NCBI GenBank assembly: GCA_015655015.1
Contig: JAATFV010000211.1
Location: forward strand, 1 to 64,000
DNA from: Chitinophagales bacterium
Lineage (GTDB): Bacteria; Bacteroidota; Bacteroidia; Chitinophagales; Chitinophagaceae
DNA length: 64,000 nt
Direction: 5' to 3'
Shown: positions 1 to 64,000 of the stretch, piece by piece
Layout: each line of letters begins with the position of its first letter
Position numbering within the stretch: position 1 is the first letter of the stretch
Notes under the pieces: model-generated
The model's database searches: none
The model's input: only the letters and a program-made list of their open reading frames with translations
What the model was told of the DNA's origin: nothing
Made by a program: the position numbers and the translations under genes

Positions 1-460
1 CTCATCGTCAATCAGTTGATTTGTATTGTTAAGAGAACTTACCCTATAATCCTATCCCTTTTTGAATGAAACACAAATCTACACGCCATTAGGGGCATAT
101 CCAATAATTTTTAAAGATCTTTCCTTAAGTAAACGGCATTGATTTTAAATCGTCAAAACAACAAACAATATCCACTGAAAGCCGGCAAAGATCCAGTACC
201 TGAAAGGGAAACCGTAAAATCTGATACATGAAAAGCTTAACAGCTCTGGTCCTGTAGAAAACCAACGAAATCCTAATCCTGAAAAAGGCCCTTTTTAATC
301 TGTAAACCCTAAAACAACCAAAGTCCGATCCTGAAAAAAATCAATGAGTCCAGTATCCGGACAAGTAGTGCAAACATCCGGTATCCAGGTGGTTAAACCA
401 AGTAGTGCAAATCCCAATCCTTACGATCAACTATCTCTGATCACTCTTTTTGAATGAATT
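1..460. other. gene-free region with short dispersed repeats
   Basis: I find no credible coding sequence, tRNA or rRNA in this AT-rich stretch. It contains short direct repeats. The 13-mer ctttttgaatgaa occurs at 58-70 and again at 446-458, and caagtagtgcaaa occurs at 362-374 and 399-411. Several variants of a cctgaaaaa-like word lie between about 200 and 340. The stretch ends in a terminator hairpin. It may be the downstream region of a gene lying left of the window. Confidence 0.5.
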
Positions 461-487
461 AAAGCTACTCTCCGGGGTAGCTTTTTT
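461..487 (+). terminator. rho-independent terminator-like hairpin
   Basis: The arms aaagctac (461-468) and gtagcttt (477-484) are perfectly complementary across an 8-nt loop, and a T-run follows at 482-487. On the + strand it would end a transcript coming from left of the window. It also lies just beyond the stop of the leftward radical SAM gene. Confidence 0.6.
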
Positions 488-512
488 ATTTGTCCTACGT
501 TAAGGGCTCTTT

Positions 513-1679
513 TCAAAACAATTTCATCTGTCCTCCCGGCCGCATGAATTTCGTTGTATCCAGTTCCCAGCGTTCTGCATTCAACCCATATTTTTGGGTG
601 TAGCGGGCATATTGCTGGGCTACCAGCTGGGAGATATTCCCTTCCCCCCGCATGCGCACGCCCCAGCGGCTGTCATTGACCTTCCCGCCATGGCCGGATT
701 CGATAAGATGCCAGACTTTATCCGCCCTGTCCGGGAAATTCTTGTACAGCCAGTCATGAAAGATCAGCTTGATAGCGCCATTGAGACGGATAAAGGTATA
801 GGCAGAGAAGGTAGCTCCATTCTCTGCAGCGGCTTTCATGATCCGTTGCAGCTCATGTTCATTGAGTCCGGGGATCATGGGACCGAGCATGACGCCCATG
901 CGTACGCCGGCTTCACTCAGGTCCTTAATAGTGCGCAGCCTTTGCTTAGCGGTAGTCGTGCGGGGTTCCATCACCCTTCTTAATTCTTCGTCGAAGGACG
1001 TGATCGATACAAGGATGGATACCAGATGCTTCTCCGCCATTTTAGCGAGAAGGTCTTTATCGCGGAGGATACCGGCATTCTTGGTGATTATTCCCACAGG
1101 CTGGTTGAATTCCAGGCAGACTTCCAGCAGCTGCCGGGTGATGCCGAATTTTTTTTCAGCGGGCTGATAACAGTCTGTATTCCCGCTGAGGGAAATAGGC
1201 ACCGATTCCCATTTAGGGTTCATCAGGAATTTCCGCAAGAGGTCCGGGGCATTTTTTTTCACGATGATCTTTCTTTCGAAGTCGAGGCCGGCGCTATATC
1301 CCCAATATTCATGAACGTTACGGGCATAACAGTAGGTGCAGCCATGCTCGCAGCCCTGGTAAGGATTCATGCTGTACGACATGCCTACATCCGGGCTGTC
1401 TACCTTATTGACGATCCCCTTTGCATTTTCTTCCAGGTATTCCGTTTCGGTATTGGGCTCGATCCAGTCATCGATCGCTTCGATATGCTCTTTCACCGTT
1501 TCATTTTTGAGAAACCTGTTCTTGGGATTGTATTGGGCGCCGCGGCCTTTAAGGTATTGAACACCGCCGGCTACTCCGTTGACTAAAGGGGAAGCAGGAA
1601 GCCCGATGTCGGACTGCAGGATCTCTTTATTTCGTTGGGATGAAGCAGCAGGATGCCCATCCTTATTGTATTCAGGCAT
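513..1679 (-). CDS. PA0069-type (SplB-like) radical SAM protein
   Basis: This 388-residue protein carries the radical SAM [4Fe-4S] motif CxxxCxxC as GCEHGCTYCYAR, with Cys110, Cys114 and Cys117. Downstream are typical barrel segments (SLSGNTDCYQP, ITKNAGILRDKD, MLGPMIPGLNEHE). Sequence and length fit the PA0069/Rv2578c branch of COG1533, relatives of spore photoproduct lyase whose substrate is unknown. It is the last gene of a leftward cluster, 27 bp after the second 2H-phosphoesterase-like gene, and that cluster is divergent from umuDC. The context hints at nucleic-acid damage processing, but this is inference. The motif Cys residues are all present, so the iron-sulfur cluster should form. 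Family assignment is firm; function is not. Confidence 0.85.
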   Translation of the reverse strand: MPEYNKDGHPAASSQRNKEILQSDIGLPASPLVNGVAGGVQYLKGRGAQYNPKNRFLKNETVKEHIEAIDDWIEPNTETEYLEENAKGIVNKVDSPDVGMSYSMNPYQGCEHGCTYCYARNVHEYWGYSAGLDFERKIIVKKNAPDLLRKFLMNPKWESVPISLSGNTDCYQPAEKKFGITRQLLEVCLEFNQPVGIITKNAGILRDKDLLAKMAEKHLVSILVSITSFDEELRRVMEPRTTTAKQRLRTIKDLSEAGVRMGVMLGPMIPGLNEHELQRIMKAAAENGATFSAYTFIRLNGAIKLIFHDWLYKNFPDRADKVWHLIESGHGGKVNDSRWGVRMRGEGNISQLVAQQYARYTQKYGLNAERWELDTTKFMRPGGQMKLF

Positions 1680-1706
1680 AATAGTTCATTTTCAAAAGCC
1701 CTCTGC

Positions 1707-2375
1707 TTACGCAAATAATTCTCCCTGCCGGATGGCTACCGGCAGGTTCTGAAAAGCAAAACGTTCCACGATCTGCCAGGCTTTATCGCCCTGGCGGCGT
1801 TTCAGCAGGAGCATGCTGTCGGCGATGAAGCGGCCGGTAAAGCTTTTATGGCTATATTCCAGCCATCCTTTCTCATACTGCCAGGGCAGTAATTTACGGG
1901 CAATGGTAAGATTCGGCTCATCGATAAAATGCGGCTTATGGTCCTTATCCAGCTTCATCAGCCTTTGTATTTCCCGGACTTCCTTTACCAGGCCCCGGAC
2001 AGGCAATTTGCTGGTCACATTGATAAAAATGGAATGGGTAGGAAAGCTGCCAAAATCTTTCAATTCCACTTTAAAAGGACAATATCCCATGGCAATCGTC
2101 CGGAGCCGGCTGACGATGCGCTCTTCCATCAGGGCCAGCTGGGTGAATGTCACCAGGGTCAGACGGGGCTTGCCCCCAATGCCCATGGGGATCTCGTAAG
2201 CTTCATTGAAGTCCTTTCGAACCTGTCCGATCCTGTTGCTCAATTCCTCATGGGGACTCAGGACCAGCAGGTATTCATTCGTTGACAGCTGCTTTTTGTA
2301 GTTTTCATGAAAGGTCTGGGAGATGGGTGCAATAGCTTGTTTCATAAAAATTTCTATTGATAGTTGGTAATACAT
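1707..2375 (-). CDS. 2'-5' RNA ligase family protein, both 2H motifs altered
   Basis: The 222-residue product has the LigT/2H-phosphoesterase layout: a strand reading RLTLVTF (residues 71-77), a central PTHSIFINV strand, and a second motif NLTIAR (155-160). Active 2H enzymes have HxT or HxS at both places. Here the first His is Arg71 and the second is Asn155, so catalysis is unlikely. It may be a binding protein or a relic. Its start shares one base with the stop of the upstream paralogue (TGATG on the minus strand), which suggests translational coupling. An internal ATG at 2345 is an alternative start that would remove ten residues. The two neighbouring 2H-like genes look like diverged duplicates. 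Confidence 0.75.
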   Translation of the reverse strand: MYYQLSIEIFMKQAIAPISQTFHENYKKQLSTNEYLLVLSPHEELSNRIGQVRKDFNEAYEIPMGIGGKPRLTLVTFTQLALMEERIVSRLRTIAMGYCPFKVELKDFGSFPTHSIFINVTSKLPVRGLVKEVREIQRLMKLDKDHKPHFIDEPNLTIARKLLPWQYEKGWLEYSHKSFTGRFIADSMLLLKRRQGDKAWQIVERFAFQNLPVAIRQGELFA

Positions 2376-3016
2376 CAGGCCGGTAAAGTACAGGGCTGCT
2401 GCGTATCCGGCAGCAAGCGGAATATATTCACAGTCTTACAGGGATCGAAGGAATGTTCCCTTTTCAGCAATACCAGCTCATCCACTCCGAAGGATCCATG
2501 AAAAGTCCTCCGGGAATAATCAGGCATTGCCTTATTGTATACCTGTTCCGTCAGACCACCGGCAATGCTAAGGAAAGGCCGGTTGATAAGATTGACAGGG
2601 GGACAGCCCGAGGAACGGATAAAATCATCGATGGCTCTCAATTGCTGCATCAATTGCCGGAATGGCTGAGGGTCCAGCACACGCAGGTAAATGGTATGCG
2701 GGGGAAAGCCGCTGTAATTGTTAAGCGTTATTTCAAAGCTTTTGTGCCGGTTGCAGATGCGCTGTATCCACCGGATCAGGGTGTCTTCCACCACTTCCCC
2801 TGCCTGAAAGGCGGCCACGGTGATATGAGGCTTGTTGCGGACGGAGGACGACAGGCCATAATCGCTGGAGAACTGTTGCTGTTCATCCAGCAGCTTATCA
2901 CGCAGGTCCCCGGTCGGATAGATGACGAGCAGGTATTCCACCCGCCGTTCCCGCTCTCCGGAAGCTGGTCCCCGAGAAAGGGTAAATGGAGATTGTTTTA
3001 CTAACCCGGTATCCAT
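2375..3016 (-). CDS. 2'-5' RNA ligase family protein, one 2H motif altered
   Basis: This 213-residue 2H-phosphoesterase-like protein keeps the first catalytic motif as HIT (His64-Ile-Thr66, in NKPHITVAAF). The second motif reads FLS (Phe148-Leu-Ser150, in NRPFLSIAGG) instead of HxT/S, so one of the two histidines is missing. A PPHTIYLRV strand lies between them, as in the downstream paralogue. It is the first gene of the leftward cluster and starts 116 bp from umuD, so the two cluster promoters must share that AT-rich gap. Known family members act on 2',3'-cyclic or 2'-5' phosphodiester bonds in RNA. With one His lost, activity here is doubtful. Confidence 0.75.
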   Translation of the reverse strand: MDTGLVKQSPFTLSRGPASGERERRVEYLLVIYPTGDLRDKLLDEQQQFSSDYGLSSSVRNKPHITVAAFQAGEVVEDTLIRWIQRICNRHKSFEITLNNYSGFPPHTIYLRVLDPQPFRQLMQQLRAIDDFIRSSGCPPVNLINRPFLSIAGGLTEQVYNKAMPDYSRRTFHGSFGVDELVLLKREHSFDPCKTVNIFRLLPDTQQPCTLPA

Positions 3017-3053
3017 AAAAAGATTTTAATTGATCAACAATTTAGCATAAATT

Positions 3054-3108
3054 TACTAAATTAATTAGTATTTTAAATATTTATTTTTCTCCCGCTTTTA
3101 ATGGGAGC
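3054..3108. promoter_or_regulatory. palindromes in the divergent umuD / 2H-gene promoter region
   Basis: The 116-bp gap holds an inverted repeat tactaa-attaa-ttagta (3054-3070), a 10-bp perfect palindrome taaatattta (3074-3083) and a ctccc/gggag hairpin (about 3090-3108). A TAAATTTT box resembling the Bacteroidota -7 element lies about 8 bp before the umuD ATG. A damage-responsive operator is plausible, but no known LexA box is recognised. Confidence 0.35.
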
Positions 3109-3132
3109 GGTCAAGGCTAAATTTTTAATCAC

Positions 3133-3567
3133 ATGGAGCTCGAACAATTTTCCGGCATCAACTATAAGGGTAGCAAGCGTTTTACCCAGTGGGACATTCC
3201 TACCGCCAATGCGACCGGCTTTGGCGCCGCTGCGGATGATTACATGGAAAGAGGGATCGATCTGAACGAGCAGCTGGTCCGGAATAAACCGGCTACATTC
3301 TTTATGCGGGTGACCGGAGATGCCATGACCGGGGCCGGCATTTTCAATGGAGATGTGGTGATCGTGGACCGTTCTGTCAAAGCGGCAAATGGTAAGGTGA
3401 TCATCGCCATTCTGAATGGAGAAATGCTGATCCGCCGGTTTGAGAAAAATTTCAATAAGATCCGGCTGGTGCCCGAAACTCCCAAATTATCACCCATCGA
3501 TATCGATCTCTCCGGCTCTGAATTTTCCATCTGGGGGGTGGTGACTTATGTAATTCATAGTCTATGA
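3133..3567 (+). CDS. umuD: UmuD-like S24 protein without the catalytic dyad
   Basis: The 144-residue product aligns with UmuD, the accessory subunit of translesion polymerase V. The arm TGFGAAADDYMERGIDLNEQ matches the E. coli arm that begins at the Cys24-Gly25 cleavage site. The S24 core (GDAMTGAGIFNGDVVIVDR) and the C-terminal WGVVTYVIHSL are also clear. The catalytic Ser of GDSM is Ala64, and the general-base Lys is Arg101 in GEMLIRRF. The spacings 28-64-101 equal E. coli 24-60-97, so the alignment is unambiguous, and self-cleavage should be impossible by the known mechanism. The stop overlaps the umuC start (ATGA), so the pair is co-translated. It probably acts as a fixed, uncleaved UmuC partner. 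Confidence 0.88.
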   Translation: MELEQFSGINYKGSKRFTQWDIPTANATGFGAAADDYMERGIDLNEQLVRNKPATFFMRVTGDAMTGAGIFNGDVVIVDRSVKAANGKVIIAILNGEMLIRRFEKNFNKIRLVPETPKLSPIDIDLSGSEFSIWGVVTYVIHSL

Positions 3568-4868
3568 ACGCGATCGTCGACTGCAATAGCTTCTATTGCT
3601 CCTGCGAGCGGGTATTCCGGGCCGATCTCCGCGACAAGCCTGTCGTGGTGCTCAGCAATAACGACGGCTGTATCATCTCCCGCAGCGATGAGGCCAGGCA
3701 ACTGGGAGTAGGAATGGCGATCCCTTATTTCCAGGCCAGGCATATCATTGAAAAGAATGGCATCGCCGTATTTTCGTCCAACTATCATTTATATGGCGAT
3801 ATGAGCCGGCGGGTGATGGATACCTTACGGGTACTGGCAGGAGAAGAAGCCGGGGAGAAAGATGCCCCCGCCAGGGTCGAGGTCTACTCCGTCGACGAAG
3901 CCTTTATGGATCTCAGCGCTATTCCTCCGGGTGAGCTCGCCGGCCATGCAAAACATATCAAGGACACGGTGGAACAATGGACCGGCATCTCCGTCTCCAT
4001 CGGAGTGGCCCCTACCAAGACCCTGGCCAAGCTGGCCAATATCATGGCCAAAAAGAATAAAAAAGCTTCGGGATGTGTCATGGTGCTGGCAACGGAAGAG
4101 GAGCAAAGGCTGGCCCTGCAGCAGACAAGGGTAGATCACCTCTGGGGCGTAGGCCGGGCCTATGCCGCCAAGCTGATCAACTGGGGCATCACCAGCGCCT
4201 GGGAGCTGCGGAATATGCCGGAAGAATGGGCCCATACCAATATGGGGGGAGTAGTAGGGGTACGGCTGATCCGGGAGCTGCGGGGAATACCGGCTATCGT
4301 CATGGAAGAGGAGCTGGTCAATAAAAAAATGATTGCCACCACCCGTATGTTCGGCCGTCCCGTCACAGCCGTACAGGAGCTAAAAGAAGCCGTTGCCACG
4401 TATATTTCACGAGCCGCCGAGAAGCTGCGCCGGCAGGAAAGCGCCGCTAAGGTAGTCAGTGTATTCATCGTGTCGAAAGAAGAGGATCATTTAGCGGATT
4501 TCAAACGAGGCGCTACCATCAGCAATTATACCACCTTACCCAAAGCCACTTCGCTGACGCACGAACTGATAAAATCCGCGGTAGAGCTGGTGGAACAGCT
4601 TTATGAGAACGGAAAAGAGTATAAAAAAGCCGGGGTGATGTTAAGCAGCCTGGTGCCGGATGACTCCATACAGGGCAATTTATTCATCCCGCCCGCTGAA
4701 AATCAGCACCGCTTCTTAATGAACACCATCGACAATATCAATTTCAGCATGCGGGACGATAGCGTTAAATTCGGTTCTTCAGGGATGGCCAAGAACTGGA
4801 AGATGAGGCAGGAGCTCCGGTCGAAGAGGCATAGCTCCCGCTGGGAGGAGCTGAAGGAGATTAGATAA
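3564..4868 (+). CDS. umuC: UmuC-like Y-family DNA polymerase V catalytic subunit
   Basis: The 434-residue Y-family polymerase would copy past damaged template bases. The palm carries Asp6 in VDCNSFYCSCE and the Asp111-Glu112 pair in YSVDEAFMDL, so the metal-binding acidic residues are intact. A helix-hairpin-helix thumb (WGVGRAYAAKL) and little-finger domain follow. QGNLF near residue 370 matches the beta-clamp-binding peptide QLNLF of E. coli UmuC. A short acidic insertion (GEEAGEKD, about residues 93-100) precedes the catalytic pair. The gene overlaps umuD by 4 bp. The polymerase looks fully functional even though its UmuD partner lacks protease residues. Confidence 0.93.
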   Translation: MNAIVDCNSFYCSCERVFRADLRDKPVVVLSNNDGCIISRSDEARQLGVGMAIPYFQARHIIEKNGIAVFSSNYHLYGDMSRRVMDTLRVLAGEEAGEKDAPARVEVYSVDEAFMDLSAIPPGELAGHAKHIKDTVEQWTGISVSIGVAPTKTLAKLANIMAKKNKKASGCVMVLATEEEQRLALQQTRVDHLWGVGRAYAAKLINWGITSAWELRNMPEEWAHTNMGGVVGVRLIRELRGIPAIVMEEELVNKKMIATTRMFGRPVTAVQELKEAVATYISRAAEKLRRQESAAKVVSVFIVSKEEDHLADFKRGATISNYTTLPKATSLTHELIKSAVELVEQLYENGKEYKKAGVMLSSLVPDDSIQGNLFIPPAENQHRFLMNTIDNINFSMRDDSVKFGSSGMAKNWKMRQELRSKRHSSRWEELKEIR

Positions 4869-4923
4869 TTTTTTTCCGCAATCTTAAAATATTCCGTCCC
4901 TTCGTCCGTCTTCCTATATAAGT

Positions 4924-5511
4924 ATGGAGGAGTTATTGACGATACCACCGGTAATGAGCCAATCATCAAGGAAAAATATCACGACGGTCATCAGCCAGTT
5001 CGGCAAGAGACTGCTTGGCTTTATCCGTCAACGCGTTAGTAATGAGGCCGATGCTGAAGATATTCTGCAGGATGTCTGGTATCAGTTCACGACGACCGTG
5101 GATACGGAGCCTATCGAACAGGTCAGTAGCTGGCTTTTCACCGTAGCCCGCAATAAGATCACGGACCGCTACCGCAAAAAAAAACCGGAATCCCTGGAAA
5201 ACCTTCTTAACCCGGAGGGCGAAGAAGACGGGGGACCGAATTTTTCAGCCATTCTCTTCGACAACAGCAACAACCCGGAAACAGTTTACCTGAAAAATCT
5301 TTTCTGGAAGACCCTGCAGGAGGCCCTGGAGGAACTGCCCGAAGAACAAAAATCTGTCTTTGTCTGGAATGAGCTGGGTGATATCCCCTTTGCAGAAATT
5401 GCTACACTCACCGGTGAAAAAGTCAATACCCTCATCTCCCGGAAAAGATATGCCGTATTATACCTGCGGGAACGGCTGTTGGACTTGTATAACGAAATTA
5501 TAAATCATTAA
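4924..5511 (+). CDS. ECF-type RNA polymerase sigma factor
   Basis: This is a 195-residue group IV sigma factor. Region 2 includes NEADAEDILQDVWYQF and the -10-binding segment SWLFTVARNKITDRYRKKK. Region 4 (LEELPEEQKSVFVWNELGDIPFAEIATLTG...VNTLISRKRYAVLYLRERL) forms the -35-binding helix-turn-helix. An internal Met at residue 11 (4954, MSQSSRK) is an equally possible start. Eleven bases downstream begins a small membrane protein that is probably co-transcribed and could regulate it. No classical zinc-binding anti-sigma gene is adjacent. Target genes cannot be inferred. Confidence 0.9.
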   Translation: MEELLTIPPVMSQSSRKNITTVISQFGKRLLGFIRQRVSNEADAEDILQDVWYQFTTTVDTEPIEQVSSWLFTVARNKITDRYRKKKPESLENLLNPEGEEDGGPNFSAILFDNSNNPETVYLKNLFWKTLQEALEELPEEQKSVFVWNELGDIPFAEIATLTGEKVNTLISRKRYAVLYLRERLLDLYNEIINH

Positions 5512-5522
5512 ATTAATACATC

Positions 5523-5924
5523 ATGAAACGTTTTTGGATGCGCAAAGTAGCTGGCTTTATTCTTCTGGCTATCGTCGGCGTAATGGTCTTCTCAGGCATC
5601 GTTATGTTATTGTGGAATGCCCTTTTACCCGAACTGTTCCATTTTCCCGTCATTACCTTCTGGCAGGCCCTCGGATTGCTGATCCTGACTAAATTATTAT
5701 TCGGCGGTTTCCGCGGCGGCGGTCCCAGAGGAGGCCGTTGGAAAGATAAGATGAAGCAGCGGTGGATGAATATGACACCGGAAGAAAAAGAAAAATTCCA
5801 ACAGGACTGGGGACGGCGCTGCCGCAGACCTTTTGGCCCGGAAGGACCGTCCTCTGCAGAAAGGGCTGCTTCAGAAAGAGCCTCCGCCGCCGAAAGAACG
5901 ACTGCAACGGAGAGCCCTTTTTAA
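5523..5924 (+). CDS. small membrane protein next to ECF sigma factor
   Basis: The 133-residue protein has two hydrophobic segments (about residues 8-32 and 40-60), then a Gly/Arg-rich hinge (GGFRGGGPRGG). A charged cytoplasmic-looking helix follows (MTPEEKEKFQQDWGRRC), and the tail is Ala/Ser/Glu-rich with repeated SAERAASERASAAER units. It lies 11 bp after the sigma gene, so the two are probably one operon. The helical MTPEEKEKF part recalls small heavy-metal-sensor-like or scaffold proteins found beside sigma factors in Bacteroidota. I do not recognise a named family, and an anti-sigma role is only a guess from position. Confidence 0.7.
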   Translation: MKRFWMRKVAGFILLAIVGVMVFSGIVMLLWNALLPELFHFPVITFWQALGLLILTKLLFGGFRGGGPRGGRWKDKMKQRWMNMTPEEKEKFQQDWGRRCRRPFGPEGPSSAERAASERASAAERTTATESPF

Positions 5925-5976
5925 CACTTTAACACCCCGGCCGAAGCCTTCCTATAAACACTAATTCATATAGCTC

Positions 5977-6576
5977 ATGATCGCTAACCTGTATAACACC
6001 TTCCGTCAGCCTGCCGGTTATGCCGGCAAGCTGGCAGGTTGCCTGATGTCCCTGAAAAGCAAAAGCCGGACTGACTGGACGGTGGAACAATTGAACATTC
6101 AACCCTACCAGCACATCCTGGAAGTAGGTTACGGGCCGGGTAATACGTTACAGGAAGTAGCCCGGCGTCTAAAGGTCGGCTTTCTCGCCGGCATCGATCA
6201 CTCCATCGAAATGTACCAACAGGCTTACCGGAGAAACAAACGATTCATCCAACAGCAATTGCTGCAGCTGCATATCGGCGACCTGAACGAATTATCCTAC
6301 CCTCCTCATTATTTTCATACCATCTACGGCTCGGACATTCACCTCTATTTAAAAGAGCCTCAGCTGGAATTTATGCGTCTTTCCAGTCTTTTGAAGAGCA
6401 GGGGTAAATTAGTGATGGTATTCCAACCCTGGATGGCCAGAAATGAAAAGACTATCCAACAGGCGGGAGAAAGGATCCGGGAAGATTACCTGGCAGCAGG
6501 GCTCACCGACATACGGATCGAATACCGGGATATGCATCCCGTTACCTGTATCGCTGCAATAGGATTTAAGCCTTAA
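5977..6576 (+). CDS. class I SAM-dependent methyltransferase
   Basis: The 199-residue protein has the Rossmann methyltransferase motif I as HILEVGYGPGNTLQEVA, with an acidic ligand further on (GIDHSIEM). The motif IV-like stretch YFHTIYGSDIHLYL follows, then RGKLVMVFQPW. The N-terminus (LAGCLMSLKSKSRTDWTVEQL) resembles small-molecule or quinone/phospholipid methyltransferases, but the substrate cannot be read from sequence. It stands 52 bp after the sigma-linked membrane protein on the same strand and may be part of that transcript. Confidence 0.85.
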   Translation: MIANLYNTFRQPAGYAGKLAGCLMSLKSKSRTDWTVEQLNIQPYQHILEVGYGPGNTLQEVARRLKVGFLAGIDHSIEMYQQAYRRNKRFIQQQLLQLHIGDLNELSYPPHYFHTIYGSDIHLYLKEPQLEFMRLSSLLKSRGKLVMVFQPWMARNEKTIQQAGERIREDYLAAGLTDIRIEYRDMHPVTCIAAIGFKP

Positions 6577-6642
6577 AAAGGCCACGATGCCCCCCGCCCC
6601 CTCCTTTACAGAATCTTTAACACTCCCCCGTTAAATTAAGGC

Positions 6643-6689
6643 TACTATTTCCCCTCCAATATACAAAGGCTGAAAAGCCGGAAATAGTA
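6643..6689 (+). promoter_or_regulatory. inverted repeat in leader of the Tyr-rich secreted protein gene
   Basis: A perfect 10-bp inverted repeat (tactatttcc at 6643-6652, ggaaatagta at 6680-6689) encloses a 27-nt loop that holds its own small hairpin (ggct/agcc). It ends 18 bp before the ATG at 6708. It could be a 5'-UTR stem or a regulator site. Confidence 0.4.
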
Positions 6690-6707
6690 AAACTTAAATC
6701 TACAATT

Positions 6708-7124
6708 ATGAAACGCTTATTCGTCCTCTCTACGATCATCGCCGCCAGCCTGATAGCTACTACTGGTTATTCGCAGGTATACGTTAACGCCCATGTCGGC
6801 ATCGGACTTCCCCGGATCCACGGTCTGCCGATACCGGTACCTGTCCCGGTAGTATACCAGTCTGCTCCCGTATACCAACCCGCTCCCGTATGTCAGGAAG
6901 CCTATGCACCCGCTCCGGTAGCTTATGAAGCCTATCCCGACGCAGCTTATTATACCTACCCTGCCTGGAACGGGCACTATCGTGACCGGGTCTATTATGA
7001 ACACTACCGTCCTTACTATGAAAGAAGTCATAGGGTAGCTTATAATGATCACCGTGGATACGATCATCGGAATTATGATCACAGAGGTTATGATCATCGC
7101 GGCGAACACGGCAGAGGCTGGTAA
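6708..7124 (+). CDS. secreted Tyr/Pro/His-rich protein
   Basis: This 138-residue protein has a Sec signal peptide (MKRLFVLSTIIAASLIATTG, cleavage around residue 22). The mature part is low in complexity: Pro-Val stretches (GLPIPVPVPVVYQ), repeated YQSAPVYQPAPV units, a tyrosine-rich middle, and a C-terminal tandem YDHRG-type repeat. Similar short Tyr/His-rich exported proteins are common and uncharacterised in Chitinophagaceae. The repetitive C-terminus could bind metal or surface polymers, but nothing proves it. A long inverted repeat precedes the gene and a strong hairpin follows it, so it is probably a single-gene transcript. Confidence 0.75.
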   Translation: MKRLFVLSTIIAASLIATTGYSQVYVNAHVGIGLPRIHGLPIPVPVPVVYQSAPVYQPAPVCQEAYAPAPVAYEAYPDAAYYTYPAWNGHYRDRVYYEHYRPYYERSHRVAYNDHRGYDHRNYDHRGYDHRGEHGRGW

Positions 7125-7142
7125 AAGAACTTATTTATAAAG

Positions 7143-7178
7143 AGAGAGGCGGTCCGTTGGGATCGCCTCTCTTATTTC
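7143..7178. terminator. terminator hairpin between convergent genes
   Basis: The arms agagaggcg (7143-7151) and cgcctctct (7164-7172) pair perfectly over a 12-nt loop, and a T-rich tail follows. It sits between the + strand secreted-protein gene and the leftward nucleotidyltransferase, so it can serve the + strand gene and possibly both. Confidence 0.7.
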
Positions 7179-7239
7179 TGATCATCATTATCTTTAATAA
7201 CCCTTACAATAACATGCTTATCTACGTGAATATGCGCGT

Positions 7240-7986
7240 CTACGGAAACATACGCGCCGCCTCTTCCGCGGATTCCGGCCTTCCAACATCGATCAGCCTC
7301 GAATGGCTATGATCGTACCCTCTTATCTCCTGACTGGCGGCCAGATCAAGATAGAGGTCCACGATAGAGAATTTTCCTTCCGCCCGGATCAGGGGGAAAA
7401 TAGCCGGATCAATAATATGAATGCCGCTAAATGCTTTCTGAACAGGAAATATCGTGCCCCTCCTGGCCATTCTTTCCTCGCCGGTCTTTACATTCCGCCA
7501 GCCGCACAATCGCTGCCGTTCATCAAATAAAAAATAACGGGAGGTTGTACGGTCCGTCACGGCCAGGGTAGCCAAAGGACGATGCTGAAAATGGTCCCGG
7601 ATCATTTCGGACAAATTCAGGTCCGTCAGGATATCCACATTCATAAGGAGAAAAGGAGCCCCTTCCAGGTAGGGCCGGGCTTTTTTTAATCCTCCCCCTG
7701 TCTCCAGCACCTGCTCCGTCTCATCACTGATCGTAATATGACTTCCCCATCCATTATTGGAAGAAAGGGCTTCCCGGATCTGTTCACCGAAATGGTGGAT
7801 ATTGATGACCAGGTCCCTGATCCCATACTGCTGCAGGTACTCGATATTACGTTGCAGCAGGCTCTTCCCATTGACGATGGCCAGCGCCTTCGGATGCAGG
7901 TCGGTCCAGGGCCGGAAGCGCGTACCGAGGCCAGCGGCAAAGATCATCGCCCTGGTAATGGAAGAAGAAGAGGCGGAATGGTTCAT
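7240..7986 (-). CDS. sugar-1-phosphate nucleotidyltransferase (MurU/RmlA-like)
   Basis: The 248-residue NTP transferase has the signature MIFAAGLGTRFRPWTDLHPKA near the N-terminus, where the Gly-rich loop binds NTP. LLMNVDILTDL supplies the metal-binding Asp. Its size and lack of a C-terminal hexapeptide domain resemble MurU, the MurNAc-1-phosphate uridylyltransferase, rather than GlmU. A cell-wall-recycling role fits an AmgK-like kinase domain encoded at 39073-40530, but this link is inference. The start overlaps the nadB stop by 4 bp (ATGA), so both are read from one transcript despite unrelated pathways. Other sugar nucleotidyltransferase activities remain possible. Confidence 0.85.
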   Translation of the reverse strand: MNHSASSSSITRAMIFAAGLGTRFRPWTDLHPKALAIVNGKSLLQRNIEYLQQYGIRDLVINIHHFGEQIREALSSNNGWGSHITISDETEQVLETGGGLKKARPYLEGAPFLLMNVDILTDLNLSEMIRDHFQHRPLATLAVTDRTTSRYFLFDERQRLCGWRNVKTGEERMARRGTIFPVQKAFSGIHIIDPAIFPLIRAEGKFSIVDLYLDLAASQEIRGYDHSHSRLIDVGRPESAEEAARMFP

Positions 7987-9581
7987 AACACGATATTCTG
8001 CACCAGCGGGCTTTTTCCCGGGTAATCCGTATTATAATGCAGGCCCCGGCTCTCTTTACGGAACTGGGCTGCTTTAACGATCAGGTAGCCTACGGTGATG
8101 AGGTTACGTACTTCACATAATTGCGGAGATACGGCGGTGGCTTCATACAGCGCTTCTATTTCCTCGTGTAAAAGATCCAGCCTTTTCATAGCCCTTTGCA
8201 AGCGCACATTGGTGCGGACGATCCCCACGTAATCGCTCATCAGGAGCTGCAATTCCTTCAGGCTTTGTGTGATAAGGATCATTTCCTTAGGCTCGGTAGT
8301 GCCCCCGGGATTCCAATCGGGGATGGACTGCTGAAAGGCAATGTGTTCCGGCCGCTGAACGCTATCCAGGTAGCAACGATGGCTGAATACAAGCGCCTCC
8401 AGCAGGGAGTTGCTGGCCAGGCGGTTGGCCCCATGCAAACCGGTAGAGGCGCATTCCCCGCAGGCATATAAATTTTTTATGGAAGTCCTGCCCCATTCAT
8501 CTGCCTTGATCCCTCCGCAGCTGTAATGGGCAGCCGGGGCAACAGGGATCAGGTGTTGTGCAATATCGATACCGATCGACCGGCATTTTTCATAAATATT
8601 CGGGAAATGCTCTATGAATTTGTCAATATCCATATGCCGGCAATCCAGGAACACATGTTCCGTACCGGCTCTTTTCATCTCACTGTCGATTGCCCGGGCT
8701 ACAATGTCGCGGGGAGCCAGATCCTTTCTCTCATCATATCTTTCCATGAAGGCTTCCCCTTCTTTATTCCGGAGAATGCCCCCATCGCCCCTTACGGCTT
8801 CCGTAATTAAAAAAGAAGGGCTGATACCCGGCTCATACAAGGCAGTAGGATGAAACTGGATGAACTCCATATTTTCAATGCGCCCTTTTGCCCGATAGAC
8901 CATGGCCACACCATCCCCCGTTGCGATCTTCGGGTTGGTAGTCGTACGATAGGCCTGGCCGTTGCCCCCTGTTGCCAGCAGCGTGATGCGGGAAAGGATC
9001 TTTTCTATCTTTTTGGTATGCTGGTCGAGCACGTAGACGCCATAACATTCGATATCCGGCGTTGATTTAGTGACCAGGTAGCCAAGATGATGCTGCGTGA
9101 TCAGATCGATGACAAACCAATGTTTGGCGATCTGTATATTTGTTTGCTTACTTACCGTCTCCAGCAGAGCCCGTTCTATTTCCTTCCCGGTGACATCCTT
9201 GTGATGAAGGATGCGGAATGCAGAGTGCCCTCCCTCTTTTCCCAGCTTGAAATCCCCTTCCGAGTCTTTATCGAATCGGGTCCCCCAGTCGATAATATCC
9301 TGTATCCGCTCAGGGCCCTCCTTCACTACGATCTCTACCGTATGCGGGTTGCAGAGGCCGTCCCCTGCAATAAGGGTGTCCTGGATATGGCTGGCATAAC
9401 TGTCCTTCTCCAGGTCCGTTACGCCGGCTATCCCCCCCTGTGCATACTTCGTATTGGTCTCATCTATCCTGGTCTTGGTAATGACCAAAACCTTTTTATC
9501 GGGATGGTGCTGGGCTACTTTTAACGCATAGCTAAGACCTGCTATCCCGGAACCTATCACTAAAAAATCTGCCTGTATCAT
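7983..9581 (-). CDS. nadB: L-aspartate oxidase
   Basis: The 532-residue flavoprotein would oxidise L-aspartate to iminoaspartate, the first step of de novo NAD synthesis. The FAD dinucleotide motif is VIGSGIAGLSYALKVA. Conserved active-site regions follow: NTKYAQGGIAGV, HPTALYEPGISPSFLITEAV with RGDGG, and PRDIVARAID. Near the end, AAHYSCGGIKAD and LHGANRLASNSLLEA are typical of NadB and the related succinate dehydrogenase family. Length and the absence of an adjacent iron-sulfur subunit favour NadB. NadA and NadC are not in this window. The downstream nucleotidyltransferase is translationally coupled to it. Confidence 0.95.
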   Translation of the reverse strand: MIQADFLVIGSGIAGLSYALKVAQHHPDKKVLVITKTRIDETNTKYAQGGIAGVTDLEKDSYASHIQDTLIAGDGLCNPHTVEIVVKEGPERIQDIIDWGTRFDKDSEGDFKLGKEGGHSAFRILHHKDVTGKEIERALLETVSKQTNIQIAKHWFVIDLITQHHLGYLVTKSTPDIECYGVYVLDQHTKKIEKILSRITLLATGGNGQAYRTTTNPKIATGDGVAMVYRAKGRIENMEFIQFHPTALYEPGISPSFLITEAVRGDGGILRNKEGEAFMERYDERKDLAPRDIVARAIDSEMKRAGTEHVFLDCRHMDIDKFIEHFPNIYEKCRSIGIDIAQHLIPVAPAAHYSCGGIKADEWGRTSIKNLYACGECASTGLHGANRLASNSLLEALVFSHRCYLDSVQRPEHIAFQQSIPDWNPGGTTEPKEMILITQSLKELQLLMSDYVGIVRTNVRLQRAMKRLDLLHEEIEALYEATAVSPQLCEVRNLITVGYLIVKAAQFRKESRGLHYNTDYPGKSPLVQNIVL

Positions 9582-9585
9582 AGTT

Positions 9586-10347
9586 TCAATATTCTATGCT
9601 GTATCCGAACTGTTCAGGGTGGTCAAATACGTCCACCAGATTATATTTTATCGTAACCGTTCTTTTGTCTTCGGAGAGTTTGGCCAGGGCGTTGTCCACT
9701 TTTTTTATCGGACGGGGGAACTTTATAGTCGTAGTATAGAGTATTTCAACACCCATTTGTCCTGCCTGTTTTACCTGCGCAAGCTGGGGATCTTCGTTCA
9801 GGGCTTTCCACTTATCCTGGTTCAGCTTTTTATTCATCGATCCATCCTTGCAGGTAAAATCATAAATGCCATTGAACTGATTGATGTCCGGGCTCGGTCC
9901 TGCTCCATCCTGGCCTCCGGGAGTCATTCCTTTGAAAAGCTGGGTGCTTCCCAGAGAGCCATCGCTCATCGCTCCATATAGTTTCTGAAGGTTATCCAGG
10001 CTGCTGAACGGGAACTGCATATGGGTCTTGAATACTTTTTCATCGAGGTTCATCTTTATATGCACGCTTCCGGGACGCAGCAACGCCTTCTTTTCGGCGC
10101 TCAGGGAGCTGATCGTATCCACGAGATCTTTCATGAAAATGGTCGTATCCATTTTATCCATTCCCTTTTTAGCCAGTTCATCCTTTCCAACATATTGCTG
10201 CAGCATTTCCACCATCTGGCTCATATCCATATCCATGGACAATTGTCCGCTGCCGTCTTTTTTTACCTCCATGTTCTCATCGATGTCCAGGCAGCCCGTT
10301 AAACAAAACACCAGCGACAAGGGTAGTATAAACTTCAGGATCTTCAT
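9586..10347 (-). CDS. lipoprotein of unknown function
   Basis: The chosen start (ATG at 10347) gives 253 residues beginning MKILKFILPLSLVFCLTGC, a type II signal peptide with lipobox LTGC, so Cys19 should be lipidated. The reading frame stays open further upstream, but that extension overlaps the epimerase gene and would bury the signal peptide. The mature protein starts CLDIDENMEVKKDGSGQLS and later holds a Met-rich helix (MDMDMSQMVEMLQQYV). The beta-rich remainder includes a DFTCKDGSMN segment. I recognise no family beyond lipoproteins of this phylum. A TACATTTG box at 10398-10405 fits a promoter. Confidence 0.75.
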   Translation of the reverse strand: MKILKFILPLSLVFCLTGCLDIDENMEVKKDGSGQLSMDMDMSQMVEMLQQYVGKDELAKKGMDKMDTTIFMKDLVDTISSLSAEKKALLRPGSVHIKMNLDEKVFKTHMQFPFSSLDNLQKLYGAMSDGSLGSTQLFKGMTPGGQDGAGPSPDINQFNGIYDFTCKDGSMNKKLNQDKWKALNEDPQLAQVKQAGQMGVEILYTTTIKFPRPIKKVDNALAKLSEDKRTVTIKYNLVDVFDHPEQFGYSIEY

Positions 10348-10397
10348 CTGTACATAATATTTAGGGGGCAAGTTAGGTATTTCGGGAAAAAATTGAG

Positions 10398-10405
10398 CAA
10401 ATGTA
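10398..10405 (-). promoter_or_regulatory. -7 element TACATTTG for the lipoprotein gene
   Basis: Minus-strand TACATTTG matches the Bacteroidota consensus TAnnTTTG exactly. It would place the start of transcription about 45 bp before the lipoprotein ATG. No clear -33 TTTG is seen. Confidence 0.4.
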
Positions 10406-10423
10406 ATTTTTGGACGTAGCTTT

Positions 10424-11380
10424 TTAGGCGACGCTAACCTTGTACCGCACCGTAAAAATTTGTGAATGTCCGGGGGGAAGAAGGATGAGGCCCATTTTGT
10501 TATTAAAGCAATCCGGCGCCGCACTGAGGTTCTCCACCGCGATGCTGCTCCGCCCGGGAGGGGTATAGAGCTGCAAATAGGGGTAGCTCATATCGGGAAA
10601 AAAAGATATACGCAACCCGTTGGCCGGATTAAAAAGCTCACAGGCCGGGCTTACGATATCGGGTTTCAGGACAAAACAATTGTCCAGGAAAGTATCTCCG
10701 ATCAGACGGGGGCTGTCAAATAGGTCATATTGCGATAAAAGGCCCGTAGGGATCAGCTTCTCATCGAATTCCACGATGGCCGAGGCATGGAATTGCAGGA
10801 GCCAGTCATGGATATTTCCTCCCAATTGAAAATAGGGATGCCAGCCATCGGCTATAGGGATCACCTGCTTATCCAGGTTAGTCACCGTAGTCACGATTTC
10901 CAGGACATTTTCTGGGTGTAAAACATATCTTACCTGGCAGTTATAGTCATATGGATAGCCCTTATCCTCCTTTTTGTAGAAGTACTCCAGGGAAAGGGTA
11001 GCCGAGGAATCCCCGGCGTCCTCTTCTGTTATGGTAAATGCCTTGTTATATAACAGGCCATGGATAGCCGTGCCATCGGGAAAAAGGCTCTCCAGCTGAT
11101 ATACGGCCCCTTCAAACTCGTATTTACCCGCGGGTATCCGGCAGGGAAAGGGGGAGAGCTTGGGGCTTTTGTAGGACCGGCCCATTTCTTTTTGAACTTC
11201 GGCCAGGTCATGATAATGATCGATCACGTTGAAAACGTTCTCATTCCTCTGCCGGACACGCCAGGCATGGAGGGCAGCCCCATAACCCGGCAACAGGGCT
11301 ACTTCCGTACCCGTTTTTTCTTCCTTTAAATTTACCAGCTCCAGGCCGTTCTCATTCGAATGAAAAATAGAAAAATTCAT
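10424..11380 (-). CDS. aldose 1-epimerase family protein
   Basis: This 318-residue protein has the galactose mutarotase fold signatures: PFPCRIPAGKYEF, AIHGLLYNKAF (substrate-binding His), and IADGWHPYFQLGG (catalytic-type His). Glu in the segment around VENLSAAPDCFNN is the likely base. It would interconvert alpha and beta anomers of a hexose. No signal peptide is evident, so a cytoplasmic location is likely. It is a single leftward gene between the lipoprotein and the WYL regulator. Glucokinase and trehalase in the same window make glucose handling a reasonable context, though they are not in one operon. Sugar specificity is unknown. Confidence 0.88.
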   Translation of the reverse strand: MNFSIFHSNENGLELVNLKEEKTGTEVALLPGYGAALHAWRVRQRNENVFNVIDHYHDLAEVQKEMGRSYKSPKLSPFPCRIPAGKYEFEGAVYQLESLFPDGTAIHGLLYNKAFTITEEDAGDSSATLSLEYFYKKEDKGYPYDYNCQVRYVLHPENVLEIVTTVTNLDKQVIPIADGWHPYFQLGGNIHDWLLQFHASAIVEFDEKLIPTGLLSQYDLFDSPRLIGDTFLDNCFVLKPDIVSPACELFNPANGLRISFFPDMSYPYLQLYTPPGRSSIAVENLSAAPDCFNNKMGLILLPPGHSQIFTVRYKVSVA

Positions 11381-11499
11381 ATCGCGGGAAATTATATTCC
11401 CCGCAATGTATCAAAAAATGACCTGATTGTTCAGATCCCGTCTTATTGTTCAAAAAAAGAAGTGACTTCTCCGCCGGTCCGGGGAGTGACAACCTTATG

Positions 11500-12453
11500 T
11501 CAGTAGCTTCCGTGATGAGCCAAAAGGCGTTCGGACAGCTCTTTCATAATGACCTGCAAAGCGGCCGGAGATTCTACAGTAGCAGTGTTGCCGTACATAA
11601 GGAGCCAGCGACCGAAATACTCCACTGAGGCAGTCAGAAATTTCATGCTGGTGCAATCACCCAGATCCTCTTCCGATACAAACCCGTTGAGGTATTTCTG
11701 TTCCTGCAGGTATTTGACCACTTTTTTGTCAAAGCGGACGATGACCTCCCGGAGTTCGGAAGTGTCTTTATTCTGCCGGACATATTCCTGCACAGAAGGA
11801 TGAGCGGATCTGTCAAAGAATTCGTCCTTCAGGATGACACCCAGCATACGGCTCAGCCGGAAGTCCCGGTAGCCCTTACGCAGATGGCACCAGGCGATCA
11901 GGTGCCAGGCCGATCCATAATACAGCAGGCCGATAGGTTCTACGTTTCTCTTCGTCGTTTCTTCCTTGGCGCCGGAATGATAATGCAGATCGACCACCCT
12001 CTTCTGGACAATAGCCTGCTGCCACAGTGAAAGGTATTGATGAGGTAATTCGCTGGCAGGAGAATGGCGTGATAAGATCTCGATATGGTCCGTAAGACTG
12101 TCCACATATTCTTTATCTGTCGATCGCAGCACCGCCTTGATCTTAAATAACGCCGCGTTAAAATGTTTCTTGACAGACCCATCCGTAAACTGCTCTGCCA
12201 GCTTGGACCCCAGGAGCAGGGCGCCGGCTTCCTCCTGGGTGAACATGACAGGAGGAAGGCGATATCCTTCCATAATGGTATAGCCGGTGCCGGCTTCTCC
12301 AATAACAGGCACCCCGGATTCATCCAGGGATTTTACGTCCCGGTAGACGGTACGCAGGCTGATGGAAAAGCGATCCGCCATTTCCTGAGCCGTCACCCGT
12401 TTCTTACTCTGAAGATGAGTGAGTATAGCATGCAGTCTGTCAATACGATTCAC
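11500..12453 (-). CDS. YafY-type HTH/WYL transcriptional regulator
   Basis: The 317-residue regulator has an N-terminal winged helix-turn-helix (MNRIDRLHAILTHLQSKK, then MADRFSISLRTVYRDVKSLD). A central linker and a WYL domain follow (YYGSAWHLIAWCHLRKGYRDFRLSRM), and the C-terminal WCX extension ends near EYFGRWLLMYG. WYL domains sense ligands such as nucleotides or nucleic acid and often control stress or defence genes. It begins 12 bp after the ispG stop on the same strand, so it is probably co-transcribed with ispG. Nothing here identifies its targets. Confidence 0.9.
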   Translation of the reverse strand: MNRIDRLHAILTHLQSKKRVTAQEMADRFSISLRTVYRDVKSLDESGVPVIGEAGTGYTIMEGYRLPPVMFTQEEAGALLLGSKLAEQFTDGSVKKHFNAALFKIKAVLRSTDKEYVDSLTDHIEILSRHSPASELPHQYLSLWQQAIVQKRVVDLHYHSGAKEETTKRNVEPIGLLYYGSAWHLIAWCHLRKGYRDFRLSRMLGVILKDEFFDRSAHPSVQEYVRQNKDTSELREVIVRFDKKVVKYLQEQKYLNGFVSEEDLGDCTSMKFLTASVEYFGRWLLMYGNTATVESPAALQVIMKELSERLLAHHGSY

Positions 12454-12465
12454 GGAGAAATAATT

Positions 12466-14562
12466 TTAGCGGATAGCAACGAATGGAGGGTCTATCCACG
12501 CATCGCTCTCTTTCAACAAATTAATTAACTCTTCCACCGCAATAGCGCTGTCAACGCCCCGCTTGACCACTTCTTTGCCCCTGTAAAGGGTTATTTTACC
12601 CGGTCCGCTGCCGACGTAGCCGAAATCCGCATCGGCCATTTCTCCCGGACCATTTACAATACAGCCCATAATGGCTATTTTAACTCCCTTGAGGTGGTGC
12701 GTGATGGAACGGATCCTTCCCGTGGTCTCCTGGAGGTCGAACAGGGTCCTTCCGCAGGAAGGGCAGGAAATATATTCCGTCTTGGAGATCCGGGTCCTGG
12801 TAGCCTGCAGGATGGAAAAAGAAGTATTGTTGATGAACTGATGATTGTTCTTCGCGGGGAGATAGGTACGTCCGCTTACTCTTGCATTCACAAGCTTATC
12901 CGGATCATTCATCAGCCAGATGCCGTCTCCCATCCCATCGAGGAACAGGGCCCCGGCTTCGGTAGAAAAATGGATCAGCTGCTCATCGATGCTGCTGTCC
13001 GCGCTGTCTACTGCCAGGATCAGAGGGCAGTCGATATTCCGGTTCATCAGCTCCATGATAAAACGCCTTACGGAAGGCATGGCGTTCGGATGGGATGACC
13101 AGAGACATAATACAACTGTATTATCCTGCCTTATTTTCTGTAAGAGCTCTTCCGTTCCTTCTCCGGCCGTATCCACAGAGACAAAATTCAGCAGGGTGGA
13201 ATGTTCACCAGGCTGCAGGTACTCCTTTCCCTGGTAGAGCGGCCAATATTTCTGTTTGTCCGGCCTCTGCAGCCAGGTCTTATGATCACAGATCACCTTT
13301 AGCGTGCCGGGTAATTCGAAGTCGATCGTCTTATTTCCTGTATACAGGTAATCTGCCGCCGCATCCCCGATATTCCATTTATCACTGGCGGGATCGTAGC
13401 TATATCCGATCGTGGCAAGGTCTTCATGTCCGATCGCCGCAGCCTTCCTGAAATCCGCCACTACTACAGGCACATGGTGATCACCGATAGTAGACACCGC
13501 CACGGACTTTCTTCTCCGGTAATCAAACGGAGAATACGGGACCTTTTCAATGGGAGGGATGGCAGGTGCGGCTTCTCCGGAGGATACTCCTGATCCCGTG
13601 GATGGATCCGGCCTTTCGGATGGCAATGATCCTGCAGAGGACAACAATCCTGCCGGCGGTTGTGGCCCAACGCCGTTACGCCCTTCATATCTTTTTACCA
13701 GGTCCTTGCAAACGGGTATTTCAAATTCAGGATCTTCCGTCAGGGAAACGCGGATCGTATCCCCGATACCATCTTCCAGCAGCGTTCCAATGCCGATCGC
13801 CGACTTTATCCGGCCATCTTCCCCATCGCCGGCTTCCGTTACTCCCAGGTGCAGCGGGTAACAGATGCCAAATTCATCCTCCATATTCCGGATCAGCAGC
13901 CGATAAGCCTGCACCATCACCTGGGGATTGCTGGACTTCATGCTCAGAATAATATTATGATAACTTTCGTCCCTGGCTACCCGTAGAAATTCCATAGCGC
14001 TTTCCACCATACCCATCGGCGTATCTCCATAACGGCTCATGATGCGGTCGCTCAGGGAACCATGATTCGTACCGATGCGCATAGCGGTGCCATACTCTTT
14101 ACAGATCTTTACCAGGGGGGTGAAACGTGTGCGGATCCGGTCGATCTCTTCCTGGTAATCAGCGTCCGTATATTCGATGAACTCAAACTTCTTTTTATCG
14201 ACATAATTGCCGGGGTTGACTCTCACTTTTTCAACGATCCGGGCCGCGATCTCTGCTGCATTGGGAGTAAAATGGATGTCCGCGATCAGGGGAGTCTGAT
14301 AGCCTCTTTTGCGCAGCTCATTTTTTATAGGAAGCAGGTTCTCCGCCTCTTTTTTACTGGGGGCCGTGATCCGAACCAATTCTGCGCCGGCCTCTATGCA
14401 ACGGATGGATTGCTCTACAGTGGCCAGGGTGTCCATGGTGTCGGTAGTCGTCATGGTCTGTACCCTGACAGGATGAAAATTACCCAGGAGCAGATCGCCG
14501 ATCTTTACTTCCAGGGTCTTCAGCCTTGTATATTGAGTAAGAGAATTACAGTATAGTTGCAT
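12466..14562 (-). CDS. ispG: 4-hydroxy-3-methylbut-2-enyl diphosphate synthase (three-domain IspG)
   Basis: IspG converts methylerythritol cyclodiphosphate to HMBPP in the MEP isoprenoid pathway. The TIM-barrel domain starts with VRVQTMTTTDTMDT. The C-terminal [4Fe-4S] domain carries the Cys ligands in SCPSCGRTLFDL and GCIVNGPGEMADADFGYVG. About 700 residues means the long form with a middle insertion domain, as in Bacteroidota, Chlamydia and plants. A Pro/Ser/Gly-rich linker (about 13560-13675) follows the TIM barrel. I chose the start MQLYCNSLTQY at 14562 over an upstream ATG at 14580 because a TATTTTTG box (14567-14574) lies between them and family members begin this way. The WYL regulator follows 12 bp downstream. 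Confidence 0.95.
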   Translation of the reverse strand: MQLYCNSLTQYTRLKTLEVKIGDLLLGNFHPVRVQTMTTTDTMDTLATVEQSIRCIEAGAELVRITAPSKKEAENLLPIKNELRKRGYQTPLIADIHFTPNAAEIAARIVEKVRVNPGNYVDKKKFEFIEYTDADYQEEIDRIRTRFTPLVKICKEYGTAMRIGTNHGSLSDRIMSRYGDTPMGMVESAMEFLRVARDESYHNIILSMKSSNPQVMVQAYRLLIRNMEDEFGICYPLHLGVTEAGDGEDGRIKSAIGIGTLLEDGIGDTIRVSLTEDPEFEIPVCKDLVKRYEGRNGVGPQPPAGLLSSAGSLPSERPDPSTGSGVSSGEAAPAIPPIEKVPYSPFDYRRRKSVAVSTIGDHHVPVVVADFRKAAAIGHEDLATIGYSYDPASDKWNIGDAAADYLYTGNKTIDFELPGTLKVICDHKTWLQRPDKQKYWPLYQGKEYLQPGEHSTLLNFVSVDTAGEGTEELLQKIRQDNTVVLCLWSSHPNAMPSVRRFIMELMNRNIDCPLILAVDSADSSIDEQLIHFSTEAGALFLDGMGDGIWLMNDPDKLVNARVSGRTYLPAKNNHQFINNTSFSILQATRTRISKTEYISCPSCGRTLFDLQETTGRIRSITHHLKGVKIAIMGCIVNGPGEMADADFGYVGSGPGKITLYRGKEVVKRGVDSAIAVEELINLLKESDAWIDPPFVAIR

Positions 14563-14566
14563 AACA

Positions 14567-14574
14567 CAAAAATA
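14567..14574 (-). promoter_or_regulatory. -7 element TATTTTTG directly upstream of ispG
   Basis: Minus-strand TATTTTTG matches TAnnTTTG and ends 4 bp before the chosen ispG ATG, so the transcript would be leaderless or nearly so. This supports the 14562 start. Confidence 0.4.
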
Positions 14575-14590
14575 AGACAAAAGGGGAGGC

Positions 14591-15283
14591 CTACCAGTCC
14601 TTTTCAGGCTGTGTAGAAGATTTAACCTTGTTCTGGTTCATTTTGTCCTGGATATCATTTTCCTTTTGCTGCAGCGCCTTTAACAGCTGTTCCACCTGTT
14701 GTTTGTTAAGCTTGCTGGGCTGCGGCTTGGGCTGTTGTGGCTGGTCCTTTTTATCCTTGTCGTCCTTCGGGTCTTTTTGGTCTTTTTTATCCTTTTTGTC
14801 CTTTTGATCTTTCTGGTCCTTCTGTTGCTGGGATTGCTGCTGTTTCTGTTCCATCAGCGCTTTCTGGAGATTTTCCCGGGCGTCTTCGTCCGAGGCATCC
14901 AGTTTCAGGGCATTTTTCCAGGCATCGATGCTTTCCGGCAGCTTTTTTTGCTTTGCCAGGGCCACTCCCTTATTGTAGAGCCCTTTTTCCCGGCCGGCAT
15001 TATCCGTACCATGCGCTACGCTCGTTTCGTAGGATCTGGCGGCCTCCTCAAAATTGTTCTTCCGGAACTGCGCGTTACCCAGGTTGTAGTTAGCCGTAGG
15101 ATTATCAGGCGCTTTTTTTACGGCCTCCTGGTATTCTTTTTCTGACTGGTCGATCTGTTTCTTTTTGTAATAACGATTGCCGCTGCGGATCAGGGCATTT
15201 TCTTTTTGCGCCGATACCCGAAGGGAGGCAGTCAATGTGGCCGCTGCCAGGATGAACAAAACTATATATTTCCCTTTCTTCAT
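14591..15283 (-). CDS. BatC-like TPR protein with charged Gln/Lys tail
   Basis: This 230-residue exported protein has an N-terminal signal sequence (VLFILAAATLTASLRVSAQ). About three tetratricopeptide repeats follow (NALIRSGNRYYKKKQ, NPTANYNLGNAQFRKN, GLYNKGVALAKQKK, SIDAWKNALKLDASDEDA). The remainder is a low-complexity region of Gln and repeated KDQKDKKD units. TPR proteins of this build (BatC/BatE) accompany VWA proteins in Bacteroides aerotolerance loci. The VWA protein lies 190 bp upstream on the same strand. BatA, BatD, MoxR and DUF58 genes are missing nearby, so this is a partial Bat locus. The start at 15283 is the only good ATG ahead of the signal peptide. Confidence 0.8.
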   Translation of the reverse strand: MKKGKYIVLFILAAATLTASLRVSAQKENALIRSGNRYYKKKQIDQSEKEYQEAVKKAPDNPTANYNLGNAQFRKNNFEEAARSYETSVAHGTDNAGREKGLYNKGVALAKQKKLPESIDAWKNALKLDASDEDARENLQKALMEQKQQQSQQQKDQKDQKDKKDKKDQKDPKDDKDKKDQPQQPKPQPSKLNKQQVEQLLKALQQKENDIQDKMNQNKVKSSTQPEKDW

Positions 15284-15473
15284 GATTGTATTACAATTTC
15301 TCCTTATTGACCTTATTGACGGGTATTCCTCAACCGTTCCTTTTCGCTAAAGCCAGTTTCGCTCGCTACCACCGGCTTATAATCCTAATTGGCTCACACA
15401 ACGCCTCAAAATCCTTAACGGCTTACAATCTCCAACGGATTACAATCTCAAACAGATTAAAAACCCCAACGGC

Positions 15474-16481
15474 TCAAAAACCCAAACCGGCTGACCTCCT
15501 GCGTTCCGGCAGGAAGAACTCAAGCAGCAGCAAGACAAGCGCAAGTCCCAGAAACCACTGAAAATAACTTTTATAGTCGATAAATTCCGCATCGCTCAGC
15601 GATTTTTTTTCGATGCTGTCCAATTGTTGCGTCATGGTGATCAGCACATCATCCAGGTTCTCCATGCGAATGTACCTTCCGTTGCCGGCATCCGCCAGCT
15701 GCTGCAATTCCGCCTCATTTAATTTGGAGATGACAGTCTGTCCCTGTTCGTCCTTTTTCAGCTCATTGGTGACGGGGTCCATGATCGGGGAGCCATCCGG
15801 CGAGCCGACTCCAATCGTATTGATCATGACACCGTTCGCCGCCAATTCTTTGGCAACCTTCAGCGCTTCCGGATCATGGTCTTCCCCATCCGATATCAAT
15901 ACGATCGCTTTATATTTTCTTTCCTTGCTGTTAAAGGAGGTATTGGCCATTTTCAGGGCTTCCCCGATCACAGTGCCCTGTGTGGGGACCACATCGGGGC
16001 TGGCGTTCCGGATATACATCATCGCTGCGCCATGGTCGGAGGTCAGGGGCATTTGCAGGTAGGCCCTGCCGGCAAATAATACCAGGCCGATACGGTCATT
16101 TTCCAGGCGGTCCATCAGCTTGATCAGCAATTGTTTGGACCTTTCCAGGCGGCTGGGCTTAATATCCTTTGCCAGCATGCTCTTGCTTACATCCAGCACC
16201 ATCATTACGTCAACTCCCTGCCGTTTGATATTCTCCATAGCGCCGGGCTTCTGCAAATTGGCCGCCCCGATAACGATGAGAATAAAGGCCAGAAAGGCCA
16301 AACCGGCTTTCAGGAAAAATAAAGGCGCCGAGAAATTTTTTATCAATTGTTTTACCAGCGCCGGGTCCCCTATCCTGGCCGTTGTCTTTTTCTTCCATTT
16401 GACCAGGGCATAGAGCAGCAGTCCCAGAAAGGGAAGGGCGGCAAGGCCCGGGAGATATTCGATATGTTGAACTCTGAACAT
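15474..16481 (-). CDS. BatB-like VWA domain membrane protein
   Basis: The 335-residue protein has two N-terminal membrane segments (LPGLAALPFLGLLLYALV and FFLKAGLAFLAFILIVIGAA). A von Willebrand A domain (about residues 88-285) follows, and a C-terminal membrane helix (YFQWFLGLALVLLLLEFF). The MIDAS metal site is complete: DxSxS as DVSKS at 97-101, a Thr in GTVIGEALKMA, and Asp in LISDGEDHD. This is the BatA/BatB architecture from Bacteroides aerotolerance operons, where the domain faces the periplasm. The TPR gene downstream is its usual partner. The remaining bat genes are absent here. Confidence 0.88.
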   Translation of the reverse strand: MFRVQHIEYLPGLAALPFLGLLLYALVKWKKKTTARIGDPALVKQLIKNFSAPLFFLKAGLAFLAFILIVIGAANLQKPGAMENIKRQGVDVMMVLDVSKSMLAKDIKPSRLERSKQLLIKLMDRLENDRIGLVLFAGRAYLQMPLTSDHGAAMMYIRNASPDVVPTQGTVIGEALKMANTSFNSKERKYKAIVLISDGEDHDPEALKVAKELAANGVMINTIGVGSPDGSPIMDPVTNELKKDEQGQTVISKLNEAELQQLADAGNGRYIRMENLDDVLITMTQQLDSIEKKSLSDAEFIDYKSYFQWFLGLALVLLLLEFFLPERRRSAGLGF

Positions 16482-16664
16482 GAATATTTTAGATATTAGC
16501 GAACACTAACCAAAGATTATTGGCGAAACACGACCCAACTACTACCGGCCGCTAATTTAAAGATACTTTGGGTTGATCACTCATTTAGACGACTAAAGAT
16601 TGCAAAAAGAAAGCCAATTGTTCGGGCAAATCCCTTAGCTGAGATCCTCCGGCGGAGCGGGGAC

Positions 16665-17636
16665 CTATTTCTTTCCCTGGAAAAATTCCATTTGTCTCAG
16701 GATCCCTTTCAGGATAGCAATACCGGCGCCGTTAACATCCAGCGTCGAACTGGTTGACTCCAGGTTGAGCACAAAAAAGTAAGGGTGCTTATTCTCTTCT
16801 ATCCAGCCCTGGATCCATCCGATGGCATGCCCATCTTCCTTAACTCCCACGGCGGTCTTATAGCTAAGCAGATAATTGGAATTGCTCTCCCGCTGCATCA
16901 TACGGCGGATGACCACCTGTGTATGCTGGAAAAAAGGCAATTGATCGAAGTACAGCTTCTTTACCAGGCCGAGCTGCTCATCCGAAGTGACCTTCAGGTG
17001 ATTATTCAACCAAAAAGAATCAATAGGACCGCTGATATTCTTATTTCCATAACCCAGGGAATCGATCCATTTTTTTAAGGTATCCTTACCGGTACGCAGC
17101 GCCAGCTGACTGAACGCCTTTTCGCAGGAATATTGAAAAGCCTGCTGCAAGGTGATCATATGCGCATCACATACCTGGGCAGTGGCAGGAGTCGCAGCCA
17201 GCTGACCGGAGAGCAATTGAGCGCTATCGGCTTTGACAGGACCTCTATTGGCAATTGCGCGGTCGGCGCTCGCCCCATCGGTGCTTGTCAGATCGGCGCT
17301 TGTCAGATCGGTAACGATCAGGGCGCTGTCATCTTTGACCAGGCCTGTCTGAACGCCGATCAGGGATTGAAGGATATCGAAAGTAGCGGCAGGCAGATAA
17401 GCGCTATCGCGAAAACGGGGTAAATTGTAGATGGTGAAATGTCCCTGCCCATTATCAAACATTCCGAAAGACCCGCTCAAGGAAGCTGAGTCGAAATACT
17501 TTTTAAGGCTGCTGTCCTCCGTCACATTATTCTGGGAACAGGCAACAAAAAGTATTGGAATAAGTATAAGCGCAAAAAAGGTGTTGAACAACCGGATTCG
17601 GGAGAGTGGGCATCGGGTCATCGGAGATTGGGACAT
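16665..17636 (-). CDS. class D beta-lactamase-like lipoprotein lacking Ser and Lys of SxxK
   Basis: The 323-residue protein has a lipoprotein signal (lipobox FVAC, Cys33) and a recognisable OXA-type fold. The segment LPAATFDILQSLIGVQTG (82-99) is the OXA active-site helix, whose usual STFK reads ATFD. The nucleophilic Ser is Ala84 and the carboxylated Lys is Asp87. SxV is SCE (170-172), YGN is intact (196-198), and KTG is KTA (260-262). Beta-lactam hydrolysis by the known mechanism is therefore excluded. An insertion of roughly 45 residues (about 107-152) is Asp/Thr/Ser/Ala-rich and includes a duplicated DLTSA/T unit. It could be a ligand-binding sensor or a decayed enzyme. It is a lone leftward gene. 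Confidence 0.8.
   Translation of the reverse strand: MSQSPMTRCPLSRIRLFNTFFALILIPILFVACSQNNVTEDSSLKKYFDSASLSGSFGMFDNGQGHFTIYNLPRFRDSAYLPAATFDILQSLIGVQTGLVKDDSALIVTDLTSADLTSTDGASADRAIANRGPVKADSAQLLSGQLAATPATAQVCDAHMITLQQAFQYSCEKAFSQLALRTGKDTLKKWIDSLGYGNKNISGPIDSFWLNNHLKVTSDEQLGLVKKLYFDQLPFFQHTQVVIRRMMQRESNSNYLLSYKTAVGVKEDGHAIGWIQGWIEENKHPYFFVLNLESTSSTLDVNGAGIAILKGILRQMEFFQGKK
17280..17309. repeat. two tandem 15-bp in-frame repeats
   Basis: The units at 17280-17294 and 17295-17309 differ at one base (ggtgcttgtcagatc and ggcgcttgtcagatc). They encode the DLTSA/DLTST duplication in the insertion of the beta-lactamase-like protein, which suggests a recent in-frame expansion. Confidence 0.75.
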
Positions 17637-17706
17637 CGCAAATTTTTTGCGAAGGTAAGTAATCGTCTCCGATGATAGGAGACTATCGGCGCGGGAGCAA
17701 ATACAC

Positions 17707-19296
17707 TTATTCCTTCGGCAGATCGTATTTCCGGATCAGCTTCAACAGCACGCCATTTGTCCAGCCGAAGCCATCCTGGCCGGGATATTCACCGCCGCCG
17801 GCGTCTTTATTGATATCGGACACATTGTATTTTTCCATCAGTTTTCCCGTCTCCCTGTATACTTTTTCATTCAGCTTCACCCAGCGGGCTGCGATATCCG
17901 CAGCCAGGTCTTTCTGACCACAACGATCCAGTCCCCAGATGGTCATCCATTCCAGGGGCGCCCATCCATTGGGAGCATCCCATTGCTCACCCGTATTAAA
18001 TTCGGAAGTCACCACCCCGCCAGGCTTGAGCAATTTTTCTTTGATGACGGCAGCGGCCTTTTTTCCCAGGAAGCTCATATAATCCGGATGTTCGTTGATA
18101 AAGCAGAAGGGGTACATGCCTGCGGGATTGATATGGTTACTCTGTTTCTGCGTCCTGAAATTATAATCGGTATAGTAGGTGAGCAGCTTGTTCCAGCAAT
18201 ATTTGTCGATCAGCTCTCCCCTTTTTAAGGCTTTCCTCCGGTATTCACGGGCCGCGGAATCGTCCTTGTTCATCAGCTTGGCCTTGGATATGGATACTTC
18301 CAGGTGGTACAGCAGGGCATTCAGATCCACCGCCACCATATCGGTCGTCCGTATGGTCACCAGGTTCTTCCCATCGGCAAACCAGCGGCTGCTGAAGTCG
18401 ATACCGCTTTCAGCGCCTGCACGCAGGTGCTGGTACATTTCTATCTTATCCCTTCCCGAACGTTGTGCCGTCAGGTAGTCTTCCCGCCAGCTTTCCTGCC
18501 TGGGAACGGTGGCATCGTCCCAATACCGGTTGAGGATATCTCCCCCCCTTAGCCGGACAACCCTGCGGTATGCCTGACCGGGTTGTTTTAACCGGTCGCT
18601 CCCATCCATCCAGAACTGGTATTCTTTCTCCATGGCCGGCAGAAATTCCTGGTAAATACTATCTCCCTTTACTTCCGCCAGCAATTCCACCATGACCGAG
18701 AAAAAGGGTGGTTGTGACCGCCCCAGGTAATACGTCCTGTTGCCATTCGGGATATGGCCATAGGTCTCGATCAGGTAGGCAAAGTTCTTTACCATATTGT
18801 CGATCATCTCTATTTCTCCGCTCTCTTTCAATCCCAGCATGGTGAAATAGGAATCCCAGTAATAGACCTCCCGAAAACGGCCGCCAGGTACGATATAAGG
18901 GTATGGCAAGGGCAGCAGGGAACTGCCTTCTACCGGTTTATCGGGGTTCCTTTTCAGGACAGTCCATAAATTCCGGATATGGGCCACTACATCTTCAGCG
19001 TTATTTGTCCTATAATCATCGGCAGCGTTGGCAGGCAATTCAAAATTATCGTCGACAAACTTTTTCAGCTCAAAACCCGCCGTTCCTTTGGAAGCTTCAT
19101 AGTCGGCCACGATATCCGCTGGTTTCCGTTTGGGAACGCAGTCCACGAAAGTTTTTCCGTCAGCAAATACCTTGTTCATCTGGACGTCCGTAAATAATTT
19201 CCCATAGATCTTATCCGGCGGCGTAGTGACAGGAGCTTGCCCGAAAGACAATAAGGAGCAGAAGGTAAGGACAAGGAAACAGGCAGATCTTTTCAT
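17707..19296 (-). CDS. treA: periplasmic alpha,alpha-trehalase (GH37)
   Basis: The 529-residue enzyme hydrolyses trehalose to two glucose molecules. It has a signal peptide (MKRSACFLVLTFCSLLSFGQ) and both family signatures: PGGRFREVYYWDSYF and QWDAPNGWAPLEW. The catalytic acid Asp would be in the segment around SGIDFSSRWF. The mature N-terminus has the usual DKIYGKLFTDVQMNKVF. Export to the periplasm fits E. coli TreA. Glucose produced could enter through the glucokinase encoded at 23110-24144. The gene is divergent from icmF, separated by about 246 bp that carry the icmF operator-like palindrome. Confidence 0.95.
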   Translation of the reverse strand: MKRSACFLVLTFCSLLSFGQAPVTTPPDKIYGKLFTDVQMNKVFADGKTFVDCVPKRKPADIVADYEASKGTAGFELKKFVDDNFELPANAADDYRTNNAEDVVAHIRNLWTVLKRNPDKPVEGSSLLPLPYPYIVPGGRFREVYYWDSYFTMLGLKESGEIEMIDNMVKNFAYLIETYGHIPNGNRTYYLGRSQPPFFSVMVELLAEVKGDSIYQEFLPAMEKEYQFWMDGSDRLKQPGQAYRRVVRLRGGDILNRYWDDATVPRQESWREDYLTAQRSGRDKIEMYQHLRAGAESGIDFSSRWFADGKNLVTIRTTDMVAVDLNALLYHLEVSISKAKLMNKDDSAAREYRRKALKRGELIDKYCWNKLLTYYTDYNFRTQKQSNHINPAGMYPFCFINEHPDYMSFLGKKAAAVIKEKLLKPGGVVTSEFNTGEQWDAPNGWAPLEWMTIWGLDRCGQKDLAADIAARWVKLNEKVYRETGKLMEKYNVSDINKDAGGGEYPGQDGFGWTNGVLLKLIRKYDLPKE

Positions 19297-19477
19297 ATTC
19301 CCACGGTTAATTTAATTTGCCCGAGATGCGCTTTTCAGAATTATCGCGTCTCCTGCAAATAGTATGGTAAATATAACAAATCCGTCCGTTACCGCTTACA
19401 TTCGCGTCGGGGCGGACTATAAATTAGCCATTTTTATTAATTAATTATTCTTTCCCCGAAAATGGTCGGAGCCGCCG

Positions 19478-19511
19478 GCTTAAAAAACTAACAGTCATTA
19501 GTTTTTTAAGC
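19478..19511. promoter_or_regulatory. perfect 14-bp inverted repeat, candidate icmF operator
   Basis: The left arm gcttaaaaaactaa (19478-19491) and right arm ttagttttttaagc (19498-19511) are exact complements around the 6-nt centre cagtca. The core actaa...ttagt has the shape of TetR-family operators. It abuts the -7 box at 19512, so a bound repressor would occlude the promoter. No regulator gene is adjacent. Confidence 0.6.
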
Positions 19512-19519
19512 TAAATTTG
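19512..19519 (+). promoter_or_regulatory. -7 element TAAATTTG for icmF
   Basis: TAAATTTG matches the Bacteroidota TAnnTTTG consensus and lies 23 bp before the icmF ATG, directly after the palindrome. Confidence 0.5.
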
Positions 19520-19542
19520 CGTGTTTGTCAAACATTTCTATT

Positions 19543-22500
19543 ATGAATTATTCCCCGGTACATAAAGTTAGGCTCGTCACCGCTGCTGCGCTCTTCGATG
19601 GTCATGATGCGGCGATCAATATCATGCGTCGCCTGTTGCAGTCAAAGGGAGCAGAGATCATTCACCTGGGGCATAACCGGTCAGTGGCGGACATCGTGGA
19701 ATGCGCCATCGAGGAAGATGTCCAGGGGATCGCCATCACATCCTACCAGGGCGGGCACCTGGAATTCTTTAAATATATGAAAGACCTGCTGGAGGAAAAT
19801 GGCTGTGGTCATATCAAAATATTCGGCGGCGGCGGCGGCACGATCCTGCCCCGGGAGATCGAAGAGCTGCAGGCATACGGCATTACACGCATTTATTCTC
19901 CCGATGACGGACGTAGGATGGGACTGGAGGGCATGATCGAAGACGTTATAAAGAGCTGCGATTTTCCCCTGAACGGAAATCCGGCCAACTTTAAGGGAAC
20001 CATGAAATTAGGAGAATGGAAGGATATCCGGAAAATAGCAAGGGCTATTTCCAATGCAGAGAATGGGGTGGCGGTTACGGCGGCAGAAATAAAAGAGGGA
20101 CAGTCGGAAAAGTCCGCGATTGGCAACCGGACAGCGGAGAAGACTGGCCCATCGGGTGACGGAGCAGCCCGGACTTCAGCGATCGGCGGCAAAGCAGCCC
20201 GGAGCGAAACGGACCTGGCGACAGGTACCGGTAATCCAATCCGCATCCCCGTCCTCGGTATCACCGGCACGGGCGGGGCGGGCAAATCGTCCGTAACGGA
20301 TGAGATCGTCCGGCGTTATTTGAACAGCTTTACGGACAAGACGATCGCCGTGATCTCCGTGGACCCGTCCAAGAAAAAAACAGGAGGAGCCCTGCTGGGA
20401 GACAGGATCCGGATGAACTCCATTGCCGGCCCCCGGTCCTACATGCGCAGCCTTGCCACCCGGGACAGTGACAGGGCCCTGAGTCTCCATGTACAGGATG
20501 CGATCGATATCTGCAAAGACGCCGGTTATGATCTTATCATACTGGAATCCGCCGGGGTGGGACAAAGCGACGCCTCTATCCTGGACCACGCTGACCTTAG
20601 CCTGTATGTAATGACCCCTGAATATGGGGCGGCTTCCCAGCTGGAAAAGATCAACATGCTGGATTATGCCGATCTGATCGTGCTTAATAAATTCGATAAG
20701 GCCGGGGCCTTCGACGCCCTGCATGATATAAGAAAACAATATAAGCGCAATCATGGCCTGTGGAACGCTAAAGACGGGGAGCTTCCCATCGTCGGTACCA
20801 TCGCCGCACAGTTCAATGATGCCGGGATCAATGAGTTATTCGAAAAGCTGATGGGCGCCATAACGCACAAGACCGGCATTCAGTTTGGGCCGATGGAGAC
20901 GCATGTCCATACCCTGGACACGACCACTCAATCACAGATCATTCCCCCTTCCCGGGTAAGATACCTGTCCGAGATCAGCGGGAGCATCCGGGAATACAAC
21001 CAGCTTACGGAAGAGCAGGCGGCCCTTGCCTCGAAATTATACCAGCTGGATGGAGTCCTTAAAGGCTTGCCGCCTGAATTCCCGGGACGGCGGCAGCTGG
21101 AAGAACAAAAAGAAAAACTGGAAAATCAGCTGTTGCCTGTCTGTAAAAAGCTGATCGGGGAATGGGAATCGACCAAAGCCCTGTACCAGCAGGAATTCTT
21201 CCACTATGACGTAAGAGGAAAGACCATTCAACAACCCCTTTACACCGAATCCCTCTCTCATCTCCGGATCCCTAAGATCTCCGTGCCCCGGTTCCGGGAC
21301 TGGGGAGATATCTTACGGTGGCGGGTACAGGAAAATTTTCCGGGACAATATCCTTTTACCGCCGGCAGCTTCCCATTGAAAAGATCCGAAGAGGATCCTA
21401 CCCGGATGTTTGCGGGGGAAGGCGGACCGGAACGGACCAACCTGCGCTTTCACTATGTCTCTTTCGATCAGCCGGCCAAACGTCTCAGCACGGCTTTCGA
21501 CTCGGTGACCTTATACGGGGAAGACCCTGCTCCCCGGCCGGATATTTATGGCAAAATAGGCAACGCAGGAGTGAGCATTGCCACGGTGGACGATGCTAAA
21601 AAGCTCTATAGCGGATTTGATCTTTGTGATCCCAGGACTTCCGTGAGCATGACGATCAATGGCCCGGCGCCTATCCTGCTGGCTTTTTTTATGAATGCCG
21701 CCATAGACCAGTTATGTGAAAAATATATAGAGCAGCATGGAGAGTGGGAAAGGGTACAGGACATCATTGCAAAAAAGTTTGAGAAAACCGGCAGGCCGGC
21801 TTATTATAATGCTTCCTCTCCGGGAAAACTGCCGGAAGGCAATAACGGGCTGGGCCTGAGATTGCTGGGGCTCAGCGGGGATGAGGTACTGCCGGCAGCC
21901 ATTTATGAGAAGATAAAAGCGGAAGCTTTATCGCAGGTAAGGGGAACAGTACAAGCCGATATTCTAAAAGAAGACCAGGCGCAGAATACCTGTATCTTCA
22001 GTACGGAATTCGCCCTCCGGCTGATGGGGGACGTACAGGCTTATTTTATTGACAGCCAGGTCCGTAATTTTTACAGTGTCTCCATCAGCGGTTATCATAT
22101 CGCCGAAGCGGGCGCCAATCCCATTACTCAGCTGGCTTTTACGCTGTCTAACGGGTTTACCTATGTCGAATACTATCTGAGCCGGGGCATGGATATCGAC
22201 GATTTTGCCCCCAACCTCTCTTTTTTCTTCAGCAATGGCATGGATCCGGAGTACAGTGTCATCGGACGCGTCGCCCGACGCATCTGGGCCAAGGCCATTA
22301 AAGACCGCTATAAAGGCAACAGCCGCAGCCAAAAGCTGAAATATCATATCCAGACCAGCGGCCGGAGCCTTCATGCACAGGAGATCGATTTTAATGATAT
22401 CCGCACCACCTTGCAGGCCCTCTATGCTATTTATGACAACTGCAATTCCCTCCATACAAATGCTTATGACGAGGCTATTACCACCCCTACGGAAGAAAGC

Positions 22501-23040
22501 GTACGCCGGGCAATGGCCATTCAGCTGATCATCAACCGGGAGCTGGGAACCGCCCGCTCCGAGAATTTCATACAGGGCAGCTTTGCCATCGAAGAGCTGA
22601 CGGACCTGGTAGAAGCGGCCGTTCTTGCGGAGTTCGACCGGCTTACAGACCGGGGAGGAGTGCTGGGCGCCATGGAAAGAATGTACCAGCGCAACAAAAT
22701 ACAGGAGGAGAGCCTTTATTATGAGAGTATGAAGCACAACGGCGAATTACCGATCGTAGGAGTCAACACCTTTCTCAATAAAAAAGGTTCGCCTACCATG
22801 CTGCCCGGCGAAGTGATCCGAAGCACCACCGAAGAAAAGGAGGGGCAGATCCGGAACCTGCAGGCATTTTGTCAAAGAAATGAAGCCAAAAGTTCGCCGA
22901 TGCTCCAAAGACTGAAAGAAGTAGCCGTGAACAATGGCAACTTATTCGCAGAGCTGATGGAGACGGTGAAATATTGCAGCCTGGGACAGATAACACATGC
23001 TTTATACGAAGTTGGCGGTCAGTATCGGCGCAATATGTAA
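19543..23040 (+). CDS. icmF: fused isobutyryl-CoA mutase IcmF
   Basis: The 1165-residue B12 enzyme fuses three modules. The N-terminal cobalamin-binding domain has [11 protein letters not shown], the cobalt-binding DxH motif, and FGGGGGTI. A MeaB-like G-protein chaperone has the P-loop [11 protein letters not shown] (about residues 240-250) and [10 protein letters not shown]. The large C-terminal part is an acyl-CoA mutase barrel (about 600-1165). IcmF interconverts isobutyryl-CoA and butyryl-CoA, and often pivalyl-CoA, with built-in GTPase repair. The linker before the G domain (about 20080-20240) is unusually long, Ala/Gly/Ser/Thr-rich and of low complexity. The frame could begin at TTG 19525, but ATG 19543 is preferred because it follows the promoter box at normal distance. 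Confidence 0.93.
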
Positions 23041-23055
23041 CTTTGGGAGAACTTT

Positions 23056-23074
23056 AAAACGCTTTCAGCGTTTT
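23056..23074 (+). terminator. hairpin after icmF
   Basis: The arms aaaacgct (23056-23063) and agcgtttt (23067-23074) pair perfectly over a 3-nt loop and end in four T. It separates icmF from the glucokinase gene 35 bp further on. Confidence 0.55.
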
Positions 23075-23109
23075 GTCCGAAGGATAGACAATAGCTCAAA
23101 CTCATCAGC

Positions 23110-24144
23110 ATGGCAAAACAACCGATCGTACCCATTGCATTCAAAAGAAATATTCAACAGGAGGAAACCCCTGCCACTATCCTGGCAGGCGACGTAGGGG
23201 GAACGAAGACCAATATGGCCCTGTATAAGGCCGATGCGAATGGTCTGACCATCCTGAATGAAAAAAGATATGTTTCCAAAGACTATCAATCCCTTACCGA
23301 TATCATCCATGATTTTACCGGCGGAAAGTTACCCGATCGTATTTCCGTGGCAGTAGCCGGGCCCGTTATAGAGGGGAAGAGCAAGCTGACCAATCTCTCC
23401 TGGCAGCTGGACAGCAAGGCAATCAGCCTGGACCTGAAAATTCCCGTCTCTTTTATCAACGACCTGGAAGCGACCGCTTATGGACTGGCGGGACTGGAAA
23501 AAAATGAGCTGGCGACGATCGCCGAAGGAGATAGCCAGGCTAAGGGGAATATAGCGATCATCGCACCCGGTACAGGTTTAGGGGAAGCAGGATTATTCTG
23601 GGACGGACAGCACTATCATCCTTTTGCCACCGAGGGAGGACATAGTGATTTCTTCCCCCGCAACGAAATTGATATCGAGGTCTACCATTATCTGCAGCAA
23701 CAGTTCGGTCATGTAAGCTGGGAACGGGTAGTATCAGGGATGGGCATTAAAAATATTTATCATTTCCTTACCGAGGCCCGGAAAGAAAAAGTGCCGGACT
23801 GGCTGATGCAGCGTTTGGCGACGCAGGATCCGGCAGCAGTGATCAGTGAAGCGGCGCTGAAACAGGAAGACCCCGTCTGCGGGGAAGCGATGGAACTGTT
23901 CGCACGTTACCTGGCTACAGAATCCTCCAGCCTGGTGCTGAAATTAATGGCTACCGGCGGGTTATATATAGCCGGTGGAATACCCCCTAAAATTCTGCCG
24001 CTCTTACAGCACGAGAGCTGGGCGGCAAATTTTGACAATAGCGGCCGCATGCACCAGCTATCGGAAAAAGTGCCGGTATATGTTGTGCTCAATGATAAGA
24101 TGGCTTTGATGGGAGCGGCCTATTACGGCGCTTATAATATGTAG
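23110..24144 (+). CDS. glk: glucokinase (Glk family)
   Basis: The 344-residue kinase phosphorylates glucose at O6. The N-terminal ATP-binding signature is LAGDVGGTKTNMALY. FINDLEATAYGL supplies the catalytic Asp, PGTGLGEAGLF forms the phosphate loop, and the sugar-binding EGGHSDFFPR motif is typical of bacterial Glk rather than ROK kinases, since the ROK zinc-binding Cys cluster is absent. It follows icmF by 69 bp, with a hairpin between them. Trehalase and an aldose epimerase elsewhere in the window fit a glucose-use theme. Confidence 0.93.
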   Translation: MAKQPIVPIAFKRNIQQEETPATILAGDVGGTKTNMALYKADANGLTILNEKRYVSKDYQSLTDIIHDFTGGKLPDRISVAVAGPVIEGKSKLTNLSWQLDSKAISLDLKIPVSFINDLEATAYGLAGLEKNELATIAEGDSQAKGNIAIIAPGTGLGEAGLFWDGQHYHPFATEGGHSDFFPRNEIDIEVYHYLQQQFGHVSWERVVSGMGIKNIYHFLTEARKEKVPDWLMQRLATQDPAAVISEAALKQEDPVCGEAMELFARYLATESSSLVLKLMATGGLYIAGGIPPKILPLLQHESWAANFDNSGRMHQLSEKVPVYVVLNDKMALMGAAYYGAYNM

Positions 24145-24216
24145 GGGGTATCGGATGCTTTCCACCGGCAGCTGTCAGTTGACCGGTCGGTATCCGGCAG
24201 CAAATCGATCGGGCAT

Positions 24217-24957
24217 CTATCTATATAGCAGCTGGCAGTTGCCGCAATAAAAAGCCCGGCGTTTGGTCTTGCCCTGATGTGGAACTTTGATGAACGGTAT
24301 ATTACACCGGGGGCATATTTTTTTGGTATATGCAAGCCAATGCTTCCTTAATTCAAAGGCTTTTTTCCATTCCAGGAAATTGAAACTATAGAGCCGGGCC
24401 TCTTTTATCAATTCTGCCAGTTTTCGGGGCGGGAGTTTTCCTACCTTGCTTTCGGGGTGAACCCGGATGCGGAACAAAACCTCGTTTTTAATGATGTTTC
24501 CAACCCCTGCAAAAATAGCCTGGTCCAGCAAGGTGTCACATACCAGGGTATCCGGTATCGCTTTCAGCTTTTTGCGGGCCTTTGAAGGATTCCAGCTTTC
24601 GTTCATTACATCTCCGCTCCAATCGTATATTTCGTCCAGGTCTTCCGTGATCATCCGGACCGAACAGGCATAAAAATGAAGAGCTTTGCCGCCGGCGAAT
24701 TGCAGGCTCAGGCGTGGATTGGGTTTTGTCTGTTCATTAATGCTATAGGAACCGAAAAGCATAAAATGTATACGCAAAGTAAGTTTGGGCAGGCAAATCA
24801 GAAAATGTTTGCCCCAGCTCTTACATTCAACGATCTTTTGGTTAACGAGCAAGGCCTTGTCTATAAGGGTGGTGTTACCGGTAGCTTCGAGGATCTTCTT
24901 TCCCTTAAAAGAGTAGGCCTGTTCTTTCAAGATCACAATAGAAGGTCCTTCGGGCAT
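24217..24957 (-). CDS. Fpg/Nei-family DNA glycosylase/AP lyase
   Basis: The 246-residue repair enzyme starts MPEGPSIVILKEQ, giving the catalytic Pro2 and Glu3 after Met removal. The conserved Lys lies in SWGKHFLICL, a helix-two-turn-helix contains DQAIFAGVGNIIKNEVLF, and the C-terminal zinc finger uses CPRC and CGNC. These residues remove oxidised bases and cleave the AP site. PEGP rather than PELP and the overall divergence favour the Nei (endonuclease VIII) side over MutM. It stands alone, with its end close to that of glk (convergent). Nth is also encoded in the window at 61558-62208. Confidence 0.92.
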   Translation of the reverse strand: MPEGPSIVILKEQAYSFKGKKILEATGNTTLIDKALLVNQKIVECKSWGKHFLICLPKLTLRIHFMLFGSYSINEQTKPNPRLSLQFAGGKALHFYACSVRMITEDLDEIYDWSGDVMNESWNPSKARKKLKAIPDTLVCDTLLDQAIFAGVGNIIKNEVLFRIRVHPESKVGKLPPRKLAELIKEARLYSFNFLEWKKAFELRKHWLAYTKKICPRCNIPFIKVPHQGKTKRRAFYCGNCQLLYR

Positions 24958-25155
24958 ATCGTTAAAATTAATTATTCATTAAATATGCAAAACCCACACC
25001 ATGCATTTAACGAAAGGAAGATTAAAGGGGGAGCACAAAAAACATAAGAAAAACCATTAGCCGGCCTGAATCATTCCTGCAGCCGGTGAGATCTTTTGTG
25101 AACAAAGCGTATTTTTAGACTCGGTTTTATTATTAAGGTTAAAGGCATACTGATT

Positions 25156-25320
25156 ATGTTAGATTCACCCCAGGAAAAGGCTGAAAAAGACAAGGTTATA
25201 AAGAAATTGATGTCCAAGTGGCTGAAAGTGAAGGGTACTGAGCGCAAGGCCAGCTTATTATTATCCAAAAATCCCGAATTAAAAATAACCGGAACAGCAA
25301 AGCCCCGCAAAAACCCGTAA
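25156..25320 (+). CDS. small Lys-rich hypothetical protein
   Basis: A 54-residue reading frame starts at ATG 25156 (MLDSPQEKAEKDKVIKKLM) and ends at TAA 25320. It is about one quarter lysine, with a likely amphipathic helix followed by a basic tail ending AKPRKNP. Such composition suggests a nucleic-acid-binding or ribosome-associated small protein, but no family is recognised. It is the best frame in a gap between the Nei-type gene and the DUF763 gene, and the opposite-strand frame there is Phe/Ile/Ser-rich in a way typical of a shadow. Confidence 0.45.
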   Translation: MLDSPQEKAEKDKVIKKLMSKWLKVKGTERKASLLLSKNPELKITGTAKPRKNP

Positions 25321-25385
25321 CCGGTCTCATCGGCTATCGATGCCCGGAATACTCCCGGACGGATGGCGTGGCGCCAGTCACCCTT

Positions 25386-26600
25386 TCAAAACAACCGCAG
25401 CTGCCGGCCTTTTGACTCCCCGGCAGGCGGCACAGCTTTTCCAAATACGGTACGGCCCCCATATTTCCAGGAATCCCTGTTCTCTTTTTCGATCCATGCG
25501 CCAACATCTCCGGAAGGAATGAAATCTTTTTCCGCCCGCCCGGCCAGTGCATGTAATTTCCTGAGGGCGTCCTGCTTATCGCTTTGCCCCATTTTTGCTT
25601 TCTGCACAGCCGTCTGCATGATATCAATGGTCTCATCATATACCTGTATGGGGACCGGGAAAGGATGACCATCCTTACCCCCATGAGCAAATGCAAAACG
25701 GGCGGGATCTCTGAACCGGGAAGGTGCGCCATGGATCACTTCGCTTACCAGGGCCAGGGACTGAAGCGTCCGGGGACCCACCCCCTCCAGCAGGAGCAGC
25801 TCTTCAAAATCCGCCGGCTGCCGCTCATGCGCCAGCCATAGAACAGCCCCCAGCCTTTTCAGGTCCACATCTTCCGTACGTACATCATGATGAGAAGGCA
25901 GCACAAGCTGCTGAATATCGTGCATCATGTATTCCGGTTTCTCACGGGTGATGGAAAGGACCCCGTCCCGGGCCGGGCAGGCTGCATGATCTGCCAGGTT
26001 GAGGATCACGCCCTGGTTGATCCCGCAGATAGCCGTATGGGGCTCATCCACGAAAGAACGGAGGCCGGCGGAATGCCAGTGATAACGCCGGGCCGTAGAA
26101 TTCCCGGGACTCATTCCCTGCTGTATCACCGTCCATTGCCCCTCATCGCTTATCACAAAATTGTGCATGTATAGCTGAAACCCGTCCTGAACAGCCGTAT
26201 TATCCACCTTAGCGCTAAGCTTGCTGCAACGCACCAGCTGCCCGCCGTCCAATCCGGTACGCTCACATACGCTTCGGATCTCATCCGGCGCCTGCCGGGA
26301 GAATTTTCCCTTCCCGCCACAGATGTAGATGCCTAATTCCCTGGAATGGGGATTAATGGCCCTTTTTAAAGCCCCCATAACAGAAGTAGTGATGCCGGAG
26401 GAATGCCAGTCCATCCCCATCACCGCCCCCAGGCTTTGAAACCAGAAAGGGTCACTTAATCGGCGAAGCACCTCTGCCTTGCCATATTCGCTGATCAACA
26501 CCTCGGTGATAGCCAGGCCCAGCCTCGCCATACGTTCCGAGAGCCATCGGGGAACATAGCCGTAATGCAAGGGAAGATCTGCCGAACCGGAACGCTTCAT
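25386..26600 (-). CDS. DUF763 domain protein
   Basis: Starting at ATG 26600 gives 404 residues beginning MKRSGSADLPLHYGYVPRWL, the typical DUF763 N-terminus. An upstream in-frame Met would add 15 residues but would cross the promoter box at 26615. The family is conserved in archaea and bacteria with no settled function. A helix-hairpin-helix-like segment (LLLLEGVGPRTLQSLALVSEV) suggests DNA binding, and basic, His-rich stretches (SARRYHWHS-like) follow the core. It lies between two glycosylase or stress genes, but no operon is evident, and the DJ-1-type gene upstream is separated by 51 bp. A nuclease-related role is sometimes proposed from the motif alone. Confidence 0.85.
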   Translation of the reverse strand: MKRSGSADLPLHYGYVPRWLSERMARLGLAITEVLISEYGKAEVLRRLSDPFWFQSLGAVMGMDWHSSGITTSVMGALKRAINPHSRELGIYICGGKGKFSRQAPDEIRSVCERTGLDGGQLVRCSKLSAKVDNTAVQDGFQLYMHNFVISDEGQWTVIQQGMSPGNSTARRYHWHSAGLRSFVDEPHTAICGINQGVILNLADHAACPARDGVLSITREKPEYMMHDIQQLVLPSHHDVRTEDVDLKRLGAVLWLAHERQPADFEELLLLEGVGPRTLQSLALVSEVIHGAPSRFRDPARFAFAHGGKDGHPFPVPIQVYDETIDIMQTAVQKAKMGQSDKQDALRKLHALAGRAEKDFIPSGDVGAWIEKENRDSWKYGGRTVFGKAVPPAGESKGRQLRLF

Positions 26601-26614
26601 AGTCATTATACTAA

Positions 26615-26622
26615 CAAAGTTA
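26615..26622 (-). promoter_or_regulatory. -7 element TAACTTTG for the DUF763 gene
   Basis: Minus-strand TAACTTTG matches TAnnTTTG, 14 bp before the chosen ATG. It lies inside a small inverted repeat ctaac-aaa-gttag. Confidence 0.45.
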
Positions 26623-26651
26623 GCAAATTGAGGCCGGATAAACAACGCCGC

Positions 26652-27227
26652 TTATAAATTATGCTGTGTATAGGCTACCGGGGCATGTTCCCCCTCCGCT
26701 ATCTCTTCGATCATTTTTTTATTAAAAGCGTCCAGATCTTTTGGAGTGCGACTGGTAACCAGTCCATTATCTGTAACGACTTCTTTATCTACCCATAACA
26801 CCCCTGCATTCACCAGGTCTGTTTGTAAGGAAGGATAAGAAGTCATCGTACGGCCTTCTATCAGTCCCGTCTCGATCAATAGCTGGGGCCCGTGGCAAAT
26901 AGCGGCCACCGGCTTGCCGGATTCCAGGAATTGTTGCGCAAATTCCACAGCTTTTTTGTTGAGCCGTAACTGATCCGGATTCATTACCCCCCCCGGCAGG
27001 ACCAGGGCATCATAATCTTCCGCCCGAGCGCTGTCCAACGGGACATCCACCGGCAGCTCGATCGACCAGTGATCGTGATCCCAAGCCTTCACTTTCCCTT
27101 CCTGCGGGGATAGGATCTGCACTTCGGCGCCTGCTTCCTCCAGCGCTTTTTTAGGACTTGTCAGTTCTACTTCTTCAAAACCATTCTCTGTGAGAATAGC
27201 TATCTTTTTACCTGTTAACGTTGCCAT
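26652..27227 (-). CDS. DJ-1/PfpI family protein (YhbO-like)
   Basis: The 191-residue protein belongs to the class I glutamine-amidotransferase-like DJ-1/PfpI group. Nucleophile Cys is in the elbow AAICHGPQLLIE, with the conserved acidic residue in ENGFEEVEL. LVLPGGVMNPDQLR and YPSLQTDLVNAGVLWVDKEVV are characteristic of the PfpI/YhbO branch, reported as stress-response chaperone, glyoxalase or deglycase proteins. The exact biochemical role in this branch is disputed. It ends 51 bp ahead of the DUF763 start on the same strand, but that gene has its own promoter box. Confidence 0.9.
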   Translation of the reverse strand: MATLTGKKIAILTENGFEEVELTSPKKALEEAGAEVQILSPQEGKVKAWDHDHWSIELPVDVPLDSARAEDYDALVLPGGVMNPDQLRLNKKAVEFAQQFLESGKPVAAICHGPQLLIETGLIEGRTMTSYPSLQTDLVNAGVLWVDKEVVTDNGLVTSRTPKDLDAFNKKMIEEIAEGEHAPVAYTQHNL

Positions 27228-27388
27228 AAAGATTTTTTTTAGATGATAGAATTGTCCCTGAAGGCGCTCCTGGAAAAACGCAGGCTATCGCCGATCTTTC
27301 GCTATCCCTTCAAAAAGAATACCATGCCTCACCCCGGCGTCACTCCTGTATCCCCTAAAATGAGCTATATTTACACGAATGGGTGAAC

Positions 27389-27408
27389 GCGGGCATGTTC
27401 TGGCCCGC
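27389..27408. other. GC hairpin in the gap before the efflux operon
   Basis: The arms gcgggc (27389-27394) and gcccgc (27403-27408) form a short stem in the 240-bp gap between the DJ-1 gene and tolC. A cctttg word follows at once. The rest of the gap shows no gene. It could be a leader stem or regulator site. Confidence 0.3.
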
Positions 27409-27467
27409 CCTTTGTACAACCCTGCCTATTAATAAATAATAATACCTAACAAAAACCCCCGGTCGGT

Positions 27468-28820
27468 ATGTTGAGATACCATACGGTTATCCTGGCCCTG
27501 ATAGCAATCTTTGTTCACACCAGACCGCTGAGCGCACAGGTAAAAACGCAGGACACTACGGCCCGGCCCCTGCCTGTCAAATGGAGCCTGCAGGATTGCC
27601 TGGACTATGCTATCCGAAATAATATTACGATCAATACCCTGCGGCTGAGCCAGCGATCGGCCGATCAGGACCTCCTGCTGGCAAGGGCAGGCGTCCAGCC
27701 CGACCTGAACGGCAGCGCATCGGAAAATGTCAGCTTGCAAAAAAGGATCAATGCCTCCGGTGGGTACGGCAACAGGAGTGTGATCGAGTCCGGCAGCTAC
27801 GGGCTTAGTTCCGCTGTCACCCTTTACCAGGGAGGTTATATCCGCAATAATATCCGGGAGAAACAATTATATCAGCAAACAGCCGGACTGGATATCCTCC
27901 AGGAGGAAAATGATATCACGCTCAACGTAACCCAGGCCTTTCTGAACATATTACTCGCCCGGGAAAATATCGTGTATTTGCAGGACCTCGTCAACACCTC
28001 CCGGTCGCAGGTGCAGCAGGCCCAACAGAAATACGATGCAGGGGTCATTGCCCTGAAAGACCTCGCAGAGCTGCAGGCGCAGAACGCCAACGACAAATAT
28101 TCGCTCGTCACCGCACAAAGTGTCCACCGGCAAAATATCATCAGCTTAAAAATATTACTGCAGCTGCCTTCAGAACAGCCTTTCGAAGCAATGGAGCCGG
28201 ACACGCTGATCGCCAAAAATCTGGAGGTCACCCTTTCCGAAACCCAGCAGCAGGCGCTGGCCATCCGGCCCGAGATAAAGATCAGCGACAGACAGGTGGA
28301 CATCGCCCGGACAGACCTGCAGCTCGCCCGATCAGGCTACCTGCCCGTTCTCCAGGGAACAGGCTCCATCGGCGCCAGTCATTCCGGCGGCGACCCCGGC
28401 ATTTTTCAGCAATTGGATAATGCCTTCTATCAGCAAATAGGACTCACCCTCTCTGTTCCCATCTTCAACCGGCGGACCGTAAAGACCAACGTGGAAAAGG
28501 CGAAGATCCAGATCGAACAGACCGAGCTGAACAGGAAGAATACCCGGAACAACCTGGCCCTCACCATAGAGCAGGCCTATGTCAACGTAGAGAACGCCCA
28601 GGGTCAATATGATGCGTCGGTAGAGCAATTGCAATACACCAAAGAGAGCTACCGCATCGCCAGCGAACAGCTGAAAGTAGGCGCCGTAACGACCGTCGAC
28701 TACCTCATTCAGAGAAATCTCTATACACAGGCTTATCAGCAATACATACAGGCTAAATACAACGCGGCGCTCAATATCCGGATCTATGATTTTTACAGGG
28801 GAGTGCCGATAAAATTGTAA
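27468..28820 (+). CDS. TolC-family outer membrane efflux protein
   Basis: The 450-residue outer membrane factor has an N-terminal signal (ILALIAIFVHTRPLSAQ). Two homologous halves follow, each starting with the WSLQDCLDYAIRNN type of helix and rich in Gln/Asn/Ala coiled coil (NLYQQTAGLDILQEENDITLNVTQAF; later LALTIEQAYVNVENAQGQYDAS). It would form the trimeric exit duct for the MacA/MacB-type pump encoded downstream. MacA starts 5 bp after its stop. Export substrates could be drugs, peptides or lipids, and sequence does not decide. Confidence 0.92.
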   Translation: MLRYHTVILALIAIFVHTRPLSAQVKTQDTTARPLPVKWSLQDCLDYAIRNNITINTLRLSQRSADQDLLLARAGVQPDLNGSASENVSLQKRINASGGYGNRSVIESGSYGLSSAVTLYQGGYIRNNIREKQLYQQTAGLDILQEENDITLNVTQAFLNILLARENIVYLQDLVNTSRSQVQQAQQKYDAGVIALKDLAELQAQNANDKYSLVTAQSVHRQNIISLKILLQLPSEQPFEAMEPDTLIAKNLEVTLSETQQQALAIRPEIKISDRQVDIARTDLQLARSGYLPVLQGTGSIGASHSGGDPGIFQQLDNAFYQQIGLTLSVPIFNRRTVKTNVEKAKIQIEQTELNRKNTRNNLALTIEQAYVNVENAQGQYDASVEQLQYTKESYRIASEQLKVGAVTTVDYLIQRNLYTQAYQQYIQAKYNAALNIRIYDFYRGVPIKL

Positions 28821-28825
28821 CGTAT

Positions 28826-30226
28826 ATGAAAAAACGAAGGGTCATTATTATTGTCTCCGTTCTCATCGCCGCCGCGCTGGTATGGTGGCTGTTCTTCCGT
28901 AAAAAGGAGCCGCCGGTGGTCTTACAGACCGAAAACCCGCAATATGGCTATATCTCCCAAAGCGTAACGGCCACAGGAAATATCCAGCCGGTAGATACCG
29001 TGACGGTAGGTTCCCAGGTATCCGGCATTATCAGCGCACTCTACACCGATTTCAATGCCATTGTGAAAAAAGGCAAGCTGCTGGCGCAATTGGACAAATC
29101 CCTGTTCATCGCCGCTGTCAATCAGAACAAGGCGATGGTGGCATCGGCGCAAAGCCAGCTCATCTACCAGCAAAGTAATTTCCAGCGGCAGGAGCTGTTA
29201 TATAAGACCGGCGCCATCTCCAGAGCGGACTATGATAACGCCACCTATTCCATCGCTGCGGCAAAGGCGGCTGTAGACAATGCAAAAGCCCAGCTGGCCG
29301 CTTCGGAGAAGAACCTGTCCTATACGGATATCTACTCGCCCATGGATGGCGTGGTGCTGACCCGGAACATCAGCGTCGGGCAGACAGTGGCCGCCAGCTT
29401 TAACACGCCCACTTTCTTCACCATTGCCAAGGATATTACCAAGATGCAGGTACAGGCTAATGTGGACGAGGCGGACATCGGCAATGTAGTGCACGGCCAA
29501 CGGGTCACCTTCACGGTAGACGCTTTTCTGGACGACGTGTTCCAGGGAGCTGTGGACGAAGTAAGGCTGAAGCCCGTCACCTCTGCCAACGTCGTCACCT
29601 ATACGACCATCATCAACGCACCCAATAACGATCAGAAACTCAAACCGGGTATGACGGCCAATGTCACTATTTATACCAAAGAAGTCGACAATGCCCTGCT
29701 GATCTCCGCCAAGGCCCTGAAATTCGAGCCCGACGCCTCGCTGGCGAAGAAATACACGATCGTGCCCGACAGTACACTCGGCGGGGGAGGACGGCGGAAA
29801 GCCAACGTGGAAAGGCCGGACAAAGGCCAGGGATCCGATACAGGCATGAGCAGCGGCGGAACCGGTACTCATAAAATACATTCCGCCAAAGACAGCATTA
29901 CCGGCAGCAGCCTTCTGAAAAGAGGAGATACTGCCCAGATCAAGGTGAAAGACAGCTCCCGTATGCAAGCCTCCGAGTCCGCCCATGTATGGGTCCTGGA
30001 GGACAGCACCCGGCTGGTGCAGAAAAGGATCCGGACAGGCATCAACAACGACACGCAGGTAGAAGTGCTGCGGGGCTTGACCCCCTCCGATGTGATTGTT
30101 ACCGGCGTCGAGCAGGTGGTCGCCACAAAGGGCAGCGCGGCTGCCAAAAGCCCTTTCATGCCGGCCAGACCCAACAGGAGAGGAACTGGTGGAGGGGGCA
30201 GCGGAGGAGGCCGCGGAATACGATGA
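28826..30226 (+). CDS. MacA-like periplasmic adaptor subunit
   Basis: The 466-residue membrane fusion protein has one N-terminal membrane anchor (VIIIVSVLIAAALVWWLFF). A lipoyl/barrel-sandwich half contains QSVTATGNIQPVDTVTVGSQVSG, a long alpha-hairpin spans about residues 80-150, and a beta-barrel domain contains ADIGNVVHGQRVTFTVDAF. About residues 310-380 are a low-complexity Gly/Ser/Lys insert, and the C-terminus ends in a GGGGSGGGRG tail. Both are unusual for MacA. It joins the TolC-type channel to the ATPase and permease. The stop overlaps the next start (ATGA). Confidence 0.9.
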   Translation: MKKRRVIIIVSVLIAAALVWWLFFRKKEPPVVLQTENPQYGYISQSVTATGNIQPVDTVTVGSQVSGIISALYTDFNAIVKKGKLLAQLDKSLFIAAVNQNKAMVASAQSQLIYQQSNFQRQELLYKTGAISRADYDNATYSIAAAKAAVDNAKAQLAASEKNLSYTDIYSPMDGVVLTRNISVGQTVAASFNTPTFFTIAKDITKMQVQANVDEADIGNVVHGQRVTFTVDAFLDDVFQGAVDEVRLKPVTSANVVTYTTIINAPNNDQKLKPGMTANVTIYTKEVDNALLISAKALKFEPDASLAKKYTIVPDSTLGGGGRRKANVERPDKGQGSDTGMSSGGTGTHKIHSAKDSITGSSLLKRGDTAQIKVKDSSRMQASESAHVWVLEDSTRLVQKRIRTGINNDTQVEVLRGLTPSDVIVTGVEQVVATKGSAAAKSPFMPARPNRRGTGGGGSGGGRGIR

Positions 30227-30969
30227 GCCAGGCAATCCTGTCCATACAAAACATCCGGCGGGAGTTCCGTATGGGGACCGAAACGGTGCGCGCGCTCAAA
30301 GGGATCTCCTTTGATGTCAATCCCGGGGAGTTCGTTACCATCATGGGGAGCAGCGGTTCCGGCAAGACCACCTTGCTGAATACCCTGGGATGCCTGGACA
30401 AACCTACCAGCGGGGTATACCTGCTGGATGGCGTAAATGTCGGATCCCTGTCCCGGGATGAGCTGGCCCGGCTGCGCAACCGGAAGATCGGGTTTGTATT
30501 CCAGTCCTATAATCTGCTGGCCCGGACCACCGCATTGGAGAACGTAGAGCTGCCCCTGTACTATAATTCCGCGGTCACAGCCACGCAGCGCCACGACCGC
30601 GCCCTCAAAGCCCTGGAATCGGTGAAGCTGGGCGACAGGCAGGACCACCTCCCCAATCAGCTGTCCGGCGGCCAGCAACAGCGGGTAGCCATCGCACGGG
30701 CCCTGGTCAACGAGCCGGTGATGATCCTGGCCGATGAGGCCACCGGCAACCTGGACACCCGGACCAGCTACGAGATCATGGCCCTGCTGCAGGAATTGAA
30801 CCAGCAAGGGAAGACCATTGTATTCGTCACGCACGAGCCGGACATCGCTGCTTTCAGCAGCCGCACGGTGATGCTGCGTGACGGAAAAGTTCAAAAAGAC
30901 TATAAAAATGAAAATATCCGTTCGGCCAAAGAAGCGCTGGCGGCATTGCCCGTTTCGAATGATTATTAA
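30223..30969 (+). CDS. MacB-type ABC transporter ATP-binding protein
   Basis: With the start at 30223 the protein has 248 residues. The frame stays open upstream but that part overlaps macA and is not protein-like. Walker A is [11 protein letters not shown], the Q-loop lies in FVFQSYNLL, the signature is LSGGQQQR, Walker B is [12 protein letters not shown], and the switch His is in VTHEPD. This is the LolD/MacB ATPase subfamily. It forms an operon with macA (4-bp overlap) and the permease (9-bp gap), giving separate ATPase and permease subunits, unlike the fused MacB of E. coli. Confidence 0.93.
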
Positions 30970-30978
30970 TACCGGAAT

Positions 30979-32208
30979 ATGCATCCTTTAAATCTCATAC
31001 GTGTTGCCTTAAAGGCCCTGCAAAGAAATAAGCTGCGGGCCTTCCTTACCATGCTGGGCATTATCATCGGCGTGGCATCCGTGATCACCATGGTCGCCAT
31101 CGGCCAGGGCAGCAAGCAGAGCATCCATGAACAGCTGTCCTCCATGGGATCGAATATGATCACGGTGCTTCCGGCAAGTAACAGCAATAGCATGCCCGGA
31201 GGGGTACGCCTTGGCGCCAGCAGCCTCCAGTCGCTCACCTATGCGGATGTACTGGCCCTGCAAAAAAGAAGCGAATTCCTCGGCGCCATCTCTCCGGTAT
31301 CTTCCAGCAACGGTCAGGCCATCAACGGAGCAAAGAACTGGCCTACCCAGCTGCAGGGCGTAGCGCCCGAATATTTCGATATCCGCAAGCTCACCCTGAA
31401 GGACGGCATTATTTTCTCCGACCAGGAAGTAAAAGAAGCAGCCAAAGTTTGCGTGCTGGGACAGACGGTGATCAACAACCTTTTCGAGCCGGGCATCAAT
31501 CCGATAGGAAAGATCATCCGTTATGGCAAGATACCGCTCACTGTTATCGGCATCCTCAATATAAAAGGGGTGAGCAGCTTTGGACAGGATCAGGACGATA
31601 TCATTCTTGCCCCCTATACCACCGTACAAAAAAGGATCCTGGCCACCATCTACTTCCAGAGCATCTATGCCTCCTCCACCAGCGAACAGACCTCGGACAC
31701 AGCTACCAAAGAGATCACGGATATCATGAGGGCCTCCCACCGGTTACGCGCCAATGAGGACGATGATTTCACTATCCGCACCATGCAGGAGCTGCTCAAT
31801 ACCCTCAACTCCACCAGTCAATTGCTGACCGTCCTGCTCACCGCTATTTCCGGCATCTCCCTGGTCATCGGGGGCATTGGCATTATGAATATCATGTACG
31901 TTTCCGTCACGGAAAGGACCAAGGAAATAGGGTTACGCATGTCCATCGGCGCCCGGGGCATCGACATCCTGCTGCAGTTCCTCATAGAGGCCATCGTCAT
32001 CAGCGTCACCGGCGGCCTTATCGGCATCGTGCTGGGGATCGTCGCGTCCCTCCTGGTGACCTCGCTGTTATCCTGGCCCACCCTTATTTCGGAATCCTCT
32101 ATCGTGATCTCCTTTTTCGTATGCGCCGTCACCGGGGTATTCTTTGGTTATTACCCGGCGCAGAAAGCTTCCCGGCTGGATCCGATCGAGGCGCTGCGAT
32201 ATGAATAG
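30979..32208 (+). CDS. MacB-like ABC transporter permease
   Basis: The 409-residue permease has the FtsX/MacB layout: a first membrane helix (NKLRAFLTMLGIIIGVASVITMVAI), then a large periplasmic MacB_PCD domain (about residues 50-260). Three C-terminal helices around LTVLLTAISGISLVIGGIGIMNIMYVSVTERTKEIG and FFVCAVTGVFFGYYPAQKASRLDPIEALRYE complete it. The TERTKEIGLR and PIEALRYE words are hallmarks of the family. With the ATPase, MacA and TolC partners it completes a mechanotransmission-type tripartite efflux system. Possible cargoes include antibiotics, peptides or lipoproteins. Confidence 0.93.
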   Translation: MHPLNLIRVALKALQRNKLRAFLTMLGIIIGVASVITMVAIGQGSKQSIHEQLSSMGSNMITVLPASNSNSMPGGVRLGASSLQSLTYADVLALQKRSEFLGAISPVSSSNGQAINGAKNWPTQLQGVAPEYFDIRKLTLKDGIIFSDQEVKEAAKVCVLGQTVINNLFEPGINPIGKIIRYGKIPLTVIGILNIKGVSSFGQDQDDIILAPYTTVQKRILATIYFQSIYASSTSEQTSDTATKEITDIMRASHRLRANEDDDFTIRTMQELLNTLNSTSQLLTVLLTAISGISLVIGGIGIMNIMYVSVTERTKEIGLRMSIGARGIDILLQFLIEAIVISVTGGLIGIVLGIVASLLVTSLLSWPTLISESSIVISFFVCAVTGVFFGYYPAQKASRLDPIEALRYE

Positions 32209-32241
32209 ACCGGCCAACCGGCATCCTTGGCCAAAAAGTCC

Positions 32242-32249
32242 TAATTTTG
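32242..32249 (+). promoter_or_regulatory. -7 element TAATTTTG directly upstream of korA
   Basis: TAATTTTG matches TAnnTTTG and ends 4 bp before the ATG, implying a leaderless or near-leaderless message. The next in-frame Met is at residue 23, inside the conserved domain, so the ATG at 32254 stands. Confidence 0.45.
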
Positions 32250-32253
32250 CCGG

Positions 32254-34110
32254 ATGAACAGAAAAGAAGAGCTCCTGCAGGACGTCGTTATAAAATTCGC
32301 CGGCGACTCCGGTGATGGCATGCAGCTAACCGGAAGTCAATTCACGAACAATACCGCCTTATTAGGGATCGACCTGGCCACTTTCCCCGATTTCCCCGCC
32401 GAGATCCGGGCCCCGCAGGGCACCCTTCCGGGGGTGAGCGGCTATCAGCTGCGCTTTTCCAGCGATAAGATATTTACCCCGGGGGACGAATGTGACGTAC
32501 TGGTGGCTATGAACGCGGCCGCGCTTAAGGCCAACCTCAAAGCCCTGAAAAAAGGGGGAAAGATCATTGCCAATATAGAAGGATTCGATACCAAAAACCT
32601 GCGCCTCGCCAACTATCCCGACGGAGTGAACCCCCTGGAGGATCATAGCCTCGACAATTATATCCTCATTAAGATCGACGTGACCAAAATGACCCGGGAG
32701 GCGCTGAAAGAGATCACCATGGGCACCAAAGAAAAGGACAGGGCCAAGAATATGTTCGTCCTGGGATTTCTCTACTGGATGTACAACCGGGATATGGACA
32801 ATACCATCCGGTTCCTGAAAGATAAATTCGGGAAAAAACCGGAGATCCTCGAGAGCAACGTAAAAGCCCTTCAGGCCGGCTATCATTACGGAGATACCAC
32901 AGAAACGTTTACCACGACCTACCGGGTAGCAAAGGCGAAGATGGCGCCCGGTGTTTATCGTTCCATTATGGGCAACCAGGCTGTGACCTTCGGACTGATC
33001 GCGGCTTCTCAAAAGAGCGGCCTGCCGTTATTCCTGGGTTCTTACCCTATTACCCCCGCTTCGGATATCCTTCACGAGCTGAGCCGTCATAAGGCTTTCG
33101 GTGTACGTACATTCCAGGCCGAGGACGAAATTGCCGGGATCACAGCCGCCATTGGCGCCGCCTATGGCGGCGCCCTGGGCGTCACCACCACTTCAGGGCC
33201 CGGCATGGCGTTGAAGGCAGAGGCGATGGGCCTCGCGGTAATGCTGGAGATCCCTTTGCTCATTTGTGATGTCCAGCGGGGCGGACCTTCGACCGGACTG
33301 CCGACCAAGACGGAACAGAGCGATCTGCTGCAGGCTTATTACGGCCGGAACGGAGAATGCCCGATGCCGGTGATCTCCGCCTCTACTCCAAGTGATTGTT
33401 TTGAAGCCGTTTATGAAGCCGTAAGGATCGCAGTGCAACATATGACGCCGGTGATCTTCCTCAGCGACGGGTATATCGCCAATGGCGCTGAGCCCTGGAA
33501 ATTTCCGAAAAGCGAAGACCTGCCTCCCATTGAAGTAAGTTTCAAGACAGAGCTGGGGCATGGCGAGTCAACCTTCCAGCCTTACTTGCGGGATGAAAAG
33601 CTCGTACGCCCCTGGGCCATTCCCGGCACTCCGGGACTGGAACATCGTATCGGCGGACTCGAAAAACAAAATATCACCGGGAATGTAAGTTATGACCCGG
33701 AGAATCACCAGCTGATGGTGAAGATCCGCGAGGAAAAAATAGCAAAGATCGCGGACTATATCCCCCTGCAGAAGCTGGACAGCGGTCCGGAGAAAGGCGA
33801 CCTGCTGGTACTGGGCTGGGGCAGCACCTATGGCTCCATCAAGAGCGCCGCAATCCAGTTGCAGGAGGAAGGATATGCCGTTTCTCATGCCCATCTCCGA
33901 CACCTGCGGCCTTTCCCGAAGAACCTGGGCGAGCTGCTTAAGAATTTCAAACAGGTCCTTATCCCCGAGATCAACAATGGCCAGCTGATCAAGATCATCC
34001 GCGACCAGTATTTCGTCGATGCCAAAGGATACCATAAGATCATGGGGATACCTATCACCAAGACGGAGCTGGTCATGAAATTACGGGAGATGCTGGGTTC
34101 GAATAATTAG
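32254..34110 (+). CDS. korA: 2-oxoacid:ferredoxin oxidoreductase alpha subunit (gamma-alpha fusion)
   Basis: The 618-residue subunit begins with a gamma domain (VVIKFAGDSGDGMQLTG, PDFPAEIRAPQGTLPGVSGY) and continues with the alpha pyrimidine-binding and transketolase C-terminal domains. Examples are LFLGSYPITPASDILHELS, TTSGPGMALKAEAMGLAVM and DVQRGGPSTGLPTKTEQSD. This is the KorA type, which with KorB (thiamine diphosphate and [4Fe-4S]) oxidises 2-oxoglutarate or another 2-oxoacid to acyl-CoA, reducing ferredoxin. No korB gene follows. Instead the next gene is on the opposite strand, with interlocking stops (34107-34110). The beta subunit must be elsewhere, or the enzyme is incomplete. Confidence 0.9.
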   Translation: MNRKEELLQDVVIKFAGDSGDGMQLTGSQFTNNTALLGIDLATFPDFPAEIRAPQGTLPGVSGYQLRFSSDKIFTPGDECDVLVAMNAAALKANLKALKKGGKIIANIEGFDTKNLRLANYPDGVNPLEDHSLDNYILIKIDVTKMTREALKEITMGTKEKDRAKNMFVLGFLYWMYNRDMDNTIRFLKDKFGKKPEILESNVKALQAGYHYGDTTETFTTTYRVAKAKMAPGVYRSIMGNQAVTFGLIAASQKSGLPLFLGSYPITPASDILHELSRHKAFGVRTFQAEDEIAGITAAIGAAYGGALGVTTTSGPGMALKAEAMGLAVMLEIPLLICDVQRGGPSTGLPTKTEQSDLLQAYYGRNGECPMPVISASTPSDCFEAVYEAVRIAVQHMTPVIFLSDGYIANGAEPWKFPKSEDLPPIEVSFKTELGHGESTFQPYLRDEKLVRPWAIPGTPGLEHRIGGLEKQNITGNVSYDPENHQLMVKIREEKIAKIADYIPLQKLDSGPEKGDLLVLGWGSTYGSIKSAAIQLQEEGYAVSHAHLRHLRPFPKNLGELLKNFKQVLIPEINNGQLIKIIRDQYFVDAKGYHKIMGIPITKTELVMKLREMLGSNN

Positions 34111-36398
34111 ATCGGCTTGCCGGTTGATACGGCCGACAGCGGTCCGGAAAAAGAAGGCGAGTCAAGCGCTCCCGGACTAAGCGTTTGACTGAGCTTTTCG
34201 ATATCCGCTGTCACCTTGGCAATAAAATTGAACTGGTCGACGACAGGCTTGAAACCGGTTAGCTGCCGGCGGGTATCACTTTCAATAATGCCCTGTTCCA
34301 GCTCCACCTTTCGCTGATCCATCAGCGCATTCATTTTTTCATTTAGTATCCGGAGATCTTCTTTGCCCATCCTGGACTCGCCGGTCCTGTTCTTTCCCTG
34401 CAGGAATGCTATCGTATTTTCCAACCGGGTGCTCATTAGCTGTATGACCGGCTGATAGACCGGATCGGCATATTTCTCCGGCAGCGGCAATGCATAATAT
34501 CCCAGCGTGGCAATATGGGAGGTCAGCATATGATTGGATACGACGAACTGGTGCATCTTGTCCGCCTGTTTCAGCCTGTTCCTGTTTCCCGGTTCTGACA
34601 GGATGCGGTTGAATGCATCCGACAAGTTGGCCAGCGCCACAAAAGCATGTTTGCGGGACAATTTATATTGGGTAACAGTCACCGGTCTTCCCAAAAAAGC
34701 AGCGGACACATCCCTGAAATAGGCAGCATTGGCCTCAAGGACCCGCACCATATAATCGGTGATCTGTTCATGTTCCCAGGAAGGCACGATAAAAATACTG
34801 GCGATAAATGCGATAGCCGACCCGATGACCGTATCGATCACCCGGTCCGACAGGACGCTCCTGAAATCATTTGCATATAACAAATGAAACAGGAGCAGGA
34901 CATAGGGCGTCATCAGGGTAACGCAGATAAGATAGTTCGTACGCAGAAAGACGTACGTGCCCGTCATAAAAAGGATCATGACCACGAATAATACCGCCCT
35001 GTCCTTAATAAAATAAAGGATCAGCAGCCCGATAAGGGCCCCTGCGAAAGTGCCCATCAGCCGCTCATAATTTCTCTTTTTGGTAAGGCTATAAGCCGGC
35101 TTGAGGATCACCGTAATGGTAAGTAAGATCCAGTATCCATGGCCGAAAGGAAGGAACCGGGAGATCAGGTAACCTGCGAAAGTAGCAATGCTTACCCTTA
35201 AGGAATGCCGGAAAATATTCGAGGTAAGCGTAAGGTTCTCCCGCAGCAATTTACGGTCTATATCCTGGTGCGTGACAAATTGCTCAAAATCCACCAAAGG
35301 CCCGACCTCCTTGCTGAACTTCCGGTCATAGGTCGTATATCCGTGTAAGGTATGAAGGCGGTCCGCAATATCCTCTATGCTGTCCAGGATATGACGCATG
35401 CCGATAAAGCCTTCCACATTTTCAGCAGTTCGTTTGGCATCCCTGTAACGAATAAAAGATTCCTGCACCTGCCTGATACGGGAAGATAAATGGGAAGTCT
35501 CCACAGAAGGCTTGCCGCTCTTGATGGCAATTCCTATCCCGTCCAGCTCATCCGCCATGTCCAGGATCAGCTGCCGGCACTCCTCCGGCAAATCGCCATC
35601 GTCAAAAAAACGATGCAGGGAAGAATAGTCCTGCTGGGATGTCATGACCCTTTCAAAAAGATCCACGATATCCAGGAACATCATCACCAGAACCCTGCCG
35701 GTAGGAGTGGAATCCTTTACGATATTGCGGCCCTTGAATAACAATTCCCGGACCAGGTCCTGTTTCTCATGGATGTCGATCTGATATTCGACCAATTGCC
35801 GGTAGCTTTTGTCATAATCTACATTACGCGCATAAAAAGACGCTTTGATACGGAGATAACCGGCGGTAGTCTCTACACATTCCCCCAGGGCCTGCTGTAT
35901 GAGCTTATAGGGACGAAAACTATACAGGAGAAGACTCAGGATCGTATACCATGTCCCGCCGGCCAGCACATACGCCGCGTTGATAAGAATATCCCAGCCA
36001 TGCTCCGGACGGTCGATATTTAAGACCATGACCAGCAAGGCATTAACACCGATCGAGCTGGCCCTGTTGCCGTATACGCTCAGCATGGAGAACAGGAAAC
36101 AGAAGCCGAGAACAAGCATACCGGTCAGCACTGCCGAACGGGAGACCAGGCCCGTCATCAGGGATACTACGAACAGGATGAGGACGCAGGCGATCATCCC
36201 ATTGCGGCGATGATGAATGGGTCCCGGGTTGTCGGTATTCCCCACACACATGGCGCCGATAGACACTACAATACCTGCGGATAAATTATTAAAATAACCC
36301 AGCAGAATTGCCGGAAGCGTTATACCAACCGTGATTCGCACGGCACCGTTCAGATTATGACTGTTAATGAAGCTTTTATATTCCCTGATGTAATCCAT
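34107..36398 (-). CDS. FUSC-family membrane protein (YccS/YhfK-like)
   Basis: About 763 residues from the ATG at 36398 (MDYIREYKSFINSHN), with two further in-frame ATGs up to 36446. Two blocks of membrane helices (roughly residues 20-165 and 385-530, for example ITLPAILLGYFNNLSAGIVVSIGAM and GYWILLTITVILKPAYSL) flank soluble helical parts. That is the fusaric-acid-resistance (FUSC) build of aromatic-acid efflux-like proteins and E. coli YccS. Function in Bacteroidota is untested. The gene converges on korA, and their stop codons overlap by 4 bp. Confidence 0.87.
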   Translation of the reverse strand: MDYIREYKSFINSHNLNGAVRITVGITLPAILLGYFNNLSAGIVVSIGAMCVGNTDNPGPIHHRRNGMIACVLILFVVSLMTGLVSRSAVLTGMLVLGFCFLFSMLSVYGNRASSIGVNALLVMVLNIDRPEHGWDILINAAYVLAGGTWYTILSLLLYSFRPYKLIQQALGECVETTAGYLRIKASFYARNVDYDKSYRQLVEYQIDIHEKQDLVRELLFKGRNIVKDSTPTGRVLVMMFLDIVDLFERVMTSQQDYSSLHRFFDDGDLPEECRQLILDMADELDGIGIAIKSGKPSVETSHLSSRIRQVQESFIRYRDAKRTAENVEGFIGMRHILDSIEDIADRLHTLHGYTTYDRKFSKEVGPLVDFEQFVTHQDIDRKLLRENLTLTSNIFRHSLRVSIATFAGYLISRFLPFGHGYWILLTITVILKPAYSLTKKRNYERLMGTFAGALIGLLILYFIKDRAVLFVVMILFMTGTYVFLRTNYLICVTLMTPYVLLLFHLLYANDFRSVLSDRVIDTVIGSAIAFIASIFIVPSWEHEQITDYMVRVLEANAAYFRDVSAAFLGRPVTVTQYKLSRKHAFVALANLSDAFNRILSEPGNRNRLKQADKMHQFVVSNHMLTSHIATLGYYALPLPEKYADPVYQPVIQLMSTRLENTIAFLQGKNRTGESRMGKEDLRILNEKMNALMDQRKVELEQGIIESDTRRQLTGFKPVVDQFNFIAKVTADIEKLSQTLSPGALDSPSFSGPLSAVSTGKPI

Positions 36399-36590
36399 TG
36401 CGTTACATAAAGATAGCAATTGCATGGTAATTACCCTTATTGCCATTCACCAGTTATTTTTTTCCGCTCGCCGCAAGACACTTTTATACCGTAAGTTTAC
36501 AAAGTAGTTTTATGTTACAAAAATCAGATTATTCGCACATGAGAAAACAAGCAGGAGCTTGCGCAAAAATTATTTTATAAACGTAACCAG

Positions 36591-39035
36591 ATGCGCACTG
36601 TAGTATTTCTACTCTTCACAACCTTATTCTTTATGACCGCTAAAGCCCAGCAGGTGAGCGGGATAGCGCAGGACGAGCGGGGTAACCCATTAGCCGGATC
36701 TTCTATAACGCTGAAAAAAAGTAAAGATTCCTCTGTAGTAAGATCAGGCATTTCCAATTCAACAGGTTACTATGCCTTTACGGATATCCCTGCGGGTCAT
36801 TATTTCATCAGTATCTCACATGTAGGTTATATCTCCCGGAACTCCCTTGTTTTCGAAACGAAGGGAGAAGCAGTCATGCTTGCACCTGCCATCCCGCTGA
36901 CCAGCGTACCCGCAGACCTTAAAGAAGTAGTGGTCACCTCCCGCAAACCGCCTGTGGAAGTAAAAGCCGATAAGATCATCCTCAACATAGAAAGCAGTAT
37001 TAATGCAGTGGGCCAGGATGCCCTGGAGCTCTTGCGTAAATCCCCCGGCGTAACGGTGGATAAGGATAACAACCTGAGCCTGAGCGGTAAGAACGGCGTA
37101 CAGGTCTTTATCGACGGCAAGCCATCTCCTTTGTCGGGCGCCGATCTGTCGGAATATTTAAAGACCCTTCAATCAGCTTCCATCGAATCTATCGAGATCA
37201 TCAGCAACCCTTCCGCCAAATATGAAGCAGCAGGTAATGCCGGCATCATCAATATCAAGCTAAAAAAGAATAAATCGTTCGGTACGAACGGATCGGCAAC
37301 TGCCGGTTACAATATCGGGACCTACTCTAAGTACAATGCCGGCTTTTCTCTTAATCACCGCGATAAGGATATCAATATATATGGCAATTACAGCTACAAT
37401 AACAACCCCGTCGAGTATTTCTCCGTCATGCACCGGGAACAGCTGGATACGCTGTTCGATCAGCAGTCGACGATACGTGATAAGATCAACAGTCATAATT
37501 TCAAGGCCGGACTGGATTATTCTATAAATAAAAAGAGCACGGCAGGCCTGATGGTGAACGGCACCCTTTCCGGCACTGCTACCAATACCAACAGCAGCAC
37601 GCCGATCTCCTATATCCCGGCGGGACAAACGGACAGAGTGCTCGTGGCAGACAACCGCAGCAGCGGAAGGCATGACAACGTCAACATGAATGGGAATTAC
37701 CGCTATGCGGATACCGGTGGTCATGAGCTGACGGCAGACGCCGACTATGGCATCTACCGGATCACCAGCGATCAGCTGCAGCCCAATCGTTACTATGACC
37801 CGGCCGGTAAGCCATTGGACAGCATTATCTATAATATGGTGGCCCCCAGCAATATCAATATCTACAGTCTCAAGTCGGATTATGAGCAAAATTTCATGAA
37901 AGGACGGCTGGGATTGGGCTTCAAAGTTTCTTACGTGACGAGCGGGAATGATTTTACGCAGTATAATGTACTGGCCGGCAATAGGAACAGGGATTCCCTG
38001 CACAGCAACAATTTCAATTACAGGGAAAATATCAATGCCGTCTATGCCAATTATAACCGTACAACAAAAGGGTGGGTGATCCAGGCAGGCCTGCGGGTAG
38101 AGAATACGAATGCCAAAGGAGCATCAACAGGCTACAAGCTGGAGAATGCCCGTTATACGGGATATGATTCCGGCTTCGATCGCCATTATACAGACTTCTT
38201 TCCCAGCGGAGCCCTTACCTATAACAGGAACCCCCTGCAGCAATGGACCCTGAACTATAGCCGGAGGATCGATCGCCCGGCCTACCAGGACCTGAACCCT
38301 TTTGAATTCAAGCTGGATGAGTATACTTATCAGAAAGGCAATACCCAGCTGAGACCGCAGTATACCAACAGTGTCGGACTGACCTATATGTATAAGTTCA
38401 AGCTGACCTCCACCCTGAATTACAGCCATGTAAAAGATGTATTCACTCAGCTGGTGGACACGGTGGACAAGTCCAAAGCCTTTCTCACTAAAAAGAACCT
38501 GGCTACGCAGGACATCGCCAGTCTCAATATCAGCTATCCGTTCGAGTATAAATGGTATAGCCTGTTCACCAATGTAAACACCTTTTATTCCCTGTACCAG
38601 GCCAGCTTCGGCACAGGCAGGACGGTGAACGTGAATGTATTCTCCTGTAATGTGAATGCGCAGCAGAGTCTACGGTTTGGCAAAGGCTGGACCGGTGAGG
38701 TGAACGGCTTCTATAGCTCCCCTTCTATCTGGCAGGGCACATTCACCACCAGGGCCATGTGGTCGGTAGATGGAGGTCTTTCCAGAACCGTTCTGAAGGG
38801 GCAGGGGACCCTAAAGGCTTCGGTAAGCGATATCTTTAATACCCTGCACTGGACAGCCACCAGCAGGTTTGCCGGGCAATATATCCTCTCGAAAGGAAGT
38901 TTTGAAAGCCGGCAGCTCAAATTATATCTCACCTGGCGTTTTGGAAATACGCAGGTAAAAGATGCCCGTCAGCATAAGACAGGGGCGGAGGAAGAGAATA
39001 AACGCGTAAGCAGTCAGGGAAGCGGCGCCCCCTAA
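36591..39035 (+). CDS. TonB-dependent receptor-like outer membrane protein
   Basis: The 814-residue protein has a signal peptide (MRTVVFLLFTTLFFMTAKAQ). A carboxypeptidase-regulatory beta-sandwich domain (about 21-110, QVSGIAQDERGNPLAGSSITL) and a TonB-plug-like domain follow (ADKIILNIESSINAVGQDALELLRKSPGVTVD, IEIISNPSAKYEAAGNAGIINIKLKK). The rest is an outer-membrane beta-barrel of the OMP_b-brl_3 type ending near KLYLTWRFGN. A short charged, disordered tail follows the last strand, which is unusual because barrels often end at the final aromatic residue. It would import or export an unidentified ligand. No SusD partner is next to it, so this is not a classical polysaccharide locus. Confidence 0.88.
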   Translation: MRTVVFLLFTTLFFMTAKAQQVSGIAQDERGNPLAGSSITLKKSKDSSVVRSGISNSTGYYAFTDIPAGHYFISISHVGYISRNSLVFETKGEAVMLAPAIPLTSVPADLKEVVVTSRKPPVEVKADKIILNIESSINAVGQDALELLRKSPGVTVDKDNNLSLSGKNGVQVFIDGKPSPLSGADLSEYLKTLQSASIESIEIISNPSAKYEAAGNAGIINIKLKKNKSFGTNGSATAGYNIGTYSKYNAGFSLNHRDKDINIYGNYSYNNNPVEYFSVMHREQLDTLFDQQSTIRDKINSHNFKAGLDYSINKKSTAGLMVNGTLSGTATNTNSSTPISYIPAGQTDRVLVADNRSSGRHDNVNMNGNYRYADTGGHELTADADYGIYRITSDQLQPNRYYDPAGKPLDSIIYNMVAPSNINIYSLKSDYEQNFMKGRLGLGFKVSYVTSGNDFTQYNVLAGNRNRDSLHSNNFNYRENINAVYANYNRTTKGWVIQAGLRVENTNAKGASTGYKLENARYTGYDSGFDRHYTDFFPSGALTYNRNPLQQWTLNYSRRIDRPAYQDLNPFEFKLDEYTYQKGNTQLRPQYTNSVGLTYMYKFKLTSTLNYSHVKDVFTQLVDTVDKSKAFLTKKNLATQDIASLNISYPFEYKWYSLFTNVNTFYSLYQASFGTGRTVNVNVFSCNVNAQQSLRFGKGWTGEVNGFYSSPSIWQGTFTTRAMWSVDGGLSRTVLKGQGTLKASVSDIFNTLHWTATSRFAGQYILSKGSFESRQLKLYLTWRFGNTQVKDARQHKTGAEEENKRVSSQGSGAP

Positions 39036-39072
39036 CATAAAATACTTTATTTTTACGCCCCACTTAATTTCT

Positions 39073-40530
39073 ATGCAAGCATCCATAATCGACATCATCA
39101 GGGAGCTTTTTACATCCTACAGCCCTTCTCCGGTCATCCGGACGGAAAAGATCCCCCAATCCGGCAGCAACCGTATGTATTTCCGCCTATGGACAGCCGA
39201 CCGCTCCTATATTGCCACTTATAATGACAACGTAAAGGAGAACCGCACTTTTATTTATTTCAGCCGCCATTTCCGTGACCAGGGATGCCCTGTCCCGGAG
39301 ATCTATACCGTCAATGCTGCCTATACCGTCTATTTGCAGGAAGATTTCGGGGATCGCTCGTTACTCGGCGAGCTGGAACAACATGGTCACAATGACTATG
39401 TATACGGATTATTCCGGCAAAGCCTGAAAGCATTAGCCCACTTACAGATCAGAGGCGATCAGCAGCTGGATTATTCCTGGTCGATCACTTCCAGGGAGTT
39501 CGGCAAACAGGCTATCCTGAGTGACCTGCTGTATTTTAAATACTATTTCCTGGATACCCTGCAAATTCCCTACGATAAGGAAAAGCTGATAGATGACTTT
39601 GAGGCGCTGAGCACCTACCTGATGCACGTGGATCAGAAATATTTTATGTTCAGGGATTTTCAGAGCCGGAATATCATGATCAATGCAGAGGGCATCCATT
39701 TCATTGATTTCCAGGGAGGAATGAAAGGTGCGCTCCAATATGACGTGGCTTCTATGTTATGGCAGGCGAAGGCCGAGCTCTCCGACGAGTGGAAGAATGA
39801 CCTGCTGGTATATTACATGGATTGTGTTGAAACGCTCCTGAACACGAAGATAGACCGGGTGCGATTTGTCAGTCAGTATAACGGATATGTGCTGATCCGC
39901 CTTTTACAGGTATTGGGAGCTTACGGGTTCCGGGGGCTTTTCGAGCGTAAAGCGCATTTTCTTACCAGCATTCCGCTGGCCCTGCGCAACCTCCAATGGT
40001 TCCTTGCACACAAGCAGGTAGGGATTGATTTGCCTGAATTTGAACGATTGCTCGGTTTGGTGGTTGAAGAAGAGGTGATCAACCGGTTTGAGCCCTTGCA
40101 GGCGAATGAAAATACCCCGCTGGTCGTCCATATCAACAGTTTTTCTTACCGTAAAGGCATACCGGAAGATAACAGCGGCAATGGCGGAGGGTTCGTATTT
40201 GACTGCCGGGGTATCCTGAATCCTGGCCGGATAGCCGAATTTAAGCCGCTGACGGGCCGGGATAAGGAAGTAAAGGATTTCCTGGAACAACAGACCCGAA
40301 TGCCGGAATTCCTGAACAGTGCCTATAATATCGTTGATATAGCCGTGGAAGATTATATTAAAAGAGATTTTGAGAGCCTTTCCATCAACTTTGGGTGTAC
40401 GGGCGGTCAGCACAGAAGCGTATATGCGGCCGATGCGCTGGCCAGGCACCTGAGAAATAAATTTCATGTAAAGATCGACCTGCACCATATCATGCAGGAA
40501 GCAAAAAACTGGGTAAATATTCCGGAATAG
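39073..40530 (+). CDS. AmgK-like kinase fused to RapZ C-terminal domain
   Basis: The 485-residue protein joins an aminoglycoside-phosphotransferase-type kinase (about residues 1-330) to a RapZ C-terminal domain (about 350-485). The kinase part shows the catalytic loop FRDFQSRNIMI and the metal-binding FIDFQGG. The second part contains VHINSFSYRKG, FDCRGILNPG and the RapZ hallmark GCTGGQHRSVYAADALARHL. APH-type sugar kinases such as AmgK phosphorylate MurNAc/GlcNAc at C1 for cell-wall recycling, and RapZ-C binds glucosamine-6-phosphate in E. coli. The fusion suggests amino-sugar sensing joined to kinase action. It starts 37 bp after the receptor gene and is 11 bp from the first acyltransferase. 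Confidence 0.85.
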   Translation: MQASIIDIIRELFTSYSPSPVIRTEKIPQSGSNRMYFRLWTADRSYIATYNDNVKENRTFIYFSRHFRDQGCPVPEIYTVNAAYTVYLQEDFGDRSLLGELEQHGHNDYVYGLFRQSLKALAHLQIRGDQQLDYSWSITSREFGKQAILSDLLYFKYYFLDTLQIPYDKEKLIDDFEALSTYLMHVDQKYFMFRDFQSRNIMINAEGIHFIDFQGGMKGALQYDVASMLWQAKAELSDEWKNDLLVYYMDCVETLLNTKIDRVRFVSQYNGYVLIRLLQVLGAYGFRGLFERKAHFLTSIPLALRNLQWFLAHKQVGIDLPEFERLLGLVVEEEVINRFEPLQANENTPLVVHINSFSYRKGIPEDNSGNGGGFVFDCRGILNPGRIAEFKPLTGRDKEVKDFLEQQTRMPEFLNSAYNIVDIAVEDYIKRDFESLSINFGCTGGQHRSVYAADALARHLRNKFHVKIDLHHIMQEAKNWVNIPE

Positions 40531-40541
40531 ATCGTTAGCGT

Positions 40542-41426
40542 ATGTATTATGTAGTATATGGGTTGTTGTACCTGATGTCCCTGATCCCCATGCGGCTGTT
40601 GTACCTGCTTGCTGACGGACTCTCCCTGTTCTTATATTATATCATCCGTTATCGTCGCCCGGTGGTGATGGGCAACCTGCAGATCGCCTTCCCGGAGAAA
40701 ACGGAGGCAGCACGCAGACGCATCGCCAAAAAATTCTACCGGAATTTTGTAGACAATTTCATCGAAATGCTCAAGTTATTGTCTGCCAGCCCTTCGTTCA
40801 TCAAAGAGCATTTCGTCATCGACAATCCGGAGATCCTGGAGAATTTTTATCATGCCGGCCGCAGATGCCAGCTCCATCTGGGACATACTTTCAACTGGGA
40901 AATAGCAAATGCCGCTTTTCCCCTGCTCTCGGACTATCCTTTTATCGTCGCGTACATGCCCATCGAGAACAAAGTATTCGAACGTCTTATGCTGCACCTG
41001 CGCGGACGTACGGGGACGATTCTTTTACCGGCCACCCGCCTTCAACGGTCCATCCTTCCTTACCGGAATTCCCAATACATCCTCACCCTGGTAGCCGACC
41101 AGGCGCCAGGGAATCCGGATCAATCCTATTGGCTTAACTTTTTTGGTCGTCCCACCAGCTTTGTAAGAGGTCCTGAACGCGGCGCACGGGCGGGAGATAT
41201 TCCGGCCGTATTCGTACGGTTCTATAAGACCAGCCGGGGTCATTACCGGGTCTATCTTACCACCATCGCCGATCATCCGGCCCAATTGCCCGTGGGAGAG
41301 CTGACCCGGCGGTATCGGGAGCTCCTGGAAGATGCCATCCGGCAGGACCCGGATCTATGGCTCTGGAGCCACAAAAGATGGAAAACCTCCTGGAAGGAGG
41401 AATTCAGCAGATTATGGATAGATTAA
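40542..41426 (+). CDS. LpxL/HtrB-type acyltransferase, first copy
   Basis: The 294-residue enzyme has an N-terminal membrane helix (MYYVVYGLLYLMSLIPMRLLYLL) and the acyltransferase motif HxxxxE as HTFNWE (His115, Glu120). Further blocks are SYWLNFFGRPTSFVRGPE and LEDAIRQDPDLWLWSHKRWK. This is the lysophospholipid/lipid A late acyltransferase family, which adds the secondary acyl chain to lipid A at the inner membrane. It is closely related to the next gene. It begins 11 bp after the kinase-RapZ fusion, which suggests a joint envelope-biogenesis operon. Confidence 0.88.
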   Translation: MYYVVYGLLYLMSLIPMRLLYLLADGLSLFLYYIIRYRRPVVMGNLQIAFPEKTEAARRRIAKKFYRNFVDNFIEMLKLLSASPSFIKEHFVIDNPEILENFYHAGRRCQLHLGHTFNWEIANAAFPLLSDYPFIVAYMPIENKVFERLMLHLRGRTGTILLPATRLQRSILPYRNSQYILTLVADQAPGNPDQSYWLNFFGRPTSFVRGPERGARAGDIPAVFVRFYKTSRGHYRVYLTTIADHPAQLPVGELTRRYRELLEDAIRQDPDLWLWSHKRWKTSWKEEFSRLWID

Positions 41427-41525
41427 CAAGGGAGGTTCAGCGGATAACCCTATCTTAGCGAAAACCTACAACAACCCCCATGGGAAGCCCTGAAGCTCAC
41501 ATGGTAATCTAACCACCAATGTCCC

Positions 41526-42437
41526 ATGTATTATCTTTTTTATGGTTTTCTTTACCTGGTATCGCTTCTCCCGATGCGTATCCTGTATTTTATTTCCGAT
41601 GTTATTTATGGCCTGATCTACTATATATTGGGCTACCGGAAAAAAGTGGTCATGGACAACCTGGCCATTGCCTTCCCCGATAAGACAGAGGTCGAGCGCA
41701 AAAAGATCGCCAAAAAATTCTATCACAATTTCATCGATTCTTTTATAGAAGTGATCAAGCTGGTGTCTGCCGGAGACGCCTTTCTCCAAAAACGGTTTAC
41801 AGCAGATGTAACGGAGCTGAATGACCTGTACAAGACCGGCAAGAGCTGCCAGATCCACCTGGGACATACGTTTAACTGGGAATGGGGTCAGCTCGTCCTG
41901 GCCAGGCTGACGAAATATAAGATCATGGTGGTCTACATGCCCATCACCAGCGCTGTCCTGGAAAAGCTGTTTTATAAATTACGCACCCGCAGCGGAAATG
42001 TGTTCCTGCCTGCGACCAATATGCGGGAGGCAATAGCTCCATACCTGCAAACCCGGTACGCGCTGGGACTGGTAGCCGACCAGAATCCGGGCAACCTGAA
42101 AGCAGCTTACTGGCTTAATTTCTTTGGGAAGCCCACCGCCTTCGTAAGCGGTCCCGAGAAAGGGGCCCGGGCCGCCGGCATGCCTGTCATGTTCGCCTGT
42201 ATTGAAAAACCCCGGCGGGGCTATTATCATGCTACTATGAAGCTGGCCACGGAAGACAGCACACAGCTGTGTGAGGGAGCGCTGACCCTGAATTATGTGC
42301 GCTACCTGGAAGGAGTGATCCGACGTAATCCGGATATGTGGCTCTGGAGCCACCGGCGATGGAAACATACCTGGAAGGATGAATATGCACCTATGTGGAT
42401 AGATACGCAGGAAAAAAGACCTCCCGGTGGCTTATAA
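41526..42437 (+). CDS. LpxL/HtrB-type acyltransferase, second copy
   Basis: This 303-residue paralogue of the preceding protein has the same start (MYYLFYGFLYLVSLLPMRIL) and catalytic HTFNWE (His114, Glu119). Other shared blocks are YWLNFFGKPTAFVSGPE and RRNPDMWLWSHRRWK. The two copies are in tandem with 99 bp between them, so they arose by duplication. They may act at different positions of lipid A or with different acyl donors. An extra acidic/basic tail (TQEKRPPGGL) ends this copy. Confidence 0.88.
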   Translation: MYYLFYGFLYLVSLLPMRILYFISDVIYGLIYYILGYRKKVVMDNLAIAFPDKTEVERKKIAKKFYHNFIDSFIEVIKLVSAGDAFLQKRFTADVTELNDLYKTGKSCQIHLGHTFNWEWGQLVLARLTKYKIMVVYMPITSAVLEKLFYKLRTRSGNVFLPATNMREAIAPYLQTRYALGLVADQNPGNLKAAYWLNFFGKPTAFVSGPEKGARAAGMPVMFACIEKPRRGYYHATMKLATEDSTQLCEGALTLNYVRYLEGVIRRNPDMWLWSHRRWKHTWKDEYAPMWIDTQEKRPPGGL

Positions 42438-42566
42438 AAAAGGTAAAAAAGGGGGTTTATAAAAAAAGGGTGAAATAACGGGGTAGGATCGGGTGCTTTT
42501 TTTTCGGGGACCTGGCAGACTCTTGCTACATTGAGGGCCTTCTTAAACTTATAAAACCTTCATTCT

Positions 42567-43007
42567 ATGGCAACTTCTACCAGGGATCTTTCCGCCGCAG
42601 ACGGCGGAAGCCCCATACCGGAAAACATTGCCCGGCAGTTAATCAACACTTATAAGACAGAGGAAGGGTGGACTCCCGATAAAACGAGAGCCGTGTGGTT
42701 CTCCCTGGCAGACCTTGCCGGCATAGTGGCCCTTGTAAACGAAACCGGGGGAGATGGAGTTAGGATCTATTTCGGAAAATACCCTTCGGACGTGGACATT
42801 CCAGGCACGCCTGACCCCGCCTATAAAGGGAGAGTGACTACCGTGTTCATCCCTACCCTGGCGACCCCGGACGGAGCGCACCAGGATCTGTTCTCCCCGC
42901 TGCCCCCTGCCGACGGGCAGGAAGGCCAGGCCCAGGCATATAATCATGGGGGGCTTTGTCCTCCTAATTGTCCACCTCCTCCTCCGCCTAAGCCTCCGAG
43001 GGTCTAA
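42567..43007 (+). CDS. hypothetical protein with poly-proline tail
   Basis: The 146-residue soluble protein has no signal peptide. The ordered part includes IPENIARQLINTYKTEEG, KTRAVWFSLADLAGIVALV and GDGVRIYFGKYPSDVDIPG, a recurring Bacteroidota domain of unknown role. The C-terminus is CPPNCPPPPPPKPPRV, a poly-proline stretch with two Cys. It precedes the membrane protein/histidine-kinase module by only 9 bp, so it could be co-transcribed with it. A TACATTGA box lies about 43 bp before the start. Not assigned to any named family. Confidence 0.7.
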   Translation: MATSTRDLSAADGGSPIPENIARQLINTYKTEEGWTPDKTRAVWFSLADLAGIVALVNETGGDGVRIYFGKYPSDVDIPGTPDPAYKGRVTTVFIPTLATPDGAHQDLFSPLPPADGQEGQAQAYNHGGLCPPNCPPPPPPKPPRV

Positions 43008-43016
43008 TAGTCCTGC

Positions 43017-43673
43017 ATGTTCCTTTTCCACATTCGTAACTATTTTGAGCTGGCCGCTTTTATCATAAGCGTGCTGTGTTATCCGGGATTAAGAGGAACG
43101 CCCCTCCGTACCTTCCCTTTGTTCCTTTTTTTTATCGTCGTGGTCGAACTCGCCGGAAATTATATCAGCGCGGTATTACGCCACGGGAATGCCTGGCTTT
43201 ATAATATTTCCACTACCCTTGAATTTGTCTTTTATGCCTATATTTTCAGGCTTCAGCTAAAGGATCCCGCTTTTAAAAAGGCGGCTTCCCGTTTTATGAT
43301 CTTTTATCCTATGCTGGTCCTTCTCAACCTGTTGTTTATCCAGGGGTTTCTCCGGTTTCATTCGTATACGATGGTGGTGGGCTCTATCCTCATAATCATT
43401 TTCTGCTGTTTTTATTTCTATGAATTACTACAGAATCCCCGGGAAGGAGATCTGCTCCGGGATCCTATGTTCTGGATTAGTACAGGCGTTCTTTTTTTCT
43501 ATCTTGGGGATCTTTCTTACAACCTATTATTCAACCTTCTGCAGGAATATGCCGCTCATACAGGCGGGAAACTCTTTCAGAGTATTAATAATAATCTTAT
43601 TTTAATGCTTTATTCCTGCTTTATAATAGCATTTCTATGCAGAAGGAATCCCGGGAAATCATTATCACCTTGA
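43017..43673 (+). CDS. multi-pass membrane protein next to histidine kinase
   Basis: The 218-residue protein has about six hydrophobic segments (for example ELAAFIISVLCYPGL, FPLFLFFIVVVELAGNYI, RFMIFYPMLVLLNLLFIQGF, MVVGSILIIIFCCFYFYEL). It is otherwise unrecognised. Its 3' end overlaps the kinase gene by 37 bp, strong evidence of translational coupling. The kinase itself has one membrane helix and no sensor domain, so this protein may supply the sensing surface. Family name unknown. Confidence 0.75.
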   Translation: MFLFHIRNYFELAAFIISVLCYPGLRGTPLRTFPLFLFFIVVVELAGNYISAVLRHGNAWLYNISTTLEFVFYAYIFRLQLKDPAFKKAASRFMIFYPMLVLLNLLFIQGFLRFHSYTMVVGSILIIIFCCFYFYELLQNPREGDLLRDPMFWISTGVLFFYLGDLSYNLLFNLLQEYAAHTGGKLFQSINNNLILMLYSCFIIAFLCRRNPGKSLSP

Positions 43674-44440
43674 TAGCAGGAACGATCATTTTCCTGTTAT
43701 TAGGCGCCTGGATGCTCTCTTTTCTGTTTCTGTATCGCAACCGCCACCGGAAGCATCAGCAGGAAAAAGAACAGCTTCGTCTTTCCTACGAACGGGAATT
43801 GCTCAAAGCCCAATTGGAGATACAGGAACAGACTTTTAAGAACATCTCCCAGGAGATCCATGACAATATCGGGCAGATGTTAAGCCTGGCTAAGTTAAAC
43901 CTGGCCACCATGGATCTTTCCCAGCCGGACCGCCTGGAGCAAAAGATCGGGGATTCGAAAAAGCTGGTCGCTCAGGCCATTGCCGACCTGAGAAATCTTT
44001 CCCATGGCCTCAGCACCGACTATATAGCCGACCAGGGTTTGGTCAGGGCGGCAGAGCATGAACTGGAAATGATCAAAAAATCAGGGGGTTATGAAACGGT
44101 ATTTCTTTTGGAAGGGACACCCTATCCTCTTGATAAACAGAATGAACTGATCGTTTACCGCATTATACAGGAGACTTTGAACAATATTATAAAACATGCG
44201 GCTTCTCAAAAAATAATAATACATTTACGGTACCGTCCGGAAGAGTTTACCCTTAGTATAATCGATGACGGAAAAGGATTTGATCTTACCCCTCTAACTA
44301 ACAATTCTTCTTTTGGCCTGGGCATAAAGAACATGCATAACCGAGCCCGGCTAATAGGTGCAGGTTTCCAGATTAGCAGCACACTTGAGCAAGGAACAAG
44401 TGTTATGATCAGCGTGCCCGTCGGAACCCCCATAACCTGA
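43637..44440 (+). CDS. NarX/LiaS-type sensor histidine kinase
   Basis: The 267-residue kinase has one N-terminal membrane helix (IIITLIAGTIIFLLLGAWMLSFLFL) and a HisKA_3 dimerisation domain with phospho-acceptor His75 in SQEIHDNIGQ. The GHKL ATPase domain has N-box NNIIKHA, G1 DDGKGFDL and G2 GLGIKNM. No extracytoplasmic sensor domain is present. It overlaps the preceding membrane-protein gene by 37 bp and is followed 16 bp later by a NarL-type regulator, so the three form one signalling module. Confidence 0.92.
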   Translation: MQKESREIIITLIAGTIIFLLLGAWMLSFLFLYRNRHRKHQQEKEQLRLSYERELLKAQLEIQEQTFKNISQEIHDNIGQMLSLAKLNLATMDLSQPDRLEQKIGDSKKLVAQAIADLRNLSHGLSTDYIADQGLVRAAEHELEMIKKSGGYETVFLLEGTPYPLDKQNELIVYRIIQETLNNIIKHAASQKIIIHLRYRPEEFTLSIIDDGKGFDLTPLTNNSSFGLGIKNMHNRARLIGAGFQISSTLEQGTSVMISVPVGTPIT

Positions 44441-44456
44441 ACCTAAACCGAATCTA

Positions 44457-45119
44457 ATGACTACTTTTAAGCCTGCAGTAGTACTGGTAGACGACCATGT
44501 ATTACTTCGCAACGGACTGGCGAGCCTTATTCGCAGCTTCGGCGAATATGCCGTATTATTCGAAGCCCATAACGGGACCGATTTTATCAGACAGCTACGG
44601 CCCCGCTGTCTGCCCGACATTGTCCTGCTGGATATTAACATGCCGGAAATGGATGGTTATGAAACGGCCTTGTGGCTGAAGCACAATCACCCGGAAATAA
44701 AAATACTGGCCCTGTCCATGTATGATACGGATAATTCCATTATCCGCATGCTCAAGAACGGTGTAAAAGGCTATGTATTGAAGGACATCGAGCCGGCCGA
44801 ATTAAAAATGGCGCTGGAATCGGTGATCTATAAAGGGTTTTATTATTCCGAGGTAGTGACAGGGAAGCTGATCCATACCATGAGCACCCTTGATGAGCCG
44901 CAACAAGGGACGGGCAATCTGTTACGATTAAATGACCGGGAGCTGGAATTCCTGAAGCTGGCTTGTACCGAATGTACCTATAAGGAGATTGCCGAGCAGA
45001 TGTATCTGAGCCCCCGCACCATTGACGGCTACCGGGATGCCCTATTCGAAAAATTAAAGGTAAAGACAAGGGTAGGACTCGTGTTGTATGCCATCCGAAA
45101 TGGTATCGTAAGCCTGTGA
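44457..45119 (+). CDS. NarL-type response regulator
   Basis: The 220-residue regulator has a receiver domain with acidic pocket Asp12-Asp13 (VDDHVLLRNG), phospho-acceptor Asp59 (IVLLDINMPEMDG) and switch Lys in GYVLKDIEPAEL. A LuxR-type helix-turn-helix (LNDRELEFLKLACTECTYKEIAEQMYLSPRTIDGYRDALFEKLKVKTR) follows. It should bind DNA on phosphorylation by the adjacent kinase. Target genes are not identifiable from the window. Confidence 0.95.
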   Translation: MTTFKPAVVLVDDHVLLRNGLASLIRSFGEYAVLFEAHNGTDFIRQLRPRCLPDIVLLDINMPEMDGYETALWLKHNHPEIKILALSMYDTDNSIIRMLKNGVKGYVLKDIEPAELKMALESVIYKGFYYSEVVTGKLIHTMSTLDEPQQGTGNLLRLNDRELEFLKLACTECTYKEIAEQMYLSPRTIDGYRDALFEKLKVKTRVGLVLYAIRNGIVSL

Positions 45120-45139
45120 TCTCTAATTTGTAATCCCTG

Positions 45140-45159
45140 ATTAAGGACGCTTCCTTAAT
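45140..45159. terminator. hairpin at convergent gene ends
   Basis: The arms attaagga (45140-45147) and tccttaat (45152-45159) are exact complements over a 4-nt loop. The hairpin lies between the response regulator and the leftward MBL/rhodanese gene, overlapping the latter's stop at 45155-45157. Confidence 0.45.
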
Positions 45160-46561
45160 TAAGCACGCTGGTTTCTTTTTCTATCTCGATGCCCTTTTGG
45201 TCTTTGATCTTCGTCCAGCCGCCCGATACATTGCGCAGATTGTGGATCCCCTGCCGTTTGAGCAGGGAAGCCGCGATGATGCTGCGATAGCCGCCGCCGC
45301 AATGCACATAGATATTATACCGCTCCTCCAGGTCCGCCATAGAGGCAGGGTCGGCCAGGGCATTCAGGGGAAGATTAATGGCCCCCTTGATATGACCATC
45401 GGCAAATTCCGGCTCACGCCGCACGTCCAGCACTACCAGGTTAGGGTCAAAGGGCATGTCCATTGCCAGCTCATCCGTTTCGACGTCGATGATGAGATCG
45501 ATAGGCTCGCCGGCCTGCTGCCAGGTGGCGAAACCACCGTCCAGGTATCCTTTCATCTTGTCAAAGCCAACCCTCGCCAGCCTTATCATACTTTCCTTTT
45601 CCTCTCCCACCGTCGTTACCAGTACAAAAGGCTGGTCAAAAGGCAGCAGGCTGCCGGCCCATTCCGCAAATCTTCCGTCAAGCCCGATGCCTATGGAGCC
45701 CGGAACAAATCCTTCCAGGAAGAGGGATGAATTTCTTGTATCCAGGAGAATAACGTCCTCCCTCTTTATCATTTCTTTAAAAGCAGAAAGGGGCAGGGGG
45801 GTTAATCCACTTTCCAGCACTCCATCCAGGCTCTCATAACCTTCTTTATTGATCCGGGCATTAATGGGAAAATACTGGGGAGGAGCGTCCAGGCCATCTG
45901 TTACCGCTTTGATAAATTCCTCCTTTGTTTGTTCCTTCAATGCGTAGTTGCCTTCTTTTTCATCCGCCAGCGTACTGTACGTATTTGGGCCCAGGTTCTT
46001 ACCGCAGCTGCTGCCGGGACCATGAGCCGGATAAACGACCACATCATCCGGAAGAGGAACGATCTTTGTCCGCAGAGAGTCATACATCATGGCTGCCAGG
46101 TCTTCTTTGGTCATATCGCCGCTGCTGAGATCCGGTCTGCCTACATCCCCTACAAATAAAGTATCCCCTGTAAAAATAGCATGGGGCCTGCCATCCGACT
46201 CTCTCACCAGGTAACAGGAAGATTCAATAGTATGGCCGGGGGTATGCAGCACCTCGATCGTACAATTGCCCAAAGGGAACACTTCTCCGTCATTCGCCTT
46301 ATGGATCGGGAAATTGGTTTCGGTCAGCGGGCCATATACGATAGGAGCGCCTGTAGCTTTGGCAAGATCCAGATGTCCGCTTACAAAGTCCGCATGAAAA
46401 TGAGTCTCAAATATATATTTGATCGTTGTATTCCTCTCCTTTGCCAGTTGAAGATACGCTTCTATATCGCGCAAGGGATCGATAATGGCAGCTTCCCCGT
46501 CGCTTTCGATATAATAAGCTGCCTCACTCAGACATCCCGTGTATAATTGTTTAATGAACAT
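45155..46561 (-). CDS. persulfide-dioxygenase-like MBL protein with two rhodanese domains
   Basis: The 468-residue protein has an N-terminal metallo-beta-lactamase domain with the iron-binding THFHADFVSGH (His54, His56, Asp58) and HTPGHTIES, as in ETHE1/CstB-type enzymes. Two rhodanese domains follow. The first (VILLDTRNSSLFLEGFVPG) has no Cys at the active loop (VTTVGEEKE). The second has an intact loop, VHCGGGYRS. Such proteins oxidise or transfer persulfide sulfur. An ArsR-type regulator is encoded upstream on the same strand, which fits sulfide or persulfide response, although that regulator lacks the usual two Cys. Confidence 0.9.
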   Translation of the reverse strand: MFIKQLYTGCLSEAAYYIESDGEAAIIDPLRDIEAYLQLAKERNTTIKYIFETHFHADFVSGHLDLAKATGAPIVYGPLTETNFPIHKANDGEVFPLGNCTIEVLHTPGHTIESSCYLVRESDGRPHAIFTGDTLFVGDVGRPDLSSGDMTKEDLAAMMYDSLRTKIVPLPDDVVVYPAHGPGSSCGKNLGPNTYSTLADEKEGNYALKEQTKEEFIKAVTDGLDAPPQYFPINARINKEGYESLDGVLESGLTPLPLSAFKEMIKREDVILLDTRNSSLFLEGFVPGSIGIGLDGRFAEWAGSLLPFDQPFVLVTTVGEEKESMIRLARVGFDKMKGYLDGGFATWQQAGEPIDLIIDVETDELAMDMPFDPNLVVLDVRREPEFADGHIKGAINLPLNALADPASMADLEERYNIYVHCGGGYRSIIAASLLKRQGIHNLRNVSGGWTKIKDQKGIEIEKETSVLN

Positions 46562-46753
46562 ACCCGATTAATGATTTTAGTGCCGAAAATTCACCTTGCA
46601 AATTAGCAAATTTTCGACAATAGCTATGTCGCCCTTCTGACAGTACGGTTTCGTTGCCGAAGACCCGCTCTGAAAAAATTGGCCATTAATATCCAACCGG
46701 AAAAGAAGAGAACAAGGGCTTTAAAAGCGGGCTTAGTCGATCCCTTCACGCGC

Positions 46754-47110
46754 TTAATCGATCAGTTCATCCACGCATTTCATTATTTCACCCAGGCGGT
46801 CATGATTAATGATATAGTAAATGAACTTCCCATCCCGCTGTGTTTTAACAATACCGGCCCGCCGTAAAATAGCGAGATGTTGAGATGCCACGGATTGTTC
46901 AAGACGGAGGTGAACATAAATTTCCGTTACGGTCAGTTTCTTGTTTTCGTCCAGCAGGCGGATGATTTGCTGGCGTAACTTATGATTCAGCGCTCTTAAT
47001 ATTAAAGCTCCTTTCTTAAGATTCAAAAAATCAACTTTTACAGGAGCTCCTTCAGAACCCTCTGCATTTACTACCATCCAATAGTTATTGTTGTTCATCG
47101 TTAAACTCAT
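46754..47110 (-). CDS. ArsR/SmtB-family transcriptional regulator
   Basis: The 118-residue winged-helix regulator has the core ALNHKLRQQIIRLLDENKKLTVTEIYVHLRLEQSVASQHLAILRRAGIVKTQRDGKFIYYII. The DNA-recognition helix (SVASQHLAILRRAG) is conserved. Only one Cys (in CVDELID near the C-terminus) is present. The Cys pairs of metal sensors and of persulfide sensors like BigR/SqrR are therefore missing, and the inducer is unknown. An internal start at residue 5 (MNNNNYW) is possible. It lies 192 bp from the MBL/rhodanese gene, on the same strand, and may control it. Confidence 0.88.
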   Translation of the reverse strand: MSLTMNNNNYWMVVNAEGSEGAPVKVDFLNLKKGALILRALNHKLRQQIIRLLDENKKLTVTEIYVHLRLEQSVASQHLAILRRAGIVKTQRDGKFIYYIINHDRLGEIMKCVDELID

Positions 47111-47159
47111 GAGCGATTACCATTTTAAGGATTTCAAGAAGATACAAGACAGGTCCATG

Positions 47160-47167
47160 CAAAATTA
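47160..47167 (-). promoter_or_regulatory. -7 element TAATTTTG for the ArsR-type gene
   Basis: Minus-strand TAATTTTG matches TAnnTTTG about 50 bp before the start. A minus-strand TTTG at 47193-47196 lies 25 bp further upstream, slightly longer than typical spacing. Confidence 0.4.
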
Positions 47168-47218
47168 TGCTCTACTATTTAAAAAAAATGATCAAATTTT
47201 GCTAATATGATAATATGG

Positions 47219-47890
47219 TCATTTTCTCGTATGAGTGTAGAATTCCTTGGTATAGGCGGGCTCACTGTACGCCAGTCCGGTGAATTCGCGTTGTAAATAT
47301 CGTAAAAAAGATAGAATACCCAGATACCCTGCATGATAATTAATTTCTATGAAAGCCGCACTGGGAGCAGTAATTATAGGTTTACACTTATAACTGCCTG
47401 CGCCAAAAAACGACACTTTGCTGCCGGCCAGGTAGTCTGAGAAGGAGTCCTCATCGATAATCATAGCCGTTGCCGGCATAATTTCCGTCAGATCATCCTG
47501 GTAGACTGCCGTGAAAACTTCCATCCGCCGGGCATCGATCATCGGACAGAAAAGACCGGTAGAAGGAGCCTGCTCCCTGGCGGCAAAAGCCATCACTTTT
47601 AAAGTGCTCTCTGTGATCAATGGAATATTCAATGCATAACAGAACCCTTTGGCAGCGGCCATTCCCACGCGCAAGCCCGTATAAGAGCCTGGCCCTTCCG
47701 TGACGGCGACCGCCTGCAGGTCCTGCATCCGGAAACCTGTCTCCCGCATCATTTTTTCAATGGCAGGATGTAACCAGGAAGCATGATCTTTCTGATCTCT
47801 ATTCTGTAATAATGCCAGAGACCCGCCGTCTTTTGATAAGGAAATACCTGCCGTCTCTGTAGCCGTGTCAATATTTAAGATCAATGCCAT
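47219..47890 (-). CDS. tsaB: tRNA threonylcarbamoyladenosine biosynthesis protein TsaB
   Basis: The 223-residue ASKHA protein starts LILNIDTATETAGISLS and has VTEGPGSYTGLRVGMAAAKGFCYAL, the TsaB signature. It partners TsaD and TsaE to make t6A37 on ANN-decoding tRNAs. It lies 36 bp after the dehydrogenase-like gene and is probably read with it. TsaD and TsaE are not in this window, as is common. Confidence 0.93.
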   Translation of the reverse strand: MALILNIDTATETAGISLSKDGGSLALLQNRDQKDHASWLHPAIEKMMRETGFRMQDLQAVAVTEGPGSYTGLRVGMAAAKGFCYALNIPLITESTLKVMAFAAREQAPSTGLFCPMIDARRMEVFTAVYQDDLTEIMPATAMIIDEDSFSDYLAGSKVSFFGAGSYKCKPIITAPSAAFIEINYHAGYLGILSFLRYLQREFTGLAYSEPAYTKEFYTHTRK

Positions 47891-47926
47891 GGAACCCTTT
47901 TTTGAGAAAAAAAATTTAACCTCATT

Positions 47927-48568
47927 TTAATCTTTTCTTAACACTTTGATCAGCTCCCGGGCAGGTGCATACCTGCTATCTTTTTCATTTAATACACAGA
48001 GAAGATGATAAATGTTCTGCAGCCCGATTCGCTCACTCCACTCAAAAGGGCCAAACGGATAATTCGTTCCCAGCTTCATCGCAGTATCTATTTCCGACCG
48101 GCTGCTAATCTCCTCCTGCAAAGTATAATATGCCTCATTTATGATCGTTGCCAGCACCCTTCCGGAGATCATACCGGGAATGTCCGGAACAAAGCGATAT
48201 AACCAGCCCAGCTCGCCGTATAATACCGCAATCGCGGCAGCTGCTTTTTTATCGGTAGCTGCCAATTCATGGATGCTTCTTTCCAGGCAGCCAGGCCATG
48301 CATTGATACGGATAAAAGGCCTGTCGATCTCCCGGAGCGTATGCACGACGGAATTGACCATTACGGGAGCAGGGAGGAATTGACTCAATTGTCCGATCCT
48401 GTCCTTGTCCATGGTAAAATCCAGATCGATATACAAGCCGGCATCCCGGTGCTGTTCCAGGGCGCTCACCTGATCCACCCAGGCCCATTCTATATCATTC
48501 CCGGCACGAAAGGGCCTGTCTGCTATCGCCTTTTTTAAAAGTTCCCCCGATACAATGGCTATTTTCAT
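47927..48568 (-). CDS. 3-hydroxyacyl-CoA dehydrogenase-like protein, degenerate
   Basis: Using ATG 48568 (MKIAIVSGELLKKAI) gives 213 residues. A TATATTTG box at 48590-48597 supports this start over an upstream ATG. The C-terminal half is a clear 3HCDH domain: FVPDIPGMISGRVLATIINEAYYTLQEE...TNYPFGPFEWSERIGL. The N-terminal half keeps the size of a Rossmann fold but lacks GxGxxG. Where active enzymes have the catalytic His before FNP, this one reads RINAWPGC. Dehydrogenase activity is unlikely. It precedes tsaB in one transcript. A CoA-binding or structural role is possible. Confidence 0.75.
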   Translation of the reverse strand: MKIAIVSGELLKKAIADRPFRAGNDIEWAWVDQVSALEQHRDAGLYIDLDFTMDKDRIGQLSQFLPAPVMVNSVVHTLREIDRPFIRINAWPGCLERSIHELAATDKKAAAAIAVLYGELGWLYRFVPDIPGMISGRVLATIINEAYYTLQEEISSRSEIDTAMKLGTNYPFGPFEWSERIGLQNIYHLLCVLNEKDSRYAPARELIKVLRKD

Positions 48569-48589
48569 ATTGTTACAAGCATGAAGAGG

Positions 48590-48597
48590 CAAATATA
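48590..48597 (-). promoter_or_regulatory. -7 element TATATTTG for the dehydrogenase-like/tsaB transcript
   Basis: Minus-strand TATATTTG matches TAnnTTTG, 21 bp before the ATG at 48568. It excludes the longer start at 48637 as the translated one if used. Confidence 0.45.
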
Positions 48598-48599
48598 GC

Positions 48600-48825
48600 G
48601 ACAAGCAGCGCAACAAGCGGCCAGTGACCAGCCGCAAGCCGCAAAATAGCTACAGGCCGGGAGCTTCCGGCAGCAAGCAGCAAGCGGACGGATACACCTG
48701 CCAGGCTCCCGGATATACGTATAAGAGACCAGATCAGGGAATTAATACCCGGCCTACACCGGGTATTTTGGAGATTTGGCTGATTTTCCACCTGAAGCTT
48801 GTAGCTTGCAGCCAGAAGCTTATCA
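48600..48825. repeat. imperfect CAAGC/GCTTG-rich intergenic repeats
   Basis: This gap between the divergent tsaB-side transcript and ridA is filled with degenerate short units such as gacaagcagcgc, caacaagcgg, gcaagccgc, gcagcaagcagcaagcgg and agcttgtagcttgcag. No convincing gene is seen in it. Similar gcaagct...agcttgc words recur at the acs/L,D-transpeptidase junction. It looks like a dispersed extragenic repeat family. Confidence 0.5.
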
Positions 48826-48829
48826 ACAT

Positions 48830-49210
48830 ATGGACAAAAAAATCATCAACACCCCCAACGCTCCGGCCCCCATCGGCCCCTATAGCCAGGCTATACAAGC
48901 CGGCAACCTGTTATTCATATCCGGTCAGATCCCCATCGATCCCGCTACCGGGAAAGTGGAAGCCTCCGATATCATTGGAGAGACCCACCAGGTCATGCAT
49001 AATCTGAAAGCCATCCTCTCGGAAGCGAAATCAGACTTCAGCCATGTCGTAAAAACCACTATTCTTTTAAGTGATATGTCCTTGTTCGCCGATGTCAACG
49101 AGGTATATGGCAAGTATTTCTCCGGCGATTTCCCGACAAGGGAGACCTATGCCGTAAAAACCCTGCCTAAAAATGTGAATATAGAGATCAGCATGATCGC
49201 AATAGCCTAA
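48830..49210 (+). CDS. ridA: RidA-family 2-iminobutanoate/2-iminopropanoate deaminase
   Basis: Starting at ATG 48830 gives 126 residues (MDKKIINTPNAPAPIGPYSQ); an upstream in-frame ATG lies in repetitive DNA. The fold hallmarks are GPYSQAI, FISGQIPIDP and the substrate-binding Arg in FPTRETYAVKTLPKN. RidA hydrolyses reactive imines formed by PLP enzymes such as threonine dehydratase. The kbl gene on the opposite strand is also a threonine/glycine-linked PLP enzyme, a loose metabolic link. Confidence 0.92.
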   Translation: MDKKIINTPNAPAPIGPYSQAIQAGNLLFISGQIPIDPATGKVEASDIIGETHQVMHNLKAILSEAKSDFSHVVKTTILLSDMSLFADVNEVYGKYFSGDFPTRETYAVKTLPKNVNIEISMIAIA

Positions 49211-49290
49211 GCGGGACGTAGCTAGTTGCCAGATCCCGCTTCATCGCTTCATCCCGCATATTGCCCTGTTCGCGGGTCTGATGCGTCTGT

Positions 49291-50478
49291 TTATTTGAGT
49301 ACGCCCAGCTCCTTTCCGATCTTCGTGAACGCCCCGATCGCCTTATCCAGGTGGTGCTGTTCATGCGCCGCGCTTAGCTGCACCCTGATCCTCGCCAACC
49401 CTTTGGCCACTACAGGGTAGAAGAACCCGATCACGTAAATACCTTCCTCCAGCAGCTTTGCGGCAAAATTCTGCGCTACTACCGCATCATACAGCATGAT
49501 GGGCACGATAGGATGATCGCCGGCCCGGAAATCAAAACCGGCTTCTTTCATTTTACTACGGAAGTATTTCGTATTGTACTCCAGCTTGTCCCTGAGGTCG
49601 GTCGTCTCGCTCAGCATGTCCAGCACCGCGATAGACGCCCCGGTAATAGAAGGGGCCAGGCTATTGGAGAACAGGTAAGGGCGGCTGCGCTGGCGCAGCA
49701 TTTCGATGATCTCTTTCTTCCCGCTGGTAAATCCCCCGCTGGCGCCTCCCAATGCTTTCCCCAGCGTGCCGGTAATGATATCGATCCGGCCCATTACTCC
49801 ATGATATTCGTGTGTACCCCGGCCTGTCTTTCCCAGAAAGCCCGATGAATGCGATTCATCGATCATGACAATCGCATCATATTGGTCGGCCAGATCACAG
49901 ATCTTATCCAATTGGGCAATGGTGCCATCCATGCTGAAGGACCCGTCCGTAACAATGATCCTGCTTCGGGCGCTCTGTGCAGCTTTAAGCTGCTCTTCCA
50001 GGTCAGCCATCGTATTGTGCTTATAACGGTATCGCTGCGCCTTGCAAAGGCGAACACCGTCGATAATGCTGGCATGATTGAGCTCATCGGAGATGATCGC
50101 GTCCTGCTCTCCGAAAAGAGGTTCAAAAACACCCCCGTTCGCATCAAACGCAGCAGCATACAGGATCGTATCCTCCGTACCCAGGAAAGTCGCGATCTTT
50201 TGTTCCAGCTCCTTATGAATATCCTCAGTCCCGCAGATAAAACGGACACTGCTCATGCCGTATCCCCTGGCGTCAATCGCTTTATGAGCGGCTTCAATGA
50301 CCTTCGGATGGGAAGAAAGCCCCAGGTAGTTATTGGCGCAGAAGTTCAATACCTTCTCACCATTTACCATTATCTCAGCTCCCTGGGCGCTGGTTATAAT
50401 GCGTTCGGTTTTAAAGAGACCGGAAGATTTTATCTCTTCCAGCTCTGCGGTTATGCGATGGACAAAGGAGGTGTTCAT
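49291..50478 (-). CDS. kbl: glycine C-acetyltransferase (2-amino-3-ketobutyrate CoA ligase)
   Basis: The 395-residue alpha-oxoamine synthase cleaves 2-amino-3-ketobutyrate with CoA to glycine and acetyl-CoA. Recognition comes from [20 protein letters not shown], the PLP-binding [15 protein letters not shown], and the Lys in [15 protein letters not shown] that forms the Schiff base. Length and the HEYHGV segment fit Kbl over the KAPA synthase and serine palmitoyltransferase branches. Threonine dehydrogenase (tdh) is not next to it. A promoter box TACCTTTG lies 19 bp upstream. Confidence 0.94.
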
Positions 50479-50496
50479 AAAAAAATTTTAAGAGGC

Positions 50497-50504
50497 CAAA
50501 GGTA
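50497..50504 (-). promoter_or_regulatory. -7 element TACCTTTG for kbl
   Basis: Minus-strand TACCTTTG matches TAnnTTTG, 18 bp ahead of the kbl ATG. No clear -33 TTTG is seen. Confidence 0.4.
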
Positions 50505-50603
50505 AGTAGTTGACCCTTCATCTGTTAGATAGGTAAGGGTAAATTTTACTGAAATGTAACAAATTAATATATAACTTCGTCTTATAAGAGAAACGGACTT
50601 CTC

Positions 50604-50804
50604 ATGAAATTTAAAACCTATATACGGCTTTTCTTTCTGGTCCTGGCGGCTTCTATCAGCTTCCTTCTTTTTTCCTATTCTCATAAGAGCACCGCAAATA
50701 CCGACAAAACAGAGGGATGCGGGAAATGCGGGAATAAAAAGTCACAAACAGAATTTATCCTCTTCGAATCCCTTTCACGCAGCTTTTTATCTGCCAGCCG
50801 TTAA
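50604..50804 (+). CDS. small membrane protein with CGKCG motif
   Basis: This 66-residue protein begins MKFKTYIRLFFLVLAASISF, a membrane helix or uncleaved signal, then a short linker. The Cys pair CGKCGNKKS follows, and a phenylalanine-containing tail (EFILFESLSRSFLSASR). The two Cys could bind metal or form a disulfide outside the membrane. No family is recognised. Codon usage looks protein-like and no stop is near. It lies just before the ECF sigma operon but is separated from it by 155 bp. Confidence 0.6.
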   Translation: MKFKTYIRLFFLVLAASISFLLFSYSHKSTANTDKTEGCGKCGNKKSQTEFILFESLSRSFLSASR

Positions 50805-50859
50805 TCGGCCTGTAAACATCGATATCCTTTGCCGGCATCTTGTCATTATTTTATTATTT

Positions 50860-50897
50860 ACCATTAATTTTCCCGGTTATTCACCATTATTTCCCGG
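50860..50897 (+). promoter_or_regulatory. paired direct repeats upstream of the second ECF sigma gene
   Basis: The words accattaattttcccgg (50860-50876) and accattatttcccgg (50883-50897) are near-identical, spaced by about two helical turns. They could be activator sites or a duplicated promoter segment for the sigma operon. Confidence 0.35.
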
Positions 50898-50959
50898 AGA
50901 CCTGTAACATTTTCCTTTAATATACCGTATTACCATTTTAGCCCAGACAGCGTCTGCTT

Positions 50960-51448
50960 ATGACAGAAAAAGAATTTAACGAATGTGTCACTAATTATGC
51001 GGATAATGTGTATCGCTTCATCCTGAAGAATCTTCGGCATGAAGCCGATGCGCGGGATGTGGTACAGACCGCTTTCGAGAAGTTATGGAAGAACCGTTTG
51101 GAAGTGGAAGCAGGCAAAAGCAAATCCTATCTTTTTACGATCGCCTATCACCAGATGATCGACCACCTGCGAAAAGTAAAAAGAGTACAGCTGCGCGAGG
51201 AATTCAGGGAGGAAACCCGTGTGAGTGACACAGGAGGACCCCATCATTTGAAAAAAGTGCTGGAAACAGCGCTGGCCCGACTGAACGAGACCCAGCGTTC
51301 GCTCGTGCTGCTGAAAGACTATGAAGGATATTCCTATGAAGAGATCGGGCAGATCACAGGGCTGAATGAAAGCCAGGTAAAAGTATATTTGCATCGGGCG
51401 CGTATCCAGTTGAAAAACTACCTGGTCAGCCTTGAAAACTTAATATGA
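50960..51448 (+). CDS. ECF-type RNA polymerase sigma factor
   Basis: The 162-residue sigma factor starts MTEKEFNECVTNYADNVYRF. Region 2 is HEADARDVVQTAFEKLWKN with the AYHQMIDHLRK segment. Region 4 is RLNETQRSLVLLKDYEGYSYEEIGQITGLNESQVKVYLHRARIQLK. It overlaps the anti-sigma-like gene by 4 bp (ATGA), the usual sign of a sigma/anti-sigma pair. The first ECF gene (4924) is a distant paralogue. Confidence 0.93.
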   Translation: MTEKEFNECVTNYADNVYRFILKNLRHEADARDVVQTAFEKLWKNRLEVEAGKSKSYLFTIAYHQMIDHLRKVKRVQLREEFREETRVSDTGGPHHLKKVLETALARLNETQRSLVLLKDYEGYSYEEIGQITGLNESQVKVYLHRARIQLKNYLVSLENLI

Positions 51449-52665
51449 GCTTCATGATCACACGCGATAATTATGAGGAGTTCTTCCTGCTGTACGTAGA
51501 TAACGAGCTATCTGCGGCAGAGAGGCAGGCTGTGGAACGTTGGGTGGCCGACAATCCCGATCTGAAAGAAGAGTGGGATATTTTATCGCAATGCAGGATG
51601 AGACCGGACGATCACCTCGTCTTTACCGGCAGCGAGGTTTTGTTAAAGCAGGAGGGCGCTTTAACGGAAGATAATTATGAAAAATATTTTTTATCCTATG
51701 TCGATGGAGAACTGGATGAAGTTACCCGGAGATCCGTGGATGAATTTGTACGCCGGCACGCCTCCCTGCGTCGTGAATTGGAGCGGCTGCAGCAGACAGT
51801 GAGTACGCCTGATCCTGCTGTTGTGTTCGCAAATAAAGAGGTTCTGTATAAAAAAGAAGATACACGGAGGATCATGCCCCTCCCCTGGAGAATAGCAGCG
51901 GCGGCCATCGTAGCGGGAGTGATCGGCCTGTTGATCTTTAATCCCCTCAGGAAGGTCCCGCCGGAGGGACGTCTCAGTTCCGTTACCGGAAATAAAACAG
52001 GGCAACATAAACCAGGAGCCCGGCCGGCCGTAAAAGATACCACCGCCACCAACGAAAACGATGTTCGGAAAAACGATGTTGTAATAAATGAGAAAAAAGA
52101 CCCGCCGGGTGTAACTCCCGTACCAGCTGCTGCGTTACACCTTTCAGAAGCGGGACAAGCCGGTCGGATGGCGGAAGTTGACAAAGCGGAAGTTAACAAA
52201 AAGGGAAGGATGCCGCGTAATGCTCAAACGAACACCGGCATACCCGGCATACCTATCGGAACGGAGAAGGACGGAAAAGAGCAACAGGACGATCCCGGGA
52301 ATGGCGAATGGGCGCAGACAGACCCATTGATCAACAAACGGGTGATCCGCCAGGCTCCTGTCAGGGTGGTAGCTGCCGGCCCGATCAACCGGCACAACCG
52401 AATGATCGTGCTGACAGGGCTGGCCGACTCCGGCGATCCGGCCCCGGAAAGCGAAGCCAACAGCTCCTTTGCCACCCGGGCCATGTTAGCCTCCTCTGAT
52501 GGCAACCCGGAAGACGGCTTTACGATGGAATCTTCTTCTCCCAAAAAAAATAAGCTGCGGGGACTTTTTAGAAAAGTAACGCGGGTCCTTGAAAAAAACA
52601 CCAATCGCGATGAGGAAGACAAGCACACCGTTCTGATCGGGGGATTCCAATTTGCATTAAAATAA
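51445..52665 (+). CDS. anti-sigma-like membrane protein with duplicated N-terminal domain
   Basis: The 406-residue protein has two tandem helical units at its N-terminus, both of the form DNYE-FFLxYVDxELxxxxRxxVxxxVxxxxxLxxE (about residues 5-40 and 75-110). A membrane helix (WRIAAAAIVAGVIGLLIF, about 152-170) and a long low-complexity periplasmic region of Lys, Pro and Asn follow. The unit resembles the N-terminal helices of anti-sigma factors but has no zinc-binding Cys/His. It is coupled to the sigma gene by an ATGA overlap, so it is probably its inhibitor. The C-terminal region might sense the envelope and precedes an outer-membrane barrel gene by 24 bp. Confidence 0.82.
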   Translation: MSFMITRDNYEEFFLLYVDNELSAAERQAVERWVADNPDLKEEWDILSQCRMRPDDHLVFTGSEVLLKQEGALTEDNYEKYFLSYVDGELDEVTRRSVDEFVRRHASLRRELERLQQTVSTPDPAVVFANKEVLYKKEDTRRIMPLPWRIAAAAIVAGVIGLLIFNPLRKVPPEGRLSSVTGNKTGQHKPGARPAVKDTTATNENDVRKNDVVINEKKDPPGVTPVPAAALHLSEAGQAGRMAEVDKAEVNKKGRMPRNAQTNTGIPGIPIGTEKDGKEQQDDPGNGEWAQTDPLINKRVIRQAPVRVVAAGPINRHNRMIVLTGLADSGDPAPESEANSSFATRAMLASSDGNPEDGFTMESSSPKKNKLRGLFRKVTRVLEKNTNRDEEDKHTVLIGGFQFALK

Positions 52666-52689
52666 ATTTTTACTTTAAACAGAAAATGT

Positions 52690-53550
52690 ATGAGTCGGTT
52701 ATTCTTACTGTTGGCAGGATTATGTCTGTCCCTGTCAGGCTGGGCGCAAAATGATACTACCGGAAAAAATCCGGTCCCGGCCCCTCCAATAGATACGGTC
52801 CGTTCCGACAACGATACCATCCGGGTCGGAAGCCTGATCATTATCAAAACCGGGAAAGGAGGAGAAGGTTATCACAGCGGGCCGGTACAGGTACACCGGC
52901 GCCGCAGCCCTTACAAAGCCCCCAATATCAGCACGAACTGGATACTCCTCGATATAGGATTCGCCAATTTCAATGACAAGACCAATTATGCATCTGCCTC
53001 CGCCCAACAATTTGCGCCCGGGGCTACCAATGACTGGTTCCATCTGCGGACCGGTAAATCCGTCGATGTCAATATCTGGCTTTTCATGCAAAAGATCAAC
53101 CTGGTCAAACACGTAATAAATCTGAAATACGGATTGGGGATCGAATTGAATAATTACCGGTACGAAGAAAATATCAAATACCTCACCAGCCCCACCCGGG
53201 TAATTATGGATACGATCAACTACAGCAAGAACAAATTGGCAGTCGATTACGTTACCGTTCCTTTTATGCTTAATTTCAATTTTACACCGAAACGGAAATA
53301 TGATTACGGGCTCAGCGTAGGCGCCAGCGTAGGGTACAAGTACTCTTCCAGGCAAAAATTCAAGAGCGGCGAGACAGGCAAGAAAAAAACGTTTGATGAT
53401 TTTGACCTGGAACCCTGGAAAATATCCTGGATCGGGGAATTGCAATTGGGCTGGCTGAAGTTTTATGGATCCTATGCCACCAAAAGCATGTTCCAAAAAG
53501 GGCTGAACCAAACACCCTATACGGTTGGGATCCGGTTCGGCAACTGGTAA
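52690..53550 (+). CDS. outer membrane beta-barrel protein (PorT-like)
   Basis: The 286-residue protein has a signal peptide (MSRLFLLLAGLCLSLSGWAQ) and a Pro/Thr-rich spacer. A beta-barrel follows (ISTNWILLDIGFANF, NLVKHVINLKYGLGIELNNY, KYDYGLSVGASVGYKYSS, WIGELQLGWLKFYGSYATK) and ends at GIRFGNW, the aromatic terminus typical of outer membrane proteins. It is the third gene of the sigma/anti-sigma transcript and is likely a product or sensor of that pathway. Its ligand is unknown. Confidence 0.82.
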   Translation: MSRLFLLLAGLCLSLSGWAQNDTTGKNPVPAPPIDTVRSDNDTIRVGSLIIIKTGKGGEGYHSGPVQVHRRRSPYKAPNISTNWILLDIGFANFNDKTNYASASAQQFAPGATNDWFHLRTGKSVDVNIWLFMQKINLVKHVINLKYGLGIELNNYRYEENIKYLTSPTRVIMDTINYSKNKLAVDYVTVPFMLNFNFTPKRKYDYGLSVGASVGYKYSSRQKFKSGETGKKKTFDDFDLEPWKISWIGELQLGWLKFYGSYATKSMFQKGLNQTPYTVGIRFGNW

Positions 53551-53601
53551 GATCTTAAAAATTCTTTGAGACCGCTAACGCGGGTTCTCATGTGTAGTAG
53601 T

Positions 53602-53634
53602 AAACCGGTGCCATTCCTGGCACTGGTTTTTTTT
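53602..53634 (+). terminator. strong terminator after the sigma operon
   Basis: The arm aaaccggtgcc (53602-53612) pairs with ggcactggttt (53619-53629), with one G-T wobble, over a 6-nt loop. A run of eight T follows from 53627. Confidence 0.8.
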
Positions 53635-53703
53635 GTTAAACTTTTCCACATTAAAAATAACCGGCATGTCGTTACCGTTTACCCTTAGATAAATGTCTGT
53701 CAA

Positions 53704-54261
53704 ATGACTACAAAGAAATTTGTTCCCGGAAGTCTGTTAATCCTCCTGATCGCTCTGTTTGGATTCAGGGACGCCTCCCGTCCGTCCGCCCACAAACGGT
53801 GGTCGCATCCCGCTCTCGAGGGAGAAGTATATATCCTGGTCATCAAATCCAGCTATGAGCTGCAGGTTTACGACAGGGAGGGATGGTATGCTACTTATCC
53901 CGCTGTTTTCGGCAACAAATCCCTCGACGACAAGATGATGCAGGGGGACCGGAAAACACCGGAAGGCACTTACCACATTATTTCCAAACGCCCCCATGAA
54001 AAATGGGATAAGATCATGGATCTGGACTACCCCACTGCGGCGGATAAAGCTAAATTCAATGAGCGCAAAGCCATGGGACTAATCCCCAAAACAGCCACGA
54101 TCGGCGACGGGATCGCCATTCATGGCACCTGGGCCCACGACGAGAACGCGGTAGATGCCTACCAGAACTGGACGAATGGATGTGTCTCCCTGAAATGCGA
54201 AGACATGGATGAAGTATATAAGATGGCGCCGGTAGGGACCAAGGTTATCATACAGCATTAA
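53704..54261 (+). CDS. L,D-transpeptidase (YkuD domain)
   Basis: The 185-residue exported enzyme has an N-terminal membrane or signal stretch (FVPGSLLILLIALFGF). The catalytic YkuD motif follows: His in IHGTWAHDENA and Cys in NWTNGCVSLKCEDMDEVY, forming the HxxxSxGCxS-type active site. It would form 3-3 or anchoring cross-links in peptidoglycan in the periplasm. Its body (VYILVIKSSYELQVYDREGWY, GDRKTPEGTYHI) is typical. It is a lone gene behind the sigma operon's terminator and converges on acs. Confidence 0.9.
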   Translation: MTTKKFVPGSLLILLIALFGFRDASRPSAHKRWSHPALEGEVYILVIKSSYELQVYDREGWYATYPAVFGNKSLDDKMMQGDRKTPEGTYHIISKRPHEKWDKIMDLDYPTAADKAKFNERKAMGLIPKTATIGDGIAIHGTWAHDENAVDAYQNWTNGCVSLKCEDMDEVYKMAPVGTKVIIQH

Positions 54262-54267
54262 AAAGCG

Positions 54268-54284
54268 GCAAGCTGACAGCTTGC
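54268..54284. terminator. palindrome between convergent ldt and acs genes
   Basis: The arms gcaagctg (54268-54275) and cagcttgc (54277-54284) are perfect complements around one base, so a real hairpin would have a smaller stem. It lies in the 27-bp gap between the two converging stop codons and may terminate both transcripts. Confidence 0.5.
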
Positions 54285-54288
54285 AGTT

Positions 54289-56247
54289 CTATAACCGGTT
54301 GTTCTTAATTTCTTCCACGACTGCCGGATCCAGCAAAGTGGACGTATCCCCCAGGTTGTTCAATTCACCTTCCGCGATCTTACGCAGGATCCGGCGCATG
54401 ATCTTACCGCTCCTTGTTTTGGGAAGTCCGCTCACCAATTGAATCTTATCCGGTTTGGCGATGGGGCCGATAATCCGGGCTACCGTTTGTACGATATCCT
54501 TGCTGATCAGGATCTCATCGGTCTTATTCCCGTTAAAGATGACAAAAGCGTAGATCCCCTGCCCTTTTATATCATGGGGATATCCTACCACCGCGCTTTC
54601 CACGACCCCGGTATGCATATTGATGGCATTTTCCACTTCGGCCGTACCGATCCGGTGCCCGCTGACATTCAGCACATCGTCCACACGGCCGGTGATCCGG
54701 TAATTTCCTTCTTCGTCCCGTAAGGCGCCATCACCGGTGAAATACAGGCTGGGATAGGTGGCAAAATAGGTCTGGCGGCAGCGGTCATGGTCGCCGTAGG
54801 TCGTACGGATAATGGAAGGCCAGGGGAATTTGATACAAAGATTCCCGGAACCCGCGGTTCCATCGCCTTTGGCATGATAGGGGCCATCTATTGCCGCATC
54901 CGATCCGGGGATAGGCTCGCCTTTCTCATCTACCAGCAGGGGCTGCACACCGGGTAGGGGAAGAGTTGCATGGGAGCGCTTCTGGGGGGTGACAGCCGCC
55001 AGGTTGGAGATCAGGATGCCTCCCGTCTCCGTCTGCCACCAGGTATCTACAATGGGGCAGCGGCCCTTTCCTATATTCTCATTATACCAGTTCCAGGCTT
55101 CTTCATTGATCGGCTCTCCTACCGTTCCGAGCACTCTCAGCGAACTCAGGTCTTTATTCTTTACATAATCCAGGCCGAACCCCATTAAGCTCCGGATCGC
55201 CGTAGGCGCCGTATACAGGATGTTCACCTTGAATTTGTCTACCACATCCCACATACGGCCTGCGTCAGGCCAGGTGGGAATGCCTTCGAACAGCAAAGTA
55301 GTAGCGCCTGCGCTCAGAGGGCCATACACGATATAGCTGTGACCGGTGATCCAGCCGATATCCGCCGTGCAGAAATAAACGTCCCCCGGCTGGTATTGGA
55401 ACACATTCACGAAGCTATAGTTGGTATAGACCATATATCCTGCGCAGGTATGGACTACTCCTTTGGGCTTGCCCGTCGATCCGGATGTATAGAGGATGAA
55501 CAGCATGTCTTCCGCGTCCATGGTGACAGCCGGACAGGCCGGATTACCTTGTGTCTCCACTTTTTTGATCTCATCTTCCCACCAGGTATCCCGTCCTTTG
55601 ATCATACTGACCGGAACACGGGTACGGGTAAGAACGATCACTTTTTTTATGGAGGGGCATTGCACCAGGGCGTCGTCGATCACGGATTTCAGCGGGATAT
55701 CCTTATTGCCCCGATAGGCGCCGTCCGAGGTAATCACCAGGCTGGCCTGGGCATCCTGGATCCTGTCTGCAATGCTCTGTGCGGAAAAGCCGCCGAAAAC
55801 GACCGAATGGATCGCTCCGATCCGGGCGCAGGCCAGCACCGCTATCGCGAGCTCAGGCACCATCGGCATATAGATACAGATCCGGTCGCCTTTTTTTATA
55901 CCATTGTTCTTCAATACATTGGCAAACTGGCAAACTTTAAAATGCAATTCTTTATAGGACAGCACCCGGTGGTCCTCTTCAGGATCATTGGACTCCCAGA
56001 TAATCGCCGGCTGATCGCCTCTTTCGGCCAGGTGCCGGTCCAGGCAGTTTTCTGTTATATTCAGCTGCGCCCCGGAAAACCATTTGACCTCCGGTCCGGT
56101 GAAATTCCAATCCAGCACTTTGTCCCATTTACGATGCCAGGTAAAATGATCGGCTACCCCTGCCCAGAACCCTTCAGGATCCTCCACGCTCTGCTTATAC
56201 GCCGATTGGTATTCTTCTAAAGATTTGATCTGGTAAGGATAACTCAT
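54289..56247 (-). CDS. acs: acetyl-CoA synthetase
   Basis: The 652-residue AMP-forming ligase makes acetyl-CoA from acetate, ATP and CoA. Motifs: P-loop LYTSGSTGKPKGV, the acetyl pocket IGWITGHSYIVYGPL and WWQTETGG, hinge TGDGALRDEEGNYRITGRVDDV, and the regulatory Lys in TRSGKIMRRILRK, a site of acetylation in other Acs enzymes. Length and the N-terminus (YPYQIKSLEEYQ) are normal. It is divergent from the MFS transporter gene, separated by 142 bp of AT-rich promoter DNA. Confidence 0.95.
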   Translation of the reverse strand: MSYPYQIKSLEEYQSAYKQSVEDPEGFWAGVADHFTWHRKWDKVLDWNFTGPEVKWFSGAQLNITENCLDRHLAERGDQPAIIWESNDPEEDHRVLSYKELHFKVCQFANVLKNNGIKKGDRICIYMPMVPELAIAVLACARIGAIHSVVFGGFSAQSIADRIQDAQASLVITSDGAYRGNKDIPLKSVIDDALVQCPSIKKVIVLTRTRVPVSMIKGRDTWWEDEIKKVETQGNPACPAVTMDAEDMLFILYTSGSTGKPKGVVHTCAGYMVYTNYSFVNVFQYQPGDVYFCTADIGWITGHSYIVYGPLSAGATTLLFEGIPTWPDAGRMWDVVDKFKVNILYTAPTAIRSLMGFGLDYVKNKDLSSLRVLGTVGEPINEEAWNWYNENIGKGRCPIVDTWWQTETGGILISNLAAVTPQKRSHATLPLPGVQPLLVDEKGEPIPGSDAAIDGPYHAKGDGTAGSGNLCIKFPWPSIIRTTYGDHDRCRQTYFATYPSLYFTGDGALRDEEGNYRITGRVDDVLNVSGHRIGTAEVENAINMHTGVVESAVVGYPHDIKGQGIYAFVIFNGNKTDEILISKDIVQTVARIIGPIAKPDKIQLVSGLPKTRSGKIMRRILRKIAEGELNNLGDTSTLLDPAVVEEIKNNRL

Positions 56248-56389
56248 ATGACAACTATACGTTTTAAGTAAATAATTAATACTTTAGAGGGCATAAATTT
56301 AGAATTTAATCGGAAATTATAATTACTAACTTTAGGCGCTTACCGTAAAAAGTAACAAACTTTATCATTTCACCTTTACTAACGATCAC

Positions 56390-57937
56390 ATGGCCATCCC
56401 TTCCATTGCAGACAATCCGGCAAAACGGATACGAAAAGTAATAACGGCCTCTTCTGTAGGTACCCTTATAGAATGGTACGATTTCTATATTTTCGGCAGC
56501 CTGGCCACGGTCATTGCCAGCCAGTTCTTTCCGAAGGGCAATCCGACAGCGGCCCTGTTGTCCACCCTGGCCACGTTTGCCGCCGGGTTTATCGTACGCC
56601 CATTCGGCGCCCTGGTATTTGGCCGTTTGGGTGACCTGGTCGGCCGTAAATATACTTTTCTCCTGACCCTGGTCATTATGGGAGGTTCTACTTTCGGGAT
56701 CGGCCTGGTCCCCAAATATGAGACCATCGGATTTGCCGCTCCCCTGATCGTGCTCCTGCTCCGTCTCCTGCAGGGCCTTGCCCTGGGAGGGGAATACGGG
56801 GGCGCCGCCACGTACGTAGCAGAGCATTCCCCGGCAGGCCGGAGAGGATATTATACCTCCTGGATCCAGACTACCGCCACCCTGGGGCTGCTGGTCTCCT
56901 TAGGCGTGATCCTGCTGACCCGGCACCTTTTGGATGGGGACCAGGCGAGGAGCATTGAAAAATTCAACGACTGGGGCTGGCGGATCCCTTTCCTGCTCTC
57001 GATCGTACTGGTGGTCATCTCCATCTATATCCGCCTGAAGATGAGCGAATCCCCTTTGTTCAATAAGCTCAAGACAGAGGGCAGGATCTCGGGGAATCCG
57101 CTGAAAGAGAGTTTTGGTCATAAGGCTAACCTGAAGATGGTCTTGCTGGCCCTGTTCGGCGCTGCCATGGGCCAGGGCGTGGTCTTTTATACCGGGCAAT
57201 TTTATGCGCAGTCTTTCCTGGAAAATGTCTGTTATATAGATTTTGATCAATCCAAGACCATTATGATCCTCGCCATCGTGCTGGCCACTCCCTTTTTTCT
57301 TCTCTTCGGAGGATGGAGCGATAAGATCGGGCGAAAATGGATCATGCTGACCGGCATGGCGCTGGCGGTAGTCTCCTATCCTCTCTTATTCAGGCAATTG
57401 CTGACCATTTCCGATACGGCCGGGCGGACGGAGCTGGTGGAACAAAAAGAAATAAAAAGCAGCGTCGCCTTTATCGGCAAGACGCACAATCTGATCCGGA
57501 CGGCCACGACCCTTACCCGTTACGAAGGAGGGCTCACCGTAGCCGCCACCAAACGGGATACCCTCTATGCCAATGGAACCTCCAGCGGGAAGCCCGAGCT
57601 GAAGACGGCCAAAACGCTGGGCACGCCGGACTACCTGAAAATGGTGGGCCTGATATTCATTATGATCCTGTACGTCACTATGGTCTATGGGCCTATCGCC
57701 GCCTTCCTGGTGGAATTATTCCCTACCCGGATCCGGTATACATCCATGTCCCTGCCCTATCATATCGGGAACGGCGTGTTTGGAGGGCTGACCCCTTTTA
57801 TAGCAACCCTGCTTACCACGCTTAACAGCGGCAATAAGCTGGTAGGGCTTTGGTATCCTGTCCTGGTAGCAGGGATCTGCTTTGTTATCGGGGCTTTATA
57901 TATACCGGGCCGCTTACCGGCCGCGGATAAGGCTTAA
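56390..57937 (+). CDS. MHS-family MFS transporter with soluble insertion
   Basis: The 515-residue transporter belongs to the metabolite:H+ symporter group (ProP/KgtP-like). The cytoplasmic loop signature RPFGALVFGRLGDLVGRKYTFLLTL and GGEYGGAATYVAEHSPAGRRGYYTSW are diagnostic. Twelve membrane helices are expected. Between helices near 57405 and 57640 is an extra segment of about 75 residues, beta-rich and soluble (VEQKEIKSSVAFIGK, NGTSSGKPELKTAKT), absent from E. coli ProP. It is divergent from acs and followed by DUF6814, so organic acid uptake is a fair guess. Confidence 0.9.
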   Translation: MAIPSIADNPAKRIRKVITASSVGTLIEWYDFYIFGSLATVIASQFFPKGNPTAALLSTLATFAAGFIVRPFGALVFGRLGDLVGRKYTFLLTLVIMGGSTFGIGLVPKYETIGFAAPLIVLLLRLLQGLALGGEYGGAATYVAEHSPAGRRGYYTSWIQTTATLGLLVSLGVILLTRHLLDGDQARSIEKFNDWGWRIPFLLSIVLVVISIYIRLKMSESPLFNKLKTEGRISGNPLKESFGHKANLKMVLLALFGAAMGQGVVFYTGQFYAQSFLENVCYIDFDQSKTIMILAIVLATPFFLLFGGWSDKIGRKWIMLTGMALAVVSYPLLFRQLLTISDTAGRTELVEQKEIKSSVAFIGKTHNLIRTATTLTRYEGGLTVAATKRDTLYANGTSSGKPELKTAKTLGTPDYLKMVGLIFIMILYVTMVYGPIAAFLVELFPTRIRYTSMSLPYHIGNGVFGGLTPFIATLLTTLNSGNKLVGLWYPVLVAGICFVIGALYIPGRLPAADKA

Positions 57938-57955
57938 TTTATTTTGAATTGATCA

Positions 57956-57987
57956 CTCATCCGGCGCCGTACTCATCCGGCATCGTA
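57956..57987. repeat. two 16-bp tandem repeats between MFS and DUF6814 genes
   Basis: The units ctcatccggcgccgta and ctcatccggcatcgta adjoin and differ at two bases. An AT-rich stretch with aatattttt-type words follows before the next gene. Confidence 0.6.
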
Positions 57988-58032
57988 TTTAATATTTTTA
58001 ATATTCAACATAAACATTAAAATAAAAATTAT

Positions 58033-58290
58033 ATGAATTTCATCAAGAGAGCCCTGGGCTTCCTTTGGATCATCCTGGGCCCCCTGGTCCTTTTTTACCT
58101 GGTGAAGACGGCCGCCGCTGAGATCACCGCCGCTGAGATCGCCAAAAAGCCGGTATTGGATACCTGGATCCAGTGGGGCGTTTTTGTAGTGGTCTTTATC
58201 CCCATCGCCGCCGGCCTGGTGTTATTTGGCTATTATGCGTTAAAGGGTGAATATGAAAATATAACGGATTCACCTACTTTCGCAGAGTAA
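58033..58290 (+). CDS. DUF6814 family small membrane protein
   Basis: The 85-residue protein has two membrane helices (ALGFLWIILGPLVLFYLV and WGVFVVVFIPIAAGLVLFGYYALKG). It ends GEYENITDSP, the layout of DUF6814, which is found beside MFS transporters in Bacteroidota. The loop holds a duplicated AAEIT/AAEIA unit made by a 15-bp repeat. A role as a small transporter subunit is suggested by position only. GldA follows 9 bp later. Confidence 0.75.
   Translation: MNFIKRALGFLWIILGPLVLFYLVKTAAAEITAAEIAKKPVLDTWIQWGVFVVVFIPIAAGLVLFGYYALKGEYENITDSPTFAE
58114..58143. repeat. in-frame 15-bp duplication in DUF6814 gene
   Basis: The units gccgctgagatcacc (58114-58128) and gccgctgagatcgcc (58129-58143) encode AAEIT and AAEIA, consistent with a recent in-frame duplication. 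Confidence 0.7.
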
Positions 58291-58299
58291 ACCAGCAGC

Positions 58300-59235
58300 A
58301 TGTCCATTGAAGTAAAGGATCTCATCAAAATCTATGGCGAACAAAGGGCGGTGGATACAATCTCTTTCACGGTAAAAAAGGGGGAGATCGTAGGGTTTCT
58401 GGGGCCGAATGGCGCTGGAAAATCTACCACCATGAAGATCATTACCGGCTATCTCGGGCAGGATGGCGGCGAGGCGGTGGTCTGCGGCATTCCGGTAAAG
58501 GAGCGCCCCCTGGAAACTAAAAAAAAGATCGGCTACCTGCCGGAAGCCAATCCCCTTTATCCCGATATGTATGTACGGGAATACCTGGATTTTGTGGCCG
58601 ATATACACCACGTCACCGATAAAAAACAAAAGATAGACACCGTCATCGCCATGGTAGGCCTGGGACCGGAAAGCAAAAAGAAGCTGGGACAGCTGTCCAA
58701 AGGGTACAAACAGCGGGTGGGGCTTGCCGCCGCGCTGATACATGATCCTGAAGTATTGATCCTGGATGAGCCTACCAGTGGCCTGGATCCTAATCAGATC
58801 ATCGAGATCAGGGAAGTGATCAGAAAGCTGGGGCAAAATAAGACCGTGTTATTTTCCTCGCATATCCTCCAGGAAGTGGAAGCCCTTTGCGATAGGGTGG
58901 TGATTATTAATAAAGGCCGGCTGGTAGCAGACGATCGCCTTAGCCAGCTCCGGACGCAAAACAGCACCAACAGCGTTAAAGTATCTTTTAAAGAGACCCT
59001 GGAAGCGGAATGGCTGGAACGGCTGAGAAAAGTAAAGGCCGTCCATAAACTATCCTTCCTGGAATGGGAATTGCAGACCGATGAGCCGGATGAAGTTAAA
59101 AAACAATTGATGGAGCTGGCTTTGCAAAACAATTGGAACATTGTTTCTTTGCAAAGTGAAAATCAGAGCCTGGAAGATATTTTCCGGCATCTGACAGCTG
59201 CCCACCCGCCCCCTGGCCCCTTAAAGAGGGAGTAA
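58300..59235 (+). CDS. gldA: GldA-type ABC transporter ATP-binding subunit
   Basis: The 311-residue ATPase has Walker A GPNGAGKSTTM, Q-loop IGYLPEANPLYPDMYVREYL, signature LSKGYKQR (the GldA variant of LSGGxxQR), Walker B VLILDEPTSGLDP and switch FSSHILQE. This is the GldA subgroup, needed for gliding motility with GldF and GldG in Flavobacterium, and common in non-gliding relatives. gldF and gldG are not adjacent, so a gliding role is uncertain. The C-terminal extra domain (EWLERLRKVKAVHKLSFLEWEL) fits GldA length. Confidence 0.88.
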   Translation: MSIEVKDLIKIYGEQRAVDTISFTVKKGEIVGFLGPNGAGKSTTMKIITGYLGQDGGEAVVCGIPVKERPLETKKKIGYLPEANPLYPDMYVREYLDFVADIHHVTDKKQKIDTVIAMVGLGPESKKKLGQLSKGYKQRVGLAAALIHDPEVLILDEPTSGLDPNQIIEIREVIRKLGQNKTVLFSSHILQEVEALCDRVVIINKGRLVADDRLSQLRTQNSTNSVKVSFKETLEAEWLERLRKVKAVHKLSFLEWELQTDEPDEVKKQLMELALQNNWNIVSLQSENQSLEDIFRHLTAAHPPPGPLKRE

Positions 59236-59272
59236 GGCTAACCCACCCCTTAGCCTTCCGAAAAGGGGCTAA
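59234..59272 (+). promoter_or_regulatory. mutually exclusive hairpins before eno
   Basis: The arm aaggctaa (59234-59241) pairs with ttagcctt (59250-59257), overlapping the gldA stop. The same ttagcc (59250-59255) can instead pair with ggctaa (59267-59272), and cccctt (59246-59251) with aagggg (59263-59268). The competing stems resemble an attenuator, or may simply be a terminator for gldA. Confidence 0.35.
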
Positions 59273-59320
59273 AGGAAAGCAGACAACTAAACCGAACGCT
59301 TGCCTGAACAAAAATTATAA

Positions 59321-60625
<1,305 letters not shown>

Positions 60626-60637
60626 TTTGTAGTTTGT

Positions 60638-60713
60638 GGTCCCGGAGGCCTGGCAGGTCACTTGCCAGGCCATCGGGACCAACAACTTTCAGGCCATCGG
60701 GACCACCAACTTT
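60638..60713 (+). terminator. long repeat hairpin after eno, with 24-bp tandem repeat
   Basis: An 18-nt arm (60638-60655) pairs with 60663-60680 over a 7-nt loop, with 16 of 18 positions matched (ggtcccg..ggcctggca and its complement). The right arm lies in a 24-bp unit, at 60666-60689, repeated once more at 60690-60713 with one mismatch and ending in actttt before the ftsB ATG. It may be a mobile-type extragenic repeat as well as a terminator. Confidence 0.65.
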
Positions 60714-60714
60714 T

Positions 60715-61047
60715 ATGAAGCTTCTCACGCATATACCATCCTGGCTAAAGAACAAATACATGCTGACAGCGGTAGGTTTTACCGTCTGGATCCTGTTCTT
60801 TGACGCCAGAGATTTTATTACCAGTCATTTTCGGGAAAGAGGAGAGCTAAAAAAACTGGAACAAAGCAAGCAATATTACGAGCAGCAGATCACCACTACC
60901 CAACGTGAACTGGATCAGTTGAGATCCAACCCCGCGCTGCTGGAAAAATATGCCCGGGAAAAATATCTGATGAAAAAAGATAACGAAGATTTGTTCGTCA
61001 TCCGATCAGAAAACCCCCTTCCGGTCAGTTCAAATGCAAATCGTTGA
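60715..61047 (+). CDS. ftsB: FtsB/DivIC-type septum formation protein
   Basis: Starting at ATG 60715 gives 110 residues; an upstream in-frame extension runs through the repeat hairpin and is not protein-like. A membrane helix (MLTAVGFTVWILFFDARDF) precedes a coiled coil (LKKLEQSKQYYEQQITTTQRELDQL). The conserved LEKYAREKYLMKKDNEDLFVI ends the core. That is the FtsB/DivIC signature of the divisome complex FtsQLB. A charged tail follows. It is adjacent to eno, as in many bacteria. Confidence 0.85.
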   Translation: MKLLTHIPSWLKNKYMLTAVGFTVWILFFDARDFITSHFRERGELKKLEQSKQYYEQQITTTQRELDQLRSNPALLEKYAREKYLMKKDNEDLFVIRSENPLPVSSNANR

Positions 61048-61048
61048 T

Positions 61049-61071
61049 TTTTAAAGTACTACACTTTAAAA
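61049..61071. other. inverted repeat after ftsB
   Basis: The arms ttttaaagt (61049-61057) and actttaaaa (61063-61071) are exact complements over a 5-nt loop. Directly after the ftsB stop, it may act as a weak terminator. Confidence 0.45.
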
Positions 61072-61202
61072 GTATCCTTTTTACCTAATAAAATGTTTTT
61101 GGCGAACAATAAGAGTACCCAAATACCGTTTTAATTACGGACGTTTCACTTTTACTGCTTCGGAAAATTTTTGGACAAAAAGGACATTAAATGGTTTTGC
61201 CT

Positions 61203-61442
61203 ATGACACTCTTTACACCGGAGGATCTTTTACTGTATTTATACAAAGAGTCTTCCCATGAATTAACGGTTGCTATAGATTCAGCCTTGAAGGAAGACTT
61301 CAAACTTCGCGAGAAGTTACAAGTATTGCAATCTTCTGCTGACGAATTAGATAAGGTTACCCTTTCTCCCAGTATGGAGGTGATCCTACGGGTCATGAAT
61401 TATGCGAGGAAGACTGCTATAGAGCCTGCACAACATTCCTGA
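61203..61442 (+). CDS. small conserved hypothetical protein
   Basis: From the ATG at 61203 the protein has 79 residues (MTLFTPEDLLLYLYKESSHE). A longer start at 61191 is possible but adds only four residues. The sequence (LTVAIDSALKEDFKLREKLQVLQSSADELDKV) is helical and resembles the N-terminal helices of Bacteroidota anti-sigma proteins. A short tail (MEVILRVMNYARKTAIEPA) follows. Function unknown. It stands 115 bp before nth and has its own 155-bp leader. Confidence 0.65.
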   Translation: MTLFTPEDLLLYLYKESSHELTVAIDSALKEDFKLREKLQVLQSSADELDKVTLSPSMEVILRVMNYARKTAIEPAQHS

Positions 61443-61557
61443 TATTCAGCTATGAATTATCCGGGCTTCATCAGATGTGCCGGACTGCGGGAGCCGTTCC
61501 ATTTTTGACCGGCGATGCAGATTGACGTAATTTAGCGGTCATTGAAATTATCTCCCA

Positions 61558-62208
61558 ATGACCAGAAAGGAACGCTTTCAATTTGTCCTGGATTATTTCC
61601 GGGAAAACAATCCTGATGCAGAAACCGAGTTGCTATATGATAACCCTTATCAGTTATTGGTATCTGTAATTTTATCGGCGCAATGCACCGATAAAAGGGT
61701 CAATATGACCACTCCTGCCATTTTCGAAAAATATCCTGATCCATTATCCCTCTCCAGGGCCAGCTTTGATGAATTATTCCCGTTCATAAAAAGCATTTCC
61801 TATCCCAACAATAAGACGAAACATCTTATCGGCATGGCGCAGATGCTGGAGGAAAAATTCCATGGGGAAGTGCCTTTGACGGTAGAGGAGCTGGTGGAAT
61901 TACCAGGTGTGGGGCGTAAGACAGCGAATGTCATCACCTCCGTCGTGGACAATCAACCCAATATGGCCGTGGATACACATGTCTTTCGCGTTTCTGCCCG
62001 TATTGGCCTGACCATAAATGCCAAAACCCCTTTGGCTACGGAAAGACAATTACTTCAATTTATTCCGAAAGGAGAAGTGCATGTAGCGCACCACTGGCTG
62101 ATCCTGCATGGACGTTATATCTGTGTGGCCAGGAATCCCAAATGCCGGGAATGCGGACTGCAGCAGGCCTGTAAATATTTTCACAAGAATTTTTTGGAGA
62201 AGGCTTAA
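61558..62208 (+). CDS. nth: endonuclease III
   Basis: The 216-residue DNA glycosylase/AP lyase repairs oxidised pyrimidines. The helix-hairpin-helix LVELPGVGRKTANVITSV carries the catalytic Lys, VDTHVFRVSARIGL the catalytic Asp, and the C-terminal [4Fe-4S] loop has CxxxxxxCxxCxxxxxC (CVARNPKC-REC-GLQQAC). All catalytic and cluster residues are intact. It complements the Fpg/Nei-type enzyme encoded at 24217-24957. Confidence 0.96.
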   Translation: MTRKERFQFVLDYFRENNPDAETELLYDNPYQLLVSVILSAQCTDKRVNMTTPAIFEKYPDPLSLSRASFDELFPFIKSISYPNNKTKHLIGMAQMLEEKFHGEVPLTVEELVELPGVGRKTANVITSVVDNQPNMAVDTHVFRVSARIGLTINAKTPLATERQLLQFIPKGEVHVAHHWLILHGRYICVARNPKCRECGLQQACKYFHKNFLEKA

Positions 62209-62277
62209 ATAGTTTTCTTTGAAATGGAAGGTCCTTCTATTATAAGTTTCTTTATTATCAGTTTCTTTTTGTATCAT

Positions 62278-64000
62278 TTAGGATGTCCGCTTTTTCTTAC
62301 GTTTTTTTTCCGTTTTGAGAGCCGGCGCCGGCGAGCTTTCATCCACCCCCATCGCCTGATAAATGGTCTCCTGGATCCTTCCCCGGATACTCAGCGACGA
62401 TAGCTTCCCATTATCTTCTTTAGGACTAACACGATTGGACAGGAAAATAAAAATGAGATTATATTTCGGGTCTACCCACACGCAGGTGCCTGTAAAGCCG
62501 GTATGACCAAAAGTTTGCGAAGAAGCAGAAAGGCAGGGATAAGGTTCCTTACGGCGGGCATTATCCTTTTCCGGTTTATCAAATCCCAGTCCGCGGCGGC
62601 TGATGTCGCTATGATAGGCGCTAAAATAATCGATCGTTTCTTTCTTAAGAAAGGTCTCTCCGTTCAGGGAGCCTCCGTTCAGCAGCATCTGTTCCAGCAC
62701 GGCCAGGTCATAGGCATCGCTGAACAAGCCCGCATGCCCGGCCACTCCGCCGAACATGGCAGATCCGGGATCATGTACATCCCCCCTTATTAATTGCCTC
62801 CTGAAAATGGGCTCCTGCGCCGTCGGGGCGATCCTGCCTAAAGGAAATCTTTCCCGGGGCCTGAATCCTGCGGTGCTCATTCCCAGCGGATCGTAATAAG
62901 TCTTTTTCACATATTCATCCAGGTTCATCCCGCTGATAGCTTCTACGATCTTTCCCATGAAGATAAAATCGTTATCGCTGTATACATATTTATCCCCGGG
63001 TCCCAGTTCGCTTTGCAGGATGCGTTTGTACAAGGTATCCTCCCAGTCATTACGCAGATATAAGTTTTCCGCCACCCGGATGCCGTGAAGGCTGTCCGGT
63101 TTTACCGTGTAAATGCCGGGAAGGGGCAATCCGGCTGCGCTGCTGTCGATCGTCTCTTTATAAAAAGGAATAAAGGCCTTGAGTCCGGCCTGGTGCAGCA
63201 GCACATCCCAGATCTTTAAGGAAGCCTTATTGCTGCCCCTTACCCAGGGAAGATAATCTCCCAAAGTCTTCTGCAGATCCAGCCTGCCCTCGTCATATAG
63301 TTTCATGACGCCCATCGTAGTGGCGCAAATTTTGGTACAGGAAGCCATATCGTAGAGCGTTTCTTTATATACAGGCTCTGCTTTATCATAGCCGAGGTAG
63401 CCGAAGGCCTTTTCATAGGCGATCCTGCCGTCCTTAGCTACCAGCACCACGCAGCCGGGCGTGGCCTGCCGGGCGATAGCCTCTTTGCAAATGGAGTCGA
63501 TCTTCTGCAAGCGCTCCGCCTTCAATCCAACGGCAGCCGGAACTACCGTGGTCAATACCCGCTCTGCGCCTGTTATACCTGCCCCCGCCTTCCATTCATC
63601 ACATACAGACACCGGGAGCTTGCCTTTCGCCGCGAATTTCCCGTTCAGGAAGTCGGCTGCAACGCCCTGTGTGATCTGATCATCTTCATAACAGACGACC
63701 ATATTTTTAGCATCACAGCTATACTTTGCTGCGTAAGGATTGCCAAATACCAGGGTAATGGCCTTGGTCTTTTCCTGCAGCTGCCGGAGTAACCACCGAA
63801 CGGAAGGGCTGATGGCGAAATCATGCGCCGGAAAACGGGCAAAATTATGCAGGCCGATCACGATGGCGTCATAACGGTTGCTCAGTAATTCCAGGGCAGC
63901 AGCGGCTTTAACGCTATCCAGCGAATAGTCGAAGTAATAGACCTGTGCGTTATAATCCGAACGCATCCTGCGGCTGAATTCATTATCCTCCGTAAGCCCC
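62278..64000 (-). CDS. serine hydrolase (class C beta-lactamase fold) with GH3-like N-terminus, partial
   Basis: The frame is open to the window edge, so the protein's N-terminus lies beyond base 64000; the visible part is at least 573 residues. The N-terminal part (YDAIVIGLHNFARFPAHDF, ITLVFGNPYAAKY, GKLPVSV) looks like the C-terminal domain of a GH3 enzyme. After a linker comes a beta-lactamase/S12 domain with SxxK as SCTK (coded at 63331-63342), tyrosine motif YSDNDF and a late HTGFTGT motif. In Bacteroidota such fusions may be N-acetylglucosaminidase plus esterase, active on cell-wall sugars. The basic tail ends KKRKKKRTS. Confidence 0.82.
   Translation of the reverse strand, partial: GLTEDNEFSRRMRSDYNAQVYYFDYSLDSVKAAAALELLSNRYDAIVIGLHNFARFPAHDFAISPSVRWLLRQLQEKTKAITLVFGNPYAAKYSCDAKNMVVCYEDDQITQGVAADFLNGKFAAKGKLPVSVCDEWKAGAGITGAERVLTTVVPAAVGLKAERLQKIDSICKEAIARQATPGCVVLVAKDGRIAYEKAFGYLGYDKAEPVYKETLYDMASCTKICATTMGVMKLYDEGRLDLQKTLGDYLPWVRGSNKASLKIWDVLLHQAGLKAFIPFYKETIDSSAAGLPLPGIYTVKPDSLHGIRVAENLYLRNDWEDTLYKRILQSELGPGDKYVYSDNDFIFMGKIVEAISGMNLDEYVKKTYYDPLGMSTAGFRPRERFPLGRIAPTAQEPIFRRQLIRGDVHDPGSAMFGGVAGHAGLFSDAYDLAVLEQMLLNGGSLNGETFLKKETIDYFSAYHSDISRRGLGFDKPEKDNARRKEPYPCLSASSQTFGHTGFTGTCVWVDPKYNLIFIFLSNRVSPKEDNGKLSSLSIRGRIQETIYQAMGVDESSPAPALKTEKKRKKKRTS

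Follow-up and report, generated by a model that had tools for sequence, protein, structure and literature searches.

In the textbook account, UmuD self-cleavage acts as a timer that holds back mutagenic synthesis following DNA damage. A locus in the genome of a Chitinophagales bacterium raises the question of how DNA polymerase V might be governed where that timer appears to have been dismantled. In the window, the 64,000-nucleotide stretch of DNA analysed here, a umuD gene encoding 144 amino acids (3133..3567, + strand) overlaps by 4 bp, in the operon arrangement characteristic of UmuD, a umuC gene encoding a Y-family polymerase of 434 amino acids (3564..4868, +; PF00817, PF11799, PF13438). 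The polymerase looks intact, and its accessory subunit is without the residues with which UmuD cuts itself.

The kinship of this UmuD is clear from its open reading frame, from a Peptidase_S24 match (PF00717, 88.1 bits, exceeding the cut-off), from the NCBI model NF007621 (129.7 bits against a cut-off of 110, denoting an S24-type core homologous to UmuD′), and from phmmer alignment with the E. coli UmuD and UmuD′ chains (best E 1.1e-20). In that alignment GDAM stands opposite GDSM, and IRR opposite VKK (VAK in chain 8gmt_B). With Cys24, Ser60 and Lys97 taken as the E. coli reference positions, Ala64 (GCC, 3322..3324, +) occupies the place of the nucleophilic Ser, Arg101 (CGC, 3433..3435, +) that of the catalytic Lys, and Thr28-Gly29 (3214..3219, +) the former scissile position, at spacings of 36 and 37 residues that equal those of E. 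coli. The number Ser60 is also given in PMC3901139. Both the substitutions and the spacings had been put forward in the original prediction, and the DNA reading and the alignment bear them out. An Ala and Arg pair is unable to act like a Ser-Lys dyad, the hallmark of UmuD and of active S24 peptidases alike; self-cleavage, including the RecA-stimulated reaction that the prediction had excluded, is therefore not expected of this protein.

This state is not an accident of one sequence. A collection of 337 UmuD-like loci yielded 293 different proteins, whose Ser and Lys columns read Ala-Arg in 164, Ser-Lys in 94 (hereafter canonical), Ser-Arg in 26, Asn-Arg in three, Cys-Arg in three, Thr-Arg in two and Ser-Asn in one. 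In a FastTree phylogeny of the UmuD core (292 rows and 113 columns, the two trait columns excluded, with 115 of 288 inner branches open), 188 of the 198 Arg proteins form a single clade with SH-like support of 99. This Arg clade, comprising 188 different proteins from 232 loci, is what we term R-type; L002, which has no UmuD match, was left out of all counts, and L111, in which a stop breaks the frame and the dyad columns read Ser and Asn, out of the tree and both classes. Within the clade, Arg is invariant at the Lys column (188/188), while the Ser column holds Ala in 161, Ser in 22, Thr in two, Asn in two and Cys in one; for the 22 Ser-keeping proteins the expected loss of cleavage follows from the Arg by itself. 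The original prediction had proposed this very count, and had named a sequencing error restoring GDSM as a possible refutation, which is ruled out by 188 different relatives sharing the Arg. A pN/pS of 0.14 for UmuD, over 78 pairs of 13 close relatives, likewise argues against a decaying pseudogene. Nothing was found in favour of error or decay, both were rejected, and we assign them a negligible probability. As read from the alignments, the loss of the dyad is real, the product of neither chance nor base error, and is confirmed as a fixed character of a clade that fills the Chitinophagaceae.

The extent of the clade was gauged by searches that were not biased to R-type and covered only genomes at least 90% complete. 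Among 394 Chitinophagaceae genomes, 252 had a UmuD match, and 214 of these are R-type by score (E <= 3.6e-33, the other 38 lying at E > 1e-30); the 60 weakest of the 214 were read individually and all proved R-type, as by sequence did one of the 38 weaker matches (G126). Some genomes of the family retain a second, canonical UmuD. A class-wide search of 396 genomes found a UmuD match in 91, with ten at E <= 1.6e-48, all of them Chitinophagaceae. Fifty-nine UmuD-like proteins were read from other families, and 58 carry Ser and Lys, the remaining one (L332) Cys and Arg. Score alone is insufficient outside the Chitinophagaceae, since G519 and G512 reach 6.6e-35 and 2.3e-34 despite intact Ser and Lys, and another sample of relatives (80 of 287) favours R-type because its search patterns were derived from the query. 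No match of at least 60% identity was found among the 5000 best-scoring plasmid records, 84 phage records or viral contigs (best 49%, among 80 of 105 relatives), and a mobile origin was rejected on the matches examined. A search of titles and abstract openings, with subscription journals and preprints outside its scope, returned no report of a UmuD clade that naturally lacks the dyad; PMC8565304 alone was found to combine Chitinophagaceae and UmuD, and the passages on the dyad consulted in it concern repressors.

Ten more divergent Arg proteins fall outside the R-type clade. The genes of seven (L251, L252, L253, L258, L213, L214, L112) start at the cut site, with openings such as MGFPS or MAFPS, and encode Arg for the catalytic Lys. 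Such starts, which leave a one-residue arm and depend on a script-chosen start codon, occur in seven of the ten outside-clade Arg proteins versus none of the 94 canonical ones. These genes look like natural pre-cut UmuD′ that lost the Lys separately from the R-type clade, in which case the dyad would have been lost in this group both with and without the arm. L218 and L332 have Cys at the nucleophile place and Arg for Lys, and both preserve Ala-Gly-Phe around the cut. They could conceivably represent a Cys peptidase variant.

In the R-type clade, the change extends from the dyad to its substrate. Thr precedes the cut in 164 of 188 R-type proteins, as in the window, where 92 of 94 canonical proteins have Ala, and the third residue after the cut is Gly in 155 of 188, where all 94 canonical proteins have Pro; the window protein thus departs from the Cys/Ala-Gly scissile bond of UmuD. 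Judged by these columns, the whole self-cutting apparatus, dyad plus scissile Ala-Gly-Phe-Pro, is altered together. The N-terminal arm that precedes this site (residues 1–28; 3133..3216, +) is a poorly conserved portion in canonical UmuD, where it is cut away. R-type arms carry the motif Y-x-G-[ST]-K-x-[FY]-x-Q ... A-[ND]-A-T, with the columns of 180 proteins holding Tyr11 in 94%, Gly13 in 96%, Lys15 in 93%, Gln19 in 97%, Ala27 in 98% and Thr28 in 91% (163/180). At core identities of 0.5–0.6 and 0.6–0.7, mean arm identity is 0.52 and 0.54 for R-type pairs versus 0.26 and 0.32 for canonical ones. At core identities of 0.7–0.9 the arms are alike (R-type 0.52 and 0.61, canonical 0.51 and 0.66), and at 0.3–0.4, where R-type pairs are few (31), the R-type arm is the lower (0.07 versus 0.18). 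Among the 13 close relatives, pN/pS is 0.23 in the arm versus 0.12 in the core, with synonymous sites near saturation. Residues 1–40 gave no Pfam match at E up to 10, a range in which the HMMER filters lose most very weak matches, and a YolD-like or YqjX-type arm was rejected on that result.

The partner polymerase retains what catalysis demands, as originally claimed. The catalytic Asp6 (3579..3581, +) is Asp in 124 of 125 R-type partners, with one gap, and Asp111-Glu112 (3894..3899, +) are Asp and Glu in all 125; the window protein also reads QGNLF at residues 370–374 (4671..4685, +), which we take to be a probable beta-clamp motif. Its Pfam IMS match is above the cut-off, and it scores 347 bits with the NCBI UmuC model, under that model's cut-off of 431. 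On these features the R-type partner UmuC appears active. The R-type partners form one clade (126 rows including the window, SH-like support 100), and differ from 73 canonical partners at nine positions, including 9, 12 and 110 close to the catalytic motifs, 262 and 284 beyond these, and 397 in the tail. At position 397, R-type partners have Arg in 116, Gly in four and Gln in two (the three commonest letters, in up to 125 proteins), versus Gly in 73 of 73 canonical partners. The tail of E. coli UmuC is described in PMC6511836 as the main site for UmuD′. Since the R-type partners form a single clade, shared ancestry may account for some of these differences.

A closer tie between the subunits emerges where UmuC is missing. 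By tblastn with a 250-nt rule, umuC adjoins R-type umuD in 128 of 188 loci (an earlier motif-based test undercounted, at 105 of 188, and was set aside); it lies slightly further downstream in 20, and for the remainder it is elsewhere in the genome or was not found. In eight loci (L015, L019, L030, L039, L166, L285, L288, L290) open reading frames that resemble one another lie between umuD and umuC, and to us look like a small Y1-type transposase. R-type UmuC was scored as present when it adjoined umuD (128 rows, of which 125 entered the UmuC tree), when it lay close by (20) or when a genome search detected it (26, at 54–68% identity, with canonical UmuC at 40–43% in the same searches), which makes 174 of the 187 cases that could be resolved. 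The other 13, orphan R-type UmuD loci, yielded no R-type UmuC (L185, L190, L231, L237, L241, L244, L245, L246, L247, L106, L070, L104, L078).

In a first set, nine genomes had no R-type UmuC that could be found, three of them having only a canonical-type UmuC, and their arms were broken or shortened, with motif scores of 1–5 out of 12; rows with R-type UmuC scored 8–12, except L243, whose arm runs past the contig end. Arm state was then used beforehand to predict UmuC in 13 undecided cases and was right in 10 of 12 searchable genomes, correctly naming G022 and G027 as without R-type UmuC and eight as having it. It failed for G011 (78% complete) and G804, which are without R-type UmuC though their arms scored intact. 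Under a stricter seven-site criterion, chosen after these two failures and registering a change in both genomes, the arm departs in 13 of 13 proteins that are without R-type UmuC versus 5 of the 172 that have it (Fisher p 2.8e-16, in a test that ignores relatedness and with absence calls resting on partly incomplete assemblies, as the 78% of G011 illustrates). Left out of this comparison are L243, L179, whose arm is masked as N, and L060, whose genome was unavailable; the parsimony count treats all three as UmuC present and finds nine changes of UmuC presence on the weakly resolved core tree. Departure at arm sites rises from 0.007 with UmuC to 0.56 without, and near-invariant core sites relax less, from 0.023 to 0.16. 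The arm departs where R-type UmuC is missing and the core less so, indicating that the arm is retained for a task that involves UmuC.

Between umuD and a divergent gene lies an exact match (3056..3068, +) to the palindrome CTAA-N5-TTAG, a predicted operator; this motif and the non-canonical LexA of Bacteroidetes are described in PMC8565304. The window holds two exact copies, the other at 26611–26623, against an expectation of 0.60; as many turn up in 13 of 100 shuffles, so that the count alone is weak. Genome-wide, a reversed control pattern outnumbers the motif (122 versus 40), and lone sites far from SOS genes accordingly mean little. Across relatives the signal is strong: of 186 R-type loci, 175 have an exact predicted operator in the 250 bp ahead of umuD, versus 0.7% of mononucleotide shuffles. 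So do 13 of 13 orphan R-type loci and 25 of the 94 canonical ones, of which 58 come from other families. In the genome of the window the motif also precedes recA (C170:34759), a Y-family gene (C95:22109) and a LexA-like gene (C12:94144). The original prediction had suggested looking for a second, active UmuD or LexA. Only two proteins in this genome (assembly 97% complete, 5.9% contamination) match PF00717, namely this UmuD and an XRE-S24 LexA-like protein; the first half of that suggestion thus came up empty within the assembly, and the second was borne out, with the LexA-like protein retaining Ala-Gly, GDSM and Lys and carrying the motif just ahead of its own start. These residues and SOS sites make the RecA–LexA switch look intact, with only the UmuD switch lost, and the LexA-like protein is predicted to be the repressor of these sites.

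The divergent gene that shares the operator encodes a 2′-5′ RNA ligase/2H-phosphoesterase-like protein (2375..3016, − strand; PF13563). Two such 2H genes and a radical-SAM gene, presumably SplB-like, occupy 513–3016 on the − strand across the operator from umuD. Of 177 R-type loci with 550 bp or more of upstream sequence, 133 have a divergent 2H neighbour, as do all 13 UmuC-less loci, and none of 94 canonical loci shows one within the available flanks; the 2H and radical-SAM genes form with umuD a conserved SOS cluster. The 2H gene was found in all 20 R-type genomes tried and, at E < 1e-15, in 11 of 33 canonical-only and 4 of 20 UmuD-less genomes, ten weaker matches (E 4e-12 to 3e-9) in the latter two groups being left uncounted. 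A dependence on R-type UmuD was rejected because these 15 of 53 genomes without it have the gene, which is hence linked to, and not dependent on, R-type UmuD.

The original prediction left it between a polymerase that is always licensed, one that uses another protein for cleavage and one that is kept inactive by full-length UmuD. Sequence alone fits all three; our preference is for a working, uncut subunit, with the remaining two readings as its rivals. In the ancestor of the R-type clade, UmuD self-cleavage would have been lost, with a fixed Arg replacing the catalytic Lys, Ala taking over most of the Ser column, and the cut site changing from Ala-Gly-Phe-Pro to Thr-Gly-Phe-Gly. The arm, formerly a removable lock, would have become a conserved element acting with a co-evolved UmuC, and probably lies on the polymerase as a component of the active assembly. 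Once proteolysis no longer licensed the polymerase, control would pass to transcription, with the non-canonical LexA leaving CTAA-N5-TTAG, and presumably to activation of the UmuD–UmuC complex by RecA. That polymerase V of the Chitinophagaceae works in this manner, with an uncut accessory subunit, the arm as a permanent UmuC-linked element, and control by transcription and RecA, seems to us somewhat better than an even proposition. There are structural precedents: PMC12926913 places the UmuD′ arm by modelling in the palm/little-finger cleft of UmuC and the uncut YqjX arms likewise in Gram-positive polymerases. In PMC5342242, non-cleavable E. coli UmuD 3A has full-length arms, and UmuD 18, like 3A, is proposed to be structurally similar to UmuD′. 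Against this reading, the arm evolves faster than the core in close relatives and shows no excess conservation at core identities of 0.7–0.9, two of the 12 UmuC predictions failed before the seven-site criterion was set, and the arm–UmuC link would hold equally if another protease cut the arm.

The main rival takes the uncut UmuD as a standing brake, its arm plugging UmuC until UmuD is removed (e.g., by Clp or Lon) or RecA intervenes, as likened to the E. coli UmuD2C complex in the damage checkpoint. It owes its rank to E. coli, where full-length UmuD prevents UmuC mutagenesis and the non-cleavable UmuD S60A, when combined with UmuC, reduces UV mutagenesis and heightens UV sensitivity (PMC3901139), so that an uncut R-type UmuD could be inhibitory; moreover, the ClpX signal sits in the UmuD arm (PMC5342242), and a conserved, UmuC-linked arm suits a plug as well as an activator. 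Yet a brake without a release of its own leaves UmuC useless unless some other release exists, and the catalytic residues kept in all 125 R-type UmuC proteins with a letter there imply that the polymerase is used at times. We consider the brake improbable, though the most credible of the alternatives.

Less probable still is cleavage by another protease at or near Thr28-Gly29, which would yield UmuD′ by a route other than self-cleavage. The conserved NATGF stretch, the decay of the arm upon UmuC loss, the second, canonical UmuD kept in some family genomes, and the ability of E. coli UmuD to cleave between subunits (PMC5342242) are consistent with it; however, the genome of the window yielded no second UmuD, a search covering the S24 family found no candidate, and the canonical Ala before and Pro after the cut are replaced in most R-type proteins. 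R-type UmuD might also be mainly a UmuC-independent SOS factor, acting with the divergent 2H gene, DinB or RecA, with its UmuC link secondary. The 13 UmuC-less genomes do keep the open reading frame, the exact operator and the 2H neighbour, but R-type UmuC accompanies R-type UmuD in the great majority of resolved cases, arm and core both depart more without it, and the 2H gene occurs without R-type UmuD; we hold this role to be quite unlikely.

Should the working, uncut subunit be right, the segment that others cut off is a permanent working part of polymerase V throughout the family. With the cut abandoned in most of its UmuD-bearing genomes, an apparently active UmuC retained and the arm rebuilt, the family offers a direct test of the purpose of the cut and of the sufficiency of transcription and RecA, with the UmuC-less genomes as ready comparisons. 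For the R-type group, the ‘autoproteolytic subunit’ of polymerase V in the NF007621 description misleads. The broader proposition, that the whole family runs polymerase V without a proteolytic licence, with the arm permanent as long as the matching UmuC is kept and an orphan SOS UmuD core left after UmuC loss, we judge to be evenly balanced.

Set beside known systems, R-type UmuD resembles E. coli UmuD in sequence (E ~1e-20), length, the operon with umuC, predicted SOS control and, presumably, its dimer; it differs in the absent Ser-Lys dyad, in Thr-Gly-Phe-Gly for Cys/Ala-Gly-Phe-Pro, in the new conserved arm motif and in the Arg of the UmuC tail. HumD and other pre-cut UmuD′ proteins need no self-cleavage step, and their genes start at the cleavage point; R-type UmuD, in contrast, keeps its 28-residue arm, and the HumD model gives the window protein 69.7 bits, under its cut-off of 120. 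For the engineered UmuD S60A and UmuD 3A self-cutting is impossible, as is expected of R-type; the arms of UmuD 3A stay at full length, and a reference title terms it a UmuD′ mimic (PMC3901139, PMC5342242). Unlike these constructs, the R-type state is natural and fixed across a family-filling clade, with the arm rebuilt and UmuC co-evolved. The YqjX/YolD subunits of Gram-positive Y-family polymerases offer an analogy, an uncut arm modelled inside the polymerase (PMC12926913), from a separate family. The non-canonical LexA of Bacteroidetes, finally, shares its regulon motif with R-type umuD but keeps the residues for self-cleavage.
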